Shown: positions 1 through 64,000 of the stretch, one piece after another
How the letters are laid out: each line of letters begins with the position of its first letter
How positions within the stretch are numbered: the stretch's first letter is position 1
DNA from: Akkermansia biwaensis
Lineage (GTDB): Bacteria; Verrucomicrobiota; Verrucomicrobiia; Verrucomicrobiales; Akkermansiaceae
Assembly (NCBI RefSeq): GCF_026072915.1
Contig: NZ_AP025943.1
Span: 1,488,001-1,552,000, forward strand
Direction of reading: 5' to 3'
DNA: 64,000 nucleotides
Position numbers and translations under genes: made by a program
Notes under the pieces: model-generated
Databases searched by the model: none
Told to the model about the DNA's origin: nothing
Seen by the model: only the letters and a program-made list of their open reading frames with translations

Positions 1-241
1 ACGTGAGTGCCCTGTGCGCGGCGAGGGTAACACAGCCTTCCTCCCGGTCAAGACCGGAGCATGACCGCTGCACGGTTTTCACCGGCTGCGGCGTGAATGC
101 CCGTTCCAGTACGGGGGAGGAAATCCGTCATTCATGACAGCGCGCGTCCGGTGATATTGAACAGGAAGCCGGAACAGCGGCTCTCAATGCGTGAGGGGCG
201 TGCAGAAGAGGCCGTCCGGATCAATTCTATTTTTTAAGCAT

Positions 242-445
242 ATGAAATCATTCCTGGCAGCTGTTTTAAGTTTGTTCGTCCCCGGCCTGGGGCAATTGTA
301 CAAGGGCCACTTCGTCCAGGCCATTGTCTGGTTCCTGGTGGTGGGCGCGGCTTACGGCCTGCTGTACTGGTTCGTCTTTGCCCTGGTTCCCATTGTCCTG
401 CATATCATCTGCATCCTGCAGGCCTACTTCATCGACAACGAATAG
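242..445 (+). CDS. Small two-helix membrane protein (TM2-like)
   Basis: The 67-residue product is almost wholly hydrophobic, with two predicted membrane segments (about residues 3-20 and 26-60) around the motif PGLGQLYKGH. This P-G-x-G-Q-x-Y-x-G pattern is typical of TM2-like small membrane proteins, whose function is generally unknown. I chose the ATG at 242 rather than the in-frame ATG-like start at 191, because the 17 extra residues are basic and unlike the family, and because the ATG at 242 begins directly with the hydrophobic segment. The gene stands alone, with a convergent neighbour downstream. Positions 1-241 show no gene or RNA that I recognise. Identification of the family is by motif only. 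Confidence 0.7.
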   Translation: MKSFLAAVLSLFVPGLGQLYKGHFVQAIVWFLVVGAAYGLLYWFVFALVPIVLHIICILQAYFIDNE

Positions 446-463
446 GAAGCGGGAAGCGTGGCA

Positions 464-1099
464 TTACGCTTTCAGCACCGGAAGGCGCAATACGGTTTTC
501 AACCGTTCCGCAGGCGTCTTCCGGGGGTCCGAGAGATAAATCTCATGATGTGCCCGCACACCTGATGTATCCGGGCGCAGCCCCGACTGTTCCATGAAAA
601 CATGCATGCGGGCCAGAGTGGCTGGTTCATCGTCATAGGAACCCGTGTGCAGGCATTGTACGCAGAGCCCTTCCGCAAAGGAGGCCATGCGCGCTATTTC
701 CACGTTCAAATGGGGCTTTTTCTTCATGGCGTTACTGCGTGCGTACTCAAATGCCTCCGCAGTGATGAAGCCGGGCTGGCGTATCATGGAAGTCCAGCGG
801 AACGTATTTTTATCTGCGGAAGGGTTTTGCCCCGAATTCCACCAGAGCCCTTCCAAGGGAAGGACGACGTATTCCAGATAATCCGGAGCCGGGAAAGCTC
901 CTTTTTTCCCTCCCATCCGGACGGCGTAGGAAAGGGTGTACAATAATTCCAGGGCGTGTGAATACTCTCCGTCCGGAGCATTGGGATCGCCCGTGCCGTC
1001 CACCATGAAAAACTGCATTTCCGGCACGTCCACCACGGCGGGAACGGCAGAGGGAAGGTAAAGGCGCCTGGCCTGTTTCTTGTAATCCAAAGGGGGCAT
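464..1099 (-). CDS. GyrI-like small-molecule-binding domain protein
   Basis: The 211-residue protein begins with a DYKK start and has the pattern PEMQFFMVDGTGDPN, characteristic of the GyrI-like (SOUL/GyrI superfamily) proteins that bind small ligands. The middle contains LEGLWWNSG and FRWTSMIRQPGFIT, and the end RLKTVLRLPV, all of which fit the stand-alone GyrI-like proteins found in many bacteria. It carries no DNA-binding domain, so it is not an AraC-type activator. It is convergent with the small membrane gene to its left. Its ligand is unknown. Confidence 0.75.
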   Translation of the reverse strand: MPPLDYKKQARRLYLPSAVPAVVDVPEMQFFMVDGTGDPNAPDGEYSHALELLYTLSYAVRMGGKKGAFPAPDYLEYVVLPLEGLWWNSGQNPSADKNTFRWTSMIRQPGFITAEAFEYARSNAMKKKPHLNVEIARMASFAEGLCVQCLHTGSYDDEPATLARMHVFMEQSGLRPDTSGVRAHHEIYLSDPRKTPAERLKTVLRLPVLKA

Positions 1100-1142
1100 G
1101 GAGGCATGCTAACGGCAGAGGGGAGCTTATGCACGAAAAAAG

Positions 1143-1170
1143 AAGGCCGCCCCGTTTACGGGACAGCCTT
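1143..1170 (-). terminator. Terminator after the PEP-CTERM gene
   Basis: AAGGC (1143-1147) pairs with GCCTT (1166-1170) and CCCGT (1151-1155) pairs with ACGGG (1158-1162). Read on the minus strand, the stem is followed by a T-rich run (TTCTTTTTTCG). It lies 30 bp beyond the stop codon of the PEP-CTERM gene and fits an intrinsic terminator. Confidence 0.65.
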
Positions 1171-1199
1171 CCATATATAAGAAAAATGAAAGAGCCGGT

Positions 1200-1904
1200 T
1201 CAATTCCTGCGGCGGCGAAGCATCAGGGCGGCCAGACCCAGAAGGCTCAGGGATGCCGCAGCGGGTTCCGGAACGGCCAGCGTTCCTTCCAGGGAAATAT
1301 CGCGGATGGTTCCGCTGTAGTTGTCGCTGCCGCCCGAACTTCCGATGACAGTGTAAACCTTGCCGTTGCCGTTTGCCTTCATGGCCGCAAGCTGTTCGTC
1401 GGTCACATCGTAAGAAACGTTCCACTGTGAGGCGTTGTTGCCCCTGCTTCCCCTGCAGAGTTCCAGCAGGTCTCCGTTCATGGTTTCATACCAGACGGAA
1501 TAGGTGTACGTGGGGCCCGTTCCGGGAGGAGTCAGGCTGAAGCTGAAAGTGAGTCCGGAATAAGCCTGGATGTTTTCAATGGTCATTTTCAGGCCGGCGC
1601 AAACCCCGATCGTGCCGGGCATGTTGGGAAGGCTGATAGTCTGGTTGGCTGTATTGACGGAAGCTTTGCCCCAGCTCATGCTTCCGTTTCCGGTGGTGGT
1701 GTACCATCCGTCCGCGCGTCCGGCGCGTCCCAGCCATCCCTTGACGTCGGCGGCTTTGATCGTGTTATTGGCAAGGCGTCCTGCGGAATCGTAGCTCTGG
1801 CCGGTGATGGCGGTGATTTCCGGCATCAGCTCAATGGTTGCGGCGGAAACGGAGGCTCCCAGAGAGACCAGGCCCAAACAGATGGTATATAATATTTTCT
1901 TCAT
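1200..1904 (-). CDS. PEP-CTERM sorted secreted protein
   Basis: The 234-residue product has a clear signal peptide (MKKILYTICLGLVSLGAS, cleavage near VSA-AT). It ends with a textbook PEP-CTERM signal: VPEPAAASLSLLGLAAL, a hydrophobic stretch, then RRRR. Such tails are recognised by exosortase in Gram-negative bacteria that make extracellular polymer, and the protein is then cleaved and displayed outside the cell. The middle domain is beta-rich and I do not recognise it. The start at 1904 was chosen because it begins the signal peptide; an upstream in-frame start would add 15 non-hydrophobic residues. It appears monocistronic. Confidence 0.8.
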   Translation of the reverse strand: MKKILYTICLGLVSLGASVSAATIELMPEITAITGQSYDSAGRLANNTIKAADVKGWLGRAGRADGWYTTTGNGSMSWGKASVNTANQTISLPNMPGTIGVCAGLKMTIENIQAYSGLTFSFSLTPPGTGPTYTYSVWYETMNGDLLELCRGSRGNNASQWNVSYDVTDEQLAAMKANGNGKVYTVIGSSGGSDNYSGTIRDISLEGTLAVPEPAAASLSLLGLAALMLRRRRN

Positions 1905-2151
1905 AGCTGTAGCCTCAATATGCCGGATTGCTAACCCGCTCGGATTCACATGAGACTATAAGCAGGTTCAATCAATTCAATGTGTTACAGTTATCGTGGA
2001 CATGCCCTGACCTGGAACAATGTTCCCGGATTTTTCAAACATGCTTTTTTACAGCAAGGATCAAAGTTTTAAAATATTTTCTTGACGCCGGATTAGCAAT
2101 CCGTCTTTGGAAAAAATGCCTTGATTGTAAGATATCTCAAGGCAGCAAAAA

Positions 2152-2176
2152 GGCCGCTTCCCGCAGGGAAGCGGCC
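2152..2176 (-). terminator. Terminator of the rpoBC operon
   Basis: A perfect 11-bp stem, GGCCGCTTCCC (2152-2162) and GGGAAGCGGCC (2166-2176), closes a 3-nt loop. On the minus strand it is followed by TTTTT. It lies 24 bp beyond the rpoC stop codon and is a textbook intrinsic terminator for the whole ribosomal-protein/RNA-polymerase cluster. Confidence 0.9.
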
Positions 2177-2199
2177 CTGGAATATGACTTGGGAACGGA

Positions 2200-5100
2200 C
2201 TAGCGTTCGTTGTCGAAGTTGATGGTATCGTTCAGGACTTCTTCAATGGAGTCCATTTCATCATCTTCGCCGGCGAGCACGATTTCTTCAGCTCCTTCCG
2301 CGGGATCCACTTCAATCTTGCTGTAGCGGGAGAACCCGGTACCGGCGGGAATGAGGTGGCCCATGATGACGTTTTCCTTGAACCCTTCCAGTGTGTCGGT
2401 CTTGCCGAGGGTGGAAGCTTCGGTCAGAACGCGCGTGGTGTCCTGGAAGGACGCGGCGGAGATAAAGGATTCCGTTTCCAGGGAGGCCTTCGTGATGCCG
2501 AGCAGAACGGGCTTGGCGGCGGCCGGCTGGCCACCCTGGGCGATCGTCTGTTCGTTGATGCGGTCAAAGGTGGTCTTGTCCACCTGGTCGCCCCACAGGA
2601 ACTCGGTGTTGCCGGGTTCCGTGATGACAACCTTGCGCAGCATCTGCCGCACGATGATTTCCACGTGCTTGTCGTTGATCTCCACACCCTGGAGGCGGTA
2701 CACTTCCTGCACTTCGTTGACGAGGTGCTCCTGGAGGCGTTCCTTGCCGCAGACATCCAGAATTTCTTCCGGAGAAACGGGGCCTTCCGTAAGCTGGTCG
2801 CCCATGTGGACGTGGTCGTCTTCGTGAACGATCACGTGCTTGTTCATCGGCACCAGATGGTCCACCAGTTCGCCCGTGGGCGTTTCAATGGTGATGACCT
2901 TCTTGCCGCGGGAGGTGTTCTTGCTGCTGAGGCGCACAATGCCTTCCACGCGTGCGATGGTGCAGGCGTCCTTGGGCTTGCGGGCTTCAAACAGTTCCGC
3001 CACGCGGGGAAGACCGCCGGTGATGTCCTTCGTCTTGGCCACCTTGCGGGGCGTCTTGGCCACCATGGTGCCGGCGGAAATGGTCTCTCCGTCCTTCACG
3101 GTCAGGTTGGCCCCGGCGGGAATGGCGTGGTGGGCCAGAACCTCGCGGGTCTTGACGTCGCGGATGACCACCTGCGGGTGGAGTTCCTGCTTGTGTTCCA
3201 TCACGACGAGGGTGGACGTACCGGTTTCACGGTCCGTTTCCTTGGAAACGGTGATCCCCACGATCATGTCCTTGAACTCGACCATCCCGCCCTTTTCAGC
3301 GATCACGGGCACGTTGTACGGGTCCCATGTGGCGAGGGTTTCATCCTTCTTGATGGAGCCGCCGTTGGGAACGTACAGGATGGTGCCGATGACGGGCTGG
3401 TAGGATTCCAGCTCGCGGCCCTGTTCGTTTTCAATGCGAACGGAGCAGTTCTTGTTCAGAACCACGAAGTTGCCGTCCACGTTTTCCACCGTGCGGAGGT
3501 CTTCCGTGTAGATCACGCGGCCGTCGTTCTTCGCCTTCACGATAGGCTGCTTGAACGCCGTAGTGGCCGTGCCGCCCACGTGGAACGTACGCATGGTCAG
3601 CTGGGTGCCGGGCTCGCCGATGGACTGGGCGGCGATGATGCCGACCGCTTCACCGATCTTCACTTCCTGGCCGGTAGCCAGGTTCAGGCCGTAGCACTTG
3701 GCGCAGCAGCCCTTCTTGAGTTCGCAGGTCAGCACGGAACGGATCTTCAGCTGTTCAATGCCGATCTTTTCCAGCTGTTCCGCCTGCTTCTCGTTGATGA
3801 GGTCGTTGATGTCCACGATGATCTCGCCGCTGACGGGATCGACGATACGCTCGCAGGAAACGCGGCCGTAAATGCGGGACGAAAGGGAGGCCACCTCTTC
3901 ATCGCCGTCATAGATGGCGTGAACGGTGATGCCGTTATTCGTACCGCAGTCGTCCGCGTAAACGATGACGTCCTGGGCCACGTCCACGAGCTTGCGGGTC
4001 ATGTAGCCGGAGTCCGCCGTCTTCAAGGCGGTGTCCGCCAGGCCCTTGCGGGCGCCGTGGGTGGAAATGAAATATTCCAGCACGGAGAGGCCTTCACGGA
4101 AGTTGGCCGTGATGGGGCGTTCGATAATTTCGCCGCTGGGCTTGGCCATCAAACCGCGCATGCCGGAGAGCTGCTTGATCTGCGCTTTGTTGCCTCGGGC
4201 TCCGGAATCCACCATCATGAAGAGCGGGCTGGCCATCTTGGAACCTTCGTTGTGTTCCAGCTTGCGGTACAGGGCCGCCTGGATCACGTCCGTAGTCTGG
4301 GTCCAGATATCCACCACCTTCTGATAGCGTTCGCCGTCCGTGATGATACCGTTCTTGTACTGCTTGGTGACCTTGTCCAGCTCTGCGTAGGCCTTTTCGA
4401 TTTCCGTCTTCTTCTGGGACGGAACGACCATGTCCACAATGCCGATGGAGCAGCCGGAACGGGTAGCTTCCTTGAAGCCCAGGTTCTTCAGGGCGTCCAG
4501 GGTCTGCACGGTACGTTCCTTGCCCACCGTCTGGTAGCAGCGCCAGATGATGTCGCCCATCTGCTTCTTGCCCACGTTGCGGTTGATGTAGCCGAGTTCG
4601 CGGGGCCAGATTTCATTGAAGCGCACGCGTCCGGCCGTAGTCACGATCACCTTCTTGGTTACGTCTCCGTACACCACTTCGGACGGCTTCTTGCCGTAGT
4701 CCGGGTTGTGGAGGCGAATCCAGTCATGGTAGCCGATCTTGCGGGCGGCAATGGCGTATTCCACTTCATCGATGGATTCGAAAAGGGGCAGGTGCTGGTG
4801 GTTGTCCTGGTAATTCTGCACTTCCGCGGCACGGGTGTGCGTCAGGAAGTACGCGCCAAGAATGATGTCCTGCGTAGGCGTGGCGATGGGCTTGCCGGAT
4901 GCCGGGGAGAAGATGTTGTTGGGCGCCAGCATGAGTTGGCGGGCTTCCATCTGGGCTTCCACGGAAAGCGGCACGTGCACGGCCATCTGGTCGCCGTCGA
5001 AGTCCGCGTTGTACGCGTTACAGACGAGCGGGTGCAGGCGGATGGCGGAACCTTCAATCAGGACCGGTTCAAATGCCTGGATGGAAAGGCGGTGCAGCGT

Positions 5101-6393
5101 GGGCGCACGGTTGAGCATGACGGGGTGGCCCTTGGTAACTTCTTCCAGGATGTCCCACACTTCCGGCGTCTTGCGGTCAATCAGCTTCTTGGCGGAGCGC
5201 ACGGTGTGCACATAGCCCAGCTCCTTGAGGCGGTGGATGATGAAGGGTTCAAACAGGATGAGCGCCATCTTCTTGGGAAGGCCGCACTGGTTGAGCTTCA
5301 GTTCCGGGCCGATCACGATCACGGAACGGCCGGAATAGTCCACGCGCTTGCCCAGCAGGTTCTGGCGGAAACGGCCTCCCTTGCCCTTCAGCATGTCGGA
5401 AAGGGACTTGAGGGGGCGGTTGCCGGCTCCCGTAACGGCGCGGCCGTGGCGGCCGTTGTCGAACAGGGCGTCCACGGCTTCCTGGAGCATGCGCTTTTCA
5501 TTGCGGATGATGACTTCCGGAGTTTTCAGGCTCAGGAGGGTCTTCAAGCGGTTGTTGCGGTTGATGACGCGGCGGTACAGGTCGTTCAGGTCGGACGTGG
5601 CGAAGCGGCCGCCTTCCAGCGGAACCAGCGGTCGCAAATCCGGAGGGATGACAGGCAGCACGTTCAGGATCATCCATTCCGGGCGCGTGTTGGACTGAAG
5701 GAAGCCCTGGGCCAGCTTCAGGCGCTTGGCGATCTTGCGCTTGTTCTGCTTGGAGTTGGTGTTGTCCAGCTGTTCCTGGAGATCGGCCACGAGGGAGGGC
5801 AGGTCAATGGAGGCAAGCATCTTCTGGATGGCTTCCGCGCCCATGCCGGCTTCAAAGCTGTCATAGCCGTATTCGTCTTCCGCATTGCGGAATTCCTCTT
5901 CCGTCAGAATGGCGCCCTTTTCCAGGGGAGTGTTGCCGGGGTCCACCACGATGTAATCTTCGTAGTAGATCACGCGTTCCAGATGGCGCGCCGTCAGGTC
6001 GAGCATGAGGCCGATGCGGCTGGGCATGCACTTGTAAAACCAGATGTGGGACACCGGAACGGCCAGTTCAATGTGGCCCATGCGTTCGCGGCGCACGCGG
6101 GCGTTGGTCACTTCCACGCCGCAGCGGTCGCAGGTGATGCCCTTGTGCTTGATGCGCTTGTACTTGCCGCAGGCGCATTCCATGTCGCGGGTGGGGCCGA
6201 AAATGCGTTCGCAGAACAAGCCACCTTTTTCCGGCTTGAACGTGCGGTAATTGATGGTTTCCGGGTTGACTACTTCGCCATGGGACCAGCTGCGGATGGT
6301 ATCCGGATCAGCCACGGTGATGGCTACCTGGTCAAAGGTCTTGGGCTTGTCGCTCAGACCGTGCATTTCCCGAATGGTAGGGGTATCAGACAT
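2200..6393 (-). CDS. rpoC: RNA polymerase beta' subunit
   Basis: This 1397-residue protein is the beta' subunit of RNA polymerase, which holds the catalytic magnesium. The N-terminal zinc site is [19 protein letters not shown] (about residues 73-91). The invariant active-site motif [12 protein letters not shown] is near residue 470, and the second zinc site ([13 protein letters not shown]) is near residue 900. The length is normal for Gram-negative bacteria. It follows rpoB after 72 bp and closes the operon. The acidic C-terminal tail ([17 protein letters not shown]) is normal for the family in being poorly conserved. The opposite strand carries a very long spurious open frame that should be ignored. 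Confidence 0.99.
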
Positions 6394-6465
6394 ATGTTAA
6401 AAATCTTAAGAAGGGTTGATGCCCCCTCCCGCACCGTGCGGGGCGGAAGGGGAATGCGATGGATG

Positions 6466-9400
6466 TTAGAATTTAAGGTCGGAGAAATCGACATCCGCCA
6501 GTCCGGCCATGTCGTCGCTGTCAAAGCCTTCCGTCATGCCGTCCACCGGGGCGAGGTCCGTACCGCCGAGCTGCAGGGAAGGTTGTTCATCCTTGCTGCC
6601 GGGGCGTACGTTCAGGCCCAGGGACTGCATTTCCTTCATCAGAACGTTGAAGGATTCCGGAGTGCCGGCTTCCAGGGTGTTGTCCCCCTTCACGATGGAT
6701 TCGTAAATGCGGGTGCGGCCCTGCACGTCGTCGGACTTCACGGTGAGGAGTTCCTGGAGGGTGTAGGCGGCGCCATAGGCTTCCAGCGCCCACACTTCCA
6801 TTTCCCCGAAACGCTGGCCGCCGTACTGGGCCTTGCCGCCCAGGGGCTGCTGCGTGACCAGGCTGTACGGACCCACGGCGCGGGCGTGGATTTTGTCCGC
6901 CACCAGGTGGTTCAGCTTGAGCATGTAGGTCTGGCCTACCACAACGGGGTTGTGGAAGGGTTCGCCGGTAAGGCCGTCGTACAGGATGCTCTTGCCTCCC
7001 ACAGTGCCGTCCTTGCCGTCGCCGATCCAGGTGAAGCCGTCCACCTTCTTGGCTTCGGACATGTAGTTCCAGATGGTGTCTTCACTGATGCCGTCGAACA
7101 CCGGAGTGGCCACCTTGAAGCCGAGGGCCCGGGCCGCGATGCCGAGGTGGGCTTCAAGCACCTGTCCCACATTCATTCGGGAAGGTACGCCCAGGGGGTT
7201 CAGCACGATATCCACCGGAGTACCGTCCGCGAGGAAGGGCATGTCCTGTTCGGGAACGATCTTGGCTACCACGCCCTTGTTGCCGTGGCGGCCGGCCATC
7301 TTGTCACCCACGCCGAGCTTGCGCTTGGCGGCGATGTACACCTTGACTTCCTTCAGGCCGCCGGGTTCGGATTCGTCCCCGGATTCCATCTGGTCCAGTC
7401 TGTGTTCGCGTTCGTCGTCCAGCTCGGTGAAGCGGCCTTCGAAGGAGGTGATGATTTCCAGAATCTTGTTGCGGATCGGGCTGGGCTCGATTTCGATATG
7501 GTCGTGAACCAGCGCCAGCTTGCGCAGCAGGGTCTTGGTGATCTTGCGGTTGGCCGGAATGATGATTTCGCCGGTCTGTTCGTTGACGACGTCAAGCGGG
7601 ATCTTTTCACCCAGAAGAATGTCGGAAAGCTTCTTGGTCAGCTGGTCAATAAGCTGTTCCTTCTTCTTCTTGTGCTCGTCGTTGATCTTCTTGAACTGCT
7701 TCTTCTTCTCCGCGCTGTCCACCACGAGGTCGCCGCGGTGATGGCCGGAACCCGTGGAAGAAATGCGTACGTCCATCACGATGCCGGTGCAGCCGGAGGG
7801 AACGCGAAGGGAAGTATCCTTCACTTCCGCAGCCTTTTCACCGAAGATGGCGCGCAGCAGGCGTTCTTCCGGAGCCAGTTCCGTTTCAGACTTGGGAGTG
7901 ATCTTGCCGACGAGGATGTCGCCGGGCTTCACTTCCGCACCGATGCGGATGACGCCGTCATGGTCCAGGTTCTTCAGGGCTTCATCACCGGCGTTCGGAA
8001 TGTCGCGGGTGATTTCTTCCGGGCCCAGCTTGGTATCGCGGGCCTGCACTTCAAACTCGGAAATGTGGATGGAGGTGAAGGTATCTTCCTTGACCGTCTT
8101 TTCGGAGATGACGATGGCGTCTTCGAAGTTGTACCCGTTCCACGGCATATATGCCACCAGTACGTTGCGGCCGAGAGCCAGTTCGCCCTGGTCCGTGTTC
8201 GGGCCGTCCGCCAGCACGTCGCCGGCCTTGATCTTGTCCCCGCGGCGCACGATCGGCCTCTGGTTGATGCAGGTGCCGGCGTTGGAACGCATGAACTTGC
8301 GCAGGGGATAGACGTAAATGCCGTTGTCGCGGTCGGTGCGGACGCTGTCCGGATCGGACAGGTACACTTCCGGGCGTACGGGCAATTCGCCGTCCTTCGT
8401 GGTGATGATGACTTCCGCAGAGGCGGAGGCAACGATGCCGTCCGCTTCCGCCAGCACGACGGAACGGGAGTCCCGGGCGCACTTGCCTTCGATGCCGGTG
8501 CCCACGTACGGGGATTCCGCCACCATCAGAGGCACGCCCTGGCGCTGCATGTTGGAGCCCATCAGGGCGCGGTTGGCGTCGTCGTGTTCCAGGAAGGGGA
8601 TGAGGCCTGCGGCGATGGAGACGAGCTGCTTGGGAGACACGTCCATGTAATGCACGTCGGCCGGGTCCACTTCGATGAACTCGCCCTTTTCACGGGCGGT
8701 CACACGGGAAGTGGTGAAGTTGCCCTGTTCGTCCAGCGGGTTGTTGGCCTGGGCGATGAGGTAGCCTTCCTCCTGGTCGGCGGTGACGTATTCGATGGTA
8801 TTGGTGACCCGTCCGTTTTCCACCTTGCGGTAGGGCGTTTCAATGAAACCGAATTCATTGATGCGGGCGTAGGTGCACATGGAGTTGATCAGACCGATGT
8901 TGGGGCCTTCCGGCGTTTCGATCGGGCAGATGCGGCCATAGTGGGAAGGATGCACGTCTCGCACTTCAAAGCCGGCGCGGTCGCGGTTCAGGCCTCCGGG
9001 CCCCAGGGCGGAAAGGCGGCGCTTGTGCGTCAGTTCCGCGAGGGGGTTGATCTGGTCCATGAACTGGGACAGCTGGGAACGGCCGAAGAAGTCGCGCACG
9101 ACGGCGCTGAGCGCCTTCGGGTTGATCAGCTTGCTGGGCGTGACGCCTTCAATGTTCTGGTCGATGAGGGTCATACGTTCCTTCACCAGGCGTTCCGTGC
9201 GGGCGAGGCCCACGCGGCACTGGTTGGCCATGAGTTCGCCCACGGCGCGCACGCGGCGGCTGCCCAGGTGGTCGATGTCGTCCACCATCCCTTCACCCTT
9301 CTTGAGGCGCAGGAGATACTTGAGGGCGGCCAGGAAATCTTCCGCAGTCATCAGGCGCTGGTCCAGGCTGGTGTCCAGACCCAGTTTCTGATTGATCTTG

Positions 9401-10404
9401 TAACGGCCCACGCGGGTGAGGTCGTACTTCTTGGGATCGTCGAAGAGTCTCTTCAGAAGCGTGCGGGCCTGTGCGGCCGTAGCGGGGTCGCCGGGACGCA
9501 GGCGCTTGTAAATTTCCTTGAGGGCGGATTCCTCGTCGTGGGCGGGATCCTTCTTCAGGGTCTTGATCAGCACGTCGTCCTCGTTCTGGTTGATGACGTC
9601 GATTTCCTTGATGCCGAACTGGAGCAACTGGCGCACGACGCCCATGTTGAGCTGTTCGAAGGCTTTGGCAAGAACCAGGTCCTTGTCCTTGATCGTATCG
9701 ACGGCGACGAGGTTGTGCAGGTCTTCTTCCGTCATGTCCTCGCTCAGGGGAAGAGTGCGGATATCATAGAACTGGCTGACGATGTCGCGGTCGGTCTTGA
9801 AGCCCAGATAGCGCATGAACGTAGTCGCAAGGAACTTGCGGCGGCGGCGGCGGCGGTCAAGATAGACGTAGAGCAGGTCGTTGGTGTCAAACTGGACTTC
9901 CAGCCAGGAACCGCGGTCCGGAATGATGCGGAAGGAATGCAGGAGCTTGCCGTTCAGGTGCTGGGCGCTTTCAAAGCAGATGCCCGGAGAACGGTGAAGC
10001 TGGGACACAATGACGCGCTCGGCGCCATTGATCACAAAGGTGCCGCGGTTGGTCATCATGGGCATTTCACCCATGTAAACAGTTTCTTCCTTGGATTCGT
10101 TGTCGGATTTGAGCTTGAAGGTGACCTGGAGGGCGGCGCTGTAGGTTTCCCCGGCGCGGATAGCCTCGTAGTCGCTCATCTTGGGCTGTTCTATTTCATA
10201 AGAAAGAAAATCGAGCTCAATGTTTTCGTCATAGCTCTTGATAGGAAAGATTTCCTTCAGAACACCCTGCAAGCCGATGTTTTTCCTGGCCGCGGCCGGC
10301 GTGTCCTGTTGTAGAAAATCGAAGTATGATTGCAGTTGAATCTCAATAAGGTTGGGAGGTTCGATGACTTCCTTGATATTCCCGAAGTAGAGTCGCTTTG
10401 ACAT
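6466..10404 (-). CDS. rpoB: RNA polymerase beta subunit
   Basis: The 1312-residue protein is the beta subunit of RNA polymerase. The rifampicin pocket reads [20 protein letters not shown] followed by RLSALGPGG. The positions matching E. coli Asp516, His526 and Ser531 are D, H and S, so the sequence predicts rifampicin sensitivity. The start [10 protein letters not shown] at 10404 was preferred, because the 37 residues added by an upstream start are unlike any RpoB N-terminus. It is separated from rplL by 203 bp that hold a strong hairpin, and is followed by rpoC. Confidence 0.99.
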
Positions 10405-10555
10405 GGGCTGCTGTGGCGGAGATGTTATGAATGTGCATCCTTGCTGCCCGGATGCGGGGCAGAACGGTTCCTTCCTTGGGGAGACGGAACCGACTGGAAG
10501 CGATTTGATGTGCAAAAAGCCTCTAGTCGGTCACGCGGGATGTGAAGACGAGGAA

Positions 10556-10593
10556 GCGCAACAGGAGAAAAAACGGGATTTCTCCTGTTGCGC
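10556..10593 (-). promoter_or_regulatory. Long perfect hairpin between rplL and rpoB
   Basis: GCGCAACAGGAGAAA (10556-10570) and TTTCTCCTGTTGCGC (10579-10593) form a perfect 15-bp stem with an 8-nt loop, starting 15 bp after the rplL stop. On the minus strand it is followed by TTCCTCGTCTTC, which is not a clean T-run. In E. coli an attenuator and an RNase III processing site occupy this interval, so attenuation or processing is likelier here than full termination. Confidence 0.6.
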
Positions 10594-10607
10594 GGGAAGT
10601 AAAAAGC

Positions 10608-10982
10608 TTACTTGACGTCGATCTTGGCGCCGGCTTCTTCCAGCTTGGCCTTGGCGGCGTTGGCTTCGTCCTTGGAAACGCCTTCCAGGATGGTGGCGGG
10701 AGTGCCTTCAACCAGTTTCTTGGCGTCCACCAGGCCGAGGCCGGCCTTCACTTCGCGAACAGCCTTGATCACGGCGATCTTGTTGGCGCCGGCGTCCGTC
10801 AGCACAACGTCGAATTCGGTCTTTTCTTCTTCAGCTTCGGCAGGAGCGGCGGCAGCGCCGGCGGCGGCTACGGGAGCAGCGGCGGAAACGCCCCACTTTT
10901 CTTCCAGGAGCTTGACGAGGTCGGCGGCTTCCAGAATGGTCAGGGTGCCGAGTTCTTCAGCGATTTTATTAATATCAGCCAT
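10608..10982 (-). CDS. rplL: 50S ribosomal protein L7/L12
   Basis: The 124-residue acidic protein has the L7/L12 layout: an N-terminal dimerisation helix ([20 protein letters not shown]), an Ala/Glu-rich hinge (about residues 36-55) and the C-terminal factor-binding domain with [20 protein letters not shown] and [13 protein letters not shown]. It forms the stalk on L10 that recruits EF-Tu, EF-G and other GTPases. The start MADIN at 10982 was chosen over an upstream in-frame start that adds 14 residues. It follows rplJ in the same transcript. Confidence 0.98.
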
Positions 10983-11079
10983 TGTATTGTTTTCTTTTTT
11001 GGTTCTAGTCGCGCCAAGAGCCACTTGGCATTTCAGTTCTCCGGCCGGAGTTCCGACAAGGAACCTCTAGGAGAGGTCG

Positions 11080-11120
11080 GGCCCGGTTTTCACGCATTTT
11101 GGCTAAAGTGCAACCGGGCC
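11080..11120 (-). promoter_or_regulatory. Hairpin between rplJ and rplL
   Basis: GGCCCGGTT (11080-11088) pairs with AACCGGGCC (11112-11120), just beyond the rplJ stop. There is no T-run. It may act as a processing site, or it may tune the high L7/L12 to L10 ratio; this role is inferred only from its position. Confidence 0.4.
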
Positions 11121-11140
11121 GTCCGGTCAAGGGGTTAGTA

Positions 11141-11644
11141 TTAAGCAGCGGGTTCTTCGCTGCCGCCGTTTTCCTTGTCCACATATGCCTGAATGACTCG
11201 GGCAAGAGCGGAACCGGCAGCATTGATGGTGCCAAGGAGCTTGGCCAGCAGCTGGTCGCGGGGAGGCAGGTCGCCGATGGCGCGGATCTGGTCGGCAGTG
11301 AGGACTGCCCCGTCCAGAATGGCTACCTTGTATTCGGCCTTCTTGGAAGCCTTGTTGAAGGTATTGATGGCTTTAGCGGCGCCAGCCACGTCGGATGCTC
11401 CGGTGATGAAGGCGGTCTGGCCGACGAGGTGTTCGCCGATGTCCGGCAGGCCGGCATCCGTCAGGGCCGTGCGCATGAAATTGTTCTTGGCCACGTGGCA
11501 CTGGGCGCCGGAGGCGGCCAGGGCGGAACGCAGATTGGTGAACTCGGGCACGGTGATCGCGGTGTAGTCCACAACGATCAGGAACGGAGAGGCGTTGACG
11601 CGGGCGGTCAGGTCGTCAATGATGATACGCTTGTCAGGATTCAT
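11141..11644 (-). CDS. rplJ: 50S ribosomal protein L10
   Basis: The 167-residue protein has the L10 pattern: NASPFLIVVDYTAITVPEFTNLR near the N-terminus, then HVAKNNFMRTAL, then PRDQLLAKLLGTINA. L10 anchors the L7/L12 stalk to 23S rRNA. It lies 21 bp downstream of rplA and 158 bp upstream of rplL. Confidence 0.97.
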   Translation of the reverse strand: MNPDKRIIIDDLTARVNASPFLIVVDYTAITVPEFTNLRSALAASGAQCHVAKNNFMRTALTDAGLPDIGEHLVGQTAFITGASDVAGAAKAINTFNKASKKAEYKVAILDGAVLTADQIRAIGDLPPRDQLLAKLLGTINAAGSALARVIQAYVDKENGGSEEPAA

Positions 11645-11665
11645 GATGTGCTAAATCGGTTCGGG

Positions 11666-12367
11666 TTACAGTTTGGCGATGGAAGCGGTGTCAACCGGGA
11701 GACCGGGGCACATGGCGCATGAAACGGTGACGGATTCCACATAGGCGCCCTTGGCGGAAGCCGGGCGTGCTTTGATGACGGAATCAACCAGAGCGGCGAT
11801 GTTTTCGCAGATGCTTTCGTTGGAGAAGGACAGCTTGCCTACAGCGGCGGAGATGTTGGCATTCTTGTCAACCTTGTAGTCGACGCGGCCTGCCTTCACT
11901 TCCTTCACGGCCTTGGCCGTGTCGTCCGTAACCGTACCGGTTTTCGGGTTGGGCATCAAGCCGCGCGGACCCAGTACACGGGCAACCTTGCGAACCTCCG
12001 TCATGGCGTCGGGGGTGGCAATGGCCGTGTCAAAGTCAACGAAACCGTCCTGGACCTTCTTGATGAGGTCTTCAAAACCCACGTATTCGGCTCCGGCTTC
12101 CTGGGCGGCCTTGGCGGCGTCGCCCTGGGCGAAGACGAGGACGCGGACGTTCTTGCCCGTGCCGTTGGGCAGGGAGACGCTTCCGCGGACCATCTGGTCG
12201 GATTTGCGGGGGTCCACGGTCAGGTGGAAGGAAACGGTGACAGTCGGGTCAAACTTCGGCGCCGGGAAGGACTTCATGGTTTCCACGGCTTCGGAGATGC
12301 TGTAGTTCTTGTTAGGAGTAACAAGCTTGGCTGCTTCTTGATATCGCTTGCTGCGTTTGGTAGACAT
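11666..12367 (-). CDS. rplA: 50S ribosomal protein L1
   Basis: The 233-residue protein shows the L1 signature region GPRGLMPNPKTGTVTDD together with KFDPTVTVSFHLTVDPRKSD and the terminal SVTVSCAMCPGLPVD. L1 binds the 23S rRNA stalk at the E site and often represses its own operon. It lies 50 bp downstream of rplK, in the usual L11-L1 pair. Confidence 0.98.
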   Translation of the reverse strand: MSTKRSKRYQEAAKLVTPNKNYSISEAVETMKSFPAPKFDPTVTVSFHLTVDPRKSDQMVRGSVSLPNGTGKNVRVLVFAQGDAAKAAQEAGAEYVGFEDLIKKVQDGFVDFDTAIATPDAMTEVRKVARVLGPRGLMPNPKTGTVTDDTAKAVKEVKAGRVDYKVDKNANISAAVGKLSFSNESICENIAALVDSVIKARPASAKGAYVESVTVSCAMCPGLPVDTASIAKL

Positions 12368-12417
12368 GTGTGTATTTGGCAGTGCGTTCGGATTGGTTAA
12401 TCCTCCTGCGGTGAGTG

Positions 12418-12846
12418 TTACATACCTTCAACTTCGATGCCCATCTGGCGTGCCTGTCCGGCAAGGATGCGGGCGGCGCTTTCGGGATCTTTCGTGTTGA
12501 GGTCAGGGAGTTTGGTGTTGACAACTTCCATCAGCTTGGCCTTGGAAAGGGTGGCAACCTTTTTCTTGTTCGGTTCGCCGGATCCGGAGGCAATGCCGGC
12601 GGCTTTCTTGAGAAGCACGCTGCCCGGGGGCTGCTTGGTGATGAAAGAGAATGACTTGTCCTTGTAAACCGTGATGACGGTCGGCAGGAGGTCGCCGGCC
12701 TGCTTTTGCGTGGCGGCGTTGAACTCCTTGCAGAATGCCATGATGTTTACACCGGCCTGACCAAGTGCCGGACCCACGGGCGGGGAGGGGTTAGCGGCTC
12801 CGGCGTTGATCTGGAGCTTGATGATTTTGGTTATTTCTTTTGCCAT
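12418..12846 (-). CDS. rplK: 50S ribosomal protein L11
   Basis: The 142-residue protein has the L11 hallmarks [20 protein letters not shown] and [16 protein letters not shown] at the N-terminus and the RNA-binding domain with [11 protein letters not shown]-like residues ([20 protein letters not shown]) at the C-terminus. It binds the GTPase-associated centre of 23S rRNA. It is preceded by nusG after 54 bp. Confidence 0.98.
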
Positions 12847-12900
12847 GGTTTTGCTTTGTTAGCGGAGAAAATGAACGGCGGGAATGTTGCGGGAAAAGCT

Positions 12901-13470
12901 TCAGGCCTTTTCAACCTGCCAGTATTCCAGGTCCACCGGAGTGGCGCGGCCGAAGATGGAAACGCTGACACGCAGTTTGCCTTTTTCCGGATCGATTTCC
13001 TCGATGGTGCCTTCCTGGCTCTGGAACGGGCCTTCGCAGACGCGCACCGGGTCACCGACGGCGAATTCCACCTTGGGACGGGCCGCGACGGCTTCCGCGT
13101 CCAGCAGGGGCAGCAGGTCCTCCACTTCGCGCTTGCGCATGGGGAGGGGGGCGTTGCGGGAACCGGCAATGCTGATGACGCCGTCAATCTGCTGAATGAA
13201 GTACCAGAGGTCCTTGTTCAGGGAGCCGTCGGCTTCCAGCAGATACATGTTGGCGTAAACGTACCCGGGGAACAGCTTGCTGTGGCGTTCCGTCTTTTTG
13301 CCGTTGCGGACTTCGGAGATAAGTTCGGTGGGGACTTCCACCCGGTAGATGAAGTCGGAAAGTTCGGCGTCCTTGGCCTTGCGGATGATGCGGTCACGAA
13401 CGCTGTTTTCCTGTCCGGAGAGGACATGAAGCACGTACCATTGTTCGTGAGGCTCTGGGGTACTGGGCAT
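12901..13470 (-). CDS. nusG: Transcription termination/antitermination factor NusG
   Basis: The 189-residue protein has the NGN domain (EQWYVLHVLSGQENSVRDRI, then FPGYVYANMYL) and a C-terminal KOW domain (VGDPVRVCEGPFQSQEGTIE). NusG binds RNA polymerase and couples it to Rho or to the ribosome. I chose the ATG at 13470 (MPSTPEPHEQWYV); the longer in-frame start at 13587 reads through secE sequence with low-complexity residues. It follows secE with 28 bp between them. Confidence 0.97.
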   Translation of the reverse strand: MPSTPEPHEQWYVLHVLSGQENSVRDRIIRKAKDAELSDFIYRVEVPTELISEVRNGKKTERHSKLFPGYVYANMYLLEADGSLNKDLWYFIQQIDGVISIAGSRNAPLPMRKREVEDLLPLLDAEAVAARPKVEFAVGDPVRVCEGPFQSQEGTIEEIDPEKGKLRVSVSIFGRATPVDLEYWQVEKA

Positions 13471-13498
13471 GATCGGAAAAAGAAAGTAGGGGATAAAA

Positions 13499-13726
13499 CT
13501 AGACTGCCAACTTGATGAGGTAGTTGACCACGCTGTGGAGGAAGATGTCGAACGATGCGACAAACGCGCCAAGGAAGACCATGGCAATCAGGACGACAAG
13601 AGTGGAACCCCAGAGTTCGCGGAATTTTTTGAACCCTTTCACCTTGGGATCGCTTTCCCAGGGCCAGGTGGTCTTCTTAAGCTCGCCCTTAACTTCGGCG
13701 ATGAATTGAGAAATCTTGCGAAACAT
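13499..13726 (-). CDS. secE: Preprotein translocase subunit SecE
   Basis: The 75-residue protein has the short amphipathic N-terminus with EVKGELKKTTWP, followed by one membrane segment (STLVVLIAMVFLGAFVASFDI), the minimal single-span form of SecE. It clamps SecY in the Sec translocon. Its position between tRNA-Trp and nusG is the conserved bacterial arrangement. Confidence 0.96.
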   Translation of the reverse strand: MFRKISQFIAEVKGELKKTTWPWESDPKVKGFKKFRELWGSTLVVLIAMVFLGAFVASFDIFLHSVVNYLIKLAV

Positions 13727-13759
13727 GCTTCAAGGTGGGGTGATGTATTTGGAAAGAAG

Positions 13760-13835
13760 TGGCAGGTCAGGAGGGACTCGAACCCCCAACTTTCGGTTTT
13801 GGAGACCGACGCTCTACCGATTGAACTACTGACCT
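13760..13835 (-). tRNA. tRNA-Trp (anticodon CCA)
   Basis: The 7-bp acceptor stem is AGGTCAG (minus strand, from 13835) with CTGACCT. The T-loop GTTCGAG is present, and the anticodon loop reads CTCCAAA, giving CCA. The discriminator is G and the 3' CCA is encoded (13760-13762). It lies between tuf and secE, as in many bacteria. Confidence 0.97.
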
Positions 13836-13858
13836 GTTGGTTTTCTTCTTTCGTGGGA

Positions 13859-13893
13859 GAATGAGGGGACCCCGCGGGGAGGCCCCCTCATTC
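13859..13893 (-). terminator. Hairpin downstream of tuf
   Basis: GAATGAGGGG (13859-13868) pairs exactly with CCCCTCATTC (13884-13893) around a GC-rich loop. It sits between the tuf stop and tRNA-Trp. There is no strong T-run on the minus strand, so partial termination or processing are both possible. Confidence 0.5.
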
Positions 13894-13933
13894 AAACCGG
13901 ATGTGTAGATTCCTCTACTAGTCCAGAAGGGAC

Positions 13934-15118
<1,185 letters not shown>

Positions 15119-15162
15119 AATGATATGTTTAGGTTTGGGCTGCTATGGGTCTAGCTTGAAGA

Positions 15163-15237
<75 letters not shown>

Positions 15238-15348
15238 ATAGACTTCTTCCGCCTTTCGCCGCTCTAAGAGAGTTGTAACTCCGCCCAAACCTGCGGTTCT
15301 AGCGGATAGATAGCATCCTCCCGTGTTGCCTGACGAAAAGCGGTCGCT

Positions 15349-15377
15349 AGATTACGCTTTTAAATACCGGATGTCAA
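15349..15377 (-). promoter_or_regulatory. Sigma70-like promoter of the tRNA-Thr/tuf cluster
   Basis: On the minus strand a perfect -35 box TTGACA (complement of 15372-15377) is followed by a 17-bp spacer and a -10 box TAATCT (complement of 15349-15354). It lies about 110 bp upstream of tRNA-Thr and is the best candidate for the promoter driving the whole cluster. Confidence 0.7.
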
Positions 15378-15442
15378 TGAAAACGTGAACATTTTTTCGC
15401 CTGTATGCCGCAATAATGTGGCATGAGTTTCCAATATGCTGA

Positions 15443-16525
15443 TCAGGAATGCGTTGAATACTTGGATCTGTTCAGGTCTTCCGTCAGTTTCAGGTTGGGG
15501 TCAACGTCTTCATCCAGAGAATGGAAGAGACCCCGGCGCGCCTTGAGGCAGGCTACATAGGCAATCATGGCGGCATTGTCCGTCGTCAGGTCAAAATCCG
15601 GAAGGATAAGTTCCACGCCTTCGCGTGCGCAGATTTCCTGCAGGCGCGTGCGCAGCTCCCTGTTGCAGGAGACGCCTCCGGAAACGGAAAGGGTGCGGTG
15701 GCCGGAAAGGCGCAGGGCATACAGGGCCTTGCGGATCAGCACATCCGTAACCGCCCTCTGGAAAGAGGCGCAAAGGTCGCAGAGAGTTTGTTCCGCCAGG
15801 TCGTGGGGATTGCCGCTTTCCGTCAGCTTGGGCAGCTTGTAGAGAACGGCCGTTTTCAGGCCGGAAAAGGAAACGTTGGCCGTGGCTTCCTTTATCAGCG
15901 CGCGCGGGAAGGAAAAGGCCTCCGGATTTCCCCGGGCGGCCATGCGGTCTATTTCCGGGCCGCCGGGATAGGGCAGTCCGAGCATTTTGCCTACCTTGTC
16001 GAACGCTTCTCCGGCGGCATCGTCCAGAGAACGGCCCAGCAGGCGGTAGTCCCCCACTCCCCGGACGTCCACAAAAAGGGTGTGGCCGCCGGAAACGACC
16101 ATCCCCAAATGCGGCACGGGGCCTTTCGGCCGTTTGACAAAGGGGGAGAGAAGATGCCCTTCCAGATGATTGACGGAGACGAAAGGCTTGCCTGTTGCCA
16201 GCGCCAGGGCCTTGGCCGTGCTGTTGCCTACCAGCAGGGCGGCAACCAGGCCGGGGCCCGCGGTGGCTCCGAATACGTCAATGTCCGCCGGGGTGACGCC
16301 GGCTTCCCGGCACGCGGAGCGGATGACGCCGGGAAGGTCCGCGGAATGGTTGCGGGAGGCCAGTTCCGGAACCACTCCGCCATGCTGGCGGTGAATGGCG
16401 ATTTGGGAGGAAATGACGGAGGAGAGGATATCCGGCGCTTCTTCCTCCCCGGAAGAACGCAGCACGGCGACCGCCGTTTCATCGCAGGAGGATTCTATTC
16501 CCAGGACGGTGAGAGTATCCGGCAT
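15443..16525 (-). CDS. tsaD: tRNA threonylcarbamoyladenosine transferase TsaD
   Basis: The 360-residue protein transfers threonylcarbamoyl to A37 of ANN-reading tRNAs, acting with TsaB and TsaE. The N-terminus LGIESSCDETAVAV is the ASKHA-fold signature. The metal-binding motif NHLEGH is present (His about 120 and 124), followed by VSGGHT and, in the C-terminal half, SVSGGVSCNRELR and DNAAMIAYV. It is the last gene of the clp cluster, 22 bp after clpX, so it is probably cotranscribed. Confidence 0.97.
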   Translation of the reverse strand: MPDTLTVLGIESSCDETAVAVLRSSGEEEAPDILSSVISSQIAIHRQHGGVVPELASRNHSADLPGVIRSACREAGVTPADIDVFGATAGPGLVAALLVGNSTAKALALATGKPFVSVNHLEGHLLSPFVKRPKGPVPHLGMVVSGGHTLFVDVRGVGDYRLLGRSLDDAAGEAFDKVGKMLGLPYPGGPEIDRMAARGNPEAFSFPRALIKEATANVSFSGLKTAVLYKLPKLTESGNPHDLAEQTLCDLCASFQRAVTDVLIRKALYALRLSGHRTLSVSGGVSCNRELRTRLQEICAREGVELILPDFDLTTDNAAMIAYVACLKARRGLFHSLDEDVDPNLKLTEDLNRSKYSTHS

Positions 16526-16547
16526 GGCTGGGGTGTGGGAAGCGGGA

Positions 16548-17918
16548 TCAGGACGCCTGCCGTATCTGGGCCGGTTCCTTGTCAGTGACTGTTTTCCTGG
16601 TAATGGTTACGGAATCCGCGTTTTTCATGCTGGGAACCTTGTACATGATGTCCAGCATGAGGTTCTCGAAGATGGCGCGCAGGGCCCGGGCTCCGGTGCC
16701 GCGCTCCATCGCTTCCGCAGCCATGGCTTTCAAGGCGTCCGGATGTACGTCCAGTTTGGCTCCGTACATGGCGAGCAGCTTGGAATACTGCTTGACCAGG
16801 GCGTTTTTCGGTTCCGTCAGCAGGCGGACCAGCTGGTTTTCGTCCAGCTTGGAAAGCGGGCAGAAAATGGGCAGGCGGCCCACCAGTTCCGGAATCATGC
16901 CGAAAGAGAAAAGGTCTTCCGGCATGGCCTGGGCGAGAATCTCCTCTTCCGAGTATTCCTTGCTGCCGCGCTGTTCCGTGATGGCTCCGAATCCCATCTG
17001 GCTGGCGCCGAGACGCTTGCGGATGATATCCTCCAGGCCGACGAAAGCCCCTCCCACGATGAAGAGGATTTTTTCCGTGTTGACGCGGATATACTCCTGC
17101 TGGGGGTGCTTGCGCCCACCGGTGGGGGGCACGTTGCAGATGGTCCCTTCAATGATCTTCAGCAGGGCCTGCTGCACGCCTTCCCCGGAAACGTCCCGCG
17201 TGACGGAAACGTTCTGGGTCTTGCGGCCGATCTTGTCGATTTCGTCCACGTAAATAATGCCCTGTTCCGCCTTGGCTACGTCAAAATTGGCTGCCTGGAG
17301 CAGGCGCAGGATGATATTTTCCACGTCTTCACCCACATAGCCGGCTTCCGTCAGCGTGGTGGCGTCCACAATGCAGAAAGGGACGTTCAGCATCTTCGCC
17401 AGAGTCTTTGCCAGCAGCGTCTTGCCGGAACCGGTGGGGCCGGCGAGCAGGATGTTGGACTTCTCGATTTCCACATCGTCCAGGGACTTGTCCTCCAGTG
17501 TTATGGAATTCTGGCGCAGGCGCATGTAGTGATTGTACACGGCTACGGAAAGCACCTTCTTGGCATGATCCTGGCCGATGACGTACTGGTTGAGCGTGGC
17601 GCACATTTCCTCCGGGGTGGGCAGGGGGCCTTCATAGGAGGCCGCCGGGGCGCCTGTCTCGCGCAGCATTTCCGTTGCTGCGGCCTTCCGGGCTTCCGCC
17701 TGGCACATGGCATAGGCGGAAGGCTCCATGTTCAGGATGCCGCGGATGAAACGGGTGGCAAGCGGAAGGCCGTTGTCCTTCACAATCATGTTGACGCAAA
17801 TCTCAACGCAATTGTTGCAGATGTAGAAATCTTCCGCGATTTGAATGAGCTTGTCCACCTTGTTCCCCGGCTTGCCGCAGCAGGAACAGGCTGGAATATT
17901 GGGGTTGGTACCGGACAT
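16548..17918 (-). CDS. clpX: ATP-dependent Clp protease ATP-binding subunit ClpX
   Basis: The 456-residue AAA+ unfoldase feeds substrates to ClpP. The N-terminal zinc-binding domain has CSCCGK (about 11-16) and CNNC (about 34-37). Walker A is GPTGSGKT, Walker B is [10 protein letters not shown], and an IGF-type loop (SQMGFGA) for ClpP docking is present. The protein is slightly longer than the usual 420 residues because of extra sequence around residues 70-100. It lies 37 bp after clpP. Confidence 0.98.
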
Positions 17919-17955
17919 AATCTGATATTGAGAGAGTAGGGGCAGCCGGCAGGAT

Positions 17956-18612
17956 TCAGGCCTTGCCTTTCTTCTTGTTTTCCTGTCCGTCCTCGTGATG
18001 GGTCAGCACCTTGTCCACCAGCCCATAGGCTGCGGCTTCTTCCGCGGTCATGTAATTATCGCGGTCGGCGTCTTTCTCAATTTGCTTTTCCGTCTTGCCG
18101 GTGTGCTTGGCCAGGATGCCGTTGAGGCGTTTTTTCAAGTTGAACATGAATCCGATGGTACGTTCCACGTCAGAAGCGGTTCCCTGGGCGCCGCCGGAAA
18201 CCTGGTGGATCATCACATGGGAATTCGGCAGGCAGAAGCGTTTGCCGGGCGTGCCGGCCGCCAGCAGGACGGAACCCATGGAAGCGGCGATGCCCAGGCA
18301 ATACGTATTCACGTCGCAGGAAACGAACTGCATCGTGTCGTAAATGGCCAGGCCCGCGGTGACGGAGCCGCCCGGGGAATTGATATACACGTGGATATCC
18401 TTCTTGGGATCGGCCATCTGGAGGAACAGAAGCTGGGCGATCACAGAATTCGCCACGTCGTCGTCAATGGCGGAGCCGATGAAAATGACGCGGTCCTTGA
18501 GAAGGCGGGAATAAATGTCAAAGGCGCGTTCTCCGCGGCCGTCCTGTTCCACCACCATGGGAACGTAATAGGACTTCACGGTTTCCGGGTTGGAAGAGTG
18601 GGGTTGAAACAT
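17956..18612 (-). CDS. clpP: ATP-dependent Clp protease proteolytic subunit
   Basis: The 218-residue serine peptidase has the catalytic Ser in GIAASMGS (about residue 111), the His in NSHVMIHQ (about 136) and an Asp in the [11 protein letters not shown] region. It forms the barrel that degrades proteins unfolded by ClpX. The C-terminal tail ([14 protein letters not shown]) is charged. It is followed by clpX. Confidence 0.98.
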
Positions 18613-18674
18613 ATGATTGTTGCAGGTTCGATGTTTTATATTCGATATAGTTCCCCTTCTGGCGGATACAAAAC

Positions 18675-18705
18675 GGGGGAGTCGGGCATTCGCTCCAACT
18701 CCCCC
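18675..18705 (-). terminator. Terminator-like hairpin between tig and clpP
   Basis: GGGGGAGT (18675-18682) pairs with ACTCCCCC (18698-18705). On the minus strand it is followed by GTTTTG. It lies 28 bp after the tig stop and 63 bp before clpP, and may partly uncouple clpPX from tig. Confidence 0.6.
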
Positions 18706-18732
18706 TGGTAAGGTTTCTTGTGCAGAGGAGGG

Positions 18733-20043
18733 TTATTGCTCGTCTACGGTTACTTTGGCTTCTTTCGTCAGGAAGTCCAGAACCTTGGCTGTCAGCAGGC
18801 TCATTCTGATGCCGTGCACGCGGCCTTCCCGCTGGATTTCCCGGATATAAGCCTTGAGCGCCTTTTTCTGCTGGCGGGCCTGACGTGCCACTTCATTATA
18901 GAGTTCCATTTCCGTGACGGAGATCTTTTCCACCTGCGCCACTTCCTGGAGCATGAAGAAAACCTTCAGGTTGCGCCGGGCTTCGTTTCTGGCTTCCTCG
19001 CGGGCGTCTTCCACAAACTTGTCCATGTCGGCCGGGGGATTGCCGCTGTACATGGCCTGCTGGAGCTTCTGCTGGAGGATGCCGTACACTTCCCGTTCCA
19101 CGACGGCTTCCGGCAGGTTGAAATCAAGCATGTCGGCCAGCTTTTCCGTGATCTGGTCGGCTTTGGCTTCGTCGATCTGGAGGGTCTTGCGCTGGGCGAT
19201 ATTTTCCTTCACGGCGGCCTTGAGTTCTTCCAACGTCTTGCCGGGCAGCACCTTGGCGGCGAATTCGTCGTCAATGGCCGGGAGCTCCTTCTCGCGCACT
19301 TCCTTCACGGTGGTGTGGAAAACAAGATCCTTGCCGCGCAATTCCGCAATCGGGAAAGTATCCGGAATGACCACGGTGATATCCTTGCTGTTACCGGCCT
19401 TCAATCCTTCCAGGGCGGAGGCGAAGCCGGGCAGGAACTGGTCGTCTTCCACCTTCATCCACTGGTTTTCGCGGCCTTCCAGGAAGCCCACCGGCTTGCC
19501 GACGGCTTCCGCTACGGGCTTGTCTTCCAGCGTGGTCTTGAAATCGATAATCGCTACGTCGTCCATCTTGGCGGCACGGTCCACGGGAACAAATTCCGCA
19601 ATCTGTTCGGCCAGGGAGTTGAGGGATTCCTCCACGTCCGCTTCCGTTACTTCGGAGGAGGGAACCTTCACTTCAATTCCCTTGTACTCCGGCAATTCAA
19701 ATTCGGGCACCACGGTCATCGTGCTGGTGGCGGTGTAATTGCCCTGTTCGTCGATGGACTGTTCCGGCTTGCCGAAATTGAGAACTTTCAGCTTGGGGTT
19801 CTGTTCCAGAGCCGTGGAGCAGGCCGTTTCAAACAGGGTGTCGAGCAGCTCTTCCTCAATCTCCTTCTTGAAGCGCTTTTCAATAATGGACTTGGGAGTC
19901 TTGCCGGGGCGGAAGCCGGGCAGCTTGGCCTTGCCGGCGTAGGAATCCACAATGGAGGCGCGGCGCGCGGCCGTGGTTTCTGCGGGAATGGAAGCTTTCA
20001 GCGTGGCTGTGCAGTCCGGTTGAATATCAACGTTGATTTCCAT
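18733..20043 (-). CDS. tig: Trigger factor chaperone
   Basis: The 436-residue protein is the ribosome-bound chaperone and prolyl isomerase. The N-terminal ribosome-binding part contains the loop GFRPGKTPKSIIEKRF (about residues 44-59), equivalent to the GFRxGK signature. A FKBP-like domain follows (DVAIIDFKTTLED, then FLPGFASALEGLKAG), then the helical C-terminal arms. It is placed upstream of clpP and clpX, a common arrangement linking folding and degradation. Confidence 0.97.
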   Translation of the reverse strand: MEINVDIQPDCTATLKASIPAETTAARRASIVDSYAGKAKLPGFRPGKTPKSIIEKRFKKEIEEELLDTLFETACSTALEQNPKLKVLNFGKPEQSIDEQGNYTATSTMTVVPEFELPEYKGIEVKVPSSEVTEADVEESLNSLAEQIAEFVPVDRAAKMDDVAIIDFKTTLEDKPVAEAVGKPVGFLEGRENQWMKVEDDQFLPGFASALEGLKAGNSKDITVVIPDTFPIAELRGKDLVFHTTVKEVREKELPAIDDEFAAKVLPGKTLEELKAAVKENIAQRKTLQIDEAKADQITEKLADMLDFNLPEAVVEREVYGILQQKLQQAMYSGNPPADMDKFVEDAREEARNEARRNLKVFFMLQEVAQVEKISVTEMELYNEVARQARQQKKALKAYIREIQREGRVHGIRMSLLTAKVLDFLTKEAKVTVDEQ

Positions 20044-20125
20044 AAATAATACGGTCAGTGTTAGAATGAAAGTGGTTTATCCCGGCTTCCGGCATCAGGG
20101 CGGCGTCAGGACACGGGCGGCGGTA

Positions 20126-20154
20126 AATGTAATGAGAGGCTATCTTAAGTGCAA
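20126..20154 (-). promoter_or_regulatory. Sigma70-like promoter of tig
   Basis: On the minus strand, TTGCAC (complement of 20149-20154), a 17-bp spacer and TACATT (complement of 20126-20131) lie 83 bp upstream of tig. The boxes are good but not perfect. Confidence 0.5.
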
Positions 20155-20247
20155 GCTATTGCACAGGAATGACACAATTGCCATTTCGGCGCATGAGGGC
20201 GCAACAAGTAAAATGCGCGGCAACTGCGTTCTACGCGGAATGTCGTC

Positions 20248-20277
20248 TTGACTATGTACGGGGAAAAGTCCTTTATA
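20248..20277 (+). promoter_or_regulatory. Sigma70-like promoter of bamA
   Basis: TTGACT (20248-20253) and TTTATA (20272-20277) are separated by 18 bp and precede the chosen bamA start by 25 bp. This supports the start at 20302 rather than the in-frame codon at 20248, which would lie inside the promoter. Confidence 0.5.
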
Positions 20278-20301
20278 TCCCAAGTATTAAGTTCCGCTCT
20301 C

Positions 20302-22725
20302 ATGATTCGTCCCGTTTTCCTGATTGTTTCTCCTCTTCTTCTGGCGTGTTCGTCCGCCTTGTCCCAGGACAAAACTACTCTCAACAGGGGCGGTTACGGC
20401 TCCGTGATGACCCCGGAGCAGGTGGCCCGCGAACTGGGGCCGGAAACAGGTATTCTGCCCGGCGACCAGGCGTATGAAGGCAAACCCGTCAAAAGCGTTT
20501 CCGTGCGCTACAGAAGCAGCGGCAAAACCGTCTCGGAAGACCGCCTGAAAAACCTGCTGGCTACGCAGCCGGGCACCAAATACTCCCCGGATGTGGTGAA
20601 CAAGGACCTGGAGCGCCTGCTGGAAAGCGGTCTGGTAGGGGGCAATACGACGGTTGCCGTGGACCCCTCCGGAGACGGTGTCAGCGTGGTATTTGAAATG
20701 GCGGCCCAGAACCTGCTGGGCGGCGTCGGTTTTCAGGGCAATACCGCCTTCGACAGCCGGGACCTTTCCGAAGAATGCGGGTTAAAGGGTGGGGAAGCCC
20801 TCAGTGACAAAGCGCTCAGCAGCGCCATCACCAAACTGCGCACCTACTATCAGGAATCCCGGTATCCGGACGTGCAGGTCTCCTATTTTTACCAGAAAAC
20901 GGAACGGCCCGGCTTTGTGGACGTGATCTTCAATATCAATGAAGGCAAAAAAGCCAACATCATCAACATTGATTTCGTCGGCAACGAGCATGTCAGTTCC
21001 AAGGACCTGCGCCAGGTGATGAAGACCAAGGAAAAGGGCTGGCTGACCTGGATCACCAAATCCGGCCGTATTGACCGCGAACAACTGGAGGACGACCTGG
21101 CTGAATTGGTGACTTATTACCGCAACAAGGGTTATCTGCGCGTCAAGTTGGAAAAGGTGGAATACTTTGATTCCGGCAAGGGCAACGAGCAGAAGCTCAC
21201 CATGAAGATCACGATCTCCGAAGGCCGCCGCTACAAGGTCAACCAGGTGGCGTTCGGACCCACCAAGGTATTCACTTCCCAGGAACTCGTGCCCGGCCTG
21301 AGCATGTACAACGGAGACACCTACTCCGCCCAGAAGGTGGCCGACGACGTGACCATGATTCGCCGCTATTACGGTTCCCGCGGTTATGCGGATGCCACGG
21401 TTCGTCCGGACATCCAGGAAGTGGGCATTGACCCCAAGACCGGCTACGGGCAGATCAACATCGTTTACCATGTGTCGGAAGGCAATCCCTACTGCGTGGG
21501 CAACATCCGCGTCATTGGCAACAACCGCACGAAGGACTACGTCATCCGCCAGGAACTTCCCCTCCAGTCCAATGACCCGATGAATTCTGTGGACCTGGAT
21601 ACCGCTCAGAAGCGCCTCCAGAATTTGAACTACTTTGACCTGGTAGACGTAGCCCAGGTGGGCTCCACCCGCCCCGGCTACCGGGACGTCAATATTGAAG
21701 TGGCGGAAAAACGCACCGGTTCCCTGAACATCGGCGTGGCGTTCTCCTCCATTGAAAGCGTGTACCTGTTTGCGGGGATTACCCAGTCCAACTTCGACAT
21801 GTACGACTGGTCCTCATTCGTGGGCGGCGGCCAGCGCTTCGCCATCAACACGCGCGTCGGTTTTGAAACGCAGGATGCCAGCATCTCCTGGGTGGACCCC
21901 TGGTTCCTGCACCGCAAGCTCGCCTTCGGCACGGAAATCTTCTACAGCAACTCCTCCTACTACTCCGACTACTACGACCAGCAAAACTACGGATTCGCCG
22001 TTTCCCTGCGCAAGCCGATCGGCGAACTGGACTATGTGAAGCTGGAATACCGCCTGGAACAGTACCGGATTGACGCCAAAGGGAACGCCCCCATCTTCTT
22101 CTGGCTCCAGGACGGGGACTACCTGCGCAGCCATGTGGAATTCTCCTACACCATTGACACCCGCGACGCCCAGATATTCCCGCGCAAGGGCGGCAAATTT
22201 GAGGTGCTGGCCGGTTATTCCGGTCTGGGCGGCGACGTGCATACCTACAACTTCGGCATCAACGGCGCCTATTACTGGAACCTGCGTGGAGACACCATTT
22301 TCAGCATCAATGCCGGTGTCGCCACCGTGGACTCCTACGGAGATCATGACGTACCTATCTTCGAACGCCTCTACCTGGGTGGCCCGTACAACATGCGCGG
22401 CTTCCGCTTCCGCGACGTGGCTCCTTACAACCCCGCCCTCAGCGGTGACGAAACCATGGGCGGCCGTTCCTCCTTCTTCTGCCAGTTTGAATACTCCATC
22501 CCGGTCATTGAGGAAGTCCGCATCGCCGTCTTTTACGACATCGGCTTCGTAAATGGAGACGCCTTTGACTTCGGCACCTCCAAAATCGTTTCCGACTACG
22601 GCATCGGCCTTCGCCTGAACCTGCCCATCGGTCCGCTGGCCGTGGACTACGCAATTCCGGTTCAGAAAAACAATGCTATTGACCGCGGCGGCCAATTCCA
22701 GTTCTATCTTAACTATTCCTATTAA
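20302..22725 (+). CDS. bamA: Outer membrane protein assembly factor BamA
   Basis: The 807-residue protein inserts beta-barrels into the outer membrane. A signal peptide (MIRPVFLIVSPLLLACSSAL) is followed by about five POTRA domains; recurring G-N and G-Y motifs are visible, such as FVGNEHVSSKDLRQVMKT, YYRNKGYLRVKLE and VIGNNRTKDYVIRQELPLQ. A C-terminal 16-strand barrel carries GGPYNMRGFRFRD, the conserved L6 (V/I/M)RGF motif. The last residue is aromatic (FYLNYSY), as expected for a barrel. The LLLAC in the signal resembles a lipobox, but BamA itself is not a lipoprotein, so I treat this as chance. Two membrane-anchored genes and metF follow closely. Confidence 0.96.
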   Translation: MIRPVFLIVSPLLLACSSALSQDKTTLNRGGYGSVMTPEQVARELGPETGILPGDQAYEGKPVKSVSVRYRSSGKTVSEDRLKNLLATQPGTKYSPDVVNKDLERLLESGLVGGNTTVAVDPSGDGVSVVFEMAAQNLLGGVGFQGNTAFDSRDLSEECGLKGGEALSDKALSSAITKLRTYYQESRYPDVQVSYFYQKTERPGFVDVIFNINEGKKANIINIDFVGNEHVSSKDLRQVMKTKEKGWLTWITKSGRIDREQLEDDLAELVTYYRNKGYLRVKLEKVEYFDSGKGNEQKLTMKITISEGRRYKVNQVAFGPTKVFTSQELVPGLSMYNGDTYSAQKVADDVTMIRRYYGSRGYADATVRPDIQEVGIDPKTGYGQINIVYHVSEGNPYCVGNIRVIGNNRTKDYVIRQELPLQSNDPMNSVDLDTAQKRLQNLNYFDLVDVAQVGSTRPGYRDVNIEVAEKRTGSLNIGVAFSSIESVYLFAGITQSNFDMYDWSSFVGGGQRFAINTRVGFETQDASISWVDPWFLHRKLAFGTEIFYSNSSYYSDYYDQQNYGFAVSLRKPIGELDYVKLEYRLEQYRIDAKGNAPIFFWLQDGDYLRSHVEFSYTIDTRDAQIFPRKGGKFEVLAGYSGLGGDVHTYNFGINGAYYWNLRGDTIFSINAGVATVDSYGDHDVPIFERLYLGGPYNMRGFRFRDVAPYNPALSGDETMGGRSSFFCQFEYSIPVIEEVRIAVFYDIGFVNGDAFDFGTSKIVSDYGIGLRLNLPIGPLAVDYAIPVQKNNAIDRGGQFQFYLNYSY

Positions 22726-22747
22726 TTTAACTCCTCCCTCCTGACCT

Positions 22748-23518
22748 ATGAGCAATTTCCGTATCGTTATTCTGGTGCTTCTGGTAGTGGCCCTGGCTGT
22801 GCTGGGACTGATATACGTGAATCTTTCCGGAAGAATGGACGTTCTCCAGCAACAGCAGCAGCTTGCCGTCTCTTCTTCGGCGCCTGCCGCGAATGCTCCC
22901 TCTCCTTATCTGCCCATGCCCACGCAGGCCGCTCCGGCGTCCATGCAGCCGGCGGTGGTGGCGGACCCCGTGATGGTTGAGGAACTGGCCCATGCAACGG
23001 CGGAACTGGAACGGATGAAAAAGGAAAATGAAGACCTGCGCCGCCGCCAGGATGTAGCGGAACAAGAACGTGCCCTTTTGGTACGGCGGAATTTGGAAAA
23101 AGGGGATCCCCAGCTTCAGTGGCTCAACGACATCAGGGACGCCGAGCAGGTGGGCCGGGTGACGGAATACATCCGTGAAGCGAACCTCGTGTTGTTTCAG
23201 GCGATCGGCAAGCCGGAATTGACGGTGGGCCAGGAACTGGGCATCCGCCGCCGCGGGGGCATCTTCGCCGCGCTGATCGTGGATGGCGTTGATCCGGACG
23301 GCAAGACCTACCAGTCCTATGTGAAACGAAACAAGCTCTTTGACAGCAACGACAAGGAACCTCTCAAACCAGGGGATGAGGTGATTATTCCCCCTGCAAG
23401 CTGGCATGCCGGTCTGCCTGAGCTGGACGAAAACAATGCGACCCCTGCCGACGGCGCTCCCGCTGCCGCGCCCGCCTCCCCGGCGCCCGAGCCTTTTGTT
23501 GTTCCCATGGAACCCTGA
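22748..23518 (+). CDS. Membrane-anchored coiled-coil protein of unknown function
   Basis: The 256-residue protein has an N-terminal membrane segment (about residues 5-25), a Gln-rich stretch, and an Ala/Pro-rich linker (about 43-70). A coiled-coil (about 76-115, AELERMKKENEDLRRRQDVA) leads to a small globular domain with KPGDEVIIPP, and the tail is Pro/Ala-rich. I recognise no family. It starts 22 bp after bamA and 39 bp before metF, so it is likely cotranscribed; a role at the envelope is possible but unproven. Confidence 0.8.
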   Translation: MSNFRIVILVLLVVALAVLGLIYVNLSGRMDVLQQQQQLAVSSSAPAANAPSPYLPMPTQAAPASMQPAVVADPVMVEELAHATAELERMKKENEDLRRRQDVAEQERALLVRRNLEKGDPQLQWLNDIRDAEQVGRVTEYIREANLVLFQAIGKPELTVGQELGIRRRGGIFAALIVDGVDPDGKTYQSYVKRNKLFDSNDKEPLKPGDEVIIPPASWHAGLPELDENNATPADGAPAAAPASPAPEPFVVPMEP

Positions 23519-23557
23519 TCCGCCCCGCCGGATGCATCCAAGCAAAAAAGAAAAGAC

Positions 23558-24493
23558 GTGCACTTGAAAGAAAGATTGCAGTCGGACGCCGGTCCCACCC
23601 TGTCCTTTGAATTCTTTCCGCCCAAAAACGAACAGGCGGCAGCCGCCTTGTACCAGACTATTCGTGAACTGGAGCCCTACCGGCCCAGTTTTGTCAGCGT
23701 GACGTATGGCGCGGGCGGCTCCACCAGGGAACTGACGCATGAAGTCGTCTTGCGCATCCAGAATGAATCCCGCATTCCCACGGTGCCCCACCTCACCTGC
23801 GTAGGGCACAGCCGGGAGGAAATATGGAACATTCTGGACCGGTACGCCCAGGCGGGAGTGCGCGCGGTGCTGGCCCTGCGCGGCGATCCCCCCCGCGGCG
23901 TGGAACATTATGACCGTTCGGCGGATGCCTTCAGATATGCGGCGGATCTGGTGGCGTGTATCCGTGAATACAATGAATCCGGCCGCCATCCGGACCCGGA
24001 CGGTTTTGCCATTGGCGTGGCGGGCTTCCCTGAAGGCCACCCCTCCACCCCCAACCGTCTGCGGGAAATGGACTTTCTTAAAGCCAAGGTGGACGCCGGA
24101 GCGGACTATATCTGCACCCAGCTGTTTTTTGACAACCACTGTTTCCTGGATTACCGGGAACGCTGTCTGCTGGCCGGAATCAAGGTGCCTGTTCTGGCTG
24201 GCATCATGCCCGTCACCAGCCTGTCCGGCATGAACCGCATGGCGGAACTATCCGGAGGCACCTGCTTCCCCGCCCGGCTGCTCAAGGCCCTGAAGCGCGC
24301 CGGGGGCAATGCGGAAGCCATACAGGAAGTGGGCATCCAGTATGCTTCCAGCCAATGCGCGGAACTGCTGGACGCCGGCGTGGACGGCATCCATTTTTAC
24401 ACGCTCAACCAGAGCCGCGCCACCCGCCAGATTTACCGGAATCTGGGGCTGAGAGATTCCCTCCAGCTCCTGGAACATGGCGAAGATAAGTAA
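23558..24493 (+). CDS. metF: Methylenetetrahydrofolate reductase
   Basis: The 311-residue flavoenzyme reduces 5,10-methylene-THF to 5-methyl-THF for methionine synthesis. The motifs FEFFPPKN (catalytic Glu, about residues 18-25), VTYGAGGST, ALRGDPP, GVAGFPEGHP and QLFFDN are all present. The first codon is GTG at 23558; no better ATG lies near. The link to metK and ahcY further right is metabolic, not positional. Confidence 0.96.
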   Translation: MHLKERLQSDAGPTLSFEFFPPKNEQAAAALYQTIRELEPYRPSFVSVTYGAGGSTRELTHEVVLRIQNESRIPTVPHLTCVGHSREEIWNILDRYAQAGVRAVLALRGDPPRGVEHYDRSADAFRYAADLVACIREYNESGRHPDPDGFAIGVAGFPEGHPSTPNRLREMDFLKAKVDAGADYICTQLFFDNHCFLDYRERCLLAGIKVPVLAGIMPVTSLSGMNRMAELSGGTCFPARLLKALKRAGGNAEAIQEVGIQYASSQCAELLDAGVDGIHFYTLNQSRATRQIYRNLGLRDSLQLLEHGEDK

Positions 24494-24545
24494 AAAGCTG
24501 ATTGATTTGGTCGGCGCAACACTGTAGAACCCTCTTCAACGTACT

Positions 24546-25289
24546 ATGGATATCAAGGATATTAAGCGGGCCATGGACAATATGCCCATGGGGGATGGAA
24601 GCGCTTTTGCGGAAATTTCCGTCGGACCGGCCAAACATGAGCAATTTCTGGATGAGCATTACGGCAAGATTGCCTTAATCGTGCTGCTGTGCATTCTTGG
24701 CGCCGCCGGCTGGATCATTTACAACGGCATGCAGGAATCCATGGAGAAAAAGGCTGGAGCCGCCCTGGTGGCCGCCATGCCTGAATCTCCGGCCACCGGA
24801 GAGATTTCCCTGAATGAACAGGGCCTTCAGCAGGTCATGGCTGACTTTGATGACTCGCGAGCCGCCGTCACGGCTTCCTATCTGCAGGCAGTCGCCCTGT
24901 GGAATGCCGGAAAGGAAGAGGAAGGCATCTCCAAAATGAAGGAGTTCATTGATTCCGCTCCCACGGAAGAATGGAAAGCCCAGGCATCCGTTACGCTGGC
25001 CTGCCGTCTGATGAACGGTGGTAAGGCGGACCAGGCGGCAAGCCTGTTCCGTTCCGTGGTTGATTCCGGTGATCCCACGTTTTCCGCTTTTGCCACCATG
25101 TGCCTGGGCGATATCGCCAGGGCTGGAAAGGACAGCGTTGCGGCCGGAACCTTCTACCGTGAACTGGCCGAGAAATTCCCGTCCAGTGCGTTTGTGCTCG
25201 ATTTGCAGCGGAATGGCTATGTGCGCCGCAAGGCTCTTTTTGATGTCCAGAGTCCCGTAAGGATTGAGCCCGTTGCGGACAAAAAATAA
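24546..25289 (+). CDS. Membrane-anchored TPR-like protein (YfgM type)
   Basis: The 247-residue protein has a cytoplasmic N-terminus of about 40 residues, one membrane segment (IALIVLLCILGAAGWIIY, about 42-60) and a helical repeat domain with TPR-like pairs (for example GGKADQAASLFRSVVDSG and AGTFYRELAEKFPSSA). This layout is that of the YfgM/TPR_21 family, periplasmic Sec-associated chaperone helpers, although the similarity is one of architecture. It follows metF by 52 bp. Confidence 0.7.
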   Translation: MDIKDIKRAMDNMPMGDGSAFAEISVGPAKHEQFLDEHYGKIALIVLLCILGAAGWIIYNGMQESMEKKAGAALVAAMPESPATGEISLNEQGLQQVMADFDDSRAAVTASYLQAVALWNAGKEEEGISKMKEFIDSAPTEEWKAQASVTLACRLMNGGKADQAASLFRSVVDSGDPTFSAFATMCLGDIARAGKDSVAAGTFYRELAEKFPSSAFVLDLQRNGYVRRKALFDVQSPVRIEPVADKK

Positions 25290-25320
25290 AACCTTCCCTT
25301 TAAGAATACAGCTTCACCGG

Positions 25321-25357
25321 ACCGCATGCCGCAGTAATGCCGTGCATGCGGTTTTTT
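25321..25357 (+). terminator. Terminator after the TPR-like gene
   Basis: ACCGCATGC (25321-25329) pairs with GCATGCGGT (25344-25352), followed directly by TTTTTT. It ends the bamA-metF transcription unit. Confidence 0.88.
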
Positions 25358-25487
25358 GTGTTCTGATGTCCGGCTGACGGTCCGTTGTTGACGGGTGCGT
25401 GACATATTTAGACAAAAAGGGAACCTTGTCCGCGCTTTACGGGTGTGGATCTGATGGCCCATGATTCATTAAACCATTTTCCGAACC

Positions 25488-25760
25488 ATGAACAAGTACA
25501 TGAAATCTTTCTGGCTTCTTCCGCTGGCGGGACTGTCCCTTTCCCTGCTGCCGTCATGCACGACGGACAGCTACGGGAATACGGCAGTAACCCCCGGAGG
25601 CGCTGCCGCCATTGGCGTGGGCGCCCTGGCTGCCGGGGCGGCCATTGGTGCGGCTGTCCAGCACGACCGTGACAAGGACAGGTACCGCAATGACTGGAAT
25701 CATCACCATCCGCCGCCCCCTCCTCCTCGTCCCTACCATCGGCCTCACCGGCCGAGGTAA
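25488..25760 (+). CDS. Small glycine-zipper lipoprotein
   Basis: The 90-residue protein has a lipoprotein signal (LSLLPSCTTDS, lipid-modified Cys about residue 24). A glycine zipper follows (GGAAAIGVGALAAGAAIGAAV, about 38-58) and the tail is rich in His, Pro and Arg (HHHPPPPPPRPYHRPHRPR). Glycine zippers pack helices in or at membranes. A second possible start is the ATG at 25500. The His-rich tail could bind metal, but nothing else supports that. The gene is followed by a strong terminator. Confidence 0.8.
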   Translation: MNKYMKSFWLLPLAGLSLSLLPSCTTDSYGNTAVTPGGAAAIGVGALAAGAAIGAAVQHDRDKDRYRNDWNHHHPPPPPPRPYHRPHRPR

Positions 25761-25788
25761 CTCTCTCTTTTTTGCGGAATGATTGAAA

Positions 25789-25828
25789 GCGGCCCGTAAA
25801 CGTACTTGTTTACGGGCCGCGTATTTTT
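25789..25828 (+). terminator. Terminator after the glycine-zipper lipoprotein
   Basis: A perfect 13-bp stem, GCGGCCCGTAAAC (25789-25801) with GTTTACGGGCCGC (25808-25820), is followed by GTATTTTT. It is a clear intrinsic terminator. Confidence 0.92.
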
Positions 25829-25949
25829 CAGGGAAATCGAAAAGACGGAAACCGGAAAGCAGAGCCGGCCCATCATTGCGGCATTCCGGGAGGCATCTTC
25901 CCTTTTAGGCCGCCTTACTGGCGTAAAGGAAGAGGTTTGGCGTGGATGC

Positions 25950-26585
25950 TCAAGTGCGTTCTCCCTCGCGGATGCCGTTCAGGGCCCAGTGCATGCGCTG
26001 TCTGGCGCTGTCCGGATCACTGAGAATGGACCCCAGTAACTCCAGAACGGGACGGGCCGCCTGGGAATCGTGTACCTGGAGCTGGCCGGAAAGAATGAAA
26101 GGAGCGCCGCCGCAGCAAACCAGATAAATAAGAACGTTCATGGGATTCCCGCTCACGATGGACCCTTCCTCCTGGGCCGCCTGAATGGTCTCCAGCAGCA
26201 CGAAAGGATGCCGCGTATGCAGCCCGGAAATAAAGCGGATCGCCTCTTTTTCTCCTGCCAGGGCGTCCAGCACCAGCTGGGCGATAAACTCTCCGTGGAG
26301 AAGGAGGAAATCCATAATATCCTCTAAAATAATCTCCAGCTTTTTTAAGGAGGGCAAATGAACATTGGCATGCGTCCTGACGCCGGTAAACAGGGGCTCA
26401 TACCAGCGTTCCAGCAATTCATTCAAAAAGGCGTCGCGGTTTCCGAAATGATAGACGAAACTCCCCGGATTGGTTCCTGCACGCAGGGACAGGCCTCGTA
26501 CGGTAAGGCCGCGTAATCCGGATTCGCTGGCGATCATGGCTCCCGTATTGAGCAAATGCTCTCTGGTGGATCTCCGTTTGGTCAT
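25950..26585 (-). CDS. TetR family transcriptional regulator
   Basis: The 211-residue protein has an N-terminal TetR helix-turn-helix (TREHLLNTGAMIASESGLRG, then TVRGLSLRAG and FVYHFGNRDAFLNELL, about residues 3-60). The ligand-binding part is not recognisable. It lies downstream of, and on the same strand as, the RND efflux genes, so it may control them or share their transcript. The effector could be a metal or an organic compound; the sequence does not say. Confidence 0.9.
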   Translation of the reverse strand: MTKRRSTREHLLNTGAMIASESGLRGLTVRGLSLRAGTNPGSFVYHFGNRDAFLNELLERWYEPLFTGVRTHANVHLPSLKKLEIILEDIMDFLLLHGEFIAQLVLDALAGEKEAIRFISGLHTRHPFVLLETIQAAQEEGSIVSGNPMNVLIYLVCCGGAPFILSGQLQVHDSQAARPVLELLGSILSDPDSARQRMHWALNGIREGERT

Positions 26586-26662
26586 ATGGAGGGAATGATA
26601 AAACCATGTGTGCTCCTTATGATCCGGAAATGCAAGGACTTGTTACGTCTGTTATTGTAAAG

Positions 26663-26699
26663 GGCGGAACCGGGTCTTTGTCTATTCCCCGGTTCCGCC
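26663..26699 (-). terminator. Hairpin after the RND pump gene
   Basis: GGCGGAACCGGG (26663-26674) pairs exactly with CCCGGTTCCGCC (26688-26699). It lies between the pump stop and the TetR gene. The minus-strand sequence after it (CTTTACAATAAC) is only moderately T-rich, so termination may be partial. Confidence 0.6.
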
Positions 26700-26717
26700 G
26701 TCCGGAATCCCGTCTGG

Positions 26718-29700
26718 TCAGGACTTGGATTCCAGTTCTTTCCTTCGGGCCGAAATCCAGCGGGAAAACAATTTGGCCGTAGCCGGAATAATGAGCAGGT
26801 TCAGGATGGTGGCTGAGACCAGTCCGCCGAACTGCACGATGGCCAGGGGGCCGAGCAGTTCACCCCCGGGCTTGTCAATGGCCCAGATCAGCGGCAGCAG
26901 GCCCAGAACCGTGGTCAGGGATGTCATGATGATGGGAACCACGCGCTCACGCGATCCTTCCCGGATGGCTTCCACAGGCTCCATTCCCCTGTGTTCCAGG
27001 GCCCGGTACCTGTTGAGCAGAATCAGGCCGCTGCGGATGGCAAAGCCGATGACGGTCACGAACCCGACGATGGAAGCCACGGACAGAATGGGCGGAATAT
27101 ACGTGGCGCCGAACAGGGAGGACAGGGTGCCCGGAGACGCCAGGAAAACGGCCACAATGCCGCCCACCAGGCACAGAGGAATATTCACCAGCGTCAGCAT
27201 GGCGCGGCGCACGCTTCCCAGGGCGGAGGACAGGAGCAGCACGATCAGCACCATCACGATGGCTCCCAGCACGTAAAGCCGTTCGGAGGCCGACTCCCTC
27301 GCCTTGATGGTGCCGTCATAATCAACGGTGCAGCCCATGGCGTTCATGACCGGGTCCAGCTTCTCCCGGCATGCCTTCGCCAGATCCCCCAGATTGGAAT
27401 TGGGGGAGGGATTGCAGGAAATCATGGCTTTCCGCATCGTATTGTCTCTCAGAATCAGGTTGGAAACCTCCTCCCGGTACACCTGGGCCACGTCGTCCAG
27501 GCGCACGGTCTTTTTGTCCGGGGAAATAAGTTCCAGACTCTTGACATCCTCCATGGACGTCTTCAGCTTGGGGTCGATGCGGAGAACGATATTCCAGTGA
27601 TCCTGATTCTTGATCACCTCTCCCAGCTTCTGGCCGTTCATGGCTGTGGAAACCTGTTCCGCGGCATTGGCCATGGTCAGGCCGTGGGAGGCCAGGGCCT
27701 CCTGGTCGTACTGCACGCGAATGGTATCCACCATAATCTCCCGGTTGGCGCGTGCGTCGGCCACTTCCGGCAGGGAAGCCAAAATCTCCTTGGCCTTCTG
27801 TGCCGCCAGCCGTAGCTGGGGCAGTTCCGTTCCGTAAATGTTGATCGCGATTTCGGAATTGGAACCGGACAAGGCGGAACTGATGCGGTGGGCCAGCGGG
27901 TAGCCGATCATGGAACTGGTACCGGGAATATCGTCAATGCACTTCTTGATGGCGGCGCGCAATTCCTTCTGGTCCTTGTTCAGGTCCACCCGGACAAGCA
28001 GCTCGGAGGCGCTGACAGGTTCCGCGTGCTCGTCGTTCTCAGCACGCCCCGTGCGCTGGGTAACGCTCAGCACGCCGGGGATGTGTTCTATATCCTTCAT
28101 CACCTTGCGGGAAATGCGCTCCGTTTCGTCCAGGGACGTTCCCGGCACCGTGCTGACGAACACCGTATAGCAATCTTCGTTAAACGGAGGCAGGAAGCTC
28201 GTGCCGAAAGTGGAGCCCAGCCACAGGGCCAGCAGGGTGATGGCCGCCATGATGGCGCAGACCGTCTTGGAAAAACGCAGGCAGAACTCCAGTACGGGCG
28301 TGTAAATGCGCTTGATGAGGCGGGAGCTGAAGGAATCCCCGCTCTCCAGGGTAGCGGCGTTCTTGCTCTTCTTGAACCACATGTAGCACAGCACCGGCGT
28401 GATGGTGACGGCTACGATGAGGGAGGAAAGCAGGGCCAGCATGTAGGAAATGCCCAGGGGGCGGAAAAACTGGCCTTCCAGCCCGGACAGGAAAAGAACC
28501 GGGGTAAACACCAGCAGGATGATCACGGAGGAGAAGGAAATGGACCCCACGATCTCTCCCTTGGCCTCCATCAGCACTTCATACTTGCTCTTTCGCTGTT
28601 CTTCAGGCAGGGCGGCGTTCCGGTTCAAATGCCGCCACGCTATTTCCACGAAAATGATGGCGTTATCCACCACATCCCCCACGGCCACGGCCAGGCCGCC
28701 CAGCGTCATGATATTGATCGCCAGCCCGAAAACCGGAAACATCATCATCCCGAACAGGACGGACAGGGGCATGGAAATCAGCGTAATAATCGCCGTCCGC
28801 AGGTTCAGCAGAGTCAGGAAAATCACGATCATGACGACGGCGCCCGCTATGAGCAGCGTTTCCGTGCCATTCTCCAGGGACATCTCGATGAAATCCGCCT
28901 GGCGGTACGCGCTGGTGTGCAGCTTCATTCCCTTGGGAAGCTGGCTCTGGCTGAACTCCTTCATGGCCGCATCCACGGCTTGCGTCAGTGCCAGCGTATT
29001 GGCTCCGGGCACCTTCTGCACGGAAAGCACCACGGCATCCTCTCCCATGAATCCGGCGTCGCCGCGCCGCGGAGCTCCGTCGATCTTCACCTCTGCCACG
29101 TCCTGAAGTCGTAGAATGCCGGAAGGATGCCCCGGAACCAGGGCGCGGTTGAGCTGTTCGATATTGGCCGTGCGGGTATCCTGCTGAATGGGAAGCTCCT
29201 GCCCGGCCACGTCTTCCAGATACCCGGCGGGCACGGAAGACTGCGACTCTTCAATGGCCGTTTTCAGGTTGGAAAGATCAACCCCGGCCAGCTTCAGTCT
29301 GTTGGGGTTGTAAACCACCTGGTATTCCGGCAGGCGGCCGCCCAGCACCGTCACCTGGCCCACGCCGGGAATAGCCAGCAGGCGCGTGCGCAGCTTGTAC
29401 TCCGCAAGCTGCCGCATATCCAGCGTGGAAGTATCCTTGTCCCCCGTCAGGGCAATCAGCATAATCTCCCCCGTCACGGAAACGATGGGGGCCAGTTCCG
29501 GGGATGTATTCTCCGGCAGGGTGTCCCGAACCGCGGCCAGACGTTCCGCCACGATCTGGCGCGCCTGGTAAATATCCTTGTCCCAGTCGAAATCCACCCA
29601 CACGAAGGAAAGGCCGCTGCCGGATGAAGAGCGCACCCCCTTCACCCCGGCCGTGCCGTTCATGGCGGACTCAATGGGAATGGTGATATACTGCTCCACT

Positions 29701-29876
29701 TCCTCCGCCGTCAGGCCGGGGGCTTCCGTCTGGATGGTGACGCGCGGCACCTTCAACTCCGGGAACACGTCCACCGGAATATTCTTCACCACGAAAATGC
29801 TGATCACCGCCAGGGCGAGCGTCAGCAGAATCACGGTGATTCTGTTATTCAGGCAGAATGAAATGAGAAAATTCAT
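26718..29876 (-). CDS. Heavy-metal-type RND efflux permease (CusA/CzcA-like)
   Basis: The 1052-residue inner-membrane pump has the RND plan: 12 membrane segments and two large periplasmic loops. The N-terminus has the IPVDVFPEL motif, and the proton-relay region in TM4 reads GGLAVAVGDVVDNAIIFVE, with acidic residues matching the CusA/CzcA branch rather than the AcrB drug branch. I cannot confirm the methionine triad that defines Cu/Ag export by CusA, so the substrate is open (Cu, Ag, Zn, Co, Ni or other). It forms a tripartite system with the adaptor (103 bp upstream) and the TolC-like lipoprotein. Confidence 0.9.
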   Translation of the reverse strand: MNFLISFCLNNRITVILLTLALAVISIFVVKNIPVDVFPELKVPRVTIQTEAPGLTAEEVEQYITIPIESAMNGTAGVKGVRSSSGSGLSFVWVDFDWDKDIYQARQIVAERLAAVRDTLPENTSPELAPIVSVTGEIMLIALTGDKDTSTLDMRQLAEYKLRTRLLAIPGVGQVTVLGGRLPEYQVVYNPNRLKLAGVDLSNLKTAIEESQSSVPAGYLEDVAGQELPIQQDTRTANIEQLNRALVPGHPSGILRLQDVAEVKIDGAPRRGDAGFMGEDAVVLSVQKVPGANTLALTQAVDAAMKEFSQSQLPKGMKLHTSAYRQADFIEMSLENGTETLLIAGAVVMIVIFLTLLNLRTAIITLISMPLSVLFGMMMFPVFGLAINIMTLGGLAVAVGDVVDNAIIFVEIAWRHLNRNAALPEEQRKSKYEVLMEAKGEIVGSISFSSVIILLVFTPVLFLSGLEGQFFRPLGISYMLALLSSLIVAVTITPVLCYMWFKKSKNAATLESGDSFSSRLIKRIYTPVLEFCLRFSKTVCAIMAAITLLALWLGSTFGTSFLPPFNEDCYTVFVSTVPGTSLDETERISRKVMKDIEHIPGVLSVTQRTGRAENDEHAEPVSASELLVRVDLNKDQKELRAAIKKCIDDIPGTSSMIGYPLAHRISSALSGSNSEIAINIYGTELPQLRLAAQKAKEILASLPEVADARANREIMVDTIRVQYDQEALASHGLTMANAAEQVSTAMNGQKLGEVIKNQDHWNIVLRIDPKLKTSMEDVKSLELISPDKKTVRLDDVAQVYREEVSNLILRDNTMRKAMISCNPSPNSNLGDLAKACREKLDPVMNAMGCTVDYDGTIKARESASERLYVLGAIVMVLIVLLLSSALGSVRRAMLTLVNIPLCLVGGIVAVFLASPGTLSSLFGATYIPPILSVASIVGFVTVIGFAIRSGLILLNRYRALEHRGMEPVEAIREGSRERVVPIIMTSLTTVLGLLPLIWAIDKPGGELLGPLAIVQFGGLVSATILNLLIIPATAKLFSRWISARRKELESKS

Positions 29877-29979
29877 AAACTCTTGGTGATTGAATGCTGA
29901 TGATTAAGGATCGGGGAAAATATTTCGAAAACCATGCACTGATTCATTCTCTCTTTAATCTTTCGTCTTTGGTCATTAT

Positions 29980-31506
29980 TCAGTGCTCTCCTTCGTGGAA
30001 CTGTCCGTCCGCATGGAAATGCCCGGCCGCTTTTTTGCTGCCTGAACCTTCCGCGGGCAGAATATACTTCAGCTCATATCCCCCCTTCGTGACGATGGTC
30101 TGGCCGGGAATCAGACCCTTCACGGGCGTCTTTCCCTGGCGGGCGGGCAGTATCTGCACCTTCTTCATGACAAAGGCGTCCTCTCCCGTCTTGATAAACA
30201 CCACGTCATTCACTCCCACTTTCACCACGGCGCTGTTCGGTACGGGAATAAAGCCGTCCGTAGCGGAATCGCGGGAATACAGGTCCAGCCGTGCAAGCTG
30301 TCCGGCATGCGTGCCTTCCGGCAGGCGGTCCGGCGTAAAATACAGGGCGCGTGACTGCGTGGCGGGGTCCACCTGGTCCGCCACCCTCAGAGAACCGTCC
30401 AGCAGCTCCGTATTCTTTCCCCGGGTCAGCGCAAGCTGGGCCTTGGCGTAATGAACGGGGTCCGCCCCGTAAATAGTGGTGGCGAATTCCAGCTCCCCCT
30501 TGTTGGTCATCACGAGCGCGGGAGCGCCCTGTTCCCCCCAGGCCCCCTGGGTCATGTCCACGGACTGCACGGAGCCGTCTGCGGCGGCGTACACGTAAAG
30601 CAGATTGTCTTTCAGCTCTCCGGAAGCGGTTGCCAGTTTCAATTTGTTTTCACTGGCCTTCAGGGCGGCTTTCAGGCTCTCTTCCTCCGTTTCCTTGAAC
30701 CGGATGGTGGTGTTCAGCTCGCTGTTCTTGGTCCCTATCTTTTCCAGTGTGTCCCGGCGTTCCTTGAGGGCGGCCAGGTCTGCAATGCCGCGGTTCAGTT
30801 CCGCTTTGGCCTGGGCGGCTGCTCCCTCCATCTCCACAATATCCGGAGAGGCCAGCGTATACAGGAGCTGGCCCTTGCGCACCTGCTGGGCGGATTTCAC
30901 GTGGAACGTGACCCGGCCCGCTGCGGGCAGGGCGTAGGTATTCACGGCGTGCGGAGGAATGACCATCTGGCCGTGCAGGGTCTTTTCCGCCCCGTGGGGC
31001 ACGGCGGTCACCTTCTCAAAGCGCATGTCCAGGGAATGGCGGGCTTTTTCATCCACGTGCAGGGGAATCATATCCGCCAGGACGCCGGCTCCTCCTGCTG
31101 AGAGCTTGCCGTGATCGTGATCATGGTCGTCTGTGCAGGCCTCCCCTTCCGCATGCTGGTGGCCTTCATGGTTGTGGTCGCCGGTGCAGACGGCGCCGTC
31201 CGGATGAATATGCTCCTTGTGGCCATGGTCGTCTGTGCAGGCCTCCCCTTCCGCATGCTGGTGGCCTTCATGGCCGTGGTCGCTGGTGCAGACGGAGCCG
31301 TCCGGATGAATATGTTCCTTGTGGCCGTGGTCGTCCGTGCAGGTTTCCCCCTCCTTGTGCTGGTGTTCGTCATGGCCGTGGTCTGCCGTGCAGGGAGTGC
31401 CGTCGGCGTGGTTGTGTTCTGCGGAAGCCTCCTGGGCGCCGAGAACAGGGCTGAGACCGAAAACGGGGGCAATCCCCAGAATGATGGAAAAATAAAGACG
31501 TTTCAT
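29980..31506 (-). CDS. RND efflux adaptor with Cys/His repeat array
   Basis: The 508-residue periplasmic adaptor (HlyD/CusB family) links pump to outer-membrane channel. The signal peptide ends near residue 24 (SPVLGAQEA). Residues 31-133 form six repeats of 17 residues, each with CT-x-DH plus several His; the six Cys are at 39, 56, 73, 90, 107 and 124, exactly 17 apart. The usual barrel-sandwich and beta-barrel domains follow (VTFHVKSAQQVRKGQLLYTL, later SAVVKVGVNDVVFIKTGED), with a helical hairpin near 225-290. A His-rich tail (HFHADGQFHEGEH) closes the protein. Metal capture in the periplasm is a reasonable inference. Confidence 0.88.
   Translation of the reverse strand: MKRLYFSIILGIAPVFGLSPVLGAQEASAEHNHADGTPCTADHGHDEHQHKEGETCTDDHGHKEHIHPDGSVCTSDHGHEGHQHAEGEACTDDHGHKEHIHPDGAVCTGDHNHEGHQHAEGEACTDDHDHDHGKLSAGGAGVLADMIPLHVDEKARHSLDMRFEKVTAVPHGAEKTLHGQMVIPPHAVNTYALPAAGRVTFHVKSAQQVRKGQLLYTLASPDIVEMEGAAAQAKAELNRGIADLAALKERRDTLEKIGTKNSELNTTIRFKETEEESLKAALKASENKLKLATASGELKDNLLYVYAAADGSVQSVDMTQGAWGEQGAPALVMTNKGELEFATTIYGADPVHYAKAQLALTRGKNTELLDGSLRVADQVDPATQSRALYFTPDRLPEGTHAGQLARLDLYSRDSATDGFIPVPNSAVVKVGVNDVVFIKTGEDAFVMKKVQILPARQGKTPVKGLIPGQTIVTKGGYELKYILPAEGSGSKKAAGHFHADGQFHEGEH
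31108..31416 (-). repeat. Coding minisatellite of the adaptor (102-bp higher-order unit)
   Basis: The DNA encoding adaptor residues 31-133 is a tandem repeat. The string CTGTGCAGGCCTCCCCTTCC starts at 31131 and again at 31233, an offset of 102 bp, which equals two 17-codon units. High DNA identity between units suggests that the array can expand or shrink between strains. Confidence 0.85.
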
Positions 31507-31538
31507 GTTTGTAAAAATGGTTGATGGAGGTGAATGAA

Positions 31539-32831
31539 CTATTTTGATTGAAGATTGGCGTGGGTGATGTAGCGCAGCTGTGCCTGAATACCCAGCAGCT
31601 TGTCCAGACTATCCAGGAATGCCAGGCGGCTTTCGTAAAGCTGGTGGCGGTTTTCCGCCAGTTCCAGCAGAGAGGCTTCCCCAATGCCGTGCAGCTTCTC
31701 CATGGTCTGGACGGAAGAAGAAAAGGACTCCATGCGCTGAAGCTCCGTCCGGCAGTGGCGGATCACCATCTGCTGGGTGGCCTCAAGCTGGCGGGCATTG
31801 AACAACTCCGTTTTCCAAAGCTGGACGGTTTCCAGACGGGCCGTATTCCGTACGCCGCGCGCCTCCGCAATGGCCTTGCGGTTGCGGTTCCAGAGGGGAA
31901 TATTGAAACCTATTTCCCCTCCTACTTCCTTCTCCTCATCGTCGCGGGTGAAGGACGGCCCCAGTTCCAGTTCCGGATACTGCCTGCGGATTTCCGTCTT
32001 TAGCAGGGTTTCCGTAGTGGCATAAGTGGCCATTTGGGCTTTTACCTTGGGAGACTCCATCAGTGCGGCGGGAGACGGGGCGGCTACGGCGGCGGGAAGG
32101 CTGAAGCCCTGTCCGGTGAGGAAGCGGAGCCTTGGAGCGCTGGAAGGGTGCATGCCCATCAGCTTGACCAGTTCCATCTGCTGCTCCAGTTCCGCCTCCG
32201 TGACATTCTGGAATTCCCGGATGGCGTCGTTCATGCGCTGGGAGGCCACCTGGCGTGAGGAAAACTCAACTTCTCCCGCGCCGATCAGCTTTTCGATCAT
32301 GCCGTTCTCCTTCTTCAGCACGGCCAGGCGGTCCTGAATCACGGACTTGCGGCGTTGCGTAACGGCCAGCTTGCTCCAGGCCTGGTCCAGGGAACGGAGA
32401 AAATCCAGTTCCGCCTGCCGCAGCATCCAGAAATCCGCTTCCTTGTACTGTTCCGCCACCTTCTTCTCCAGGGCGGGAAGGCCAGTTACGGGAATCGTGA
32501 AGCCCAGGCTGCCGGACATGTTGAGCGTATTCTCCTGCAGGACTTGTTCAATGTCCCAGGAAAAGGAGGGATCATTCCACCAGCCCGCTTGTTTGGCTGC
32601 CTCCTTGCTGGAAGCCAGCTTCAGGCGCGCCTTGTTCAGGTCCGGATTCAGAATCAGGCCTATCTGGCGCGCCTGGACCTGGGTGACGGCAGTATTGCGG
32701 CCGATGGCCCCGGACTCCTGTCTCCACGCGGCTTCCTCTGCGTTCAGGTCAATGGGGGCGTTCTTGTAAACGCTGCATGATGCCAGGAGAGCCAGCAGGC
32801 CCAGCCCGGAATAAAATGGTATGGATTTCAT
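31539..32831 (-). CDS. TolC-like outer-membrane efflux lipoprotein
   Basis: The 430-residue protein starts with a lipoprotein signal (MKSIPFYSGLGLLALLASCS, Cys about residue 19) and continues with the paired long coiled-coil helices of the outer-membrane efflux family (for example ARQIGLILNPDLNKARLKLA, LDFLRSLDQAWSKLAVTQRR). It is the exit duct of the tripartite pump. The ATG at 32831 was preferred over the start at 32936, because the latter puts a 35-residue polar segment ahead of the lipobox. It precedes the adaptor gene by 32 bp. Confidence 0.88.
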   Translation of the reverse strand: MKSIPFYSGLGLLALLASCSVYKNAPIDLNAEEAAWRQESGAIGRNTAVTQVQARQIGLILNPDLNKARLKLASSKEAAKQAGWWNDPSFSWDIEQVLQENTLNMSGSLGFTIPVTGLPALEKKVAEQYKEADFWMLRQAELDFLRSLDQAWSKLAVTQRRKSVIQDRLAVLKKENGMIEKLIGAGEVEFSSRQVASQRMNDAIREFQNVTEAELEQQMELVKLMGMHPSSAPRLRFLTGQGFSLPAAVAAPSPAALMESPKVKAQMATYATTETLLKTEIRRQYPELELGPSFTRDDEEKEVGGEIGFNIPLWNRNRKAIAEARGVRNTARLETVQLWKTELFNARQLEATQQMVIRHCRTELQRMESFSSSVQTMEKLHGIGEASLLELAENRHQLYESRLAFLDSLDKLLGIQAQLRYITHANLQSK

Positions 32832-32981
32832 GTAGTGAAAGAGATGGGTAAACAAGGGAGTCCAATTTGAGTTGGACAATGCGGAAGACGATTCCGCGGA
32901 AAAAAGGGAACGTCCGGATTCAAAAAACAGACGCAAAACGGAAACACCGCCAAAAAAAGGTGTTCCTGAAAAAAATCCTCT

Positions 32982-33407
32982 CTAAATCAGAAGGGGGCGT
33001 TGAAAACCCGCATGTCCCATGCCGTCGTCCGCCAGCGGGTCGGGAGGGACTGGCGCAGGGGGCTTTGCCGTCTGGCTTGTCAAAAGAAGAACGTGGGCCA
33101 GCTGATGGAAATCCGGCAATACTTGCCAGACGATGCAGGGAAGGGAAACCGGGGAAGAAACGGCCGGAACGACTGGATCGTCAATCTCCAGTTGACCGTG
33201 TTCGCACCGATGGTCTGCCGCGGGAATGGAATCCGTGGAGCTGGAATCATGGCGGCCACAGCCGCAATCGACTGCCTTTTCATGGCAGGAACAGGAGAAC
33301 AGGAAAATCTCCGCATGGCACGGGCACACGGAAACGATGCCCGCTCCGCCGATAATAACCAGCAGAAGGGAAATCAGCATGATGCCGTTGCGCAATGCTC
33401 TAACCAT
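32982..33407 (-). CDS. Cys/His-rich membrane-anchored protein of the efflux operon
   Basis: The 141-residue product has an N-terminal membrane or signal segment (GIMLISLLLVIIGGAGIVSV, about residues 9-28). Closely spaced metal-ligand motifs follow: CPCH, CSCH, CGCGRH and HRCEH, all within about 45 residues. The C-terminal half is Pro-rich. I know no named family. The position as first gene of the RND operon suggests metal capture or sensing. The start at 33407 (MVRALRN) fits a signal anchor; the open frame extends upstream to 33554 without a better start. Confidence 0.6.
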   Translation of the reverse strand: MVRALRNGIMLISLLLVIIGGAGIVSVCPCHAEIFLFSCSCHEKAVDCGCGRHDSSSTDSIPAADHRCEHGQLEIDDPVVPAVSSPVSLPCIVWQVLPDFHQLAHVLLLTSQTAKPPAPVPPDPLADDGMGHAGFQRPLLI

Positions 33408-33860
33408 TGTACGTGGCGAATCGTAGAAAGGTGCCGTGGAAGCGTCAAGAGCAAAGTGACGGATGGCGGAATCACGGGCGGCAAGAGATAGCAGTGATTC
33501 TGTAGAAAAAGAGCAATCGTTCTCTGATTGAACTTGTAATGAAAAATTATACATTGTATTAAAATAACAGTAAAAAGGAATGTTGATTTTCTGTATGGAG
33601 AGGCAACAAAGGCCAAGTATCCGTTATCCTTGGCCGGAATCCTTGGCCGGATTCTCTTCTATGGAATAATCTGAATTCCTTTCTGAATTGATTTTGCTCA
33701 TATAAATATATTGATGATCAAACATCTGTGCATTTAATACATTTGAAAATGGTAAGAGTGCAATCAATAAGGAATTGTCTGAGACCGTAAAAAAGAAAAA
33801 GCGGGAACAGGAAAAGTATATGAAAATTCAGAAAGTTTACCAATTAAGAAAATAAATGAT
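33408..33860. other. AT-rich divergent control region without a gene
   Basis: This 453-bp interval separates the leftward efflux operon from the rightward secreted paralogues. It carries a possible minus-strand -10 box, a small palindrome (listed separately), and two nearby copies of CCTTGGCCGGA (around 33628 and 33643), the first able to pair with GGCCAAG at 33610. I see no credible gene in it. Confidence 0.6.
33546..33559 (-). promoter_or_regulatory. Possible promoter/operator of the efflux operon
   Basis: A perfect -10 box TATAAT (minus strand, complement of 33546-33551) overlaps the palindrome ATACATTGTAT (33549-33559). The -35 box is weak. It could be the operator of the TetR regulator downstream, but only its position supports this. 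Confidence 0.3.
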
Positions 33861-34397
33861 ATGAAAACAAAAGTAATCATCATCAGCCTGTGTTCTCTTC
33901 TGGCATGGAGCATTTGCGCGGCGGAGGATGTAAAAGATATAAGTAAACAGCCTGAAAGAAGGAGCATGCAGGAAGGACCTGTTAAAAAGGCTGTAAAAGT
34001 AAGGAATGAGGTTTCGCAACTGCAGCAGGAGCTCAAAAGATTCGTTTCCGCTTACGAAGAAAAGAAAATATCGTTGGAGCAGCTCAGGAATTTCTATGAA
34101 AAACGGGTGAAGAGTTTCTGTCTTTATTACCATAAGTTATCCAGGGAGGAACTGGCCGTTCTTCTCGATATACCTTCTAGATTTTCTATGAATACAGGTT
34201 TCTTATGGGATATGAGAGTCAGGTTGAATGATTTGACACAAATATTCATAGATGAAGACCAGGGCGACGGATATGTTTGGGGCAATAAATCCTACACGGG
34301 GCCGAAAGAGGTGGTGGCGTTAAAAGTGTTTTCCGACGGGATGGATAATTTCCTGGAATGGATGGAAATATTCAAAGACAGCATGGATGGCGCATAA
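33861..34397 (+). CDS. Secreted protein, tandem paralogue A
   Basis: The 178-residue protein has a signal peptide (MKTKVIIISLCSLLAWSICA, cleavage near ICAAED) and a helical middle (VSQLQQELKRFVSAYEEKKI). I recognise no family. It is about 60 per cent identical to the next gene by eye, with one block (34004-34130 versus 34646-34772) nearly identical at DNA level and more diverged ends. The base composition is more AT-rich than the neighbouring core genes. It probably acts in the periplasm or outside the cell. Confidence 0.75.
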   Translation: MKTKVIIISLCSLLAWSICAAEDVKDISKQPERRSMQEGPVKKAVKVRNEVSQLQQELKRFVSAYEEKKISLEQLRNFYEKRVKSFCLYYHKLSREELAVLLDIPSRFSMNTGFLWDMRVRLNDLTQIFIDEDQGDGYVWGNKSYTGPKEVVALKVFSDGMDNFLEWMEIFKDSMDGA

Positions 34398-34503
34398 TTG
34401 GGACAGTTCCACTTACCTCTTGGATTAAATGAAAGTTGCAAGATCTTCGGATTTATGGATAAGGTCTTCGGGCTTGGGCCTGCCTCTTGAGAAAATAAAC
34501 GGT

Positions 34504-35034
34504 ATGAAAACAAAAGTAATCATCATCAGCCTGTGTCCTTTGCTGGCATGGAGCATTTGCGCAGCGGCTGAGGTAGAAGATATGGGAAAACAACCTGAAA
34601 TAAGGAGCATACAGGAAGGACCTTTTAAAAAGGCTGTAAGATTAAGGAGTGAGGTTTCGCAACTTCAGCAGGAGCTCAAAAGATTCGTTTCCGCTTACGA
34701 AGAAAAGAAAATATCGTTGGAGCAGCTCAGGAATTTCTATGAAAAACGGGTGAAGAGTTTCTGTCTTTATTACCACGAATTGTCTCGAGAGGAGCTATCC
34801 ATTATTTTTGATATAAATCTTATATTTTTTAAAAAGGTAGGTTTTTGTGCGGATATGAGAATCAGGTTGAATGATCTGACAGAAATATTTCTCAGTGAAG
34901 ACCGGGGGGAGCCCGTTCCGTTTACAGGACGCAATAATTCTTATACGGGACCAAAGGAAGTGGTGGCGCTGAAGGTGCTTTCGGATGGGATGGATGATTT
35001 TCTGGAATGGATAAAAAATTTAACTGATTATTAA
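34504..35034 (+). CDS. Secreted protein, tandem paralogue B
   Basis: The 176-residue protein shares with paralogue A the signal peptide (MKTKVIIISLCPLLAWSICA), the helical block (VSQLQQELKRFVSAYEEKKI) and the end (TGPKEVVALKVLSDGMDDFL). Between them the residues 100-140 region differs. The start at 34504 was chosen because it matches paralogue A and begins the signal peptide; an in-frame start at 34429 adds 25 polar residues. A leaderless repeat of the upstream box (AAAATAAA-N3-T) precedes both starts. Function unknown. Confidence 0.75.
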   Translation: MKTKVIIISLCPLLAWSICAAAEVEDMGKQPEIRSIQEGPFKKAVRLRSEVSQLQQELKRFVSAYEEKKISLEQLRNFYEKRVKSFCLYYHELSREELSIIFDINLIFFKKVGFCADMRIRLNDLTEIFLSEDRGEPVPFTGRNNSYTGPKEVVALKVLSDGMDDFLEWIKNLTDY

Positions 35035-35109
35035 GAAATGCAATGAATAAAAGGGAGAGGCTTTCTTGCTTAATGAAACATTCCTCATCTAATTTAATGC
35101 AAATTATTT

Positions 35110-36303
35110 ATGAATAAAAAAGTGGTTCGTACAGCCATTATTTATATCGTGTCTTTAGCCGTGTTTGCCTGTGCGTTTGCGCAAGTCAACACCTTTTCGG
35201 CAAACTGGAGAGCGGCTCTGCTTTTTCAGCTTCTTGTATTTTTCATTATTAATGAAGTTTGGTATTGGCTATGCACGTGGCCGGGCGTCTTTCTATCCCT
35301 TTTTCAGCAGATAAAGAATAAAAATGTTCCGGAGCAAAACCGTGGAAAATATGTAGGAGGGTTGAACAGGCTCGTCAGAATGACAAGCGTCATTATTCTT
35401 ATTCTGCCGCATGTTATTTATGGCACGTTGTGGCTGGTCAATCTCCTGTCGCAGCATGCCTTGCAACGGTGGGGAGGGGTGAGCCTGGATGCGTCTCTTT
35501 TCTTGCCTTCCTACTTATCATGCATCGTCTTCTTTATTCTGGTTTTTATCTTTCCCATTCAGCCGTATTCCATCAGCCATTTCATGATGGAATGGTTTGA
35601 ACCGGGTCTGGGTAAGGAGAAAGTGACTGAGGAAAAGGATGATTCAAGCGCTTCTTCATATACTGCGCCGCTGAATGTACGGAACGAAGAATACGAAGGC
35701 CATTCCATCCTGTTTGACGCCCATTACGGAAGGGTAATGAAAGAGATGGTGGCCAGCGAGGAACTCCTGATGATGACGGCCCCCATTCCCTATGCTTTTA
35801 ACAGGCAGACCCGTATGGAATTGATGATAGGCGTGCCATTTATTCTGGCCTCTGCATGGGTGGCATCCATGCTTTTCAGGGTCGTTCCCCAGTCTGGATA
35901 CTCTTTTATTTTCTGGGCGCTCCTCCTGATGCTTCTTGTCTTTTTCCCGATGGGGTGCTTGTTGGTCTTCTCTCCGGCCCGGTGGAAAAAAAGGCTTTCC
36001 CGGACTGATTATTTTATCACTTCCAAACGTGTTTTTCTGGCGGAGGAAAACGATTTACGACAGTTTCTCTGGAAAGATGAGCCGTATATCTCCTTGCAGA
36101 TGCACCATGAATTACTGGGAAGCGTCTATATTTCACGCAGAACCCGTGTTAGTGCCTGTCTGGATAAATTATTCGGCAAAGGAAAAGTCAATGCCTATGA
36201 GACGGATGAAACGGGCAAAATGAACGGATTGCTAAACATTCCACAGGCAGAAAAAGTATATGCGATGATTGAATCCCTCATGGAGCATTCAAAAGAGCCG
36301 TAA
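35110..36303 (+). CDS. Multi-span membrane protein with a possible PH-like C-terminal domain
   Basis: The 397-residue protein has four membrane segments in its N-terminal third (about 7-25, 36-62, 92-115 and 132-158). A soluble loop (about 170-240) follows, then two more spans (about 245-290). The C-terminal soluble domain begins DYFITSKRVFLAEE, a pattern seen at the first strands of bacterial PH-like domains. It follows paralogue B by 75 bp and shares its AT-rich composition. I cannot assign a function. Confidence 0.65.
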   Translation: MNKKVVRTAIIYIVSLAVFACAFAQVNTFSANWRAALLFQLLVFFIINEVWYWLCTWPGVFLSLFQQIKNKNVPEQNRGKYVGGLNRLVRMTSVIILILPHVIYGTLWLVNLLSQHALQRWGGVSLDASLFLPSYLSCIVFFILVFIFPIQPYSISHFMMEWFEPGLGKEKVTEEKDDSSASSYTAPLNVRNEEYEGHSILFDAHYGRVMKEMVASEELLMMTAPIPYAFNRQTRMELMIGVPFILASAWVASMLFRVVPQSGYSFIFWALLLMLLVFFPMGCLLVFSPARWKKRLSRTDYFITSKRVFLAEENDLRQFLWKDEPYISLQMHHELLGSVYISRRTRVSACLDKLFGKGKVNAYETDETGKMNGLLNIPQAEKVYAMIESLMEHSKEP

Positions 36304-36668
36304 ATATCTGTTTTTAAGACGGAGCCCATCATTTGACCGGAATTCTCCGGCCACGGACTTTTCATTTTCCCAGCCTTGTTAATAGCGGGTATGCCGTCTC
36401 TTTAGGGGAAAACAGGAAGCGAACTTTTTCACTAAAACAAACTCTGGCAGTAATTTTTCTTCCCCATCCGCCTCATTTCCATACATTTTGTCCCATCCTG
36501 CCTTCATTGCCTGGGCCTGAAATGGCGTGGGAACCGCACTTTCGGGAAGGCATCGCTGTCATCGCCGGGGAGTGGGGGATGATATAGGGGAGTGGGCCGG
36601 GTCTTTTTGAAAGCCGGGAAAAAACTTCCCCATGAAGCCGGCCGGGTATGCGTACAGGAAATTCTTTT
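36304..36668. other. 365-bp intergenic interval, no gene seen
   Basis: The only open frames here are short and have no codon signal or recognisable product. A weak hairpin GGGAA-N5-TTCCC (about 36617-36631) lies near the end of the ankyrin gene and may help end its transcript. Otherwise I see nothing. Confidence 0.5.
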
Positions 36669-37703
36669 CTACATCGGTTGTTTCGCCGCCGCCTTGCGGA
36701 GCAGGTCCACGGTGTACTCAAAAGCCACGCCGCGCACGTCGATTTTCTGGGAATGCTCGGCCACCGCTTCCATGATTTCCTTCTTGAACTTGTCGGCAGT
36801 TTTCTCCGAGAGCAGTTCCCTGGAAATCAGGCTGCGCGTGATGACTTGGAGGACGTAGTCGGTTTCCGTAAAAGCCTGGCGGCCGACTGCAGTTTTCATG
36901 GCTTCCATGAATTCGGAAACGTGTTCTGGGTATGTGGCGGAGACGACCTTTTCATACGCCTCCGTAAAGATATCAAGCGGAGTCTTGTCAACTTTCGTTT
37001 TGGTCAGGTCAAAGCTGGCCTGGTAGGCTGCGGCCCCCTCTTCCGCGAGTTGAAGGGCGGTTTTTCCGAATTTGTTGACGGCGTTCATGTCCGCTCCTTT
37101 GTCCAGCAGGAGGGCGACTACCTGGATATTGCCGCGCATGGCCGCCAGCATCAGGGGCGTGAAACCATTATCCTCCTTGTTGTTGATGTCCGCCTTTTTC
37201 TCAATCAGCATTTCGGACAGGCGGTCCAGCCCGCTCCAGGAGGCCCAGTGCAGGGCGGTCCAGCCGTCCTTGTCCTTCTGGTCGATCTGCAGGCGAGGAT
37301 CCTGCAACAGTCTTCCCAGATAGGGAGCCCGCTTGGCTTCCAGCTTGAGCGTGGTTTCAATATTATTGTAATTGGCGTAGCACACCCACATGACGGGGGT
37401 TCTGCCGTGCTGGTCCGTCATGTTGACAAAGGCTTTCCCTTGTTTTTTAGCCAGTTCTTCCCCTTTTTCCAGATTCTGTTCAAATTCCTGCATGCCCTTT
37501 TCCCGGGCTTCCCGTTCCTCCTTTTCCGTGGAGGCATTCACTTCCTTGGACTCCGCCTTTTTCATGACGGTGATGAGGTCCAGGGCCGGATTGTCCTCCC
37601 CTGAGAAAGATTTGGAGATCAGCAGGCTGAGGCCGCCGAGGATGGAACTGAAGGCTACCAGGACGAGGGAGTCCAGAATGATGTCGCGCGTGTGTTGGTT
37701 CAT
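36669..37703 (-). CDS. Membrane-anchored ankyrin repeat protein
   Basis: The 344-residue protein has one N-terminal membrane segment (LDSLVLVAFSSILGGLSLLI, about 11-30), a charged linker (about 45-85) and three to four ankyrin repeats, with the signature lines GRTPVMWVCYANYNNI, GWTALHWASWSGLDRL, GFTPLMLAAMRGNIQVV and GKTALQLAEEG. The C-terminal third is helical and unassigned. Ankyrin repeats mediate protein binding; the partner is unknown. It lies 12 bp after the MFS transporter gene, so the two may be cotranscribed. Confidence 0.85.
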   Translation of the reverse strand: MNQHTRDIILDSLVLVAFSSILGGLSLLISKSFSGEDNPALDLITVMKKAESKEVNASTEKEEREAREKGMQEFEQNLEKGEELAKKQGKAFVNMTDQHGRTPVMWVCYANYNNIETTLKLEAKRAPYLGRLLQDPRLQIDQKDKDGWTALHWASWSGLDRLSEMLIEKKADINNKEDNGFTPLMLAAMRGNIQVVALLLDKGADMNAVNKFGKTALQLAEEGAAAYQASFDLTKTKVDKTPLDIFTEAYEKVVSATYPEHVSEFMEAMKTAVGRQAFTETDYVLQVITRSLISRELLSEKTADKFKKEIMEAVAEHSQKIDVRGVAFEYTVDLLRKAAAKQPM

Positions 37704-37715
37704 CGTCTCGTTCTG

Positions 37716-39197
37716 TCAGGAGTTGGCTTCCGTAAGTTCTTCCGCCGTCACGGCCGGGTCTGTTTCCGTTTCAATGGCTTCAATGGGCGGTGAATCCGCA
37801 TCCTCTTCCGGATGGTCGGAAGTAATAGTCTTGCGGGTCATGATGATGGCAATGGGACTGATGACGGCCAGGGCGAGGTAAATGGTCCACATGAATTCGG
37901 GGGAGGACCAGAAGCCGATGTGCCCGGTGTCCATCTTGGCGCAGATGCCGTCATAGCAGAGGTAGGCTACGAGCAGGCCGCCGATGATCCCGTTGATGGG
38001 CTTGGCGATGAACATGGGCAGGGCGGCCAGGGACATGTAGGAGGCCACCTTGTCCTTGGGAGCTACGCGTGCCACATATTCGGAAAAACGGGGGGAGAAC
38101 AGCAATTCTCCGAATGCAAAGACCAGAATCTGGGCCACGATGGCCACCAGATACGCCTGGGAGCGTGTTTCAATTCCGGGAACCACATAGTACCATTCAA
38201 TGGGAATAGCCATGAAAACAAGGGAAAACGCGGAGATGGACATGCCCACGATCATCAGGCTGACGGTGGAGAAGCGTCCCAGCAGGGGAATGAGAAGAAT
38301 GAGGCCTGAAACGATAATGGCCGGATTGATGGCATTGATGGTGCCGATGGCGAAATCATCGTAAAGCGTGCGCACATAATACTTGGGCATGACCAGGAAT
38401 TGCAGCGTGAAGACGATGCGCACACCCATGGTGAGAACGAGGAACAGGATCAGCTTGCGGAAGGCGGATTCCTTCCAGACCTCCCTGAAAAGCTGGAGGG
38501 GACGGCGTTGCGGGGCGTTGAGGTTCGCTTCCTTTTCGCTTGGCTCCGCGAAATTGTTTTCATCAATGAACCGGGTGGTGATGCAGCCCAGCAGCACCAT
38601 CAGCGTGCCGAAATTGATGATCCAGAAGCCGCTGTCCACGGCCCCGAAGTGTTTCCGGAAAAATTCGATCAGGAACACGTTCGCGACGACGGCGGAAATG
38701 TTCATCAGCAGATAATAGATATTGAACCCCGTGGAACGCGCATTCAGCGGGGAAAAGCGACGGATGGAAGTCTGAATGACGGGAGACATGAACGCCGTGC
38801 CGAACGACATGATCAGGATGCCCGTCATGACGGCCAGCCGTCCGCTATCCACCGTGGGGCAGATATCCGGGCCCAGCCCCATGATGAGGCGTCCGGTGAT
38901 GAGGATGATGAAGCCGATCAGGTAGGCGCGCCGGATGCCGATGATGTCGCAGATGGAACCCACTGCAAATACGAAGGCGGAGATAAACAGGGTATACAAC
39001 CCCACCCACAGGGCCGCGTCGGCATCGTTGAAACTGCAATAATCCGTCAGATAAAGAACAAACACCGTGATCATGGAGAAATAGGCCATGCCGTCAAAAA
39101 ACTGGACGACGTTCGTGAGCCAGAAATCTTTGGAGACGGTTTTTAGTATCTTGAACTCGGAAAAATATTTAACGATGGGGTTGACTGATTCATTCAT
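37716..39197 (-). CDS. MFS transporter (POT-like)
   Basis: The 493-residue protein has about 12 membrane segments with a large polar loop in the middle (about 215-240). The first region WLTNVVQFFDGMAYFSMITV and the loop GSICDIIGIRRAYLIG resemble proton-coupled peptide/oligosaccharide MFS carriers. The C-terminus is long and acidic (DHPEEDADSPPIEAIETETD). The substrate cannot be read from sequence. It is upstream of the ankyrin gene on the same strand. Confidence 0.8.
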   Translation of the reverse strand: MNESVNPIVKYFSEFKILKTVSKDFWLTNVVQFFDGMAYFSMITVFVLYLTDYCSFNDADAALWVGLYTLFISAFVFAVGSICDIIGIRRAYLIGFIILITGRLIMGLGPDICPTVDSGRLAVMTGILIMSFGTAFMSPVIQTSIRRFSPLNARSTGFNIYYLLMNISAVVANVFLIEFFRKHFGAVDSGFWIINFGTLMVLLGCITTRFIDENNFAEPSEKEANLNAPQRRPLQLFREVWKESAFRKLILFLVLTMGVRIVFTLQFLVMPKYYVRTLYDDFAIGTINAINPAIIVSGLILLIPLLGRFSTVSLMIVGMSISAFSLVFMAIPIEWYYVVPGIETRSQAYLVAIVAQILVFAFGELLFSPRFSEYVARVAPKDKVASYMSLAALPMFIAKPINGIIGGLLVAYLCYDGICAKMDTGHIGFWSSPEFMWTIYLALAVISPIAIIMTRKTITSDHPEEDADSPPIEAIETETDPAVTAEELTEANS

Positions 39198-39329
39198 GCG
39201 GAAAGAGGGAGAAGAAGTAAAATTTGACGACGGTGAAAGAGTGGGTTACACGCCCTGCCGATTCAAGATTTTTTTCTCCCAAAAGCCGGATTATCCGGCA
39301 AAATGCAGCATGCCGCCGTCCCCCGCCGC

Positions 39330-39974
39330 CTACCTGGGCAGGATGCGCCGGAAACCGGCTACATGGCACCAGGTCAGCGCTTTCAGGCACTGTTCAATGG
39401 CCATGGCGTCCGAAGGAAGCTGGGGCCAGAGTCCGGCTTCCTTAAGCCCGGATTTGGCCATTTCCGCGGCTTTCCATTCCCGGAACTGGGTAGGAATGGC
39501 GGAGAAGGTAAAGAAAGCCCAGCATGCCAGGCCTATGGCCAGGGCAATCTGGAATTTCAGCAGGCCTGCCGCTATCATGCCCAGAAGGACCAGGCCGGTG
39601 AAAAAGGGAATCATCGTGGCGCGTGCAATAGCCGTTTTGCGGGCTTTTGCCGCTTCCGCGTTTTCCTTGACCAGAATGCTTAGCGCCCAGGTATGGGCCA
39701 CACAGGCCATCCGTCCCGCGGTCACCTTGCCTTCCCAGGCGGGCGGCAGGCTGATCAGTCCGTTTTCATCCACGCCGGGTGTGCGGGCTTCCGCCAGTTT
39801 CCTCCGGCGTTTTTCCGCGCCGTCCAAACGGCGGATCAGCCCCACGGGACCGGGAAATCCCGGCAATTCGCGGGATTCATAAGTTCGCAGCGGAATGACG
39901 CCCTTGGTGAAGCGCAGCGCTGCAATGACGCCAAGCACCACCAGGGAAAGGAAAATCACTACTGCGAAAAGCAT
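39330..39974 (-). CDS. Membrane protein resembling a YugP-type zinc peptidase without its active site
   Basis: The 214-residue protein has an N-terminal span (MLFAVVIFLSLVVLGVIAAL) and two further spans around residues 125-165. The C-terminal part (AIPTQFREWKAAEMAKSGLK, then EQCLKALTWCHVAG) recalls the conserved tail of the YugP neutral zinc metallopeptidase family. Where that family has VAAHEAGHA, this protein reads ACVAHTWALSIL, lacking the HExxH motif. If the relation is right, it is an inactive homologue. The start at 39974 was chosen because it begins the first span. The longer frame to 40340 overlaps the divergent gene. Confidence 0.55.
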   Translation of the reverse strand: MLFAVVIFLSLVVLGVIAALRFTKGVIPLRTYESRELPGFPGPVGLIRRLDGAEKRRRKLAEARTPGVDENGLISLPPAWEGKVTAGRMACVAHTWALSILVKENAEAAKARKTAIARATMIPFFTGLVLLGMIAAGLLKFQIALAIGLACWAFFTFSAIPTQFREWKAAEMAKSGLKEAGLWPQLPSDAMAIEQCLKALTWCHVAGFRRILPR

Positions 39975-40115
39975 AGGGTGATCTTTCGCATATCCCGCTT
40001 TTCCCGTCAATCTCCGCTCACGGCATGAGGCATGCCCGGTACAGGCTGGATTTGGATTGCTTTTGCGGAGTTTTTCGTGTAATTGCTGACCGCAATGGCG
40101 TACCTCCGGGAATGT

Positions 40116-40727
40116 ATGGGGAAATGGCTGCCCTTCGTTGTGATGGCGGCGGCGCTGGAGGTGTGCCCGGCCCAGGATGTGGCCAGCCCGGGCGCTTCGG
40201 AACTGGACCTGGATCTGGTCAGATTGAAAAACGGCCCCGCGGGCAGGCAGAGGGAAGCCATGAGAAGGGTGCTCCTGCTCGTGTACTTGAAGCAGAAGGA
40301 GGCCTGGCTGGCGGAATCCGCGGAAGATACCTCCGTCCACCTGGCCGCGGAAATAGCCTTCCGGCGTTATCTTTCCTCCGTGGACGTATCTGCATGCCCG
40401 GAGGAATTCCAGCGCACTTTCCGCCGTTATGCCGGGCTTCTGAACTCCTTTGAGGAAAAGAGCCTGAAAAGCGTCAAGGACTTCCCGGCCGTTCCCGTTC
40501 AGGAGGCCGGCAGAGAGCTGTTCCGCATATTGCTCAACTACCGTCTGGAACCGAACCTCCTTCTGGAGGAAATGAAAGCCCTGGTAGATGAGGAAATTGA
40601 AGGCAAGGAGGACCTGTCCGTGGAGCGGACGACGGCCATCGTCCAGGAATTGAGGGAATCCCTGCAGTCTGGAAAGCGCCCGTTTCCGGAAGAACGCTCC
40701 GCCGATGAGCTGGTACCGGAGAATTAA
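40116..40727 (+). CDS. Secreted helical protein of unknown function
   Basis: The 203-residue product starts with a signal-like segment (MGKWLPFVVMAAALEVCPAQ) and is otherwise helical and charged, with many Glu and Arg. An upstream in-frame ATG at 40095 would add seven residues and is also possible. I recognise no family. It is divergent from the peptidase-like gene, with about 140 bp between the two starts. Confidence 0.6.
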   Translation: MGKWLPFVVMAAALEVCPAQDVASPGASELDLDLVRLKNGPAGRQREAMRRVLLLVYLKQKEAWLAESAEDTSVHLAAEIAFRRYLSSVDVSACPEEFQRTFRRYAGLLNSFEEKSLKSVKDFPAVPVQEAGRELFRILLNYRLEPNLLLEEMKALVDEEIEGKEDLSVERTTAIVQELRESLQSGKRPFPEERSADELVPEN

Positions 40728-40757
40728 GTGTCTCCGGTTCAGTCAGCCTTCGAGGCT

Positions 40758-41470
40758 TCAGAAAACATCTTTGCAAGCATTTTCAAACGCTTCTTCATTA
40801 ATATTTTTCAAGGTTGATTTTACTTTTTCATTGGTGCCCATGGATTCCAGAAGAAACTTGAGAACAAATTCATATTCAAATGAATCCAGCTCATGAATGT
40901 CTTTAAAGGGGGGCAGCGGCGTATCATGCTTGCCGAGCGCCGTCCGGTAGCGTCGGTAAAAGTCAGTTTTCTTTTCTGCTTCTGTTAAGGGAAAGATATT
41001 CAACCGGTCCAGAGCGTAGAGGAGATAAAGGGCATCGGAATTATTGGCATCCGCCGCCTGCCGGAAGAGGGCGAGGGCTCTTTGCTCGTCTGGTACAATG
41101 TTGTAATTGTTGAATGATGAATAAATGCAGCCCAATTCCCAAAGAGCGGGTCCGTAAGACTGCCCGGCGGCTTTAGTCAAATAGCTGAAAAGCTCCTCCT
41201 CCGGAAGATCAACATTATAATACCGTCCATTTGAAGTGCCGGATCCCCTTCCGTATCGGCCGCTTTTTTCAGCCAGAACTCATAATCGTTGGATAAAAGG
41301 TTCTCTTTGTCCATGAAGATATCCTTCGTCATTTGGAGCATGGCCGGCACATGCCCTCCCTGCGCCGCTTTTTGCAGAAGCTTGTCTCTCTGGCCAAGCC
41401 GCTGGGATGGAGGTAACTCCATGTATTGCCGGTACAATTCCTCCGGCGAAGGTTCGCGGGAGGAAACCAT
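40758..41470 (-). pseudogene. Sel1-like repeat gene broken by a frameshift and a stop
   Basis: Two overlapping frames make up one Sel1-like protein. The first (41470 to 41177) contains KLLQKAAQGGHVPAMLQM and WLKKAADTEGDPALQMDG. The second (to 40758) continues with YYNVDLPEEELFSYLTKAAG, SYGPALWELGCIYS and ALALFRQAADANNSDALYLL. The frames switch near 41215-41230, where one missing or extra base would restore continuity. Upstream of the ATG at 41470, the same frame reads a secretion-signal-like stretch (TLIISGCLLAAALGI) and then a TAG stop at about 41474. Two lesions argue for decay rather than a sequencing error. Confidence 0.65.
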
Positions 41471-41581
41471 CCCCTAGATGCCCAGTGCCGCGGCAAGAAG
41501 GCAGCCGGAAATAATCAAGGTAGTTTTTAGTTCATCAAAATATAAGCGTTGATCCAGAGTCTTTTTATCTGAAAAAACGGG

Positions 41582-42517
41582 TTACGGACGGTTTCCGTTC
41601 TCCCCCTTCCACGCGGCGGCCATCAGGGTCTGGAAATGGGGCGGTTCCGGCTCCCTGTCCACGATGTCCGTGTGAATGTTCCCGAATCCCGCTTCCTTCA
41701 GCATGCTCTCCAGGGTGGCGGGGGTGAAGCCCAGCCAGCGGTCCGCATACAGTTCCCGCGCCTCCTCCTGGCCGTGCTGGAGCAGGTCAAGAACGACCAG
41801 GCATCCGCCCGGTTTAAGGATGTTCCAGGCGGCTTCCAGCGCTTTGGCGGGCTTGTGCGCATGGTGCAGGGCCTGGCTGAGCAGGGCCAGGTCCACCGTT
41901 CCTGGCTCAATGGGGGGGGATTCAATGTCTCCCAGGCGGTATTCCAGATTGTCCAGGCCGTGCTTGCGGGCCAGTTCCTGCCCCAGTTCCACCATGCTGG
42001 GGGAATTGTCCACCGCAATGACCCTTTTGGCGCTGGGAGAAATAAGCTGGGAGACGAACCCCTCTCCCGCCCCCAGGTCGGCGACAACGTCGTAATTCAG
42101 GATGCGGAGCAGCGCCCCGGCCAGCGCCTTCCATGAACGGCCTGGGGCGTAATTCTTTCCCAGGCGGCACACCACTTCGTCAAAATAGGCCTGCGTACGG
42201 TTTCTACGCTTGTCCAGAATGACCTGGAGGGCCTTTTTGTCCGCCTCCGCCTCCGGCAGTTCCCCACAGGCCTTCAGCGCTACGTTGTGCAGGTCGTCGG
42301 CCAGGGAGAGCGTGTAAAAGACGTTCTTTCCGGAGCGCGTGTCTTCCACCAGCCCTTCCTGCCGCAACTGGGCCAGCTGGGTGGAGATGCGGCTCTGCCC
42401 CATGCCGAGAATTTCCTGAAGTTCCGCAACGCTCAGGGATTCTTCGTCCAGAACGTTGATGATGCGCAGACGGGTGGGGTCTGTCAGGAGTTTTAGCGTT
42501 TTTAGGATTGACTTCAT
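41582..42517 (-). CDS. ArsR-type regulator fused to a SAM-dependent methyltransferase domain (SahR-like)
   Basis: The 311-residue protein has an ArsR winged helix at residues 1-75 (LLTDPTRLRIINVLDEESLS, QSRISTQLAQLRQEGLVEDT) with no evident Cys metal site. A class I methyltransferase domain follows, with motif I VVADLGAGEGFVS (about 150-162) and the acidic ligand AVDNSP. ArsR regulators with this fold and this neighbourhood (SahR) sense S-adenosylhomocysteine and control the methionine cycle. It is divergent from metK with 37 bp between starts. The start at 42517 was chosen because the 17 residues of the longer frame overlap metK. Confidence 0.8.
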   Translation of the reverse strand: MKSILKTLKLLTDPTRLRIINVLDEESLSVAELQEILGMGQSRISTQLAQLRQEGLVEDTRSGKNVFYTLSLADDLHNVALKACGELPEAEADKKALQVILDKRRNRTQAYFDEVVCRLGKNYAPGRSWKALAGALLRILNYDVVADLGAGEGFVSQLISPSAKRVIAVDNSPSMVELGQELARKHGLDNLEYRLGDIESPPIEPGTVDLALLSQALHHAHKPAKALEAAWNILKPGGCLVVLDLLQHGQEEARELYADRWLGFTPATLESMLKEAGFGNIHTDIVDREPEPPHFQTLMAAAWKGENGNRP

Positions 42518-42535
42518 GGCAGAATAATATATCAA
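42508..42535 (+). promoter_or_regulatory. Sigma70-like promoter of metK
   Basis: TTGACT (42508-42513), a 16-bp spacer and TATCAA (42530-42535) precede metK by 19 bp. The -35 box overlaps the first codons of the divergent regulator. Confidence 0.4.
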
Positions 42536-42556
42536 CGCATCACGATTTATCGATAT
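42529..42556. promoter_or_regulatory. Candidate operator between the regulator and metK
   Basis: A 28-bp interrupted palindrome has outer arms ATATC (42529-42533) and GATAT (42552-42556) and inner matches (ATC at 42539-42541, GAT at 42544-42546). It covers the -10 box and the metK start codon, where a bound regulator would block both divergent genes. The assignment is by symmetry and position. Confidence 0.4.
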
Positions 42557-43739
42557 GAGTAAAAACAACCCTCACATCTTCACCTCGGAATCCGTAGGAG
42601 AAGGCCACCCGGATAAAGTGGCCGACTACATTTCCGACTCTATTTTAGACGCCTGCCTGGCTCAAGACAAAACTAGCCGCGTCGCGTGCGAAACCCTGGT
42701 GAAAAGCAACATGGTCATCATTGCCGGGGAACTGACGACCAAGGCGGTCATCAATCCGGAAAAAATCGCCCGCCAGGCCATCCGGGAGATCGGCTACTGC
42801 AACGGGCAGGATGACGACGTGTTCCATGCGGACACCGTCTTTTTCACGAACCTTCTTACGGAACAGTCCCCGGACATTGCACAGGGCGTGGACGCCCGCG
42901 AGGCGGAGGGCAAGGGCCATGCGGAACAGGGCGCGGGGGACCAGGGCATCATGTTTGGCTTCGCCACGAACGAAACTCCGGAACTTCTTCCGGCCCCGAT
43001 CGTGTTCGCCCACAGAATTCTTATTGAACTGGCCAAACGCCGCAAGCGGGGCCATGTGGACTGGCTGCGTCCGGACTGCAAGTCCCAGGTGGCCGTGGCT
43101 TATGGCGAGGACGGGCACCCGGCCCATATTGAAAACGTGGTCATTTCCACCCAGCATACGGAGGACGTAAGCCATGAAACGATCTCCGACTACTGCAAAA
43201 AGCTGGTCAAAAGCGTCCTGCCTGAAGAACTGCTGGATGAAAAAACGGAATACTTCATCAACCCCACGGGCAAATTCGTGGTAGGCGGCCCCCATGGGGA
43301 TTCCGGCCTGACGGGGCGCAAGATCATTGTTGACACGTACGGGGGAATGGGGCGTCACGGCGGCGGCGCCTTCTCCGGCAAGGACCCGTCCAAGGTGGAC
43401 CGCTCCGCCGCATACATGTGCCGCTGGGTGGCCAAGCACATCGTGGCCGCCGGACTGGCGGACAAATGCGAGCTTCAGGTGGCCTACGCCATCGGCTACC
43501 CCACACCGGTATCCATCCGCGTGGACACCTTCGGCACCGGAAAAGTGGCGGAAAACGCTATTGAAGACGCGCTGGAAGGCATCTTCTCTTTCAAACCTGC
43601 GGACATGGTCACCCAGCTGGACCTGCTGCGGCCCATCTACCGTCAGACGACCCATTACGGCCACTTCACCAAGCCGGACCTCCCCTGGGAGACGCTGGAC
43701 GAAGCGCGCCTCGCATCCCTGAGAAACCTCCTCCATTAA
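42555..43739 (+). CDS. metK: S-adenosylmethionine synthase
   Basis: The 394-residue enzyme makes S-adenosylmethionine from ATP and methionine. Visible motifs are [16 protein letters not shown] (about residues 13-28), [13 protein letters not shown], the phosphate-binding [18 protein letters not shown] and the terminal H-Y-G-H-F region. It is followed 20 bp later by ahcY, so SAM production and SAH removal are made from one transcript. Confidence 0.98.
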
Positions 43740-43759
43740 TCCATCACCAGACTGACCAC

Positions 43760-45175
43760 ATGTTTTCAGAAACGGAACACTACAAGGTGCGCGACATCAG
43801 CCTTGCCGGCTTCGGCCGCAAGGAACTGGACATCGCCGAACATGAAATGCCCGGCCTGATGGCCGTGCGTGAAAAATACGCCGCTTCCCGGCCTCTGGAC
43901 GGAGTGCGCATCATGGGCTCCCTGCACATGACCGTGCAGACCGCCGTACTCATTGAAACGCTCACGGCCCTGGGCGCTTCCGTCCGGTGGGCAAGCTGCA
44001 ACATCTTCTCCACCCAGGACCATGCCGCCGCCGCCATCGCCGAATCCGGCACGCCCGTTTTTGCCTGGAAAGGGGAGACCCTCAAGGAATACTGGGACTG
44101 TACCTGGAAGGCCATGAACTTCCCCGGCGGCCTGGGACCGCAGTTGATTGTGGACGACGGCGGGGACGCCACGCTACTCATCCACCGCGGCTATGAAATG
44201 GAAAACGGCTGTGATTGGGTGAACACCCCGTCCGAATCCGAGGAAGAACAAGTCATCAAGGAGCTGCTGAAAAAAATCTCCGCGGAAACGCCGGGCATCT
44301 TCCACCGCTGGCTGCCGGAACTCAAGGGCGTTTCCGAGGAAACGACCACGGGCGTGCACCGCCTGTACCAGATGCAGGCCGCCGGCAGGCTTCTGATCCC
44401 CGCCATCAACGTGAACGACTCCGTAACCAAATCCAAATTCGACAACCTGTACGGCTGCCGCGAATCCCTGGTGGACGGCATCAAGCGCGCCACGGACGTA
44501 ATGATTGCGGGCAAGGTGGCCGTGGTCTGCGGCTACGGAGACGTGGGGAAGGGTTGCGCGCAATCCCTGCGCGGCATGGGCGCCCAGGTGGTAGTGACGG
44601 AAGTCGATCCCATCTGCGCCCTTCAGGCCGCCATGGAAGGCTACCGCGTGCTGACGGTGGAGGACACGCTGGGCTGGGCGGACATTTACGTGACCACCAC
44701 GGGCAACTGCAACATCATCCGCATTGAACACATGGAAAAAATGAAGGACCAGGCCATTGTGTGCAACATAGGCCACTTCGACAATGAAATCCAGGTGCAC
44801 AAGCTCCAGACCTACCCCGGCATCAGGCATCTGAACATCAAGCCGCAGGTGGACCGCTACACCTTCCCGTCCGGCAACAGCCTGTACCTGCTGGCGGAGG
44901 GACGCCTGGTGAACCTGGGCTGCGCCACGGGCCATCCCAGCTTTGTGATGTCCAACAGCTTCGCCAACCAGGTCCTGGCCCAGCTTGAACTGTGGAACAC
45001 CCGTGAAACCCGTTCCGTGGGCGTGGAAGTGCTGCCCAAGGTGCTGGACGAGGAAGTCGCCCGCCTGCACCTGGGCAAGATCGGCTGCAAGCTCACCGTC
45101 CTTAGCCCGGAACAGGCGGATTACATCGGCGTTCCCGTGGAAGGCCCCTACAAGCCGGACTTTTACCGGTACTGA
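43760..45175 (+). CDS. ahcY: S-adenosylhomocysteine hydrolase
   Basis: The 471-residue NAD-dependent enzyme splits SAH into adenosine and homocysteine, removing the product inhibitor of methyltransferases. The NAD-binding motif [17 protein letters not shown] (about 255-271) is complete. The conserved regions [25 protein letters not shown] and the C-terminal [17 protein letters not shown] are present, the last being the part that reaches into the neighbouring subunit. A strong terminator follows. Confidence 0.98.
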
Positions 45176-45190
45176 TTGTGAAAGGTTTTT

Positions 45191-45226
45191 CTTCCGCAGC
45201 CTGGAAACGGGCCGCGGAAGTTTTTT
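45191..45226 (+). terminator. Terminator of the metK-ahcY operon
   Basis: CTTCCGC (45191-45197) pairs with GCGGAAG (45214-45220), followed by TTTTTT (45221-45226). It lies 16 bp after the ahcY stop. Confidence 0.88.
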
Positions 45227-45235
45227 GCCGTCTTG

Positions 45236-48200
45236 TCAGTTTTTACCGGTTTGGATTTCCACAGAAGTTTCTCCTGTTTTAAGATCCTTGGTGCGCGCCC
45301 ACGCTCTGATGGTCCAGAAGGCGGCATGTTCCGGGAATTTTACAGGAATACGGATTTTCCCATTTTGATCCGTGGTCAGAGTGGCATGCCATTGAATGCA
45401 AGAAGGAAGCATGCGATGAAACTCCGGCGGCAGGGATCGGCAGGTAAAAGGCTCGTCAACGACCATGGATTGGAGGAAGGAAAATTGGAGATGCTCCCCG
45501 TCGAATTCCCTGAACACCGTACTGAAGCCTCGTTCTTCAGGAAAAATAATCCCTTCTGGAATGACGGGAAGACTTCCCGAAAGAGGTTCATAGCAGGATG
45601 CCTTTTTGAAAGGCTGGCGCTCCGGATTATCCAGGCTGTGATCCGGCAGGTAGTCCTTTCTCGTGTACATGTGTGTGTTATGTTCTCCGTCATACCAGCA
45701 AAGCCGGTTGGACCGTCCCCACGTAAAAGCAGTGAGGGACGGAAGAGGCAGGCTGGAAAGAGGTTGATCATAAAGGGCGACGGTGACACGGCAGCCGGAA
45801 GCTGCTTTTCCCTGTTCATCACGGATGAGGATGGTGGCGTATCCTGAGGTATTTGCCTTCTCTTGCGGATGTTCCAAATTGATCTGTATGGAAAGCCTTT
45901 TATCCGCAGGGGGAATGGAGAGCTCAATGAAATGGCGGGCGAATGTATTCATGGCAGGTAGAAAGGCTTCTACATGCATGTTGGGTATGTCTCCCGTATG
46001 GACAGGTATTTCGACAATTGCCTGCTGGTTCCGGAGACGAACCAGTTTCCAGCTTTCATCCTTCCAGCATGGGCGCAAGGCAAGCAAGGCCCACGTATCC
46101 GGTTGGGAAGACGTGACGAGAATTTTGGCGGTATCACCGGGCTGGTATGTCAGGCGGTCGGCGGTCAGCTTGATGTAATCGCTTCGGAAGGGGAATGAAG
46201 CGCCATTTCCGGCAGAAAGCAGAGGCTGCCGGGAAGTAATGATATTCCCGCTGCTGTCTTCCAAGGCCGCATGGAGATGATACTCTCCTGATTCAGGAGG
46301 AATGAACGTGAAAGTGGCCTGTCCGTCCATGTCCGTTTCCAGAGAACTGCAAGCTACAGGTTCTTCGGAAATGTTCGGGTTGTCCAGTCGGTCCGGTGTG
46401 AATTTGGCACGCAGCAATTCTATTTTCCCCTTCGCGTACGGAATTTTGGCTCCATTGCTTCTTGCAGCAGTAATAGTAACCGTGAATGGTTTTCCTGTTG
46501 TTGCGAATTGCCGGTCACCTGAAAAAAAGATATTAAAATCTTTCTCCGGTTGACAGATAATGGTTGACCCGGCAGCGTGTTTCCCTGTCTCTGCAATTAC
46601 ATCTGCGGAAATGTGATAAACGCTGTAATTCTCATGATGGGGAATGTTCTCCGCGGGTTGGAAAACGAGAGATGCTGAACCTTCCGGATTTAATTGCATT
46701 TCTTCCTGATAAACGATGGGCGTTTTCCCTTTATTTGAGGACAGTTCAATCATATTGTGGTGAACCATATTGCCAAAAATGGCTTTTAAAAGATGTGGTA
46801 CGGGGCGCCAGCAATTGAAATCTCTAAAATTCCTTTGTACAGTAATCAGTACCCGGCCTGGAACTGCCTGGGAATAATCATTGCTGGCCGCATGTATGTG
46901 TATCCGGATGGGTGATCCTGCTCTGGAGGAATCTGGTGAGGCTGAAACCTTCACCCTGAAGGGCTGAGTGCGGAAATCTCCTACTATAAAGGAGCTGCTG
47001 GGCATCCAGGAGGAGATTCCCTCTTCTTCATCTGGAGAACGGGACGAATTCGGAGCTGTCTCAATAGTGTAAATTCCCATGGGGACCGAATCCGGCAAAT
47101 CATACGACAATTCAAATTCTCCCCAGTCATCCGTTGTGACGTTTTTTTCCAGAATGGCTTGTCCTCCCTGGGGGACGATTTTAACTTTCAGGCGCTGGCG
47201 GGCAGTCTGGGATGGAGAAGGATGCGTGGCGGATGTCTTCCACCGCATTCCTTTGATATGCACGGTCTGGCCCGGTTGGTAGGCCGGCTGGCTCGTGATC
47301 GTGAAAGAAGGTTCCAGACAGGAACTTTTATAGGCATCGGGTGGATGCGGATGGTTGTGAAATGGACTCGGGAAAGCTCCTTCATAAAGCTCCGAGCAAT
47401 AAGCGGGAAGAATGGGGCAGGAATTCCCCTTCCGGTCAGACGCCCATCCCATGAAATGGAACCCTGGCTTCATGGCCGGTTGCAGAATCCATTTCCCTTC
47501 CGCGTCCGTCTTGCCTGAAATATTCCTGGTGGCGTTGTCCTTTCCAACGCATAGCAAATGTATGTCCGCACTGGGGATGGGTTCATGGGACCCGGTGCGG
47601 GAAATGTACCAGAGAAGCCCTTTTTTCGTAAGGATGCAATGGGCCTGGATGGAGTAATTATTCACCAGCAGGTATGAAATGCAGTCTTCGGATACCTGTG
47701 CCCGGACAAGGTAGGAGCCTGTGCGGGTGATCGGTAGAAGAAGCATGTTTGCGGTGTCTTGATGGCCGGGAGGCGCATTCAATCTGCAAGACTGGCGGGA
47801 AATATCTTTTTCCAGAGAGGGGACCGGATTGGCGGCGGATTCTTCTAGAGGTGAAGTATTTTTTAGAGGATTGATTATGTTCGAATTAGAGAAAAAATAA
47901 TCTAGCTTTTCTATTTTCGCGCGTGGATGGTGCTGAGAGCGGAAGGCGCGCATATGTTCCTTGATCAGGTCAATCAGGTTTAAACGCTGAATATTTAATT
48001 TCACCTGGTCTGCATTTCTGTAGGCGAATGCGTATTTGATTCCGTCTTTCTCGGGAATGGGGAAATAATTATTCAAAAAGCAGCCACGGGGTTGGGTAAT
48101 GGAGGATAGAAGATTATTCAGATGACGAAGTGTCGCCGGGTTTGAATGTTTGTCCGGAGATGATTGAAGGAGAGCTATGGCTCCTTTGAGCTTTTCCTCT

Positions 48201-49261
48201 GCTTTTTCCTGCTGGCCGCGTGAAGCGTATTCACGGACAAGAAGAGATGCCGCTTCCACCATTTGTTCCGAGAAAGGAGATATTCGATTGAAGTATTCCA
48301 GAGCATCACATTCTTCAGGCAATGTAAAAACGTAAGTGACGCGGCCTTGGCTGGTTTCCTTAACCAGGCGGAGCTGATGATCTTTCGCCGGAAGGGGGGC
48401 CTCATATTCGTTTTGTATCACATGAGGCAGCTTGGAGAGTATGTCTTCCAACCTGAAACGGGGCAGGAAATTGTAAGCGCCAAGCAGGAATTTTCCTTGT
48501 TGCAGTAAAACTTCATCCCTCAATTCCGGATCTCGTTGCTCTGCTTCCGAGAAAAGCCATAATATCCTTTCTCCATCATTGGCGGCCTGTTCAAAAGATG
48601 GAGGTACCCTGAATAAAGTAAACGGAGGAGGGACATAGGGCGGGATAAAGGTTTGCTGGTCCGGAATGGTTGGAATGGGAATATCATGGAAGTCAGGCAA
48701 GTTGCTTGGCCTGTCGAAGGAAGCCGCCATCATGTTTGCCAACTCCAGAAGGCAGCCGGCGCTGAAGGCCATATTCCCTTGCTGCCGGGCCGTTTCCGCC
48801 GCATTGAAAAGCAATATTTTGGAAATGGCCTTGTCACGCTTCTCCGTATCCAGAGTTGCCCGCTTGCTGGTTCGCATTAATTTTCCATTTTCCAGAAAGG
48901 CTGTGTGGATGGCATGGCGGTACAACTGGGAAATTTTTCTTAGAACAAAAGGATTATCACGGGCGACGGACAGCTGTTCCTCAAAGAAAGTATCCATGTC
49001 CCAAGGGACATCCAGTTTTTTCATGGACTGCATGTAAGTGTCCAACATGCGGCAGGCGGATTCGTTTTGTGCAAGCTGCAAATGAATCCGGATTTGTTGT
49101 GAAGCTTCCTGATAGTGGTGATTTTGAATTAAATTCTCCAGATGAGAAATGGAGAAGGAAGGAGGAGGTGCGCTTGAATCTTCCTGCTTCTTTTCTTGGG
49201 CAATGGCTGAAAGGGGAAACGTCCCCAAAAGCAGGAAGAATGTTAAAAACATGGAACGCAT
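45236..49261 (-). CDS. Alpha-2-macroglobulin-like protein, short form
   Basis: The 1341-residue secreted protein has a signal peptide (MFLTFFLLLGTFPLSAIA, beginning at residue 4, so the ATG at 49252 is also possible) and a helical N-terminal part (about 30-370). A series of macroglobulin-like beta domains follows (for example PSFTITSQPAYQPGQTVHIK and DYIKLTADRLTYQPGDTAKI). The end (IRIPVKFPEHAAFWTIRAWA) is the entry of the A2M domain, after which full-length proteins continue with the thioester (CxEQ) and receptor-binding parts. Here the frame stops within about 20 residues. Bacterial homologues trap host proteases. No lipobox is seen. Confidence 0.85.
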   Translation of the reverse strand: MRSMFLTFFLLLGTFPLSAIAQEKKQEDSSAPPPSFSISHLENLIQNHHYQEASQQIRIHLQLAQNESACRMLDTYMQSMKKLDVPWDMDTFFEEQLSVARDNPFVLRKISQLYRHAIHTAFLENGKLMRTSKRATLDTEKRDKAISKILLFNAAETARQQGNMAFSAGCLLELANMMAASFDRPSNLPDFHDIPIPTIPDQQTFIPPYVPPPFTLFRVPPSFEQAANDGERILWLFSEAEQRDPELRDEVLLQQGKFLLGAYNFLPRFRLEDILSKLPHVIQNEYEAPLPAKDHQLRLVKETSQGRVTYVFTLPEECDALEYFNRISPFSEQMVEAASLLVREYASRGQQEKAEEKLKGAIALLQSSPDKHSNPATLRHLNNLLSSITQPRGCFLNNYFPIPEKDGIKYAFAYRNADQVKLNIQRLNLIDLIKEHMRAFRSQHHPRAKIEKLDYFFSNSNIINPLKNTSPLEESAANPVPSLEKDISRQSCRLNAPPGHQDTANMLLLPITRTGSYLVRAQVSEDCISYLLVNNYSIQAHCILTKKGLLWYISRTGSHEPIPSADIHLLCVGKDNATRNISGKTDAEGKWILQPAMKPGFHFMGWASDRKGNSCPILPAYCSELYEGAFPSPFHNHPHPPDAYKSSCLEPSFTITSQPAYQPGQTVHIKGMRWKTSATHPSPSQTARQRLKVKIVPQGGQAILEKNVTTDDWGEFELSYDLPDSVPMGIYTIETAPNSSRSPDEEEGISSWMPSSSFIVGDFRTQPFRVKVSASPDSSRAGSPIRIHIHAASNDYSQAVPGRVLITVQRNFRDFNCWRPVPHLLKAIFGNMVHHNMIELSSNKGKTPIVYQEEMQLNPEGSASLVFQPAENIPHHENYSVYHISADVIAETGKHAAGSTIICQPEKDFNIFFSGDRQFATTGKPFTVTITAARSNGAKIPYAKGKIELLRAKFTPDRLDNPNISEEPVACSSLETDMDGQATFTFIPPESGEYHLHAALEDSSGNIITSRQPLLSAGNGASFPFRSDYIKLTADRLTYQPGDTAKILVTSSQPDTWALLALRPCWKDESWKLVRLRNQQAIVEIPVHTGDIPNMHVEAFLPAMNTFARHFIELSIPPADKRLSIQINLEHPQEKANTSGYATILIRDEQGKAASGCRVTVALYDQPLSSLPLPSLTAFTWGRSNRLCWYDGEHNTHMYTRKDYLPDHSLDNPERQPFKKASCYEPLSGSLPVIPEGIIFPEERGFSTVFREFDGEHLQFSFLQSMVVDEPFTCRSLPPEFHRMLPSCIQWHATLTTDQNGKIRIPVKFPEHAAFWTIRAWARTKDLKTGETSVEIQTGKN

Positions 49262-49549
49262 TCCATTATCTAAAAATAATTCCGGAAAGCTTCAAGTAAA
49301 AGATAGGGAGCATTGCCGTTTATTTTAAATGAAAAATTACGGCGGTAGGGAAATGTCCATGTAACTGATATTTTACGCATGTGGAAATTTGTTCCAGGTG
49401 TTTTATGGAACCAATGGTACTGGTTTATAAAGAATCGGCTCCAGTGAAACCGGGCAGGAATGTTTCCGTTAAGAGAGAAAAGAAAGAGAACGTTTATCAG
49501 AGCTGTCTGCGGTACTCGAAGTGCCAATTCAGAACAATGGATATCATTT
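49243..49549. repeat. 307-bp direct repeat, copy 1
   Basis: This copy begins inside codon 6 of the macroglobulin gene and covers its start codon and upstream region. By direct comparison it is identical to copy 2 over the full 307 bp. The frame it opens on the minus strand (85 residues) repeats in copy 2 and is probably not a gene. Confidence 0.95.
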
Positions 49550-49856
49550 TTAAAAACATGGAACGCATTCCATTATCTAAAAATAATTCCGGAAAGCTTC
49601 AAGTAAAAGATAGGGAGCATTGCCGTTTATTTTAAATGAAAAATTACGGCGGTAGGGAAATGTCCATGTAACTGATATTTTACGCATGTGGAAATTTGTT
49701 CCAGGTGTTTTATGGAACCAATGGTACTGGTTTATAAAGAATCGGCTCCAGTGAAACCGGGCAGGAATGTTTCCGTTAAGAGAGAAAAGAAAGAGAACGT
49801 TTATCAGAGCTGTCTGCGGTACTCGAAGTGCCAATTCAGAACAATGGATATCATTT
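49550..49856. repeat. 307-bp direct repeat, copy 2
   Basis: This copy abuts copy 1 without a spacer. It contains a second, detached copy of the macroglobulin start (complement of ATGGAACGCAT near 49559-49569). In it the reading frame runs on into the repeat junction rather than into the gene. No inverted ends or target duplications are seen, so it is a simple tandem duplication and not a transposon. Confidence 0.95.
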
Positions 49857-49910
49857 CTACGCTGGGAAAAACGATAATAAGCCAATTGACATGACATTTT
49901 TGCACTAAAA

Positions 49911-49934
49911 AAGCGCCGGAAAATTCCGGCGCTT
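49911..49934 (-). terminator. Terminator after the sulfatase gene
   Basis: A perfect 11-bp stem, AAGCGCCGGAA (49911-49921) with TTCCGGCGCTT (49924-49934), is followed on the minus strand by TTTTAGTGC. It lies 29 bp after the sulfatase stop. Confidence 0.88.
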
Positions 49935-49962
49935 GGAAAGGGAGGATTGACAGGCCGCCCTG

Positions 49963-51624
49963 TTACCAGGTGGCGTCAAATTTGGGAATGGGCGTACCCT
50001 TTCCTCCGGGACAATTTTCCGGGACTTTGTAGGTCTTCCGGAGTTCCTGGTAGCGCTTCTTGAGCTGTTCCGCCGTGGTTTTGTAGGCCGGATCGTTAAT
50101 GACGTTCTTCATCTGCATGGGGTCCTTCTGCATGTCGAAAAGCATCCATTCGTCGCTTGTCCAAATGTAGGAAAGTGTGTAGCGGTCCGTCCGGATGCCG
50201 TCGTGGCGCGGAGCGTTGTGTTCGCCGGGATTCTCGTAGAAGCAGTAGTAGATGGCATCCCTCCATTGGTCCGGCTTCTTGTTGGTGAAAGCCGTCGGGA
50301 GCAGGGAGATGCCCTGGAACGTGTTCATGTTTTCCGGCGTGTCGGCCCCGGCCGCGGATACGATGGTGGGGGCATAGTCGATGTTCTGCACCATCGTGTT
50401 GTTGCGCGTGCCCGCGGGAATCTTTCCGGGCCATTTCATGATGAGCGGCATGCGGAGTGATTCTTCAAAAATCCAGCGCTTGTCGTACATGCCGTGTTCA
50501 CCCATGTAAAAGCCCTGGTCCCCGCAATAGATGACCAGCGTGTCTTTGGAAATGCCTTCCTTGTCCAGATATTTCATGAGGCGCCCGATGCTGTCGTCCA
50601 CGGAAAGCAGGCAGCCCAGGTAGTCTTCCATATATGCGTGCCATTTCCATTCGGCGAAGGCTTTAGGATCTTTCAGCTTGCCGGACTTCATGCCGTCCAC
50701 CAGGGACTTGGTGCGCTTGGCATAATAATCCGTCCACTTCTTCCGTTCTTCCGGCGTCATGCGGCCCAGTTCCCCCAAATCCCAGCCGTAGCCCGGGGAG
50801 ACGATGCTCTTGCGCATTTCTTCCGGTACCTGGTCCTTGAGAACCTTGAGATCGGAATAGATCGCCATGTGTCTGGCGACGGTCTGCTGGTTTTTCTTCA
50901 GGAACTCCGGACGGTTGGCGTAATCGTCGTGGAAATTGGCGGGTGGCGTGAGTTTGGACGTGTTTACCTTGCCCAGGTGGCGCAGGGCGGGGCACCAGGC
51001 GCGGTGGGGAGCCTTGTGGCCCACCACGAGTAGGAAGGGCTTGTCCTTGTCGCGGTTTTCCAGCCACTGGATGGACTTGTCCGTTACGACGTCCGTGGCA
51101 TATCCGGGAAAGCGCTTCGTCTGGCGTCCCTTCCCGTCCGGCTTGGGGATGATGAAGTCAGGATTGTAATAGCTGCCCTGGCCGGGGAAAATTTCCCAAG
51201 TATCAAATCCGGTGGGGTTGGATTCCAAATGCCATTTCCCGAACAGGGCCGTCTGGTAGCCGGCCTTTTGCAGCATTTTCGGATAAGTCGGCTGGGAGCC
51301 GTCCAGAGGATGCTGGCCGTTGAAAACGAAACCGTTCATGTGGGAATGCCGCCCGGTCAGGATGCAGGCGCGCGACGGGCCGCATAGGGAATTGGCGCAA
51401 TAGCTGCGGTCAAAGACCATGCCCTGCTTGGCCAGCTTGTTGAAATTGGGCAGGGCAACGGGGGAATCCTGTTTGCTGGTGCCCAGCGTCTGGTAGGCGT
51501 GGTCATCCGTAATGATGAACAGGATGTTCGGCTTTTTATTCTTTTCGGACGCAGTCTGCGCCATCAGGGGAGAGGCCGCCAGCAGGACCAGCGTTCCGGC
51601 GATGATGGTTTTTAGAGAGCTCAT
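49963..51624 (-). CDS. Secreted arylsulfatase-family enzyme
   Basis: The 553-residue protein has a signal peptide ([20 protein letters not shown], cleavage near AQT). The alkaline-phosphatase-fold metal ligands are visible as [13 protein letters not shown] (Asp 40-41). The sulfatase signature [12 protein letters not shown] begins at Cys81, which is converted to formylglycine, and GKWHLE follows. It removes sulfate from glycans, probably host mucin in this organism. The matching activating enzyme (anSME) is not in the window. The start at 51624 begins the signal peptide; the longer frame overlaps the recQ promoter. Confidence 0.92.
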
Positions 51625-51711
51625 AGTGGTGAAGGATATAGAACGCACGCACCATGTCAATGTCATAGGATTCCTTTTGCCGTGATTCTGCGTTATGGTA
51701 CAATAACCGCC

Positions 51712-53610
51712 ATGTATTTCTCCCCTTTGGAAGATGCGTTGCGCCGGTTCGGCAAACGGGAATTCCGCCCCATGCAACGGGAGCTGATGGAATGCGCCCT
51801 GCGCGGCCGTTCCTGTATCGGCATTCTTCCCACGGGGTCCGGCAAAAGCCTTTGCTACCAGATTCCCGCAGTTCTGATGGACGGGGTGGCTGTGGTCGTT
51901 TCCCCCCTCATTGCGCTGATGCGGGACCAGGTATCGGGACTGGAAAAACTGGGAGTGGCCGCGGCGCGGTATGATTCCTCCCTGAGTGATGAAGAAAAGG
52001 AGGCCTTGATGGCTTCCTTGAAATCAGGCGGCGTCCGTCTGTTGTTCGCCGCTCCGGAATCCCTGGAATCTTCATGGATGAAACAAGCGCTGGAGCATGT
52101 TTCTCCCGGCCTGTTCGTTGTGGACGAGGCCCATTGCCTGTCCGAATGGGGCCACAGTTTCAGGCCCGATTATCTGGGATTGCCGGATTTCTTTAAAAAA
52201 TACGGTTTCCGGAGCGTCATGGCTCTTACGGCTACGGCCACGGAACGGGTCTGCCGCGATTTGTCCGGACTGTTTGACGTGCAGGAGGAATGCGTCTTCC
52301 GGGCCGCTCCCTACCGGGAAAATATCCTCCGGCATGTGGAAGTTCTGCCGGAACGGGACAAAACAGCGCGGGTGATTGAATTTTTAAGGAACGAAGCCCA
52401 CCGTCCCGCCGTGGTCTATGCACGCACCCGGAAAGATGCGGAAAGCCTGTCCTATGAACTGGGCCGTGCCGGATTTGCCGCCAAATCCTACCATGCGGGC
52501 ATGCCTCCGGAAACGCGAGCCGGAGTTCAGGACGATTTTTTGAAGGGAACGGCGGACGTCCTTGTGGCGACGATCGCATTCGGCATGGGAATCGACAAGC
52601 CGGACGTGCGTTCCGTCGTTCATTACCATCCGCCGTCCAGCCTGGAGGCCTATGTTCAGGAATCCGGCCGTGCGGGACGCGACGGACTGCCCTCCGCAAG
52701 CCTGGTGATGCTGTCTTCAGGGGACGGCGTGGCAGTGGAAAACCGTTTGCGGGCTTCCGTACCGGACCGATCCGGAGTGAAGGGGCTGCTTTCCTCTCTG
52801 GCGGCCAAGGGGGAGCATATTATCTCCCTGTATGAGGCCTCCGCCGTTCACGACCTACCTGATGTGGTTGTGGACAGGATTCTGTTTGACCTGAAACGTC
52901 GGGGCCTCCTGACGGAACGGGGGGCCGGGTATAAATACTACAAGGTTCGCCCCTTGTTCCGCATGGAGGAAATATTGTGTGGGCGCGACGAAGAAGAAAG
53001 CGCCTTTCTGCAATGGCTGGATGGCCACCGCGAAGGGCAAGTGCTGGATTTGGCCGTTGAATGCGGGATTTCGTGGGAAGAGGTGGCAGCCCGGCTTGAG
53101 GATCTGGCCCTTTCAGGTGAATGGAAAGTGGAACAGAGGCAAACGGCTTTGCTCCTTTATTCGGGAGGATTTCCCGTGAATGAGGCTGTGGAGGAATTGA
53201 TGCGGTACTTCACCGGCGCCCTGCATCATGGGCTGGAACGCTGGGAACTCTGCGTTTCCGCCCTGACGGCGGAAGCCTGCCTCAACAGAAGGCTGGACGA
53301 ATACTTCGGGTTTGAAAAGGCCGGGCCGTCCTGCGGCCATTGCCCCGCCTGCTGCGGCACGGTGCCCGGGAAGATGGAGGAGGAAAAAGAAGAACCATGG
53401 TCGGAGGAGCTCCGCGGGGCGGTGATGGAACTGGCCGGTCAAAGAAAGTCCGCCTTGTCCCGGCCTTCCCAAATGACGCGGTTTTTGCTGGGGCTGGCGT
53501 CTCCGGCAGCCATGCGCTCCCGGTTGTGGAGCCACCCCTTGTATGGGGCCCTGGCGGAACGGAAATGGAAAGACGTCTGGATTGAAGCGCGCGCGCTTAT
53601 GGATTCATGA
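51712..53610 (+). CDS. recQ: ATP-dependent DNA helicase RecQ
   Basis: The 632-residue superfamily 2 helicase has Walker A LPTGSGKS (about 39-46), the DEAH box ([13 protein letters not shown]), ALTATAT (motif III) and [15 protein letters not shown] (motif VI). A zinc-binding region near residues 560-585 reads CGHCPACC. The RecQ C-terminal winged helix is present ([20 protein letters not shown]); an HRDC domain is not evident. It unwinds DNA at stalled forks and in recombination. The ATG at 51712 gives the standard N-terminus. Its last six bases overlap the convergent glycosyltransferase gene. Confidence 0.93.
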
Positions 53611-54816
53611 TTCTTGCGTGTGCTTTTCCGGGAGGCTGCCCGGCCCCGCTGCTTGTTCCGCAATTTCCATGAAAGCGCCCAGCCAGGATTCCGGAGACCG
53701 GTACTCCCGGATGAAAGCCCGGCACTGTTCCCCCATCACGTTGATCCGGGCCGCAGGAGTGTCCAGGACGGTTTGAAGCGTATGGGTCAGGGAACCGGGA
53801 TCGTCCGGATTCATGAGCCATCCGTGGAGAGGATTTGCCAGATGGTCGCAGGCGGCTCCCTTGGCAAAGGCAATGACGGGCCGCCCCCGCCCCAGGGATT
53901 CCAGAATGGTTGTGGCTCCCGCTTCCTGCCAGGCGGACGGGGCGATGGAAGCGGATGCCGTGTTCCAGAGCTGCTCCTGTTCTTCCAATGGAACAAACCC
54001 TTTAAAGAGGATATTGCGCGCGTTATGTTCCTTAACCCAGTTTTCCAGCTCCTGGCGCTGGGGACCGTCGCCGGCAATGACGAGGCGCCGTTCCGTATCA
54101 AGGCGTTCCCATGCCTGCAGAACGGGCATCAGGCCTTTCTCCGGTGTAAGCCGCCCTACGAAAAGGATGTCCCCCCCTTCCGGCGCCGGTACATAAGGCA
54201 GAAGGTGCGTTTCTACAAACAGGGGGAGTATGGAAGTTTTTTCCTCCGGAATGCCTGTGGTTTTTAAGAGTTCCGCATGCCTGCCGGAAAGGGCGATAAA
54301 ACGGGCGGCATTGTGCAGAATGCCCGATTTCCTGGCCGCCGTCTGAAAGCAGGCGGAATACAGGCTGGGAATCAGCTTTCCCTGCCAGCAGCGGTTTTTG
54401 ACGCCGGGCAGAAAACTGCCTTTCAGGCATTCCCGGCACTCCCGCCCCTCTCTGAACAGCAATCCGTTCAAGCAGCCGAAACGGTAATTGTGGAGCATGT
54501 GGATGACGGGAACGTTCAGCCGCCGGGCTTCCCGGTAAACGGCGGGGGACATGGCGGGGAAAACATTGTGGATCAGCCAGAAGTCGAACTTGTATTCCCG
54601 TTGCAAAAGCCGCAGTTGGCGGATAACGTGCCGATTTTTCAGCCCGCGGAAGGGAGCGGTGAATTTCCCCGCATCCAGCCATTCCTGCGTTGAGTAATTG
54701 TATTCCCTGACCAGGGCTTTTTGGGAAAGCGTTTCTGCAATCTTGGCCGCCATGGTTTCTTCTCCGCCGTATTGCAGGTACCGGTTGAAAATGGAAAGAA
54801 TACGGAACTCAGGCAT
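53605..54816 (-). CDS. Glycosyltransferase family 4 protein
   Basis: The 403-residue protein has the GT-B fold. The N-terminal part carries [19 protein letters not shown], and the C-terminal donor-binding part has [36 protein letters not shown], then [20 protein letters not shown] with the catalytic-type E-x7-E spacing. It transfers an activated sugar during envelope or exopolysaccharide synthesis; the substrate is unknown. No other polysaccharide genes flank it. Confidence 0.88.
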
Positions 54817-54956
54817 GAGCTTGGATAATGGATTTAAAATATCAGGTCAATGGCAAATTGGAAGCCTGGAGGCTGATAAAATTTTCTGCCGGGGAGGTTT
54901 GGAACGAAGGGCGGGCAATTCTTTGGAAAAAGGAGTATCCTTGACAAGAAGCCCAT

Positions 54957-55985
54957 CTACCCCTGGAGCTGCCTCCTAAGTTTTGCGGGGTCTTTCATCA
55001 ATTCCCTCTGGATGGCTTCCTGCTGCTGGCGCAGGCGATCTTCCTTGGTCTGGAGGGCCCTTTTGCCCGGACCCAGATCGGGATTGACAAAGGGGTTGTT
55101 GTCTCCCCACTTGGACCAGGGGCCGCGGGGAATGCGGTAGAATTCCACAAAGCGCCAGTGGACAATGGCCGTTCCGCCGGGAATGCCCAGATAATCGCGC
55201 ACGGCGGGGGAAATGTCGATTCCGGCTCCCTTGTTGTGCGTGTTGACGGGGGGCTTGTCGCCAAAGACGTAGGGCCAGTCCTCCGTGGTGAACGGGCCGC
55301 AGTCCTCCCATTGGGCAAAGCAGCTCCGCTTGTTGTAGATGATCTGCACCCATCTTCCCTTGCAGACGGATTGCCCCTTCCCGGAGAATTCCCGGTGGAA
55401 CCAGGGGATGACGCGGGAGGCCTCCGGCTTGTGCTCCCCCTTGCAGACGTCGTTGTAGGGAAGGGCCACATAAAAGGGATTCTGCCTGGGGATGAAAGTC
55501 TTGGGCCGGAAATCCATCGTGCGGTGCAGGGGGTCCGGATTGTCGAACCCGCCGAAGCTTTCCTTCCACGCGGAATCCCAGGAACTTTTGTGGTTGGCTA
55601 CCGGATTGCGCTCCGTGGCGTCTTCCCCCACCCAGAACACGGTGGCGGTGATGTTGAGCCGCCACGGATAGGTTCCGGGGCTTTGCGGAGCCGTCCGGGG
55701 GAGGATGCGCGGCTGGGGCGCCGGTCGCTTGCCCGCTCCGGTCGCCGTAGGAGATTTGACGACGACGCCGGGCAGCGGGTCCCGGCGCGTGGGGGTGATG
55801 ACGACGGGGCCTTTGGGCCGTTCCGTGCTGGACAGGGCGCGGGCGGCGGTCCGTCCGGCCTGGATGTCGGCTCGGGCATTGCCCGCCGACATGGCGGCCA
55901 GCAGCGGCAGCAGGCATGCGGCAAGAGAGGGATTCCAGCAGGAACCCTTCCATGATGCCTGTTGACGCTGCCTGTGATTTACCAT
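54957..55985 (-). CDS. Secreted protein with a possible double-psi beta-barrel
   Basis: The 342-residue protein has a signal peptide (about residues 17-39, LAACLLPLLAAMSAGNARAD), a Pro/Arg-rich linker (about 45-100) and a folded domain. Its lines NKRSCFAQWEDCGPFTTEDW and AGIDISPAVRDYLGI, with a conserved G-P-F and D-I-S-P-A-V, recall barwin/RlpA-type double-psi barrels that act on or bind cell wall. The catalytic status is unclear. The ATG overlaps the nadB stop (ATGGTAA), so translation is likely coupled to nadB. A Gln/Arg-rich tail ends the protein. Confidence 0.6.
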   Translation of the reverse strand: MVNHRQRQQASWKGSCWNPSLAACLLPLLAAMSAGNARADIQAGRTAARALSSTERPKGPVVITPTRRDPLPGVVVKSPTATGAGKRPAPQPRILPRTAPQSPGTYPWRLNITATVFWVGEDATERNPVANHKSSWDSAWKESFGGFDNPDPLHRTMDFRPKTFIPRQNPFYVALPYNDVCKGEHKPEASRVIPWFHREFSGKGQSVCKGRWVQIIYNKRSCFAQWEDCGPFTTEDWPYVFGDKPPVNTHNKGAGIDISPAVRDYLGIPGGTAIVHWRFVEFYRIPRGPWSKWGDNNPFVNPDLGPGKRALQTKEDRLRQQQEAIQRELMKDPAKLRRQLQG

Positions 55986-57583
55986 CGGTGCAGTTGAGTG
56001 ACGAAACGGTGATCCAGCTTACCGGGATAATCCGTGTTGAAATTCAGGCCGCGGCTTTCGTTGCGGCGCATGGCGCAATCCACGATCAGGGAGGCCACGG
56101 CTACCAGGTTGCGCAGTTCCAGAATATCCGGCGTAATGCGGTACCCCCAGTAGAAATCCTTCACCTCCCGGTGCAGCATGCGCAGGCGCGTTGCGGCGCG
56201 GTCCAGCCTTTTGTTGGTCCGTACGATGGAGACATAATCCCACATCAGGCGGCGGATTTCATCCCAATTGTGGTAAATGACGGAAAGTTCATCAGGCAGG
56301 GCCGTATCTCCGTGGTGCCACGCGGGAATGCTGTAGCCCGTAGGGGCGTCTTTCCGCAGGGGCTGCTGGGCCAGCATGGCGTTCAGGGCGCGCTTGGCCA
56401 CCACCACGCATTCCAGCAGGGAATTGGAGGCTAGCCTGTTGGCCCCGTGCAGCCCGGTGCAGCCGGTTTCCCCGGCGGCGTAAAGGCCGTCCAGCGTGGT
56501 CTGGCCGTTGACGTCCGTCAGCACTCCGCCGCATTGGAAATGGGCGGCGGGGACTACCGGGATGGGCTCTTTGGCGGGGTTGATGCCGTAGCGGTTGCAA
56601 GTTTCGTAAATCAGGGGGAAACGCTCCTGGACAAAGCCGTCCGGTTTGTGGGAAATGTCCAGGTAAACACACATGCTGCCCGTCCTTTTCATCTCGGAGT
56701 CCACGGCCCGGGCGGTGATGTCCCGCGGAGCCAGGGACTTGCGGGGATCGTACTTGTGCATGAACTCCCTGCCGTCCGCGCCGATCAGCACGCCGCCTTC
56801 GCCGCGAACGGCCTCGGAAATGAGGAAAGAACGGGCTTCCGCGCCTTCCGCGCGCGTGTTGAAGAAGCAGGTGGGATGGAACTGGACGAACTCCATGTTG
56901 GCAATCGTGGCCCCCGCGCGCCAAGCCATAGCTACGCCGTCGCCCGTGGCGGAATCGTTGTTGGTGGTGTACAGGTACACGCGGCCGCAGCCGCCCGTGG
57001 CCAGCAGAACGCGGTCCGAACGGAAAATCTCCACTTCCCCGGAATTGCGGTCCAGCACGTAGGCGCCCAGCACCCTGTCTTCCGTAACCAGGCCCAGCTT
57101 GGTCGTCGTGATCAGGTCGATGGCGAACCGGTCTTCCATCAGTTCGATGTTGGGGTGCAGCTTGGCCGCTTCCAGCAGCTTGGAGGTGATTTCCAGGCCG
57201 GTGGCGTCCTTGGCGTGCAGGATGCGCCGTTTGGTGTGGCCTCCCTCGCGGGCCAGCTCGTAATCCTCTCCCTGCGTCGCCTGGTCGAAGTTGACTCCCC
57301 ATTCCAGCAGTTCCCGGATGGCTCCGGGGCCTTCCTCCACGATCGTGCGGACGACTTGTTCATTGCACAGCCCGGCTCCGGCGTCCAGCGTGTCCGCGAC
57401 ATGGTCCTCGAAAGAGTCGTCATGGTCCCACACGGCGGCTATGCCGCCCTGCGCCTTCGCGGAACTGCAATCCAGAAATTTTCCCTTGGTTATGACCGCA
57501 ACCCTGCCGTGTTCCGCAGCTCTCAAGGCGAAACTTAATCCGGCAACACCTGCCCCAATGACTAAAAAGTCGCTCGTCTTCAT
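55979..57583 (-). CDS. nadB: L-aspartate oxidase
   Basis: The 534-residue flavoenzyme oxidises L-aspartate to iminoaspartate, the first step of NAD synthesis. The FAD-binding start VIGAGVAGLSFALRAAEHG and the region SSAKAQGGIAAVWDHDDS are clear, as are HFQCGGVLTDVNGQTTLDGL and ETGCTGLHGANRLASNSLLE. I chose MKTSDFLVIGAG at 57583; the longer frame adds 17 unlike residues. The partner genes nadA and nadC are not in the window. The downstream secreted protein gene overlaps its stop codon. Confidence 0.95.
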   Translation of the reverse strand: MKTSDFLVIGAGVAGLSFALRAAEHGRVAVITKGKFLDCSSAKAQGGIAAVWDHDDSFEDHVADTLDAGAGLCNEQVVRTIVEEGPGAIRELLEWGVNFDQATQGEDYELAREGGHTKRRILHAKDATGLEITSKLLEAAKLHPNIELMEDRFAIDLITTTKLGLVTEDRVLGAYVLDRNSGEVEIFRSDRVLLATGGCGRVYLYTTNNDSATGDGVAMAWRAGATIANMEFVQFHPTCFFNTRAEGAEARSFLISEAVRGEGGVLIGADGREFMHKYDPRKSLAPRDITARAVDSEMKRTGSMCVYLDISHKPDGFVQERFPLIYETCNRYGINPAKEPIPVVPAAHFQCGGVLTDVNGQTTLDGLYAAGETGCTGLHGANRLASNSLLECVVVAKRALNAMLAQQPLRKDAPTGYSIPAWHHGDTALPDELSVIYHNWDEIRRLMWDYVSIVRTNKRLDRAATRLRMLHREVKDFYWGYRITPDILELRNLVAVASLIVDCAMRRNESRGLNFNTDYPGKLDHRFVTQLHRW

Positions 57584-57689
57584 CTTGAATGGTACGGAAC
57601 TGTAACATGCGGGGGGGCGGCAAGTCACGCCCAATGATGGGGGCAGGGGGCATATTTGTCTGGAAAAAAGGCAGGAAACACGCTAATTC

Positions 57690-58277
57690 ATGCGCATGAG
57701 ACCCCAAGGGAATGAACAGGAAGCGCGCCGGAACAAGCATGTCCGCAGCGCTCCGGCAAAAATCGCCGTCAGGGCGCTGGGCGAGGATGCGCTGGATGAA
57801 ATCCTGGACGGCGCGGCCAACCCCCTTCTGCTGATCCTTGACTGCGTGCAGGACCCGCACAACCTGGGCGCCATCCTGAGAACGGCCGACGGAGCGGGAG
57901 TGGACGCGGTGATCGCCCCCAGGGACAAGTCCGTGGGCATCACGGAAACCGTGCTGCGCATCTCCGTGGGGGCGGCGGAAAAGGTCCCCTTCATCCAGGT
58001 CACCAACCTGGCGCGGACCATGAAGCAGCTCCAGAGCCGCGGCATCTGGATATTCGGCACGTCGGACAAGGGAGACCGGGATTTGTACGGAACGGATTTC
58101 ACCGGCCCCGCCGCCCTGGTGATGGGCGCGGAAGGGGAAGGCATGAGACGGCTGACGGAAGAGAATTGCGACTTTCTCCTGCGGATTCCCATGAAAGGTT
58201 CCGTGCCCTGCCTGAACGTATCCGTGGCTACGGGCGTGTGCCTGTATGAAATCCTGCGCCAGCGGTCCCTTTCCTGA
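57690..58277 (+). CDS. TrmH/SpoU-type RNA 2'-O-methyltransferase (RlmB-like)
   Basis: The 195-residue enzyme has the SPOUT knot motifs: [20 protein letters not shown] (motif 1), [13 protein letters not shown] (motif 2) and [20 protein letters not shown] (motif 3). It methylates ribose in rRNA or tRNA; the motif wording is closest to RlmB, which acts on 23S rRNA G2251. The N-terminal L30e-like RNA-binding domain of full RlmB is missing or very short. The gene is divergent from nadB. Confidence 0.88.
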
Positions 58278-58304
58278 TTCTTTTTACTCCGCCATTCTGC
58301 GCTC

Positions 58305-59126
58305 ATGATTAAGGAACTTTCCCTTTCTCCGGGAGAACGCGTACGGTTTGTTTCCGACATCCACTTCGGCCATGCCAAGGCCCTGGTCAGGGAACCGGAA
58401 GAATTGAAATTCCTGTTGGAAGGGTGTACCCATCTGGTCGTATGCGGGGACTTGAGCGAAACCCGCGCAAGCCCCTATCAGGCTGAAGGGCTGCAAAAAC
58501 GCGCCCGTTTTCTGCACATGTGCGCCGAGGCCGGAGTGCAGCCCGTCCTGTTGGCGGGCAACCATGACCCCGATGAGGAATTCAGCCTGCTGAAATTGCA
58601 GGGCGGCCGTTTTTACGCGCTCCACGGTCATGCCCTGTTCAAGGAAGTGGCTCCGTGGGGGTGGGAATACCTGAAAAACAAGCGTATATCCCGCGAGTTG
58701 ATTGCCGCCTTTCCGGACGCGGATGCGGACCTGAGCCGCCGTCTGGAGCTGGCCCGCGCCATGAGTGTTCTGGTTCCGCCCATTTACACACGTTCCCGGG
58801 TTTACAGGAACAGGCTGGCGCGCTTTCTGGCGCATTCCGCATGGCCTCCGGAGCGGCCCGTGCAGATTCTCCTGGCATGGCTGACGATGATGCCGCGCAT
58901 GCGTCGGTTTGCCGACCGTTTCTTTCCTGAAGCGGAGACGGTCTTTTTCGGCCATTTGCACCGCCGCCTGGTGAGCGGCGGCCGGGGAGGGCGCCGGTAT
59001 GTCAACCTGGGAGCCTGTTTCCACCATGCCGCGTGCTATGCGGCTGATCTGACGGCGGAAGGTGAGGTGACCGTCCGCAGCTATACGCCTGCGGGATATG
59101 AAGGCCCGGCAAGGGCTGTCCGCTGA
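58305..59126 (+). CDS. Metallophosphoesterase
   Basis: The 273-residue protein shows the calcineurin-like phosphoesterase series: FVSDIHFGHAK (metal ligands D and H), VVCGDLSE, LAGNHDPDEEF and, near the C-terminus, FGHLHRR. All ligand motifs for a two-metal site are intact. The substrate (nucleotide, lipid A precursor or other) cannot be read from these. It starts 27 bp after the RNA methyltransferase gene. Confidence 0.88.
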   Translation: MIKELSLSPGERVRFVSDIHFGHAKALVREPEELKFLLEGCTHLVVCGDLSETRASPYQAEGLQKRARFLHMCAEAGVQPVLLAGNHDPDEEFSLLKLQGGRFYALHGHALFKEVAPWGWEYLKNKRISRELIAAFPDADADLSRRLELARAMSVLVPPIYTRSRVYRNRLARFLAHSAWPPERPVQILLAWLTMMPRMRRFADRFFPEAETVFFGHLHRRLVSGGRGGRRYVNLGACFHHAACYAADLTAEGEVTVRSYTPAGYEGPARAVR

Positions 59127-59156
59127 GAATTTACCCCTTGGGGCGGGAAAAAGGAA

Positions 59157-59234
59157 GGGGAACGCGTCCGGATTTGGCGATAATGTGTTAGAGCACCGGA
59201 TGACTAGTCCATACAGTTTTTGGACGCGTTCCCC
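59157..59234. repeat. Long-range inverted repeat
   Basis: GGGGAACGCGTCC (59157-59169) and its exact reverse complement GGACGCGTTCCCC (59222-59234) flank 52 bp. There is no T-run after it. It could fold as a large hairpin in the 3' end of the phosphoesterase transcript. Confidence 0.7.
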
Positions 59235-59432
59235 AAAGGGGCTGGCCGTTCCTGCGCTTCCTCCCGGGAAGGCGTGCAGGCCTTTCCGCAGCACTTCTGT
59301 GTGCATTCCCGGCAGCAGCAGAAGCGTGCAGGGGAAAAAAGGCGGGAGAAGAAACTGCCGGTTCCGTTGGGAGAACCGGAGGAGCGTTTCCGCCCTTGGT
59401 TTTTTTCCGGGATCGGGCTGACCATATGCAAA

Positions 59433-59450
59433 AGTTAGTATAAACTAACT
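59433..59450. promoter_or_regulatory. DtxR-type operator site 1
   Basis: A perfect palindrome, AGTTAGT (59433-59439) - ATAA - ACTAACT (59444-59450). It shares its 7-4-7 layout with three further sites in the same locus. Confidence 0.65.
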
Positions 59451-59501
59451 GTGTTTGCAAGAAAAAAAGTTTGGCTGAGCTAATATTTCTCCGGGAAGAA
59501 A

Positions 59502-59529
59502 TTGACTTCATTGAAACTTAAAGTATTGT
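59502..59529 (+). promoter_or_regulatory. Promoter of the DtxR-type regulator
   Basis: TTGACT (59502-59507), a 16-bp spacer and TATTGT (59524-59529) lie 28 bp before the chosen start codon. Confidence 0.55.
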
Positions 59530-59531
59530 TG

Positions 59532-59549
59532 TGTTAGGTAAATCTAATA
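59532..59549. promoter_or_regulatory. DtxR-type operator site 2 (degenerate)
   Basis: TGTTAGG (59532-59538) - TAAA - TCTAATA (59543-59549) matches the 7-4-7 layout, with five of seven arm positions paired. It begins 2 bp after the -10 box of the regulator promoter, so it fits self-repression. Confidence 0.45.
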
Positions 59550-59557
59550 ATTTTGAG

Positions 59558-59965
59558 ATGATGAATAAAAAGAATGCCTTCCCCGAATTGAGTAACAGCT
59601 TGGAAGACTATATTGAAGCCGTGCGCAATATTGAACTGGAAAAAGGATGTGCCACCGTCGGGGAGATTGCGGAGGCCCTGAACGTGAAAAAACCGTCCGT
59701 CTCCCTGGCCATGAAGCAGTTGAAGGAACGTGGCTTAGTGGAATATACGCAGTATTCTCCCATTGTCTTGACCAAATCCGGCCGCCATGAAGCCGACCGC
59801 GTGATCTCCTGCCATACCATGGTCAAGGAATTCTTGATGACGGTGCTTCATATGGAAGAACCGCGCGCGGATGAAGTGGCCTGCGGCATTGAGCACATCA
59901 TGTCTCTGGAGGAAATTTCCAGATTCCAGTTGCTCACGGACCATGTCCGGAAATGCGGGAAGTGA
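59558..59965 (+). CDS. DtxR/MntR-type metal-dependent repressor, short form
   Basis: The 135-residue protein has the DtxR winged helix (LSNSLEDYIEAVRNIELEKG, then VGEIAEALNVKKPSVSLAMK and LVEYTQYSPIVLTKSGRHEA). The metal-binding/dimerisation part follows (MVKEFLMTVLHMEEPRADEV, ACGIEHIMSLEEISRF) with Cys, Glu and His at expected ligand positions. It ends about where the SH3-like third domain of full DtxR would begin, as in MntR. Such proteins repress uptake genes when Fe(II) or Mn(II) is plentiful. The start could be the ATG at 59558 or 59561; a GTG at 59531 would overlap the operator. Confidence 0.88.
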   Translation: MMNKKNAFPELSNSLEDYIEAVRNIELEKGCATVGEIAEALNVKKPSVSLAMKQLKERGLVEYTQYSPIVLTKSGRHEADRVISCHTMVKEFLMTVLHMEEPRADEVACGIEHIMSLEEISRFQLLTDHVRKCGK

Positions 59966-60364
59966 TGAACGGCATTGCCGGAGAGGCTCCCATGAAAAAG
60001 GAGGTTTCCCGCAAAAAGAGCCGTTTTGTTCGTGTGGTGGGCGTGAATATATCCCTTTCTGCGGGATCACGCGTTCCCCGGCCTGGAGAGCAGCCAGACA
60101 TGGCCTGGCGCCGGGTGCGCTGGCGTAAAGTGTGAAGGCGTTGTAAAAGAATGCCTGCAGGACCGGCGCCATGAATCCGGAAACGCCTGGAAGAATCAGG
60201 GAAAGGTTGATGCCGGAAATAAAGCCCCGGAGTTCTTGTTGGTGAGGCGGCCGGTGGTGGGAGGCGCGGGGAGCCGGCTGGCCGCCGGAGATGTGCTGAT
60301 GCCTGCGGAAAACAAATGATCGGAGGGAATTTGTGTGGCGGATTCTTCTTTCCCGGCTTGGTGG

Positions 60365-60382
60365 AATTAGTCTGAACTAATT
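60365..60382. promoter_or_regulatory. DtxR-type operator site 3
   Basis: A perfect palindrome, AATTAGT (60365-60371) - CTGA - ACTAATT (60376-60382), 120 bp upstream of the porin-unit promoter. Confidence 0.6.
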
Positions 60383-60501
60383 TTTTCCGGTGGAGGAAAA
60401 TATATTTCTGATAGAAAATAAATTATTTACAATAAGTAAATTATGTTTTCTCCTGAGTAAAGAAATTTATTCAACAGACGAATCAAACTTGAGAAAAAGA
60501 A

Positions 60502-60530
60502 TTGACTTGAAAGTTAGATTTAACTAACTT
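60502..60530 (+). promoter_or_regulatory. Promoter of the OprB-like porin unit
   Basis: TTGACT (60502-60507), a 17-bp spacer and TAACTT (60525-60530). The operator site at 60512-60529 covers the spacer and most of the -10 box. Confidence 0.6.
60512..60529. promoter_or_regulatory. DtxR-type operator site 4
   Basis: AGTTAGA (60512-60518) - TTTA - ACTAACT (60523-60529), six of seven arm positions paired. It occupies the spacer and the -10 box of the porin-unit promoter, a position that would block transcription. Confidence 0.6.
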
Positions 60531-60541
60531 ATGGCCGTTGC

Positions 60542-60748
60542 ATGAACCTGACTTATACAGGATATCACCGTTTCCTTCACCGGGCCTGCCGGTACTGGAA
60601 GTTTGCCGGCCTGCTGGTCCGGCGTCCCCGGTACCTCCTGCTCTGCGGAGACTGCCTATTCTGTAGGGGCGCATGCGGCAAAAACGTGGAAACACGGTCC
60701 TCCGCAGACCGGAAACAGGAATATTCCTCCGGTTCCGGGCAGGGCTGA
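60542..60748 (+). CDS. Possible small basic Cys-containing protein
   Basis: This 68-residue frame starts 12 bp after the -10 box of the regulated promoter. It contains a basic segment and a clustered LLCGDCLFCRGACGKN, with four Cys in 11 residues. No known family fits, and the short leader leaves little space for a ribosome site. It may be a real small metal-related peptide or just the leader of the porin mRNA. Confidence 0.3.
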   Translation: MNLTYTGYHRFLHRACRYWKFAGLLVRRPRYLLLCGDCLFCRGACGKNVETRSSADRKQEYSSGSGQG

Positions 60749-60790
60749 ACATCTGCCAATGACGAGGAAGACTCAAAATACAGCATTACT

Positions 60791-62110
60791 ATGAAGAAAA
60801 GCTACATGATACCCGCCCTGTTCGCCTGCTCCGGCTTGTGCATGGCCGGTACGGCATCCGTAGCCACTCCCGCCGCCGCTCCGGCCGTGGAGGAGGCTGA
60901 AGGCAAAGGGTCCATTTTGGACGATATCGATCTGTTCGGAGACGAGTACGGCGACGAAAGCACGCCCATCCCGAACGATGCGCTCACCCGTGCCCTCACG
61001 GATCTGCACAAGGGAGCTTATGAAAAGGCGGGATTCCAGTTCCTGCTGGAACAGGCGTTCCTCTATACCAAGGGCCATCACGCCGCCCCCAATGAAGAGA
61101 CTTCCGGTTCCAGCCAGAGCTGGTACAAGCTGCACGCCCAGGCCGGGCTGCAATTGTTCAAGTCCGGCCGCCACCAGGGCACCTGGATCAAGAGTGAGCT
61201 TTCCGGCTCCGTGGCCCTCAACAGGCACACCCACCGCACCACCCTGGACGATTCCTGGGGAGCTAGCGGCCCGGCCAATTGCGACGTTTTTGAAGACGGT
61301 TATTTCTACCTGCCGGAACTGCTCGTTTCCCAGGGTTTCCTGGACGGCCGGCTCGTCATCATGGGCGGCATGATCAACCAGACCAACTACTTTGACGCCA
61401 ACACGTATGCCAACACTACCTTCGGCCAGTTCGGCGGGGCTCCCTTCGTCAACAACCAGGTGCTTCCGCTGGGCGACTCCAACTTCGGTTTCGTGGGCCA
61501 GTACCAGTTCAATGACAACTGGTTCCTCCAGATAGGCGGCAACATGATGGACAATGAGCCGCGGCGCAACCCCTTCCACAACACGACGGGAAAATCCTTC
61601 AACCTGCTTGGCGAAATCGGCTGGACGCATGAAAAGGCCTTCGGCATCGGCACCGGTACCTACCGTCTGCAGCCCTTCATGTTCCACGCTGCCGGCAGGA
61701 ACCACGGCGGCGTGGCGTTCAACCTGGAACAGGACCTGGGCAGCAGCCCCTTCGCCCTGTTCGCCCGCGCCGGGTGGAGCAGTGCGGAATCAGGCAACAT
61801 CTGCGGGGCGGAAGCCCAGGCTTCCGCCGGGGTGGTGTTCAAGAAACCGCTTGAAGTCATGACCGGTATGAAAGAGGCGGACGGCAACTTCTTCGGCGTC
61901 GGTTTTTCCGTAAGCAAGCCGGATTCCGATACGCTTGCGGAAACGCGTCCGGGACACGACCGGGAAATGATTCTGGAATGCACGTACAGCTTTTCCATCA
62001 CGCCGTACTGCCTGATCCAGCCCTCCTACCAGTACGTGAAGAATCCCTCTGGGCGGGATGACGTCAATTCCGCCAACATCCTTTCCGTTCAGTGCGTGAT
62101 TACTTTTTAG
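60791..62110 (+). CDS. OprB-like outer-membrane porin
   Basis: The 439-residue protein has a signal peptide (MKKSYMIPALFACSGLCMAG, cleavage near ASVA). A short acidic stretch (about 38-58, ILDDIDLFGDEYGDES) is followed by a beta-barrel of the carbohydrate-selective OprB type, with lines such as LHAQAGLQLFKSGR, LVIMGGMINQTNYFDANTYA, FVGQYQFNDNWFLQIGGNMM and a terminal aromatic residue (VQCVITF). OprB porins are named for sugars, but some relatives serve metals. The promoter carries a DtxR-type operator, so metal control is likely. Confidence 0.82.
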   Translation: MKKSYMIPALFACSGLCMAGTASVATPAAAPAVEEAEGKGSILDDIDLFGDEYGDESTPIPNDALTRALTDLHKGAYEKAGFQFLLEQAFLYTKGHHAAPNEETSGSSQSWYKLHAQAGLQLFKSGRHQGTWIKSELSGSVALNRHTHRTTLDDSWGASGPANCDVFEDGYFYLPELLVSQGFLDGRLVIMGGMINQTNYFDANTYANTTFGQFGGAPFVNNQVLPLGDSNFGFVGQYQFNDNWFLQIGGNMMDNEPRRNPFHNTTGKSFNLLGEIGWTHEKAFGIGTGTYRLQPFMFHAAGRNHGGVAFNLEQDLGSSPFALFARAGWSSAESGNICGAEAQASAGVVFKKPLEVMTGMKEADGNFFGVGFSVSKPDSDTLAETRPGHDREMILECTYSFSITPYCLIQPSYQYVKNPSGRDDVNSANILSVQCVITF

Positions 62111-62168
62111 GCTGCCGTGCCCGCACGCCTGTGAAACCACGGTAACGGTTCCAGCTTCCCTGCCGCCC

Positions 62169-62197
62169 TGCATGTGGAATGCGGATTCCCGCATGCA
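62169..62197. other. Hairpin downstream of the porin gene
   Basis: TGCATG (62169-62174) with CATGCA (62192-62197) and GGAAT (62176-62180) with ATTCC (62185-62189) form a bulged stem. No T-run follows on either strand, so it may protect the mRNA end rather than end transcription. Confidence 0.4.
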
Positions 62198-62278
62198 CCG
62201 GCATTGAAGAGGTCTGCATGACCTGGCAACGTCGCATTCTCAATCAGGTAGGGGGTGCGGCGTTGCTTATTTGCTGTG

Positions 62279-62488
62279 TTATCTCAAAGGAAGCGAGAGG
62301 CGCTTGAAACGCCTGTGTTCCTGGGCTTTCCTGTCCTGCTGGTCGGCCGGGGCCGCGGAGGACCGGCCCTCCGCGGAAGCCGCGGCCGGCGCTTTCCGGA
62401 CGGGTTCCGTACGGACGGAGGCGGCTTGGCAGGCGGCCGCGAGCAGACAGCCGGCTCCCATCATGATTAATGCGTACTTGTTCATCAT
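62279..62488 (-). CDS. Small lipoprotein
   Basis: The 69-residue frame starts with a typical lipoprotein signal (MMNKYALIMMGAGCLLAAAC, Cys about 20) and continues with an Ala/Arg/Pro-rich tail without recognisable fold. The second Met is an equally good start. It is on the minus strand, about 80 bp from a CTAAC-N5-GTTAG repeat (62568-62582). Confidence 0.5.
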   Translation of the reverse strand: MMNKYALIMMGAGCLLAAACQAASVRTEPVRKAPAAASAEGRSSAAPADQQDRKAQEHRRFKRLSLPLR

Positions 62489-62567
62489 CGTATTATTCGC
62501 GGCTGGTTGTGGCCGCTGATGGTTAGAGTAGCACCGGAGCCGGGCTGTTGAAAGTTCTTTGGTTTGA

Positions 62568-62582
62568 CTAACAATAAGTTAG
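62568..62582. promoter_or_regulatory. CTAAC-GTTAG inverted repeat
   Basis: CTAAC (62568-62572) and GTTAG (62578-62582) flank AATAA. The half-sites match those of the DtxR-type sites but in inverted order. An overlapping AGTTAGG-TGAA-TTAAACA (62577-62594) fits the 7-4-7 layout only on its left half. Function uncertain. Confidence 0.3.
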
Positions 62583-62719
62583 GTGAATTAAACATGGAAA
62601 AGAATGTTAGGGACAGCACGTTGCGGACGGGCGGATTTATGACAATTAATGACGTTTCCGGCGTTCCGAACCGTTCAAAACCATGTTGACTTGCACGGAA
62701 AGCGTTCTAAACTGACAGA

Positions 62720-63124
62720 ATGAGTAAGGTGCAATGGGAAATTTCAAATAACGAAGTGACCGACCGCGATACCGCTCTGCGCCGCCTTCAGGAAGGGACG
62801 ACCGGCCATGTGGTGTGCGCCCGCGATGGAGCCTGCCTCCAGTCCTATAAGGAAATGGAAGGCATTTACCACTGTGAAATCGTGTTCAAGACGGATGGTT
62901 GCTGTCCGCCCGTATTCGCTGCTCCGGAAGGGGTGACGGGAAAAGAGCTGGAAACGCTGTATGACCGTTTTGCGAACGGGGACGATTTCTCCTTTGTGGA
63001 AAAGGAATGGGAACCCTTGGTTGCCGTGGAATACCGTCACCACCACAATGTCATGTGGTTCGTGTTCCTGTTCATTGCGATGGTAGTTGTGGCCGTGATG
63101 GCCTACGAACACGGCTGGATGTGA
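62720..63124 (+). CDS. Small membrane-anchored protein of unknown function
   Basis: The 134-residue protein has a soluble N-terminal domain with two Cys pairs (CARDGACLQ and DGCCPPVF) and one C-terminal membrane segment (VMWFVFLFIAMVVVAVMAY, about 110-128), preceded by HHH. I recognise no family. The Cys and His residues and its place between porin and feoB genes make a metal role thinkable. A TTGACT-N16-TAAACT promoter precedes it. Confidence 0.7.
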   Translation: MSKVQWEISNNEVTDRDTALRRLQEGTTGHVVCARDGACLQSYKEMEGIYHCEIVFKTDGCCPPVFAAPEGVTGKELETLYDRFANGDDFSFVEKEWEPLVAVEYRHHHNVMWFVFLFIAMVVVAVMAYEHGWM

Positions 63125-63231
63125 GATTGCCGGAAACGGGACGGCGGCGCTTGCCCGGCGGACTTTTCGCAGGGGAATGCTTTTTTGTCCTTCCGGGGTA
63201 GCATTTGGGGCGGAAGACCTGCCTTGAATTC

Positions 63232-63262
63232 AAAAGCCCCCGGAACATCTTCCGGAGGCTTT
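63232..63262. terminator. Hairpin between convergent genes
   Basis: AAAAGCC and GGCTTT together with CCGGAA and TTCCGG form a bulged stem. It lies between the plus-strand small membrane gene and the minus-strand feoB pair, and the minus side continues with CTTTTG. It probably serves the minus-strand unit. Confidence 0.6.
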
Positions 63263-63306
63263 CGGGAGAAGCGCACCCTTGAAGATGCGCCTGACTTCAT
63301 AGGCTG

Positions 63307-63498
63307 TTAATGGTGGCCGTGATGGTCACCGCAATGGCACGAATGCTTGTTGCCGGTTTCCCCGTCAGAGGAGGGAGCCTTTGACCGGCAGCAGCCGGAG
63401 CAACCGCCGCAGCACGATTTCCCCTTGGAGAAAAAGGTGCGGTAAATGGCATAGCAGAATGCCAGGAAAATCAGGGTTCCGATGATATATGTAGCCAT
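63307..63498 (-). CDS. FeoB-associated Cys-rich membrane protein
   Basis: The 63-residue protein has one membrane segment (YIIGTLIFLAFCYAIYRTFF, about 4-23), then GKSCCGGCSGCCRSK, and a His-rich end (HSCHCGDHHGHH). This is the layout of the small FeoB-associated Cys-rich proteins that accompany the ferrous iron transporter. The C-terminal His cluster is an addition to the basic plan. It starts 12 bp after feoB, on the same transcript. Confidence 0.88.
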   Translation of the reverse strand: MATYIIGTLIFLAFCYAIYRTFFSKGKSCCGGCSGCCRSKAPSSDGETGNKHSCHCGDHHGHH

Positions 63499-63510
63499 GA
63501 TGAATAGGAA

Positions 63511-64000
63511 TTAATGGATTGATTTCTTGGGGGCCGCTTTGCGGAAGATCAGGTAAAGGCCTCCCACCAGGCCGATCAGGGCGACGACCTGTCCCGTGCC
63601 GAACGTGCCGTCTCGGACAAGGATGCCCAGCTGGTACACCAGGAAGGCCACGTAATAGGCCCAGCCACAGAGCCAGAGAATGGCGAACCATGTCCATTTG
63701 GCGCTGTTCATTTCCCGGCGCATAGCGCCCATGGCCGCAAAGCACGGAGCGCACAGCAGGTTGAAGAGGAGGAAGGAGAATGCCACGATGGAGTCGCCCC
63801 CCAGTGCATTGGCGGCACGGAGCACCCCGGCGGTGGCTTTTTCTTCCTGAGCCTCTTCATCAAGCGCTTCTTCTTCAGCCGCGGCGGAAGCTTGTTCGCT
63901 GCCGGACGGTTCATCGGCGGCGGATGCCGGAGCTTCCCCTTCCGGAACGGAGGCGGCTTCTTCCCGGGTCCGGCTGGAATTCCATGTGTCCAGGGCGGCT
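63511..64000 (-). CDS. feoB: Ferrous iron transport protein B, C-terminal part (runs off the window)
   Basis: About 163 residues are visible, ending in KKSIH at 63513. The last membrane part matches FeoB: SIVAFSFLLFNLLCAPCFAA, then MGAMRREM, then WTWFAILWLCGWAYYVAFL and a final span. Ahead of it (about 63829-63970) is an insert of roughly 45 residues rich in Ala and Glu (ASAAAEEEALDEEAQEEKAT), much longer than the usual loop. The GTPase domain and most of the membrane domain lie beyond 64000. It is followed by the Cys-rich partner. Confidence 0.85.
   Translation of the reverse strand, partial: AALDTWNSSRTREEAASVPEGEAPASAADEPSGSEQASAAAEEEALDEEAQEEKATAGVLRAANALGGDSIVAFSFLLFNLLCAPCFAAMGAMRREMNSAKWTWFAILWLCGWAYYVAFLVYQLGILVRDGTFGTGQVVALIGLVGGLYLIFRKAAPKKSIH

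Follow-up and report, generated by a model that had tools for sequence, protein, structure and literature searches.

This locus raises the question of whether the short palindromes around a DtxR-type gene of Akkermansia biwaensis are the operators of a metal-responsive regulon and, if so, which protein and which metal would act through them. We analysed the whole 64-kb stretch of DNA (the window) and compared its sites with related genomes and with operators of known metalloregulators. The reading that we favour, at a probability of about 80%, is that a metal-activated dimer of the DtxR/MntR family uses the palindromes as its operators, one dimer to each TTAG-N6-CTAA, working by the mechanism set out below. 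The features concerned are the following.

59433..59450, strand., proposed operator R1, distal regulator site; perfect 7-4-7 palindrome, at the same place in other regulator-bearing genomes
59468..59485, strand., proposed operator R2, middle regulator site, AGTTTG-N6-CTAATA; arms conserved and spacer variable in seven other genomes
59502..59529, strand +, putative regulator promoter TTGACT-N16-TATTGT (-35 at 59502-59507, -10 at 59524-59529); read from the sequence, -35 conserved in the alignment
59532..59549, strand., proposed operator R3, an imperfect palindrome that closely follows the regulator -10; direct reading, alignment and core scan
59561..59965, strand +, DtxR1, 134-aa DtxR/MntR-family metalloregulator without SH3 domain; Pfam PF01325 and PF02742
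60365..60382, strand., proposed operator P1, distal porin-unit site, perfect palindrome; 135-147 bp from P2 in other genomes
60502..60530, strand +, putative porin-unit promoter TTGACT-N17-TAACTT; read from the sequence, conserved, similar layout at feoAB
60512..60529, strand., proposed operator P2, occupying both spacer and -10 in the porin-unit promoter; direct reading, conserved
60542..60748, strand +, small conserved Cys-rich ORF of 68 aa with CGxCxxCxGACG, first in the porin unit; homologues of 63-68 aa in six further genomes
60791..62110, strand +, OprB-family porin; PF04966, 5.6e-21
63307..63498, strand -, probably a Cys-rich FeoB-associated protein, encoded last in the feo operon; PF12669 at 19.6 bits, below the cut-off of 27
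63511..64000, strand -, 3' part of feoB; FeoB_N, FeoB_Cyto and FeoB_C

Direct reading of the sequence confirmed the four palindromes that an earlier note had located in the window. The core TTAG-Nk-CTAA, scanned with k from 0 to 12, occurred four times in 64 kb (starts 59435, 59534, 60367 and 60514), always with k = 6 and all inside 1.1 kb; no other spacing in that range was present across the window, a striking pattern. Two sites were perfect palindromes, as claimed, with 7/7 arm positions paired: 59433 (AGTTAGT-ATAA-ACTAACT) and 60365 (AATTAGT-CTGA-ACTAATT). The arms of 60512 (AGTTAGA-TTTA-ACTAACT) paired at 6/7 positions and those of 59532 (TGTTAGG-TAAA-TCTAATA) at 5/7; the latter has four mismatches to the consensus of the note and is therefore absent from a 3-mismatch scan. 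That loose scan gave four matches in the window against a shuffle mean of 1.92, with 12 of 100 shuffles reaching four, and alone is not significant, so the case rests on the cross-genome comparison. The described promoter overlaps also held: the regulator -10 ends at 59529, with the site beginning at 59532, and site 60512 lies over the spacer and -10 between TTGACT (60502-60507) and TAACTT (60525-60530). An additional conserved site at 59468 (AGTTTGGCTGAGCTAATA) had not been listed. An Rfam search of 56000-64000 returned nothing at or above gathering score.

Two feo operators lie beyond the window, at G000:C1:1555215 and G000:C1:1555303 (G000 being the window's genome), as do two feoA-like genes, read from their translation. 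The ORF at 60542-60748 starts a few bases past the point where transcription of the porin unit is expected to begin and is possibly almost leaderless; its homologues were found at seven loci besides that of the window, one of them a repeat of G052, and the L003 and L005 loci stop short of the ORF. Between the porin and feo units, a CTAAC-AAYAA-GTTAG element at 62568-62582 was present in 5/5 genomes, with one base varying. Its arms (CTAAC-N5-GTTAG) are reversed relative to the motif, and it was excluded from the count.

DtxR1, for which 59558 is an alternative start, scored above the cut-offs for both family domains, with 52.1 bits for the N-terminal winged helix (PF01325, cut-off 26) and 49.1 for the metal-binding dimerisation domain (PF02742, cut-off 27), and its best PDB sequence matches were MntR structures, in agreement with its earlier description as DtxR/MntR-like. 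Its scores against the NCBIfam MntR equivalogs were below cut-off (78.4 bits against 138 and 74.0 against 153). The protein ends at 134 aa and has no C-terminal SH3-like domain of the DtxR/IdeR kind. The metal residues by alignment are D16, E19, H85, C108, E111 and H112. The ligands of MntR are D8, E11, H77, E99, E102 and H103; five of these six are kept in DtxR1, and E99 is replaced by Cys. E105 and H106, alongside M10 and C102, are the primary-site ligands of DtxR/IdeR, of which C, E and H are kept and M10 is replaced by Asp. DtxR1 is 83-99% identical to proteins from five Akkermansia, A. muciniphila or Akkermansiaceae records, and a sixth match (Cohnella) covered 36 residues only. By regulator identity, G000 would belong to the Akkermansia muciniphila clade or lie very close to it.

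Among 59 genomes of the genus, eight relatives encode a close DtxR1 orthologue (75-99% identical). The three sites upstream of DtxR1 recur in seven of them, and G014 has two of the three, lacking the middle site, which the other seven keep as AGTTTG-N6-CTAAT[AT]. The two porin sites recur in relatives 135-147 bp apart, and alignments across genomes showed conserved arms and drifting spacers. For counting, loci were selected independently of the pattern, through protein similarity or gene position, and their TTAG-CTAA spacings were then tallied; the resulting histogram had its maximum at k = 6. This spacing occurred upstream of DtxR1 in 9/9 loci fetched by protein similarity and upstream of feoB in 28/29 Akkermansia loci (9/10 in the muciniphila clade, counting G014, and 19/19 in the sister genomes). 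The sister count includes L069 (G012), a distant FeoB (39%) with one site at -429 that departs from the 18-bp pattern at more than two positions. Small secondary peaks at the feoB loci fell at k = 1 (six in sisters) and k = 10 (six in the clade). Upstream of enolase, k = 6 was found in 11 of 13 Akkermansia loci, the exceptions being G014 and G052, among the best 30 of 106 genomes, a sample outside which most sister enolases fall. For nuoD the counts, made without shuffles, were 11/12 in the A. muciniphila clade (11/11 without G014, which had 0/1) and 4/14 in sisters. Dinucleotide shuffles gave means of 0.015-0.105 loci over the sets, with a maximum of 2 (0.07-0.11 for feoB). Loci without a P-loop match (L050, L054 and L153) were dropped from the feo counts and those without a start motif (L172, L174, L175, L178, L179 and L185) from the enolase counts.

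The palindromes are thus present in orthologous regions of close relatives at the regulator, porin and feo loci, where their absence had been named as grounds against the regulon, and their conservation bears out the proposal of a metal-type regulon around a DtxR/MntR-family gene that includes feo and the porin. The suggestion of an operator type for Verrucomicrobiota found no support in the best-matching genomes: k = 6 occurred in 0/20 feoB loci from other genera of the family (best 30 of 58 genomes with FeoB matches, including 21 of the 49 genomes from other genera, 20 of them countable), in 0/4 of their nuoD loci and in 0/11 enolase loci from outside the genus (best 30 of 106 genomes). The enolase counts are by genus; an alternative split, set after seeing the data, gives 11/11 and 0/13. 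Judged by sequence, the TTAG-N6-CTAA element is confined to Akkermansia in the loci examined.

Sites were also listed genome-wide in nine genomes, with genes assigned by tblastn for 40 places in six genomes. RTTAGN6CTAAY was not above its reversed control in G000 (10 vs 11) or G014 (6 vs 17) and exceeded it in the other seven; the 18-bp pattern with two mismatches matched 29 places against 71 for the control. Because counts in G000 and G014 are not enriched, the evidence is one of position, not of number. Sites precede the porin and two P-type ATPases, and among the matches listed conserved sites stand before genes for a P1B ATPase and a CopA-like ATPase (TIGR01512 and TIGR01511), NuoD, a DUF3472 protein after nuoN, and enolase. 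The CopA-like ATPase site of G000 has two mismatches. Ten muciniphila-clade genomes have two enolases, about 78% alike, and only one copy has the site; the second copy has none in 10/10 genomes (pair positions L034 3441-4730 and G000:C1:1971049-1972305). Loci with no assigned gene were excluded from the regulon (L072, L074, L077, L078, L081, L085, L092, L093, L095, L098, L104, L116, L126 and L129). In six of the loci (L077, L081, L085, L093, L098 and L104, each from a different genome), GTTAG-N6-CTAAC lies near 1501 beside a conserved TTCCCCGCATGTCG-like sequence.

Judged by promoter-like hexamers, the site at feoAB and at the porin covers both spacer and -10; at the regulator and enolase it closely follows the -10, and at the P1B ATPase it closely precedes a putative -35 (7/7 genomes shown); at nuoD the site is about 70 bp before the -35, and at DtxR2, a second DtxR paralogue, it covers a possible -35 and the spacer. 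In the mechanism that we infer, each TTAG-N6-CTAA, half of a two-dimer DtxR box, would take one dimer. At plentiful metal, the metal-loaded regulator on the spacer and -10 (feoAB, porin) would block RNA polymerase, and so would a regulator bound shortly after the -10, at its own gene and at enolase A. The site directly upstream of the putative -35 of the P1B-type metal-export ATPase fits activation. Metal shortage would open ferrous uptake, the porin and a second enolase, and metal excess would turn export on. Repression at most targets and activation at the P1B ATPase are proposed by analogy with MntR of B. subtilis, a regulator that acts from several sites to repress uptake and to activate exporters (PMC11275975).

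A DtxR search matched 56/59 genus genomes at all; sister genomes lack DtxR1 and carry one paralogue, DtxR2, which would have to read the sites there. In the tree, the DtxR1 sequences formed a single clade (99/100) nested among the Akkermansia DtxR proteins, which stood apart from MntR-like proteins of other genera (100/100); the nearest neighbours of DtxR1 were weakly supported and flagged for long branches. A possible, if doubtful, arrangement is that DtxR2, the genus-wide paralogue, reads most sites and DtxR1 controls mainly itself and the porin. It would account for feo and enolase sites in sister genomes without DtxR1, and for G014, which keeps DtxR1 with sites at that gene and its divergent porin and has none at feo, nuoD, enolase or DtxR2. 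DtxR2 also has a conserved site of its own in 9/10 clade genomes (exception G014), as expected of an autoregulator; in L037 this site, AGTTAGTTCCGCCTAAGG, lies about 58 bp before the EDYLEA codons and was missed by the stricter genome pattern. However, k = 6 was found upstream of 0/21 sister DtxR2 genes, G014 has DtxR2 yet no feo site, and the recognition helices of the two paralogues are nearly alike, so shared binding is equally likely.

With regard to the metal, we consider Fe(II) the most likely co-regulator of the DtxR-family dimer because feoAB is the most widely kept target, the Fur family has shrunk and the Glu of MntR has given way to a Cys. Fur-family members number two to five in 69/70 genomes of other genera (mostly three) and one in G060; of nine Akkermansia genomes, seven have one and two have none. 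A regulon that senses Mn(II) in the manner of MntR, with feo as a secondary target, is a tentative alternative. Asp16, at the Met10 position, is the MntR residue and favours Mn(II); together with Glu19 it matches MntR D8 and E11, and the best PDB and NCBIfam matches are to MntR, though the latter at 78.4 bits is below its cut-off. In addition, two sites accompany a ZnuA-type ABC transporter in one sister genome. Against manganese, Cys108 stands in place of MntR Glu99, and such a ligand raises Fe(II) selectivity (PMC10317159); the breadth of feoAB conservation and the lack of an mntH-like target among the sites examined point the same way. Against the favoured reading, complex I and enolase would be unexpected members of a regulon under simple iron repression. 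The two sites of that sister genome (G049, L132 1474-1517) are part of a longer inverted repeat before the transporter, which could be a hairpin.

Fur proteins usually control feo, and G000 has one Fur-family gene, yet a Fur/PerR-type reader is very improbable: G019 and G024 have no Fur-family match, a single DtxR each and feo sites, which makes the DtxR protein the candidate reader; the Fur-family gene of G000 is PerR-like by best match (82.5 bits, below the cut-off of 180) and adjoins sufC and sufB; and the sites match DtxR half-boxes. Fur and PerR were rejected on the strength of those two genomes. In Akkermansia, the control of iron appears to have shifted from Fur to a small DtxR protein that has no SH3 domain and has mixed Asp/Cys metal ligands. 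Chance palindromes or transcription terminators can be dismissed for the window sites, since place, geometry and arms are conserved with drifting spacers in many genomes and the sites overlap promoter-like hexamers, even though whole-genome counts are not enriched in G000 and one genome-wide match, G000:C1:2349225, looks like a terminator hairpin and is kept as such.

Beside DtxR1 lies a hairpin of about 78 nt (59157-59234, GGGGAACGCGTCC...GGACGCGTTCCCC), the loop of which is almost invariant in 8/59 genus genomes. Its fold z-score is -5.3, it has no Rfam match, and there was no covariation by which to assess it; it is a candidate small RNA or mobile-element end.

Among the matches listed in the open-licence literature, no paper dealt with a DtxR regulon of Akkermansia or Verrucomicrobia. 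At roughly even odds, we propose a handover from Fur to DtxR in Akkermansia, in which an SH3-less Asp/Cys DtxR has single-dimer half-boxes as its usual operator, altered together with the base-reading residue (Gln43 to Leu, Ser, Ala or Val); it would repress uptake and an enolase isozyme, activate metal export and reach complex I, and the DtxR1 duplicate would have been added in the muciniphila clade, both paralogues having an operator and forming a small network. In Akkermansia, the sites appear to mark genes for iron uptake, for metal export and for respiration as well as a spare enolase, and would provide a first map of its metal control, including a metal-controlled choice between two enolases. 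A 2023 review counts the function of one-dimer half-sites among the questions still open and states that most Gram-negative bacteria use Fur for iron and DtxR proteins for manganese (PMC10317159). Both points could be addressed with two small proteins and a few promoters in this Gram-negative gut symbiont, where a whole set of half-sites is conserved.

The proposed regulon resembles the Fur iron regulon in its physiological role at feoAB and differs in protein family and operator, the Fur family being down to 0-1 genes in nine Akkermansia genomes. The MntR site of Bacillus subtilis differs in sequence from the Akkermansia site. B. subtilis MntR, as described in PMC11275975, is likewise small and SH3-less, with an 18-bp site per dimer and several sites per promoter, and its dual repression and activation may have a counterpart in Akkermansia; unlike it, DtxR1 has Cys for Glu99, and the core target is feoAB, not manganese transporters.

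The Akkermansia site corresponds to one of the two interleaved dimer sites of the classical DtxR/IdeR box TTAGGTTAGSCTAACCTAA, but with two of its four repeats, so that one dimer is expected, not two. The full two-dimer 19-bp box, with four repeats and TTAG-N1-CTAA inside, was sought in the window by that inner pair and rejected for its sites, no k = 1 pair being present; a few sister sites approach the overlapping two-dimer form, such as AGTTAGGTTAGTCTAATA in G024. The earlier note had set the motif apart from the DtxR box by its spacing, a distinction that falls away because it had paired the inner TTAG and CTAA, 1 bp apart, of different dimers; the TTAG and CTAA touched by a single dimer on the DtxR/IdeR box are separated by exactly 6 bp (PMC8464063), the spacing seen here. 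The closest counterpart is the one-dimer half-site TTAGGNNNNCCTAA proposed for IdeR of Saccharopolyspora erythraea in PMC8464063, the string occurring nowhere else in the open-licence literature searched. In gel shifts, one IdeR dimer bound a designed half-site (apparent KD 78 nM) and the nuo promoter site (102 nM) (PMC8464063). The Akkermansia sites share its TTAG-N6-CTAA geometry, the expected single dimer and one site at a complex I (nuo) promoter. They differ in that single or well-separated sites appear to be the standard operator and in the inner base, which is mostly T/A, not the G/C of TTAGG...CCTAA: position 5 is T in 25/38 and 19/34 sites and G in three of each set. Gln43 of IdeR makes contact with the first C of CCTAA (PMC8464063); Leu49 of DtxR1 aligns to this position (query 10-121 to DtxR chain 4-115, equal lengths), and aligned DtxR2 rows have Ser, Ala or Val. 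The replacement agrees with the inner T/A and is suggestive, no proof; the base-contact argument is weak because IdeR also recognises a target without the Gln43 contact (PMC8464063). On sequence grounds, the Akkermansia element would be a single-dimer DtxR half-box with mostly T/A where IdeR has G/C.
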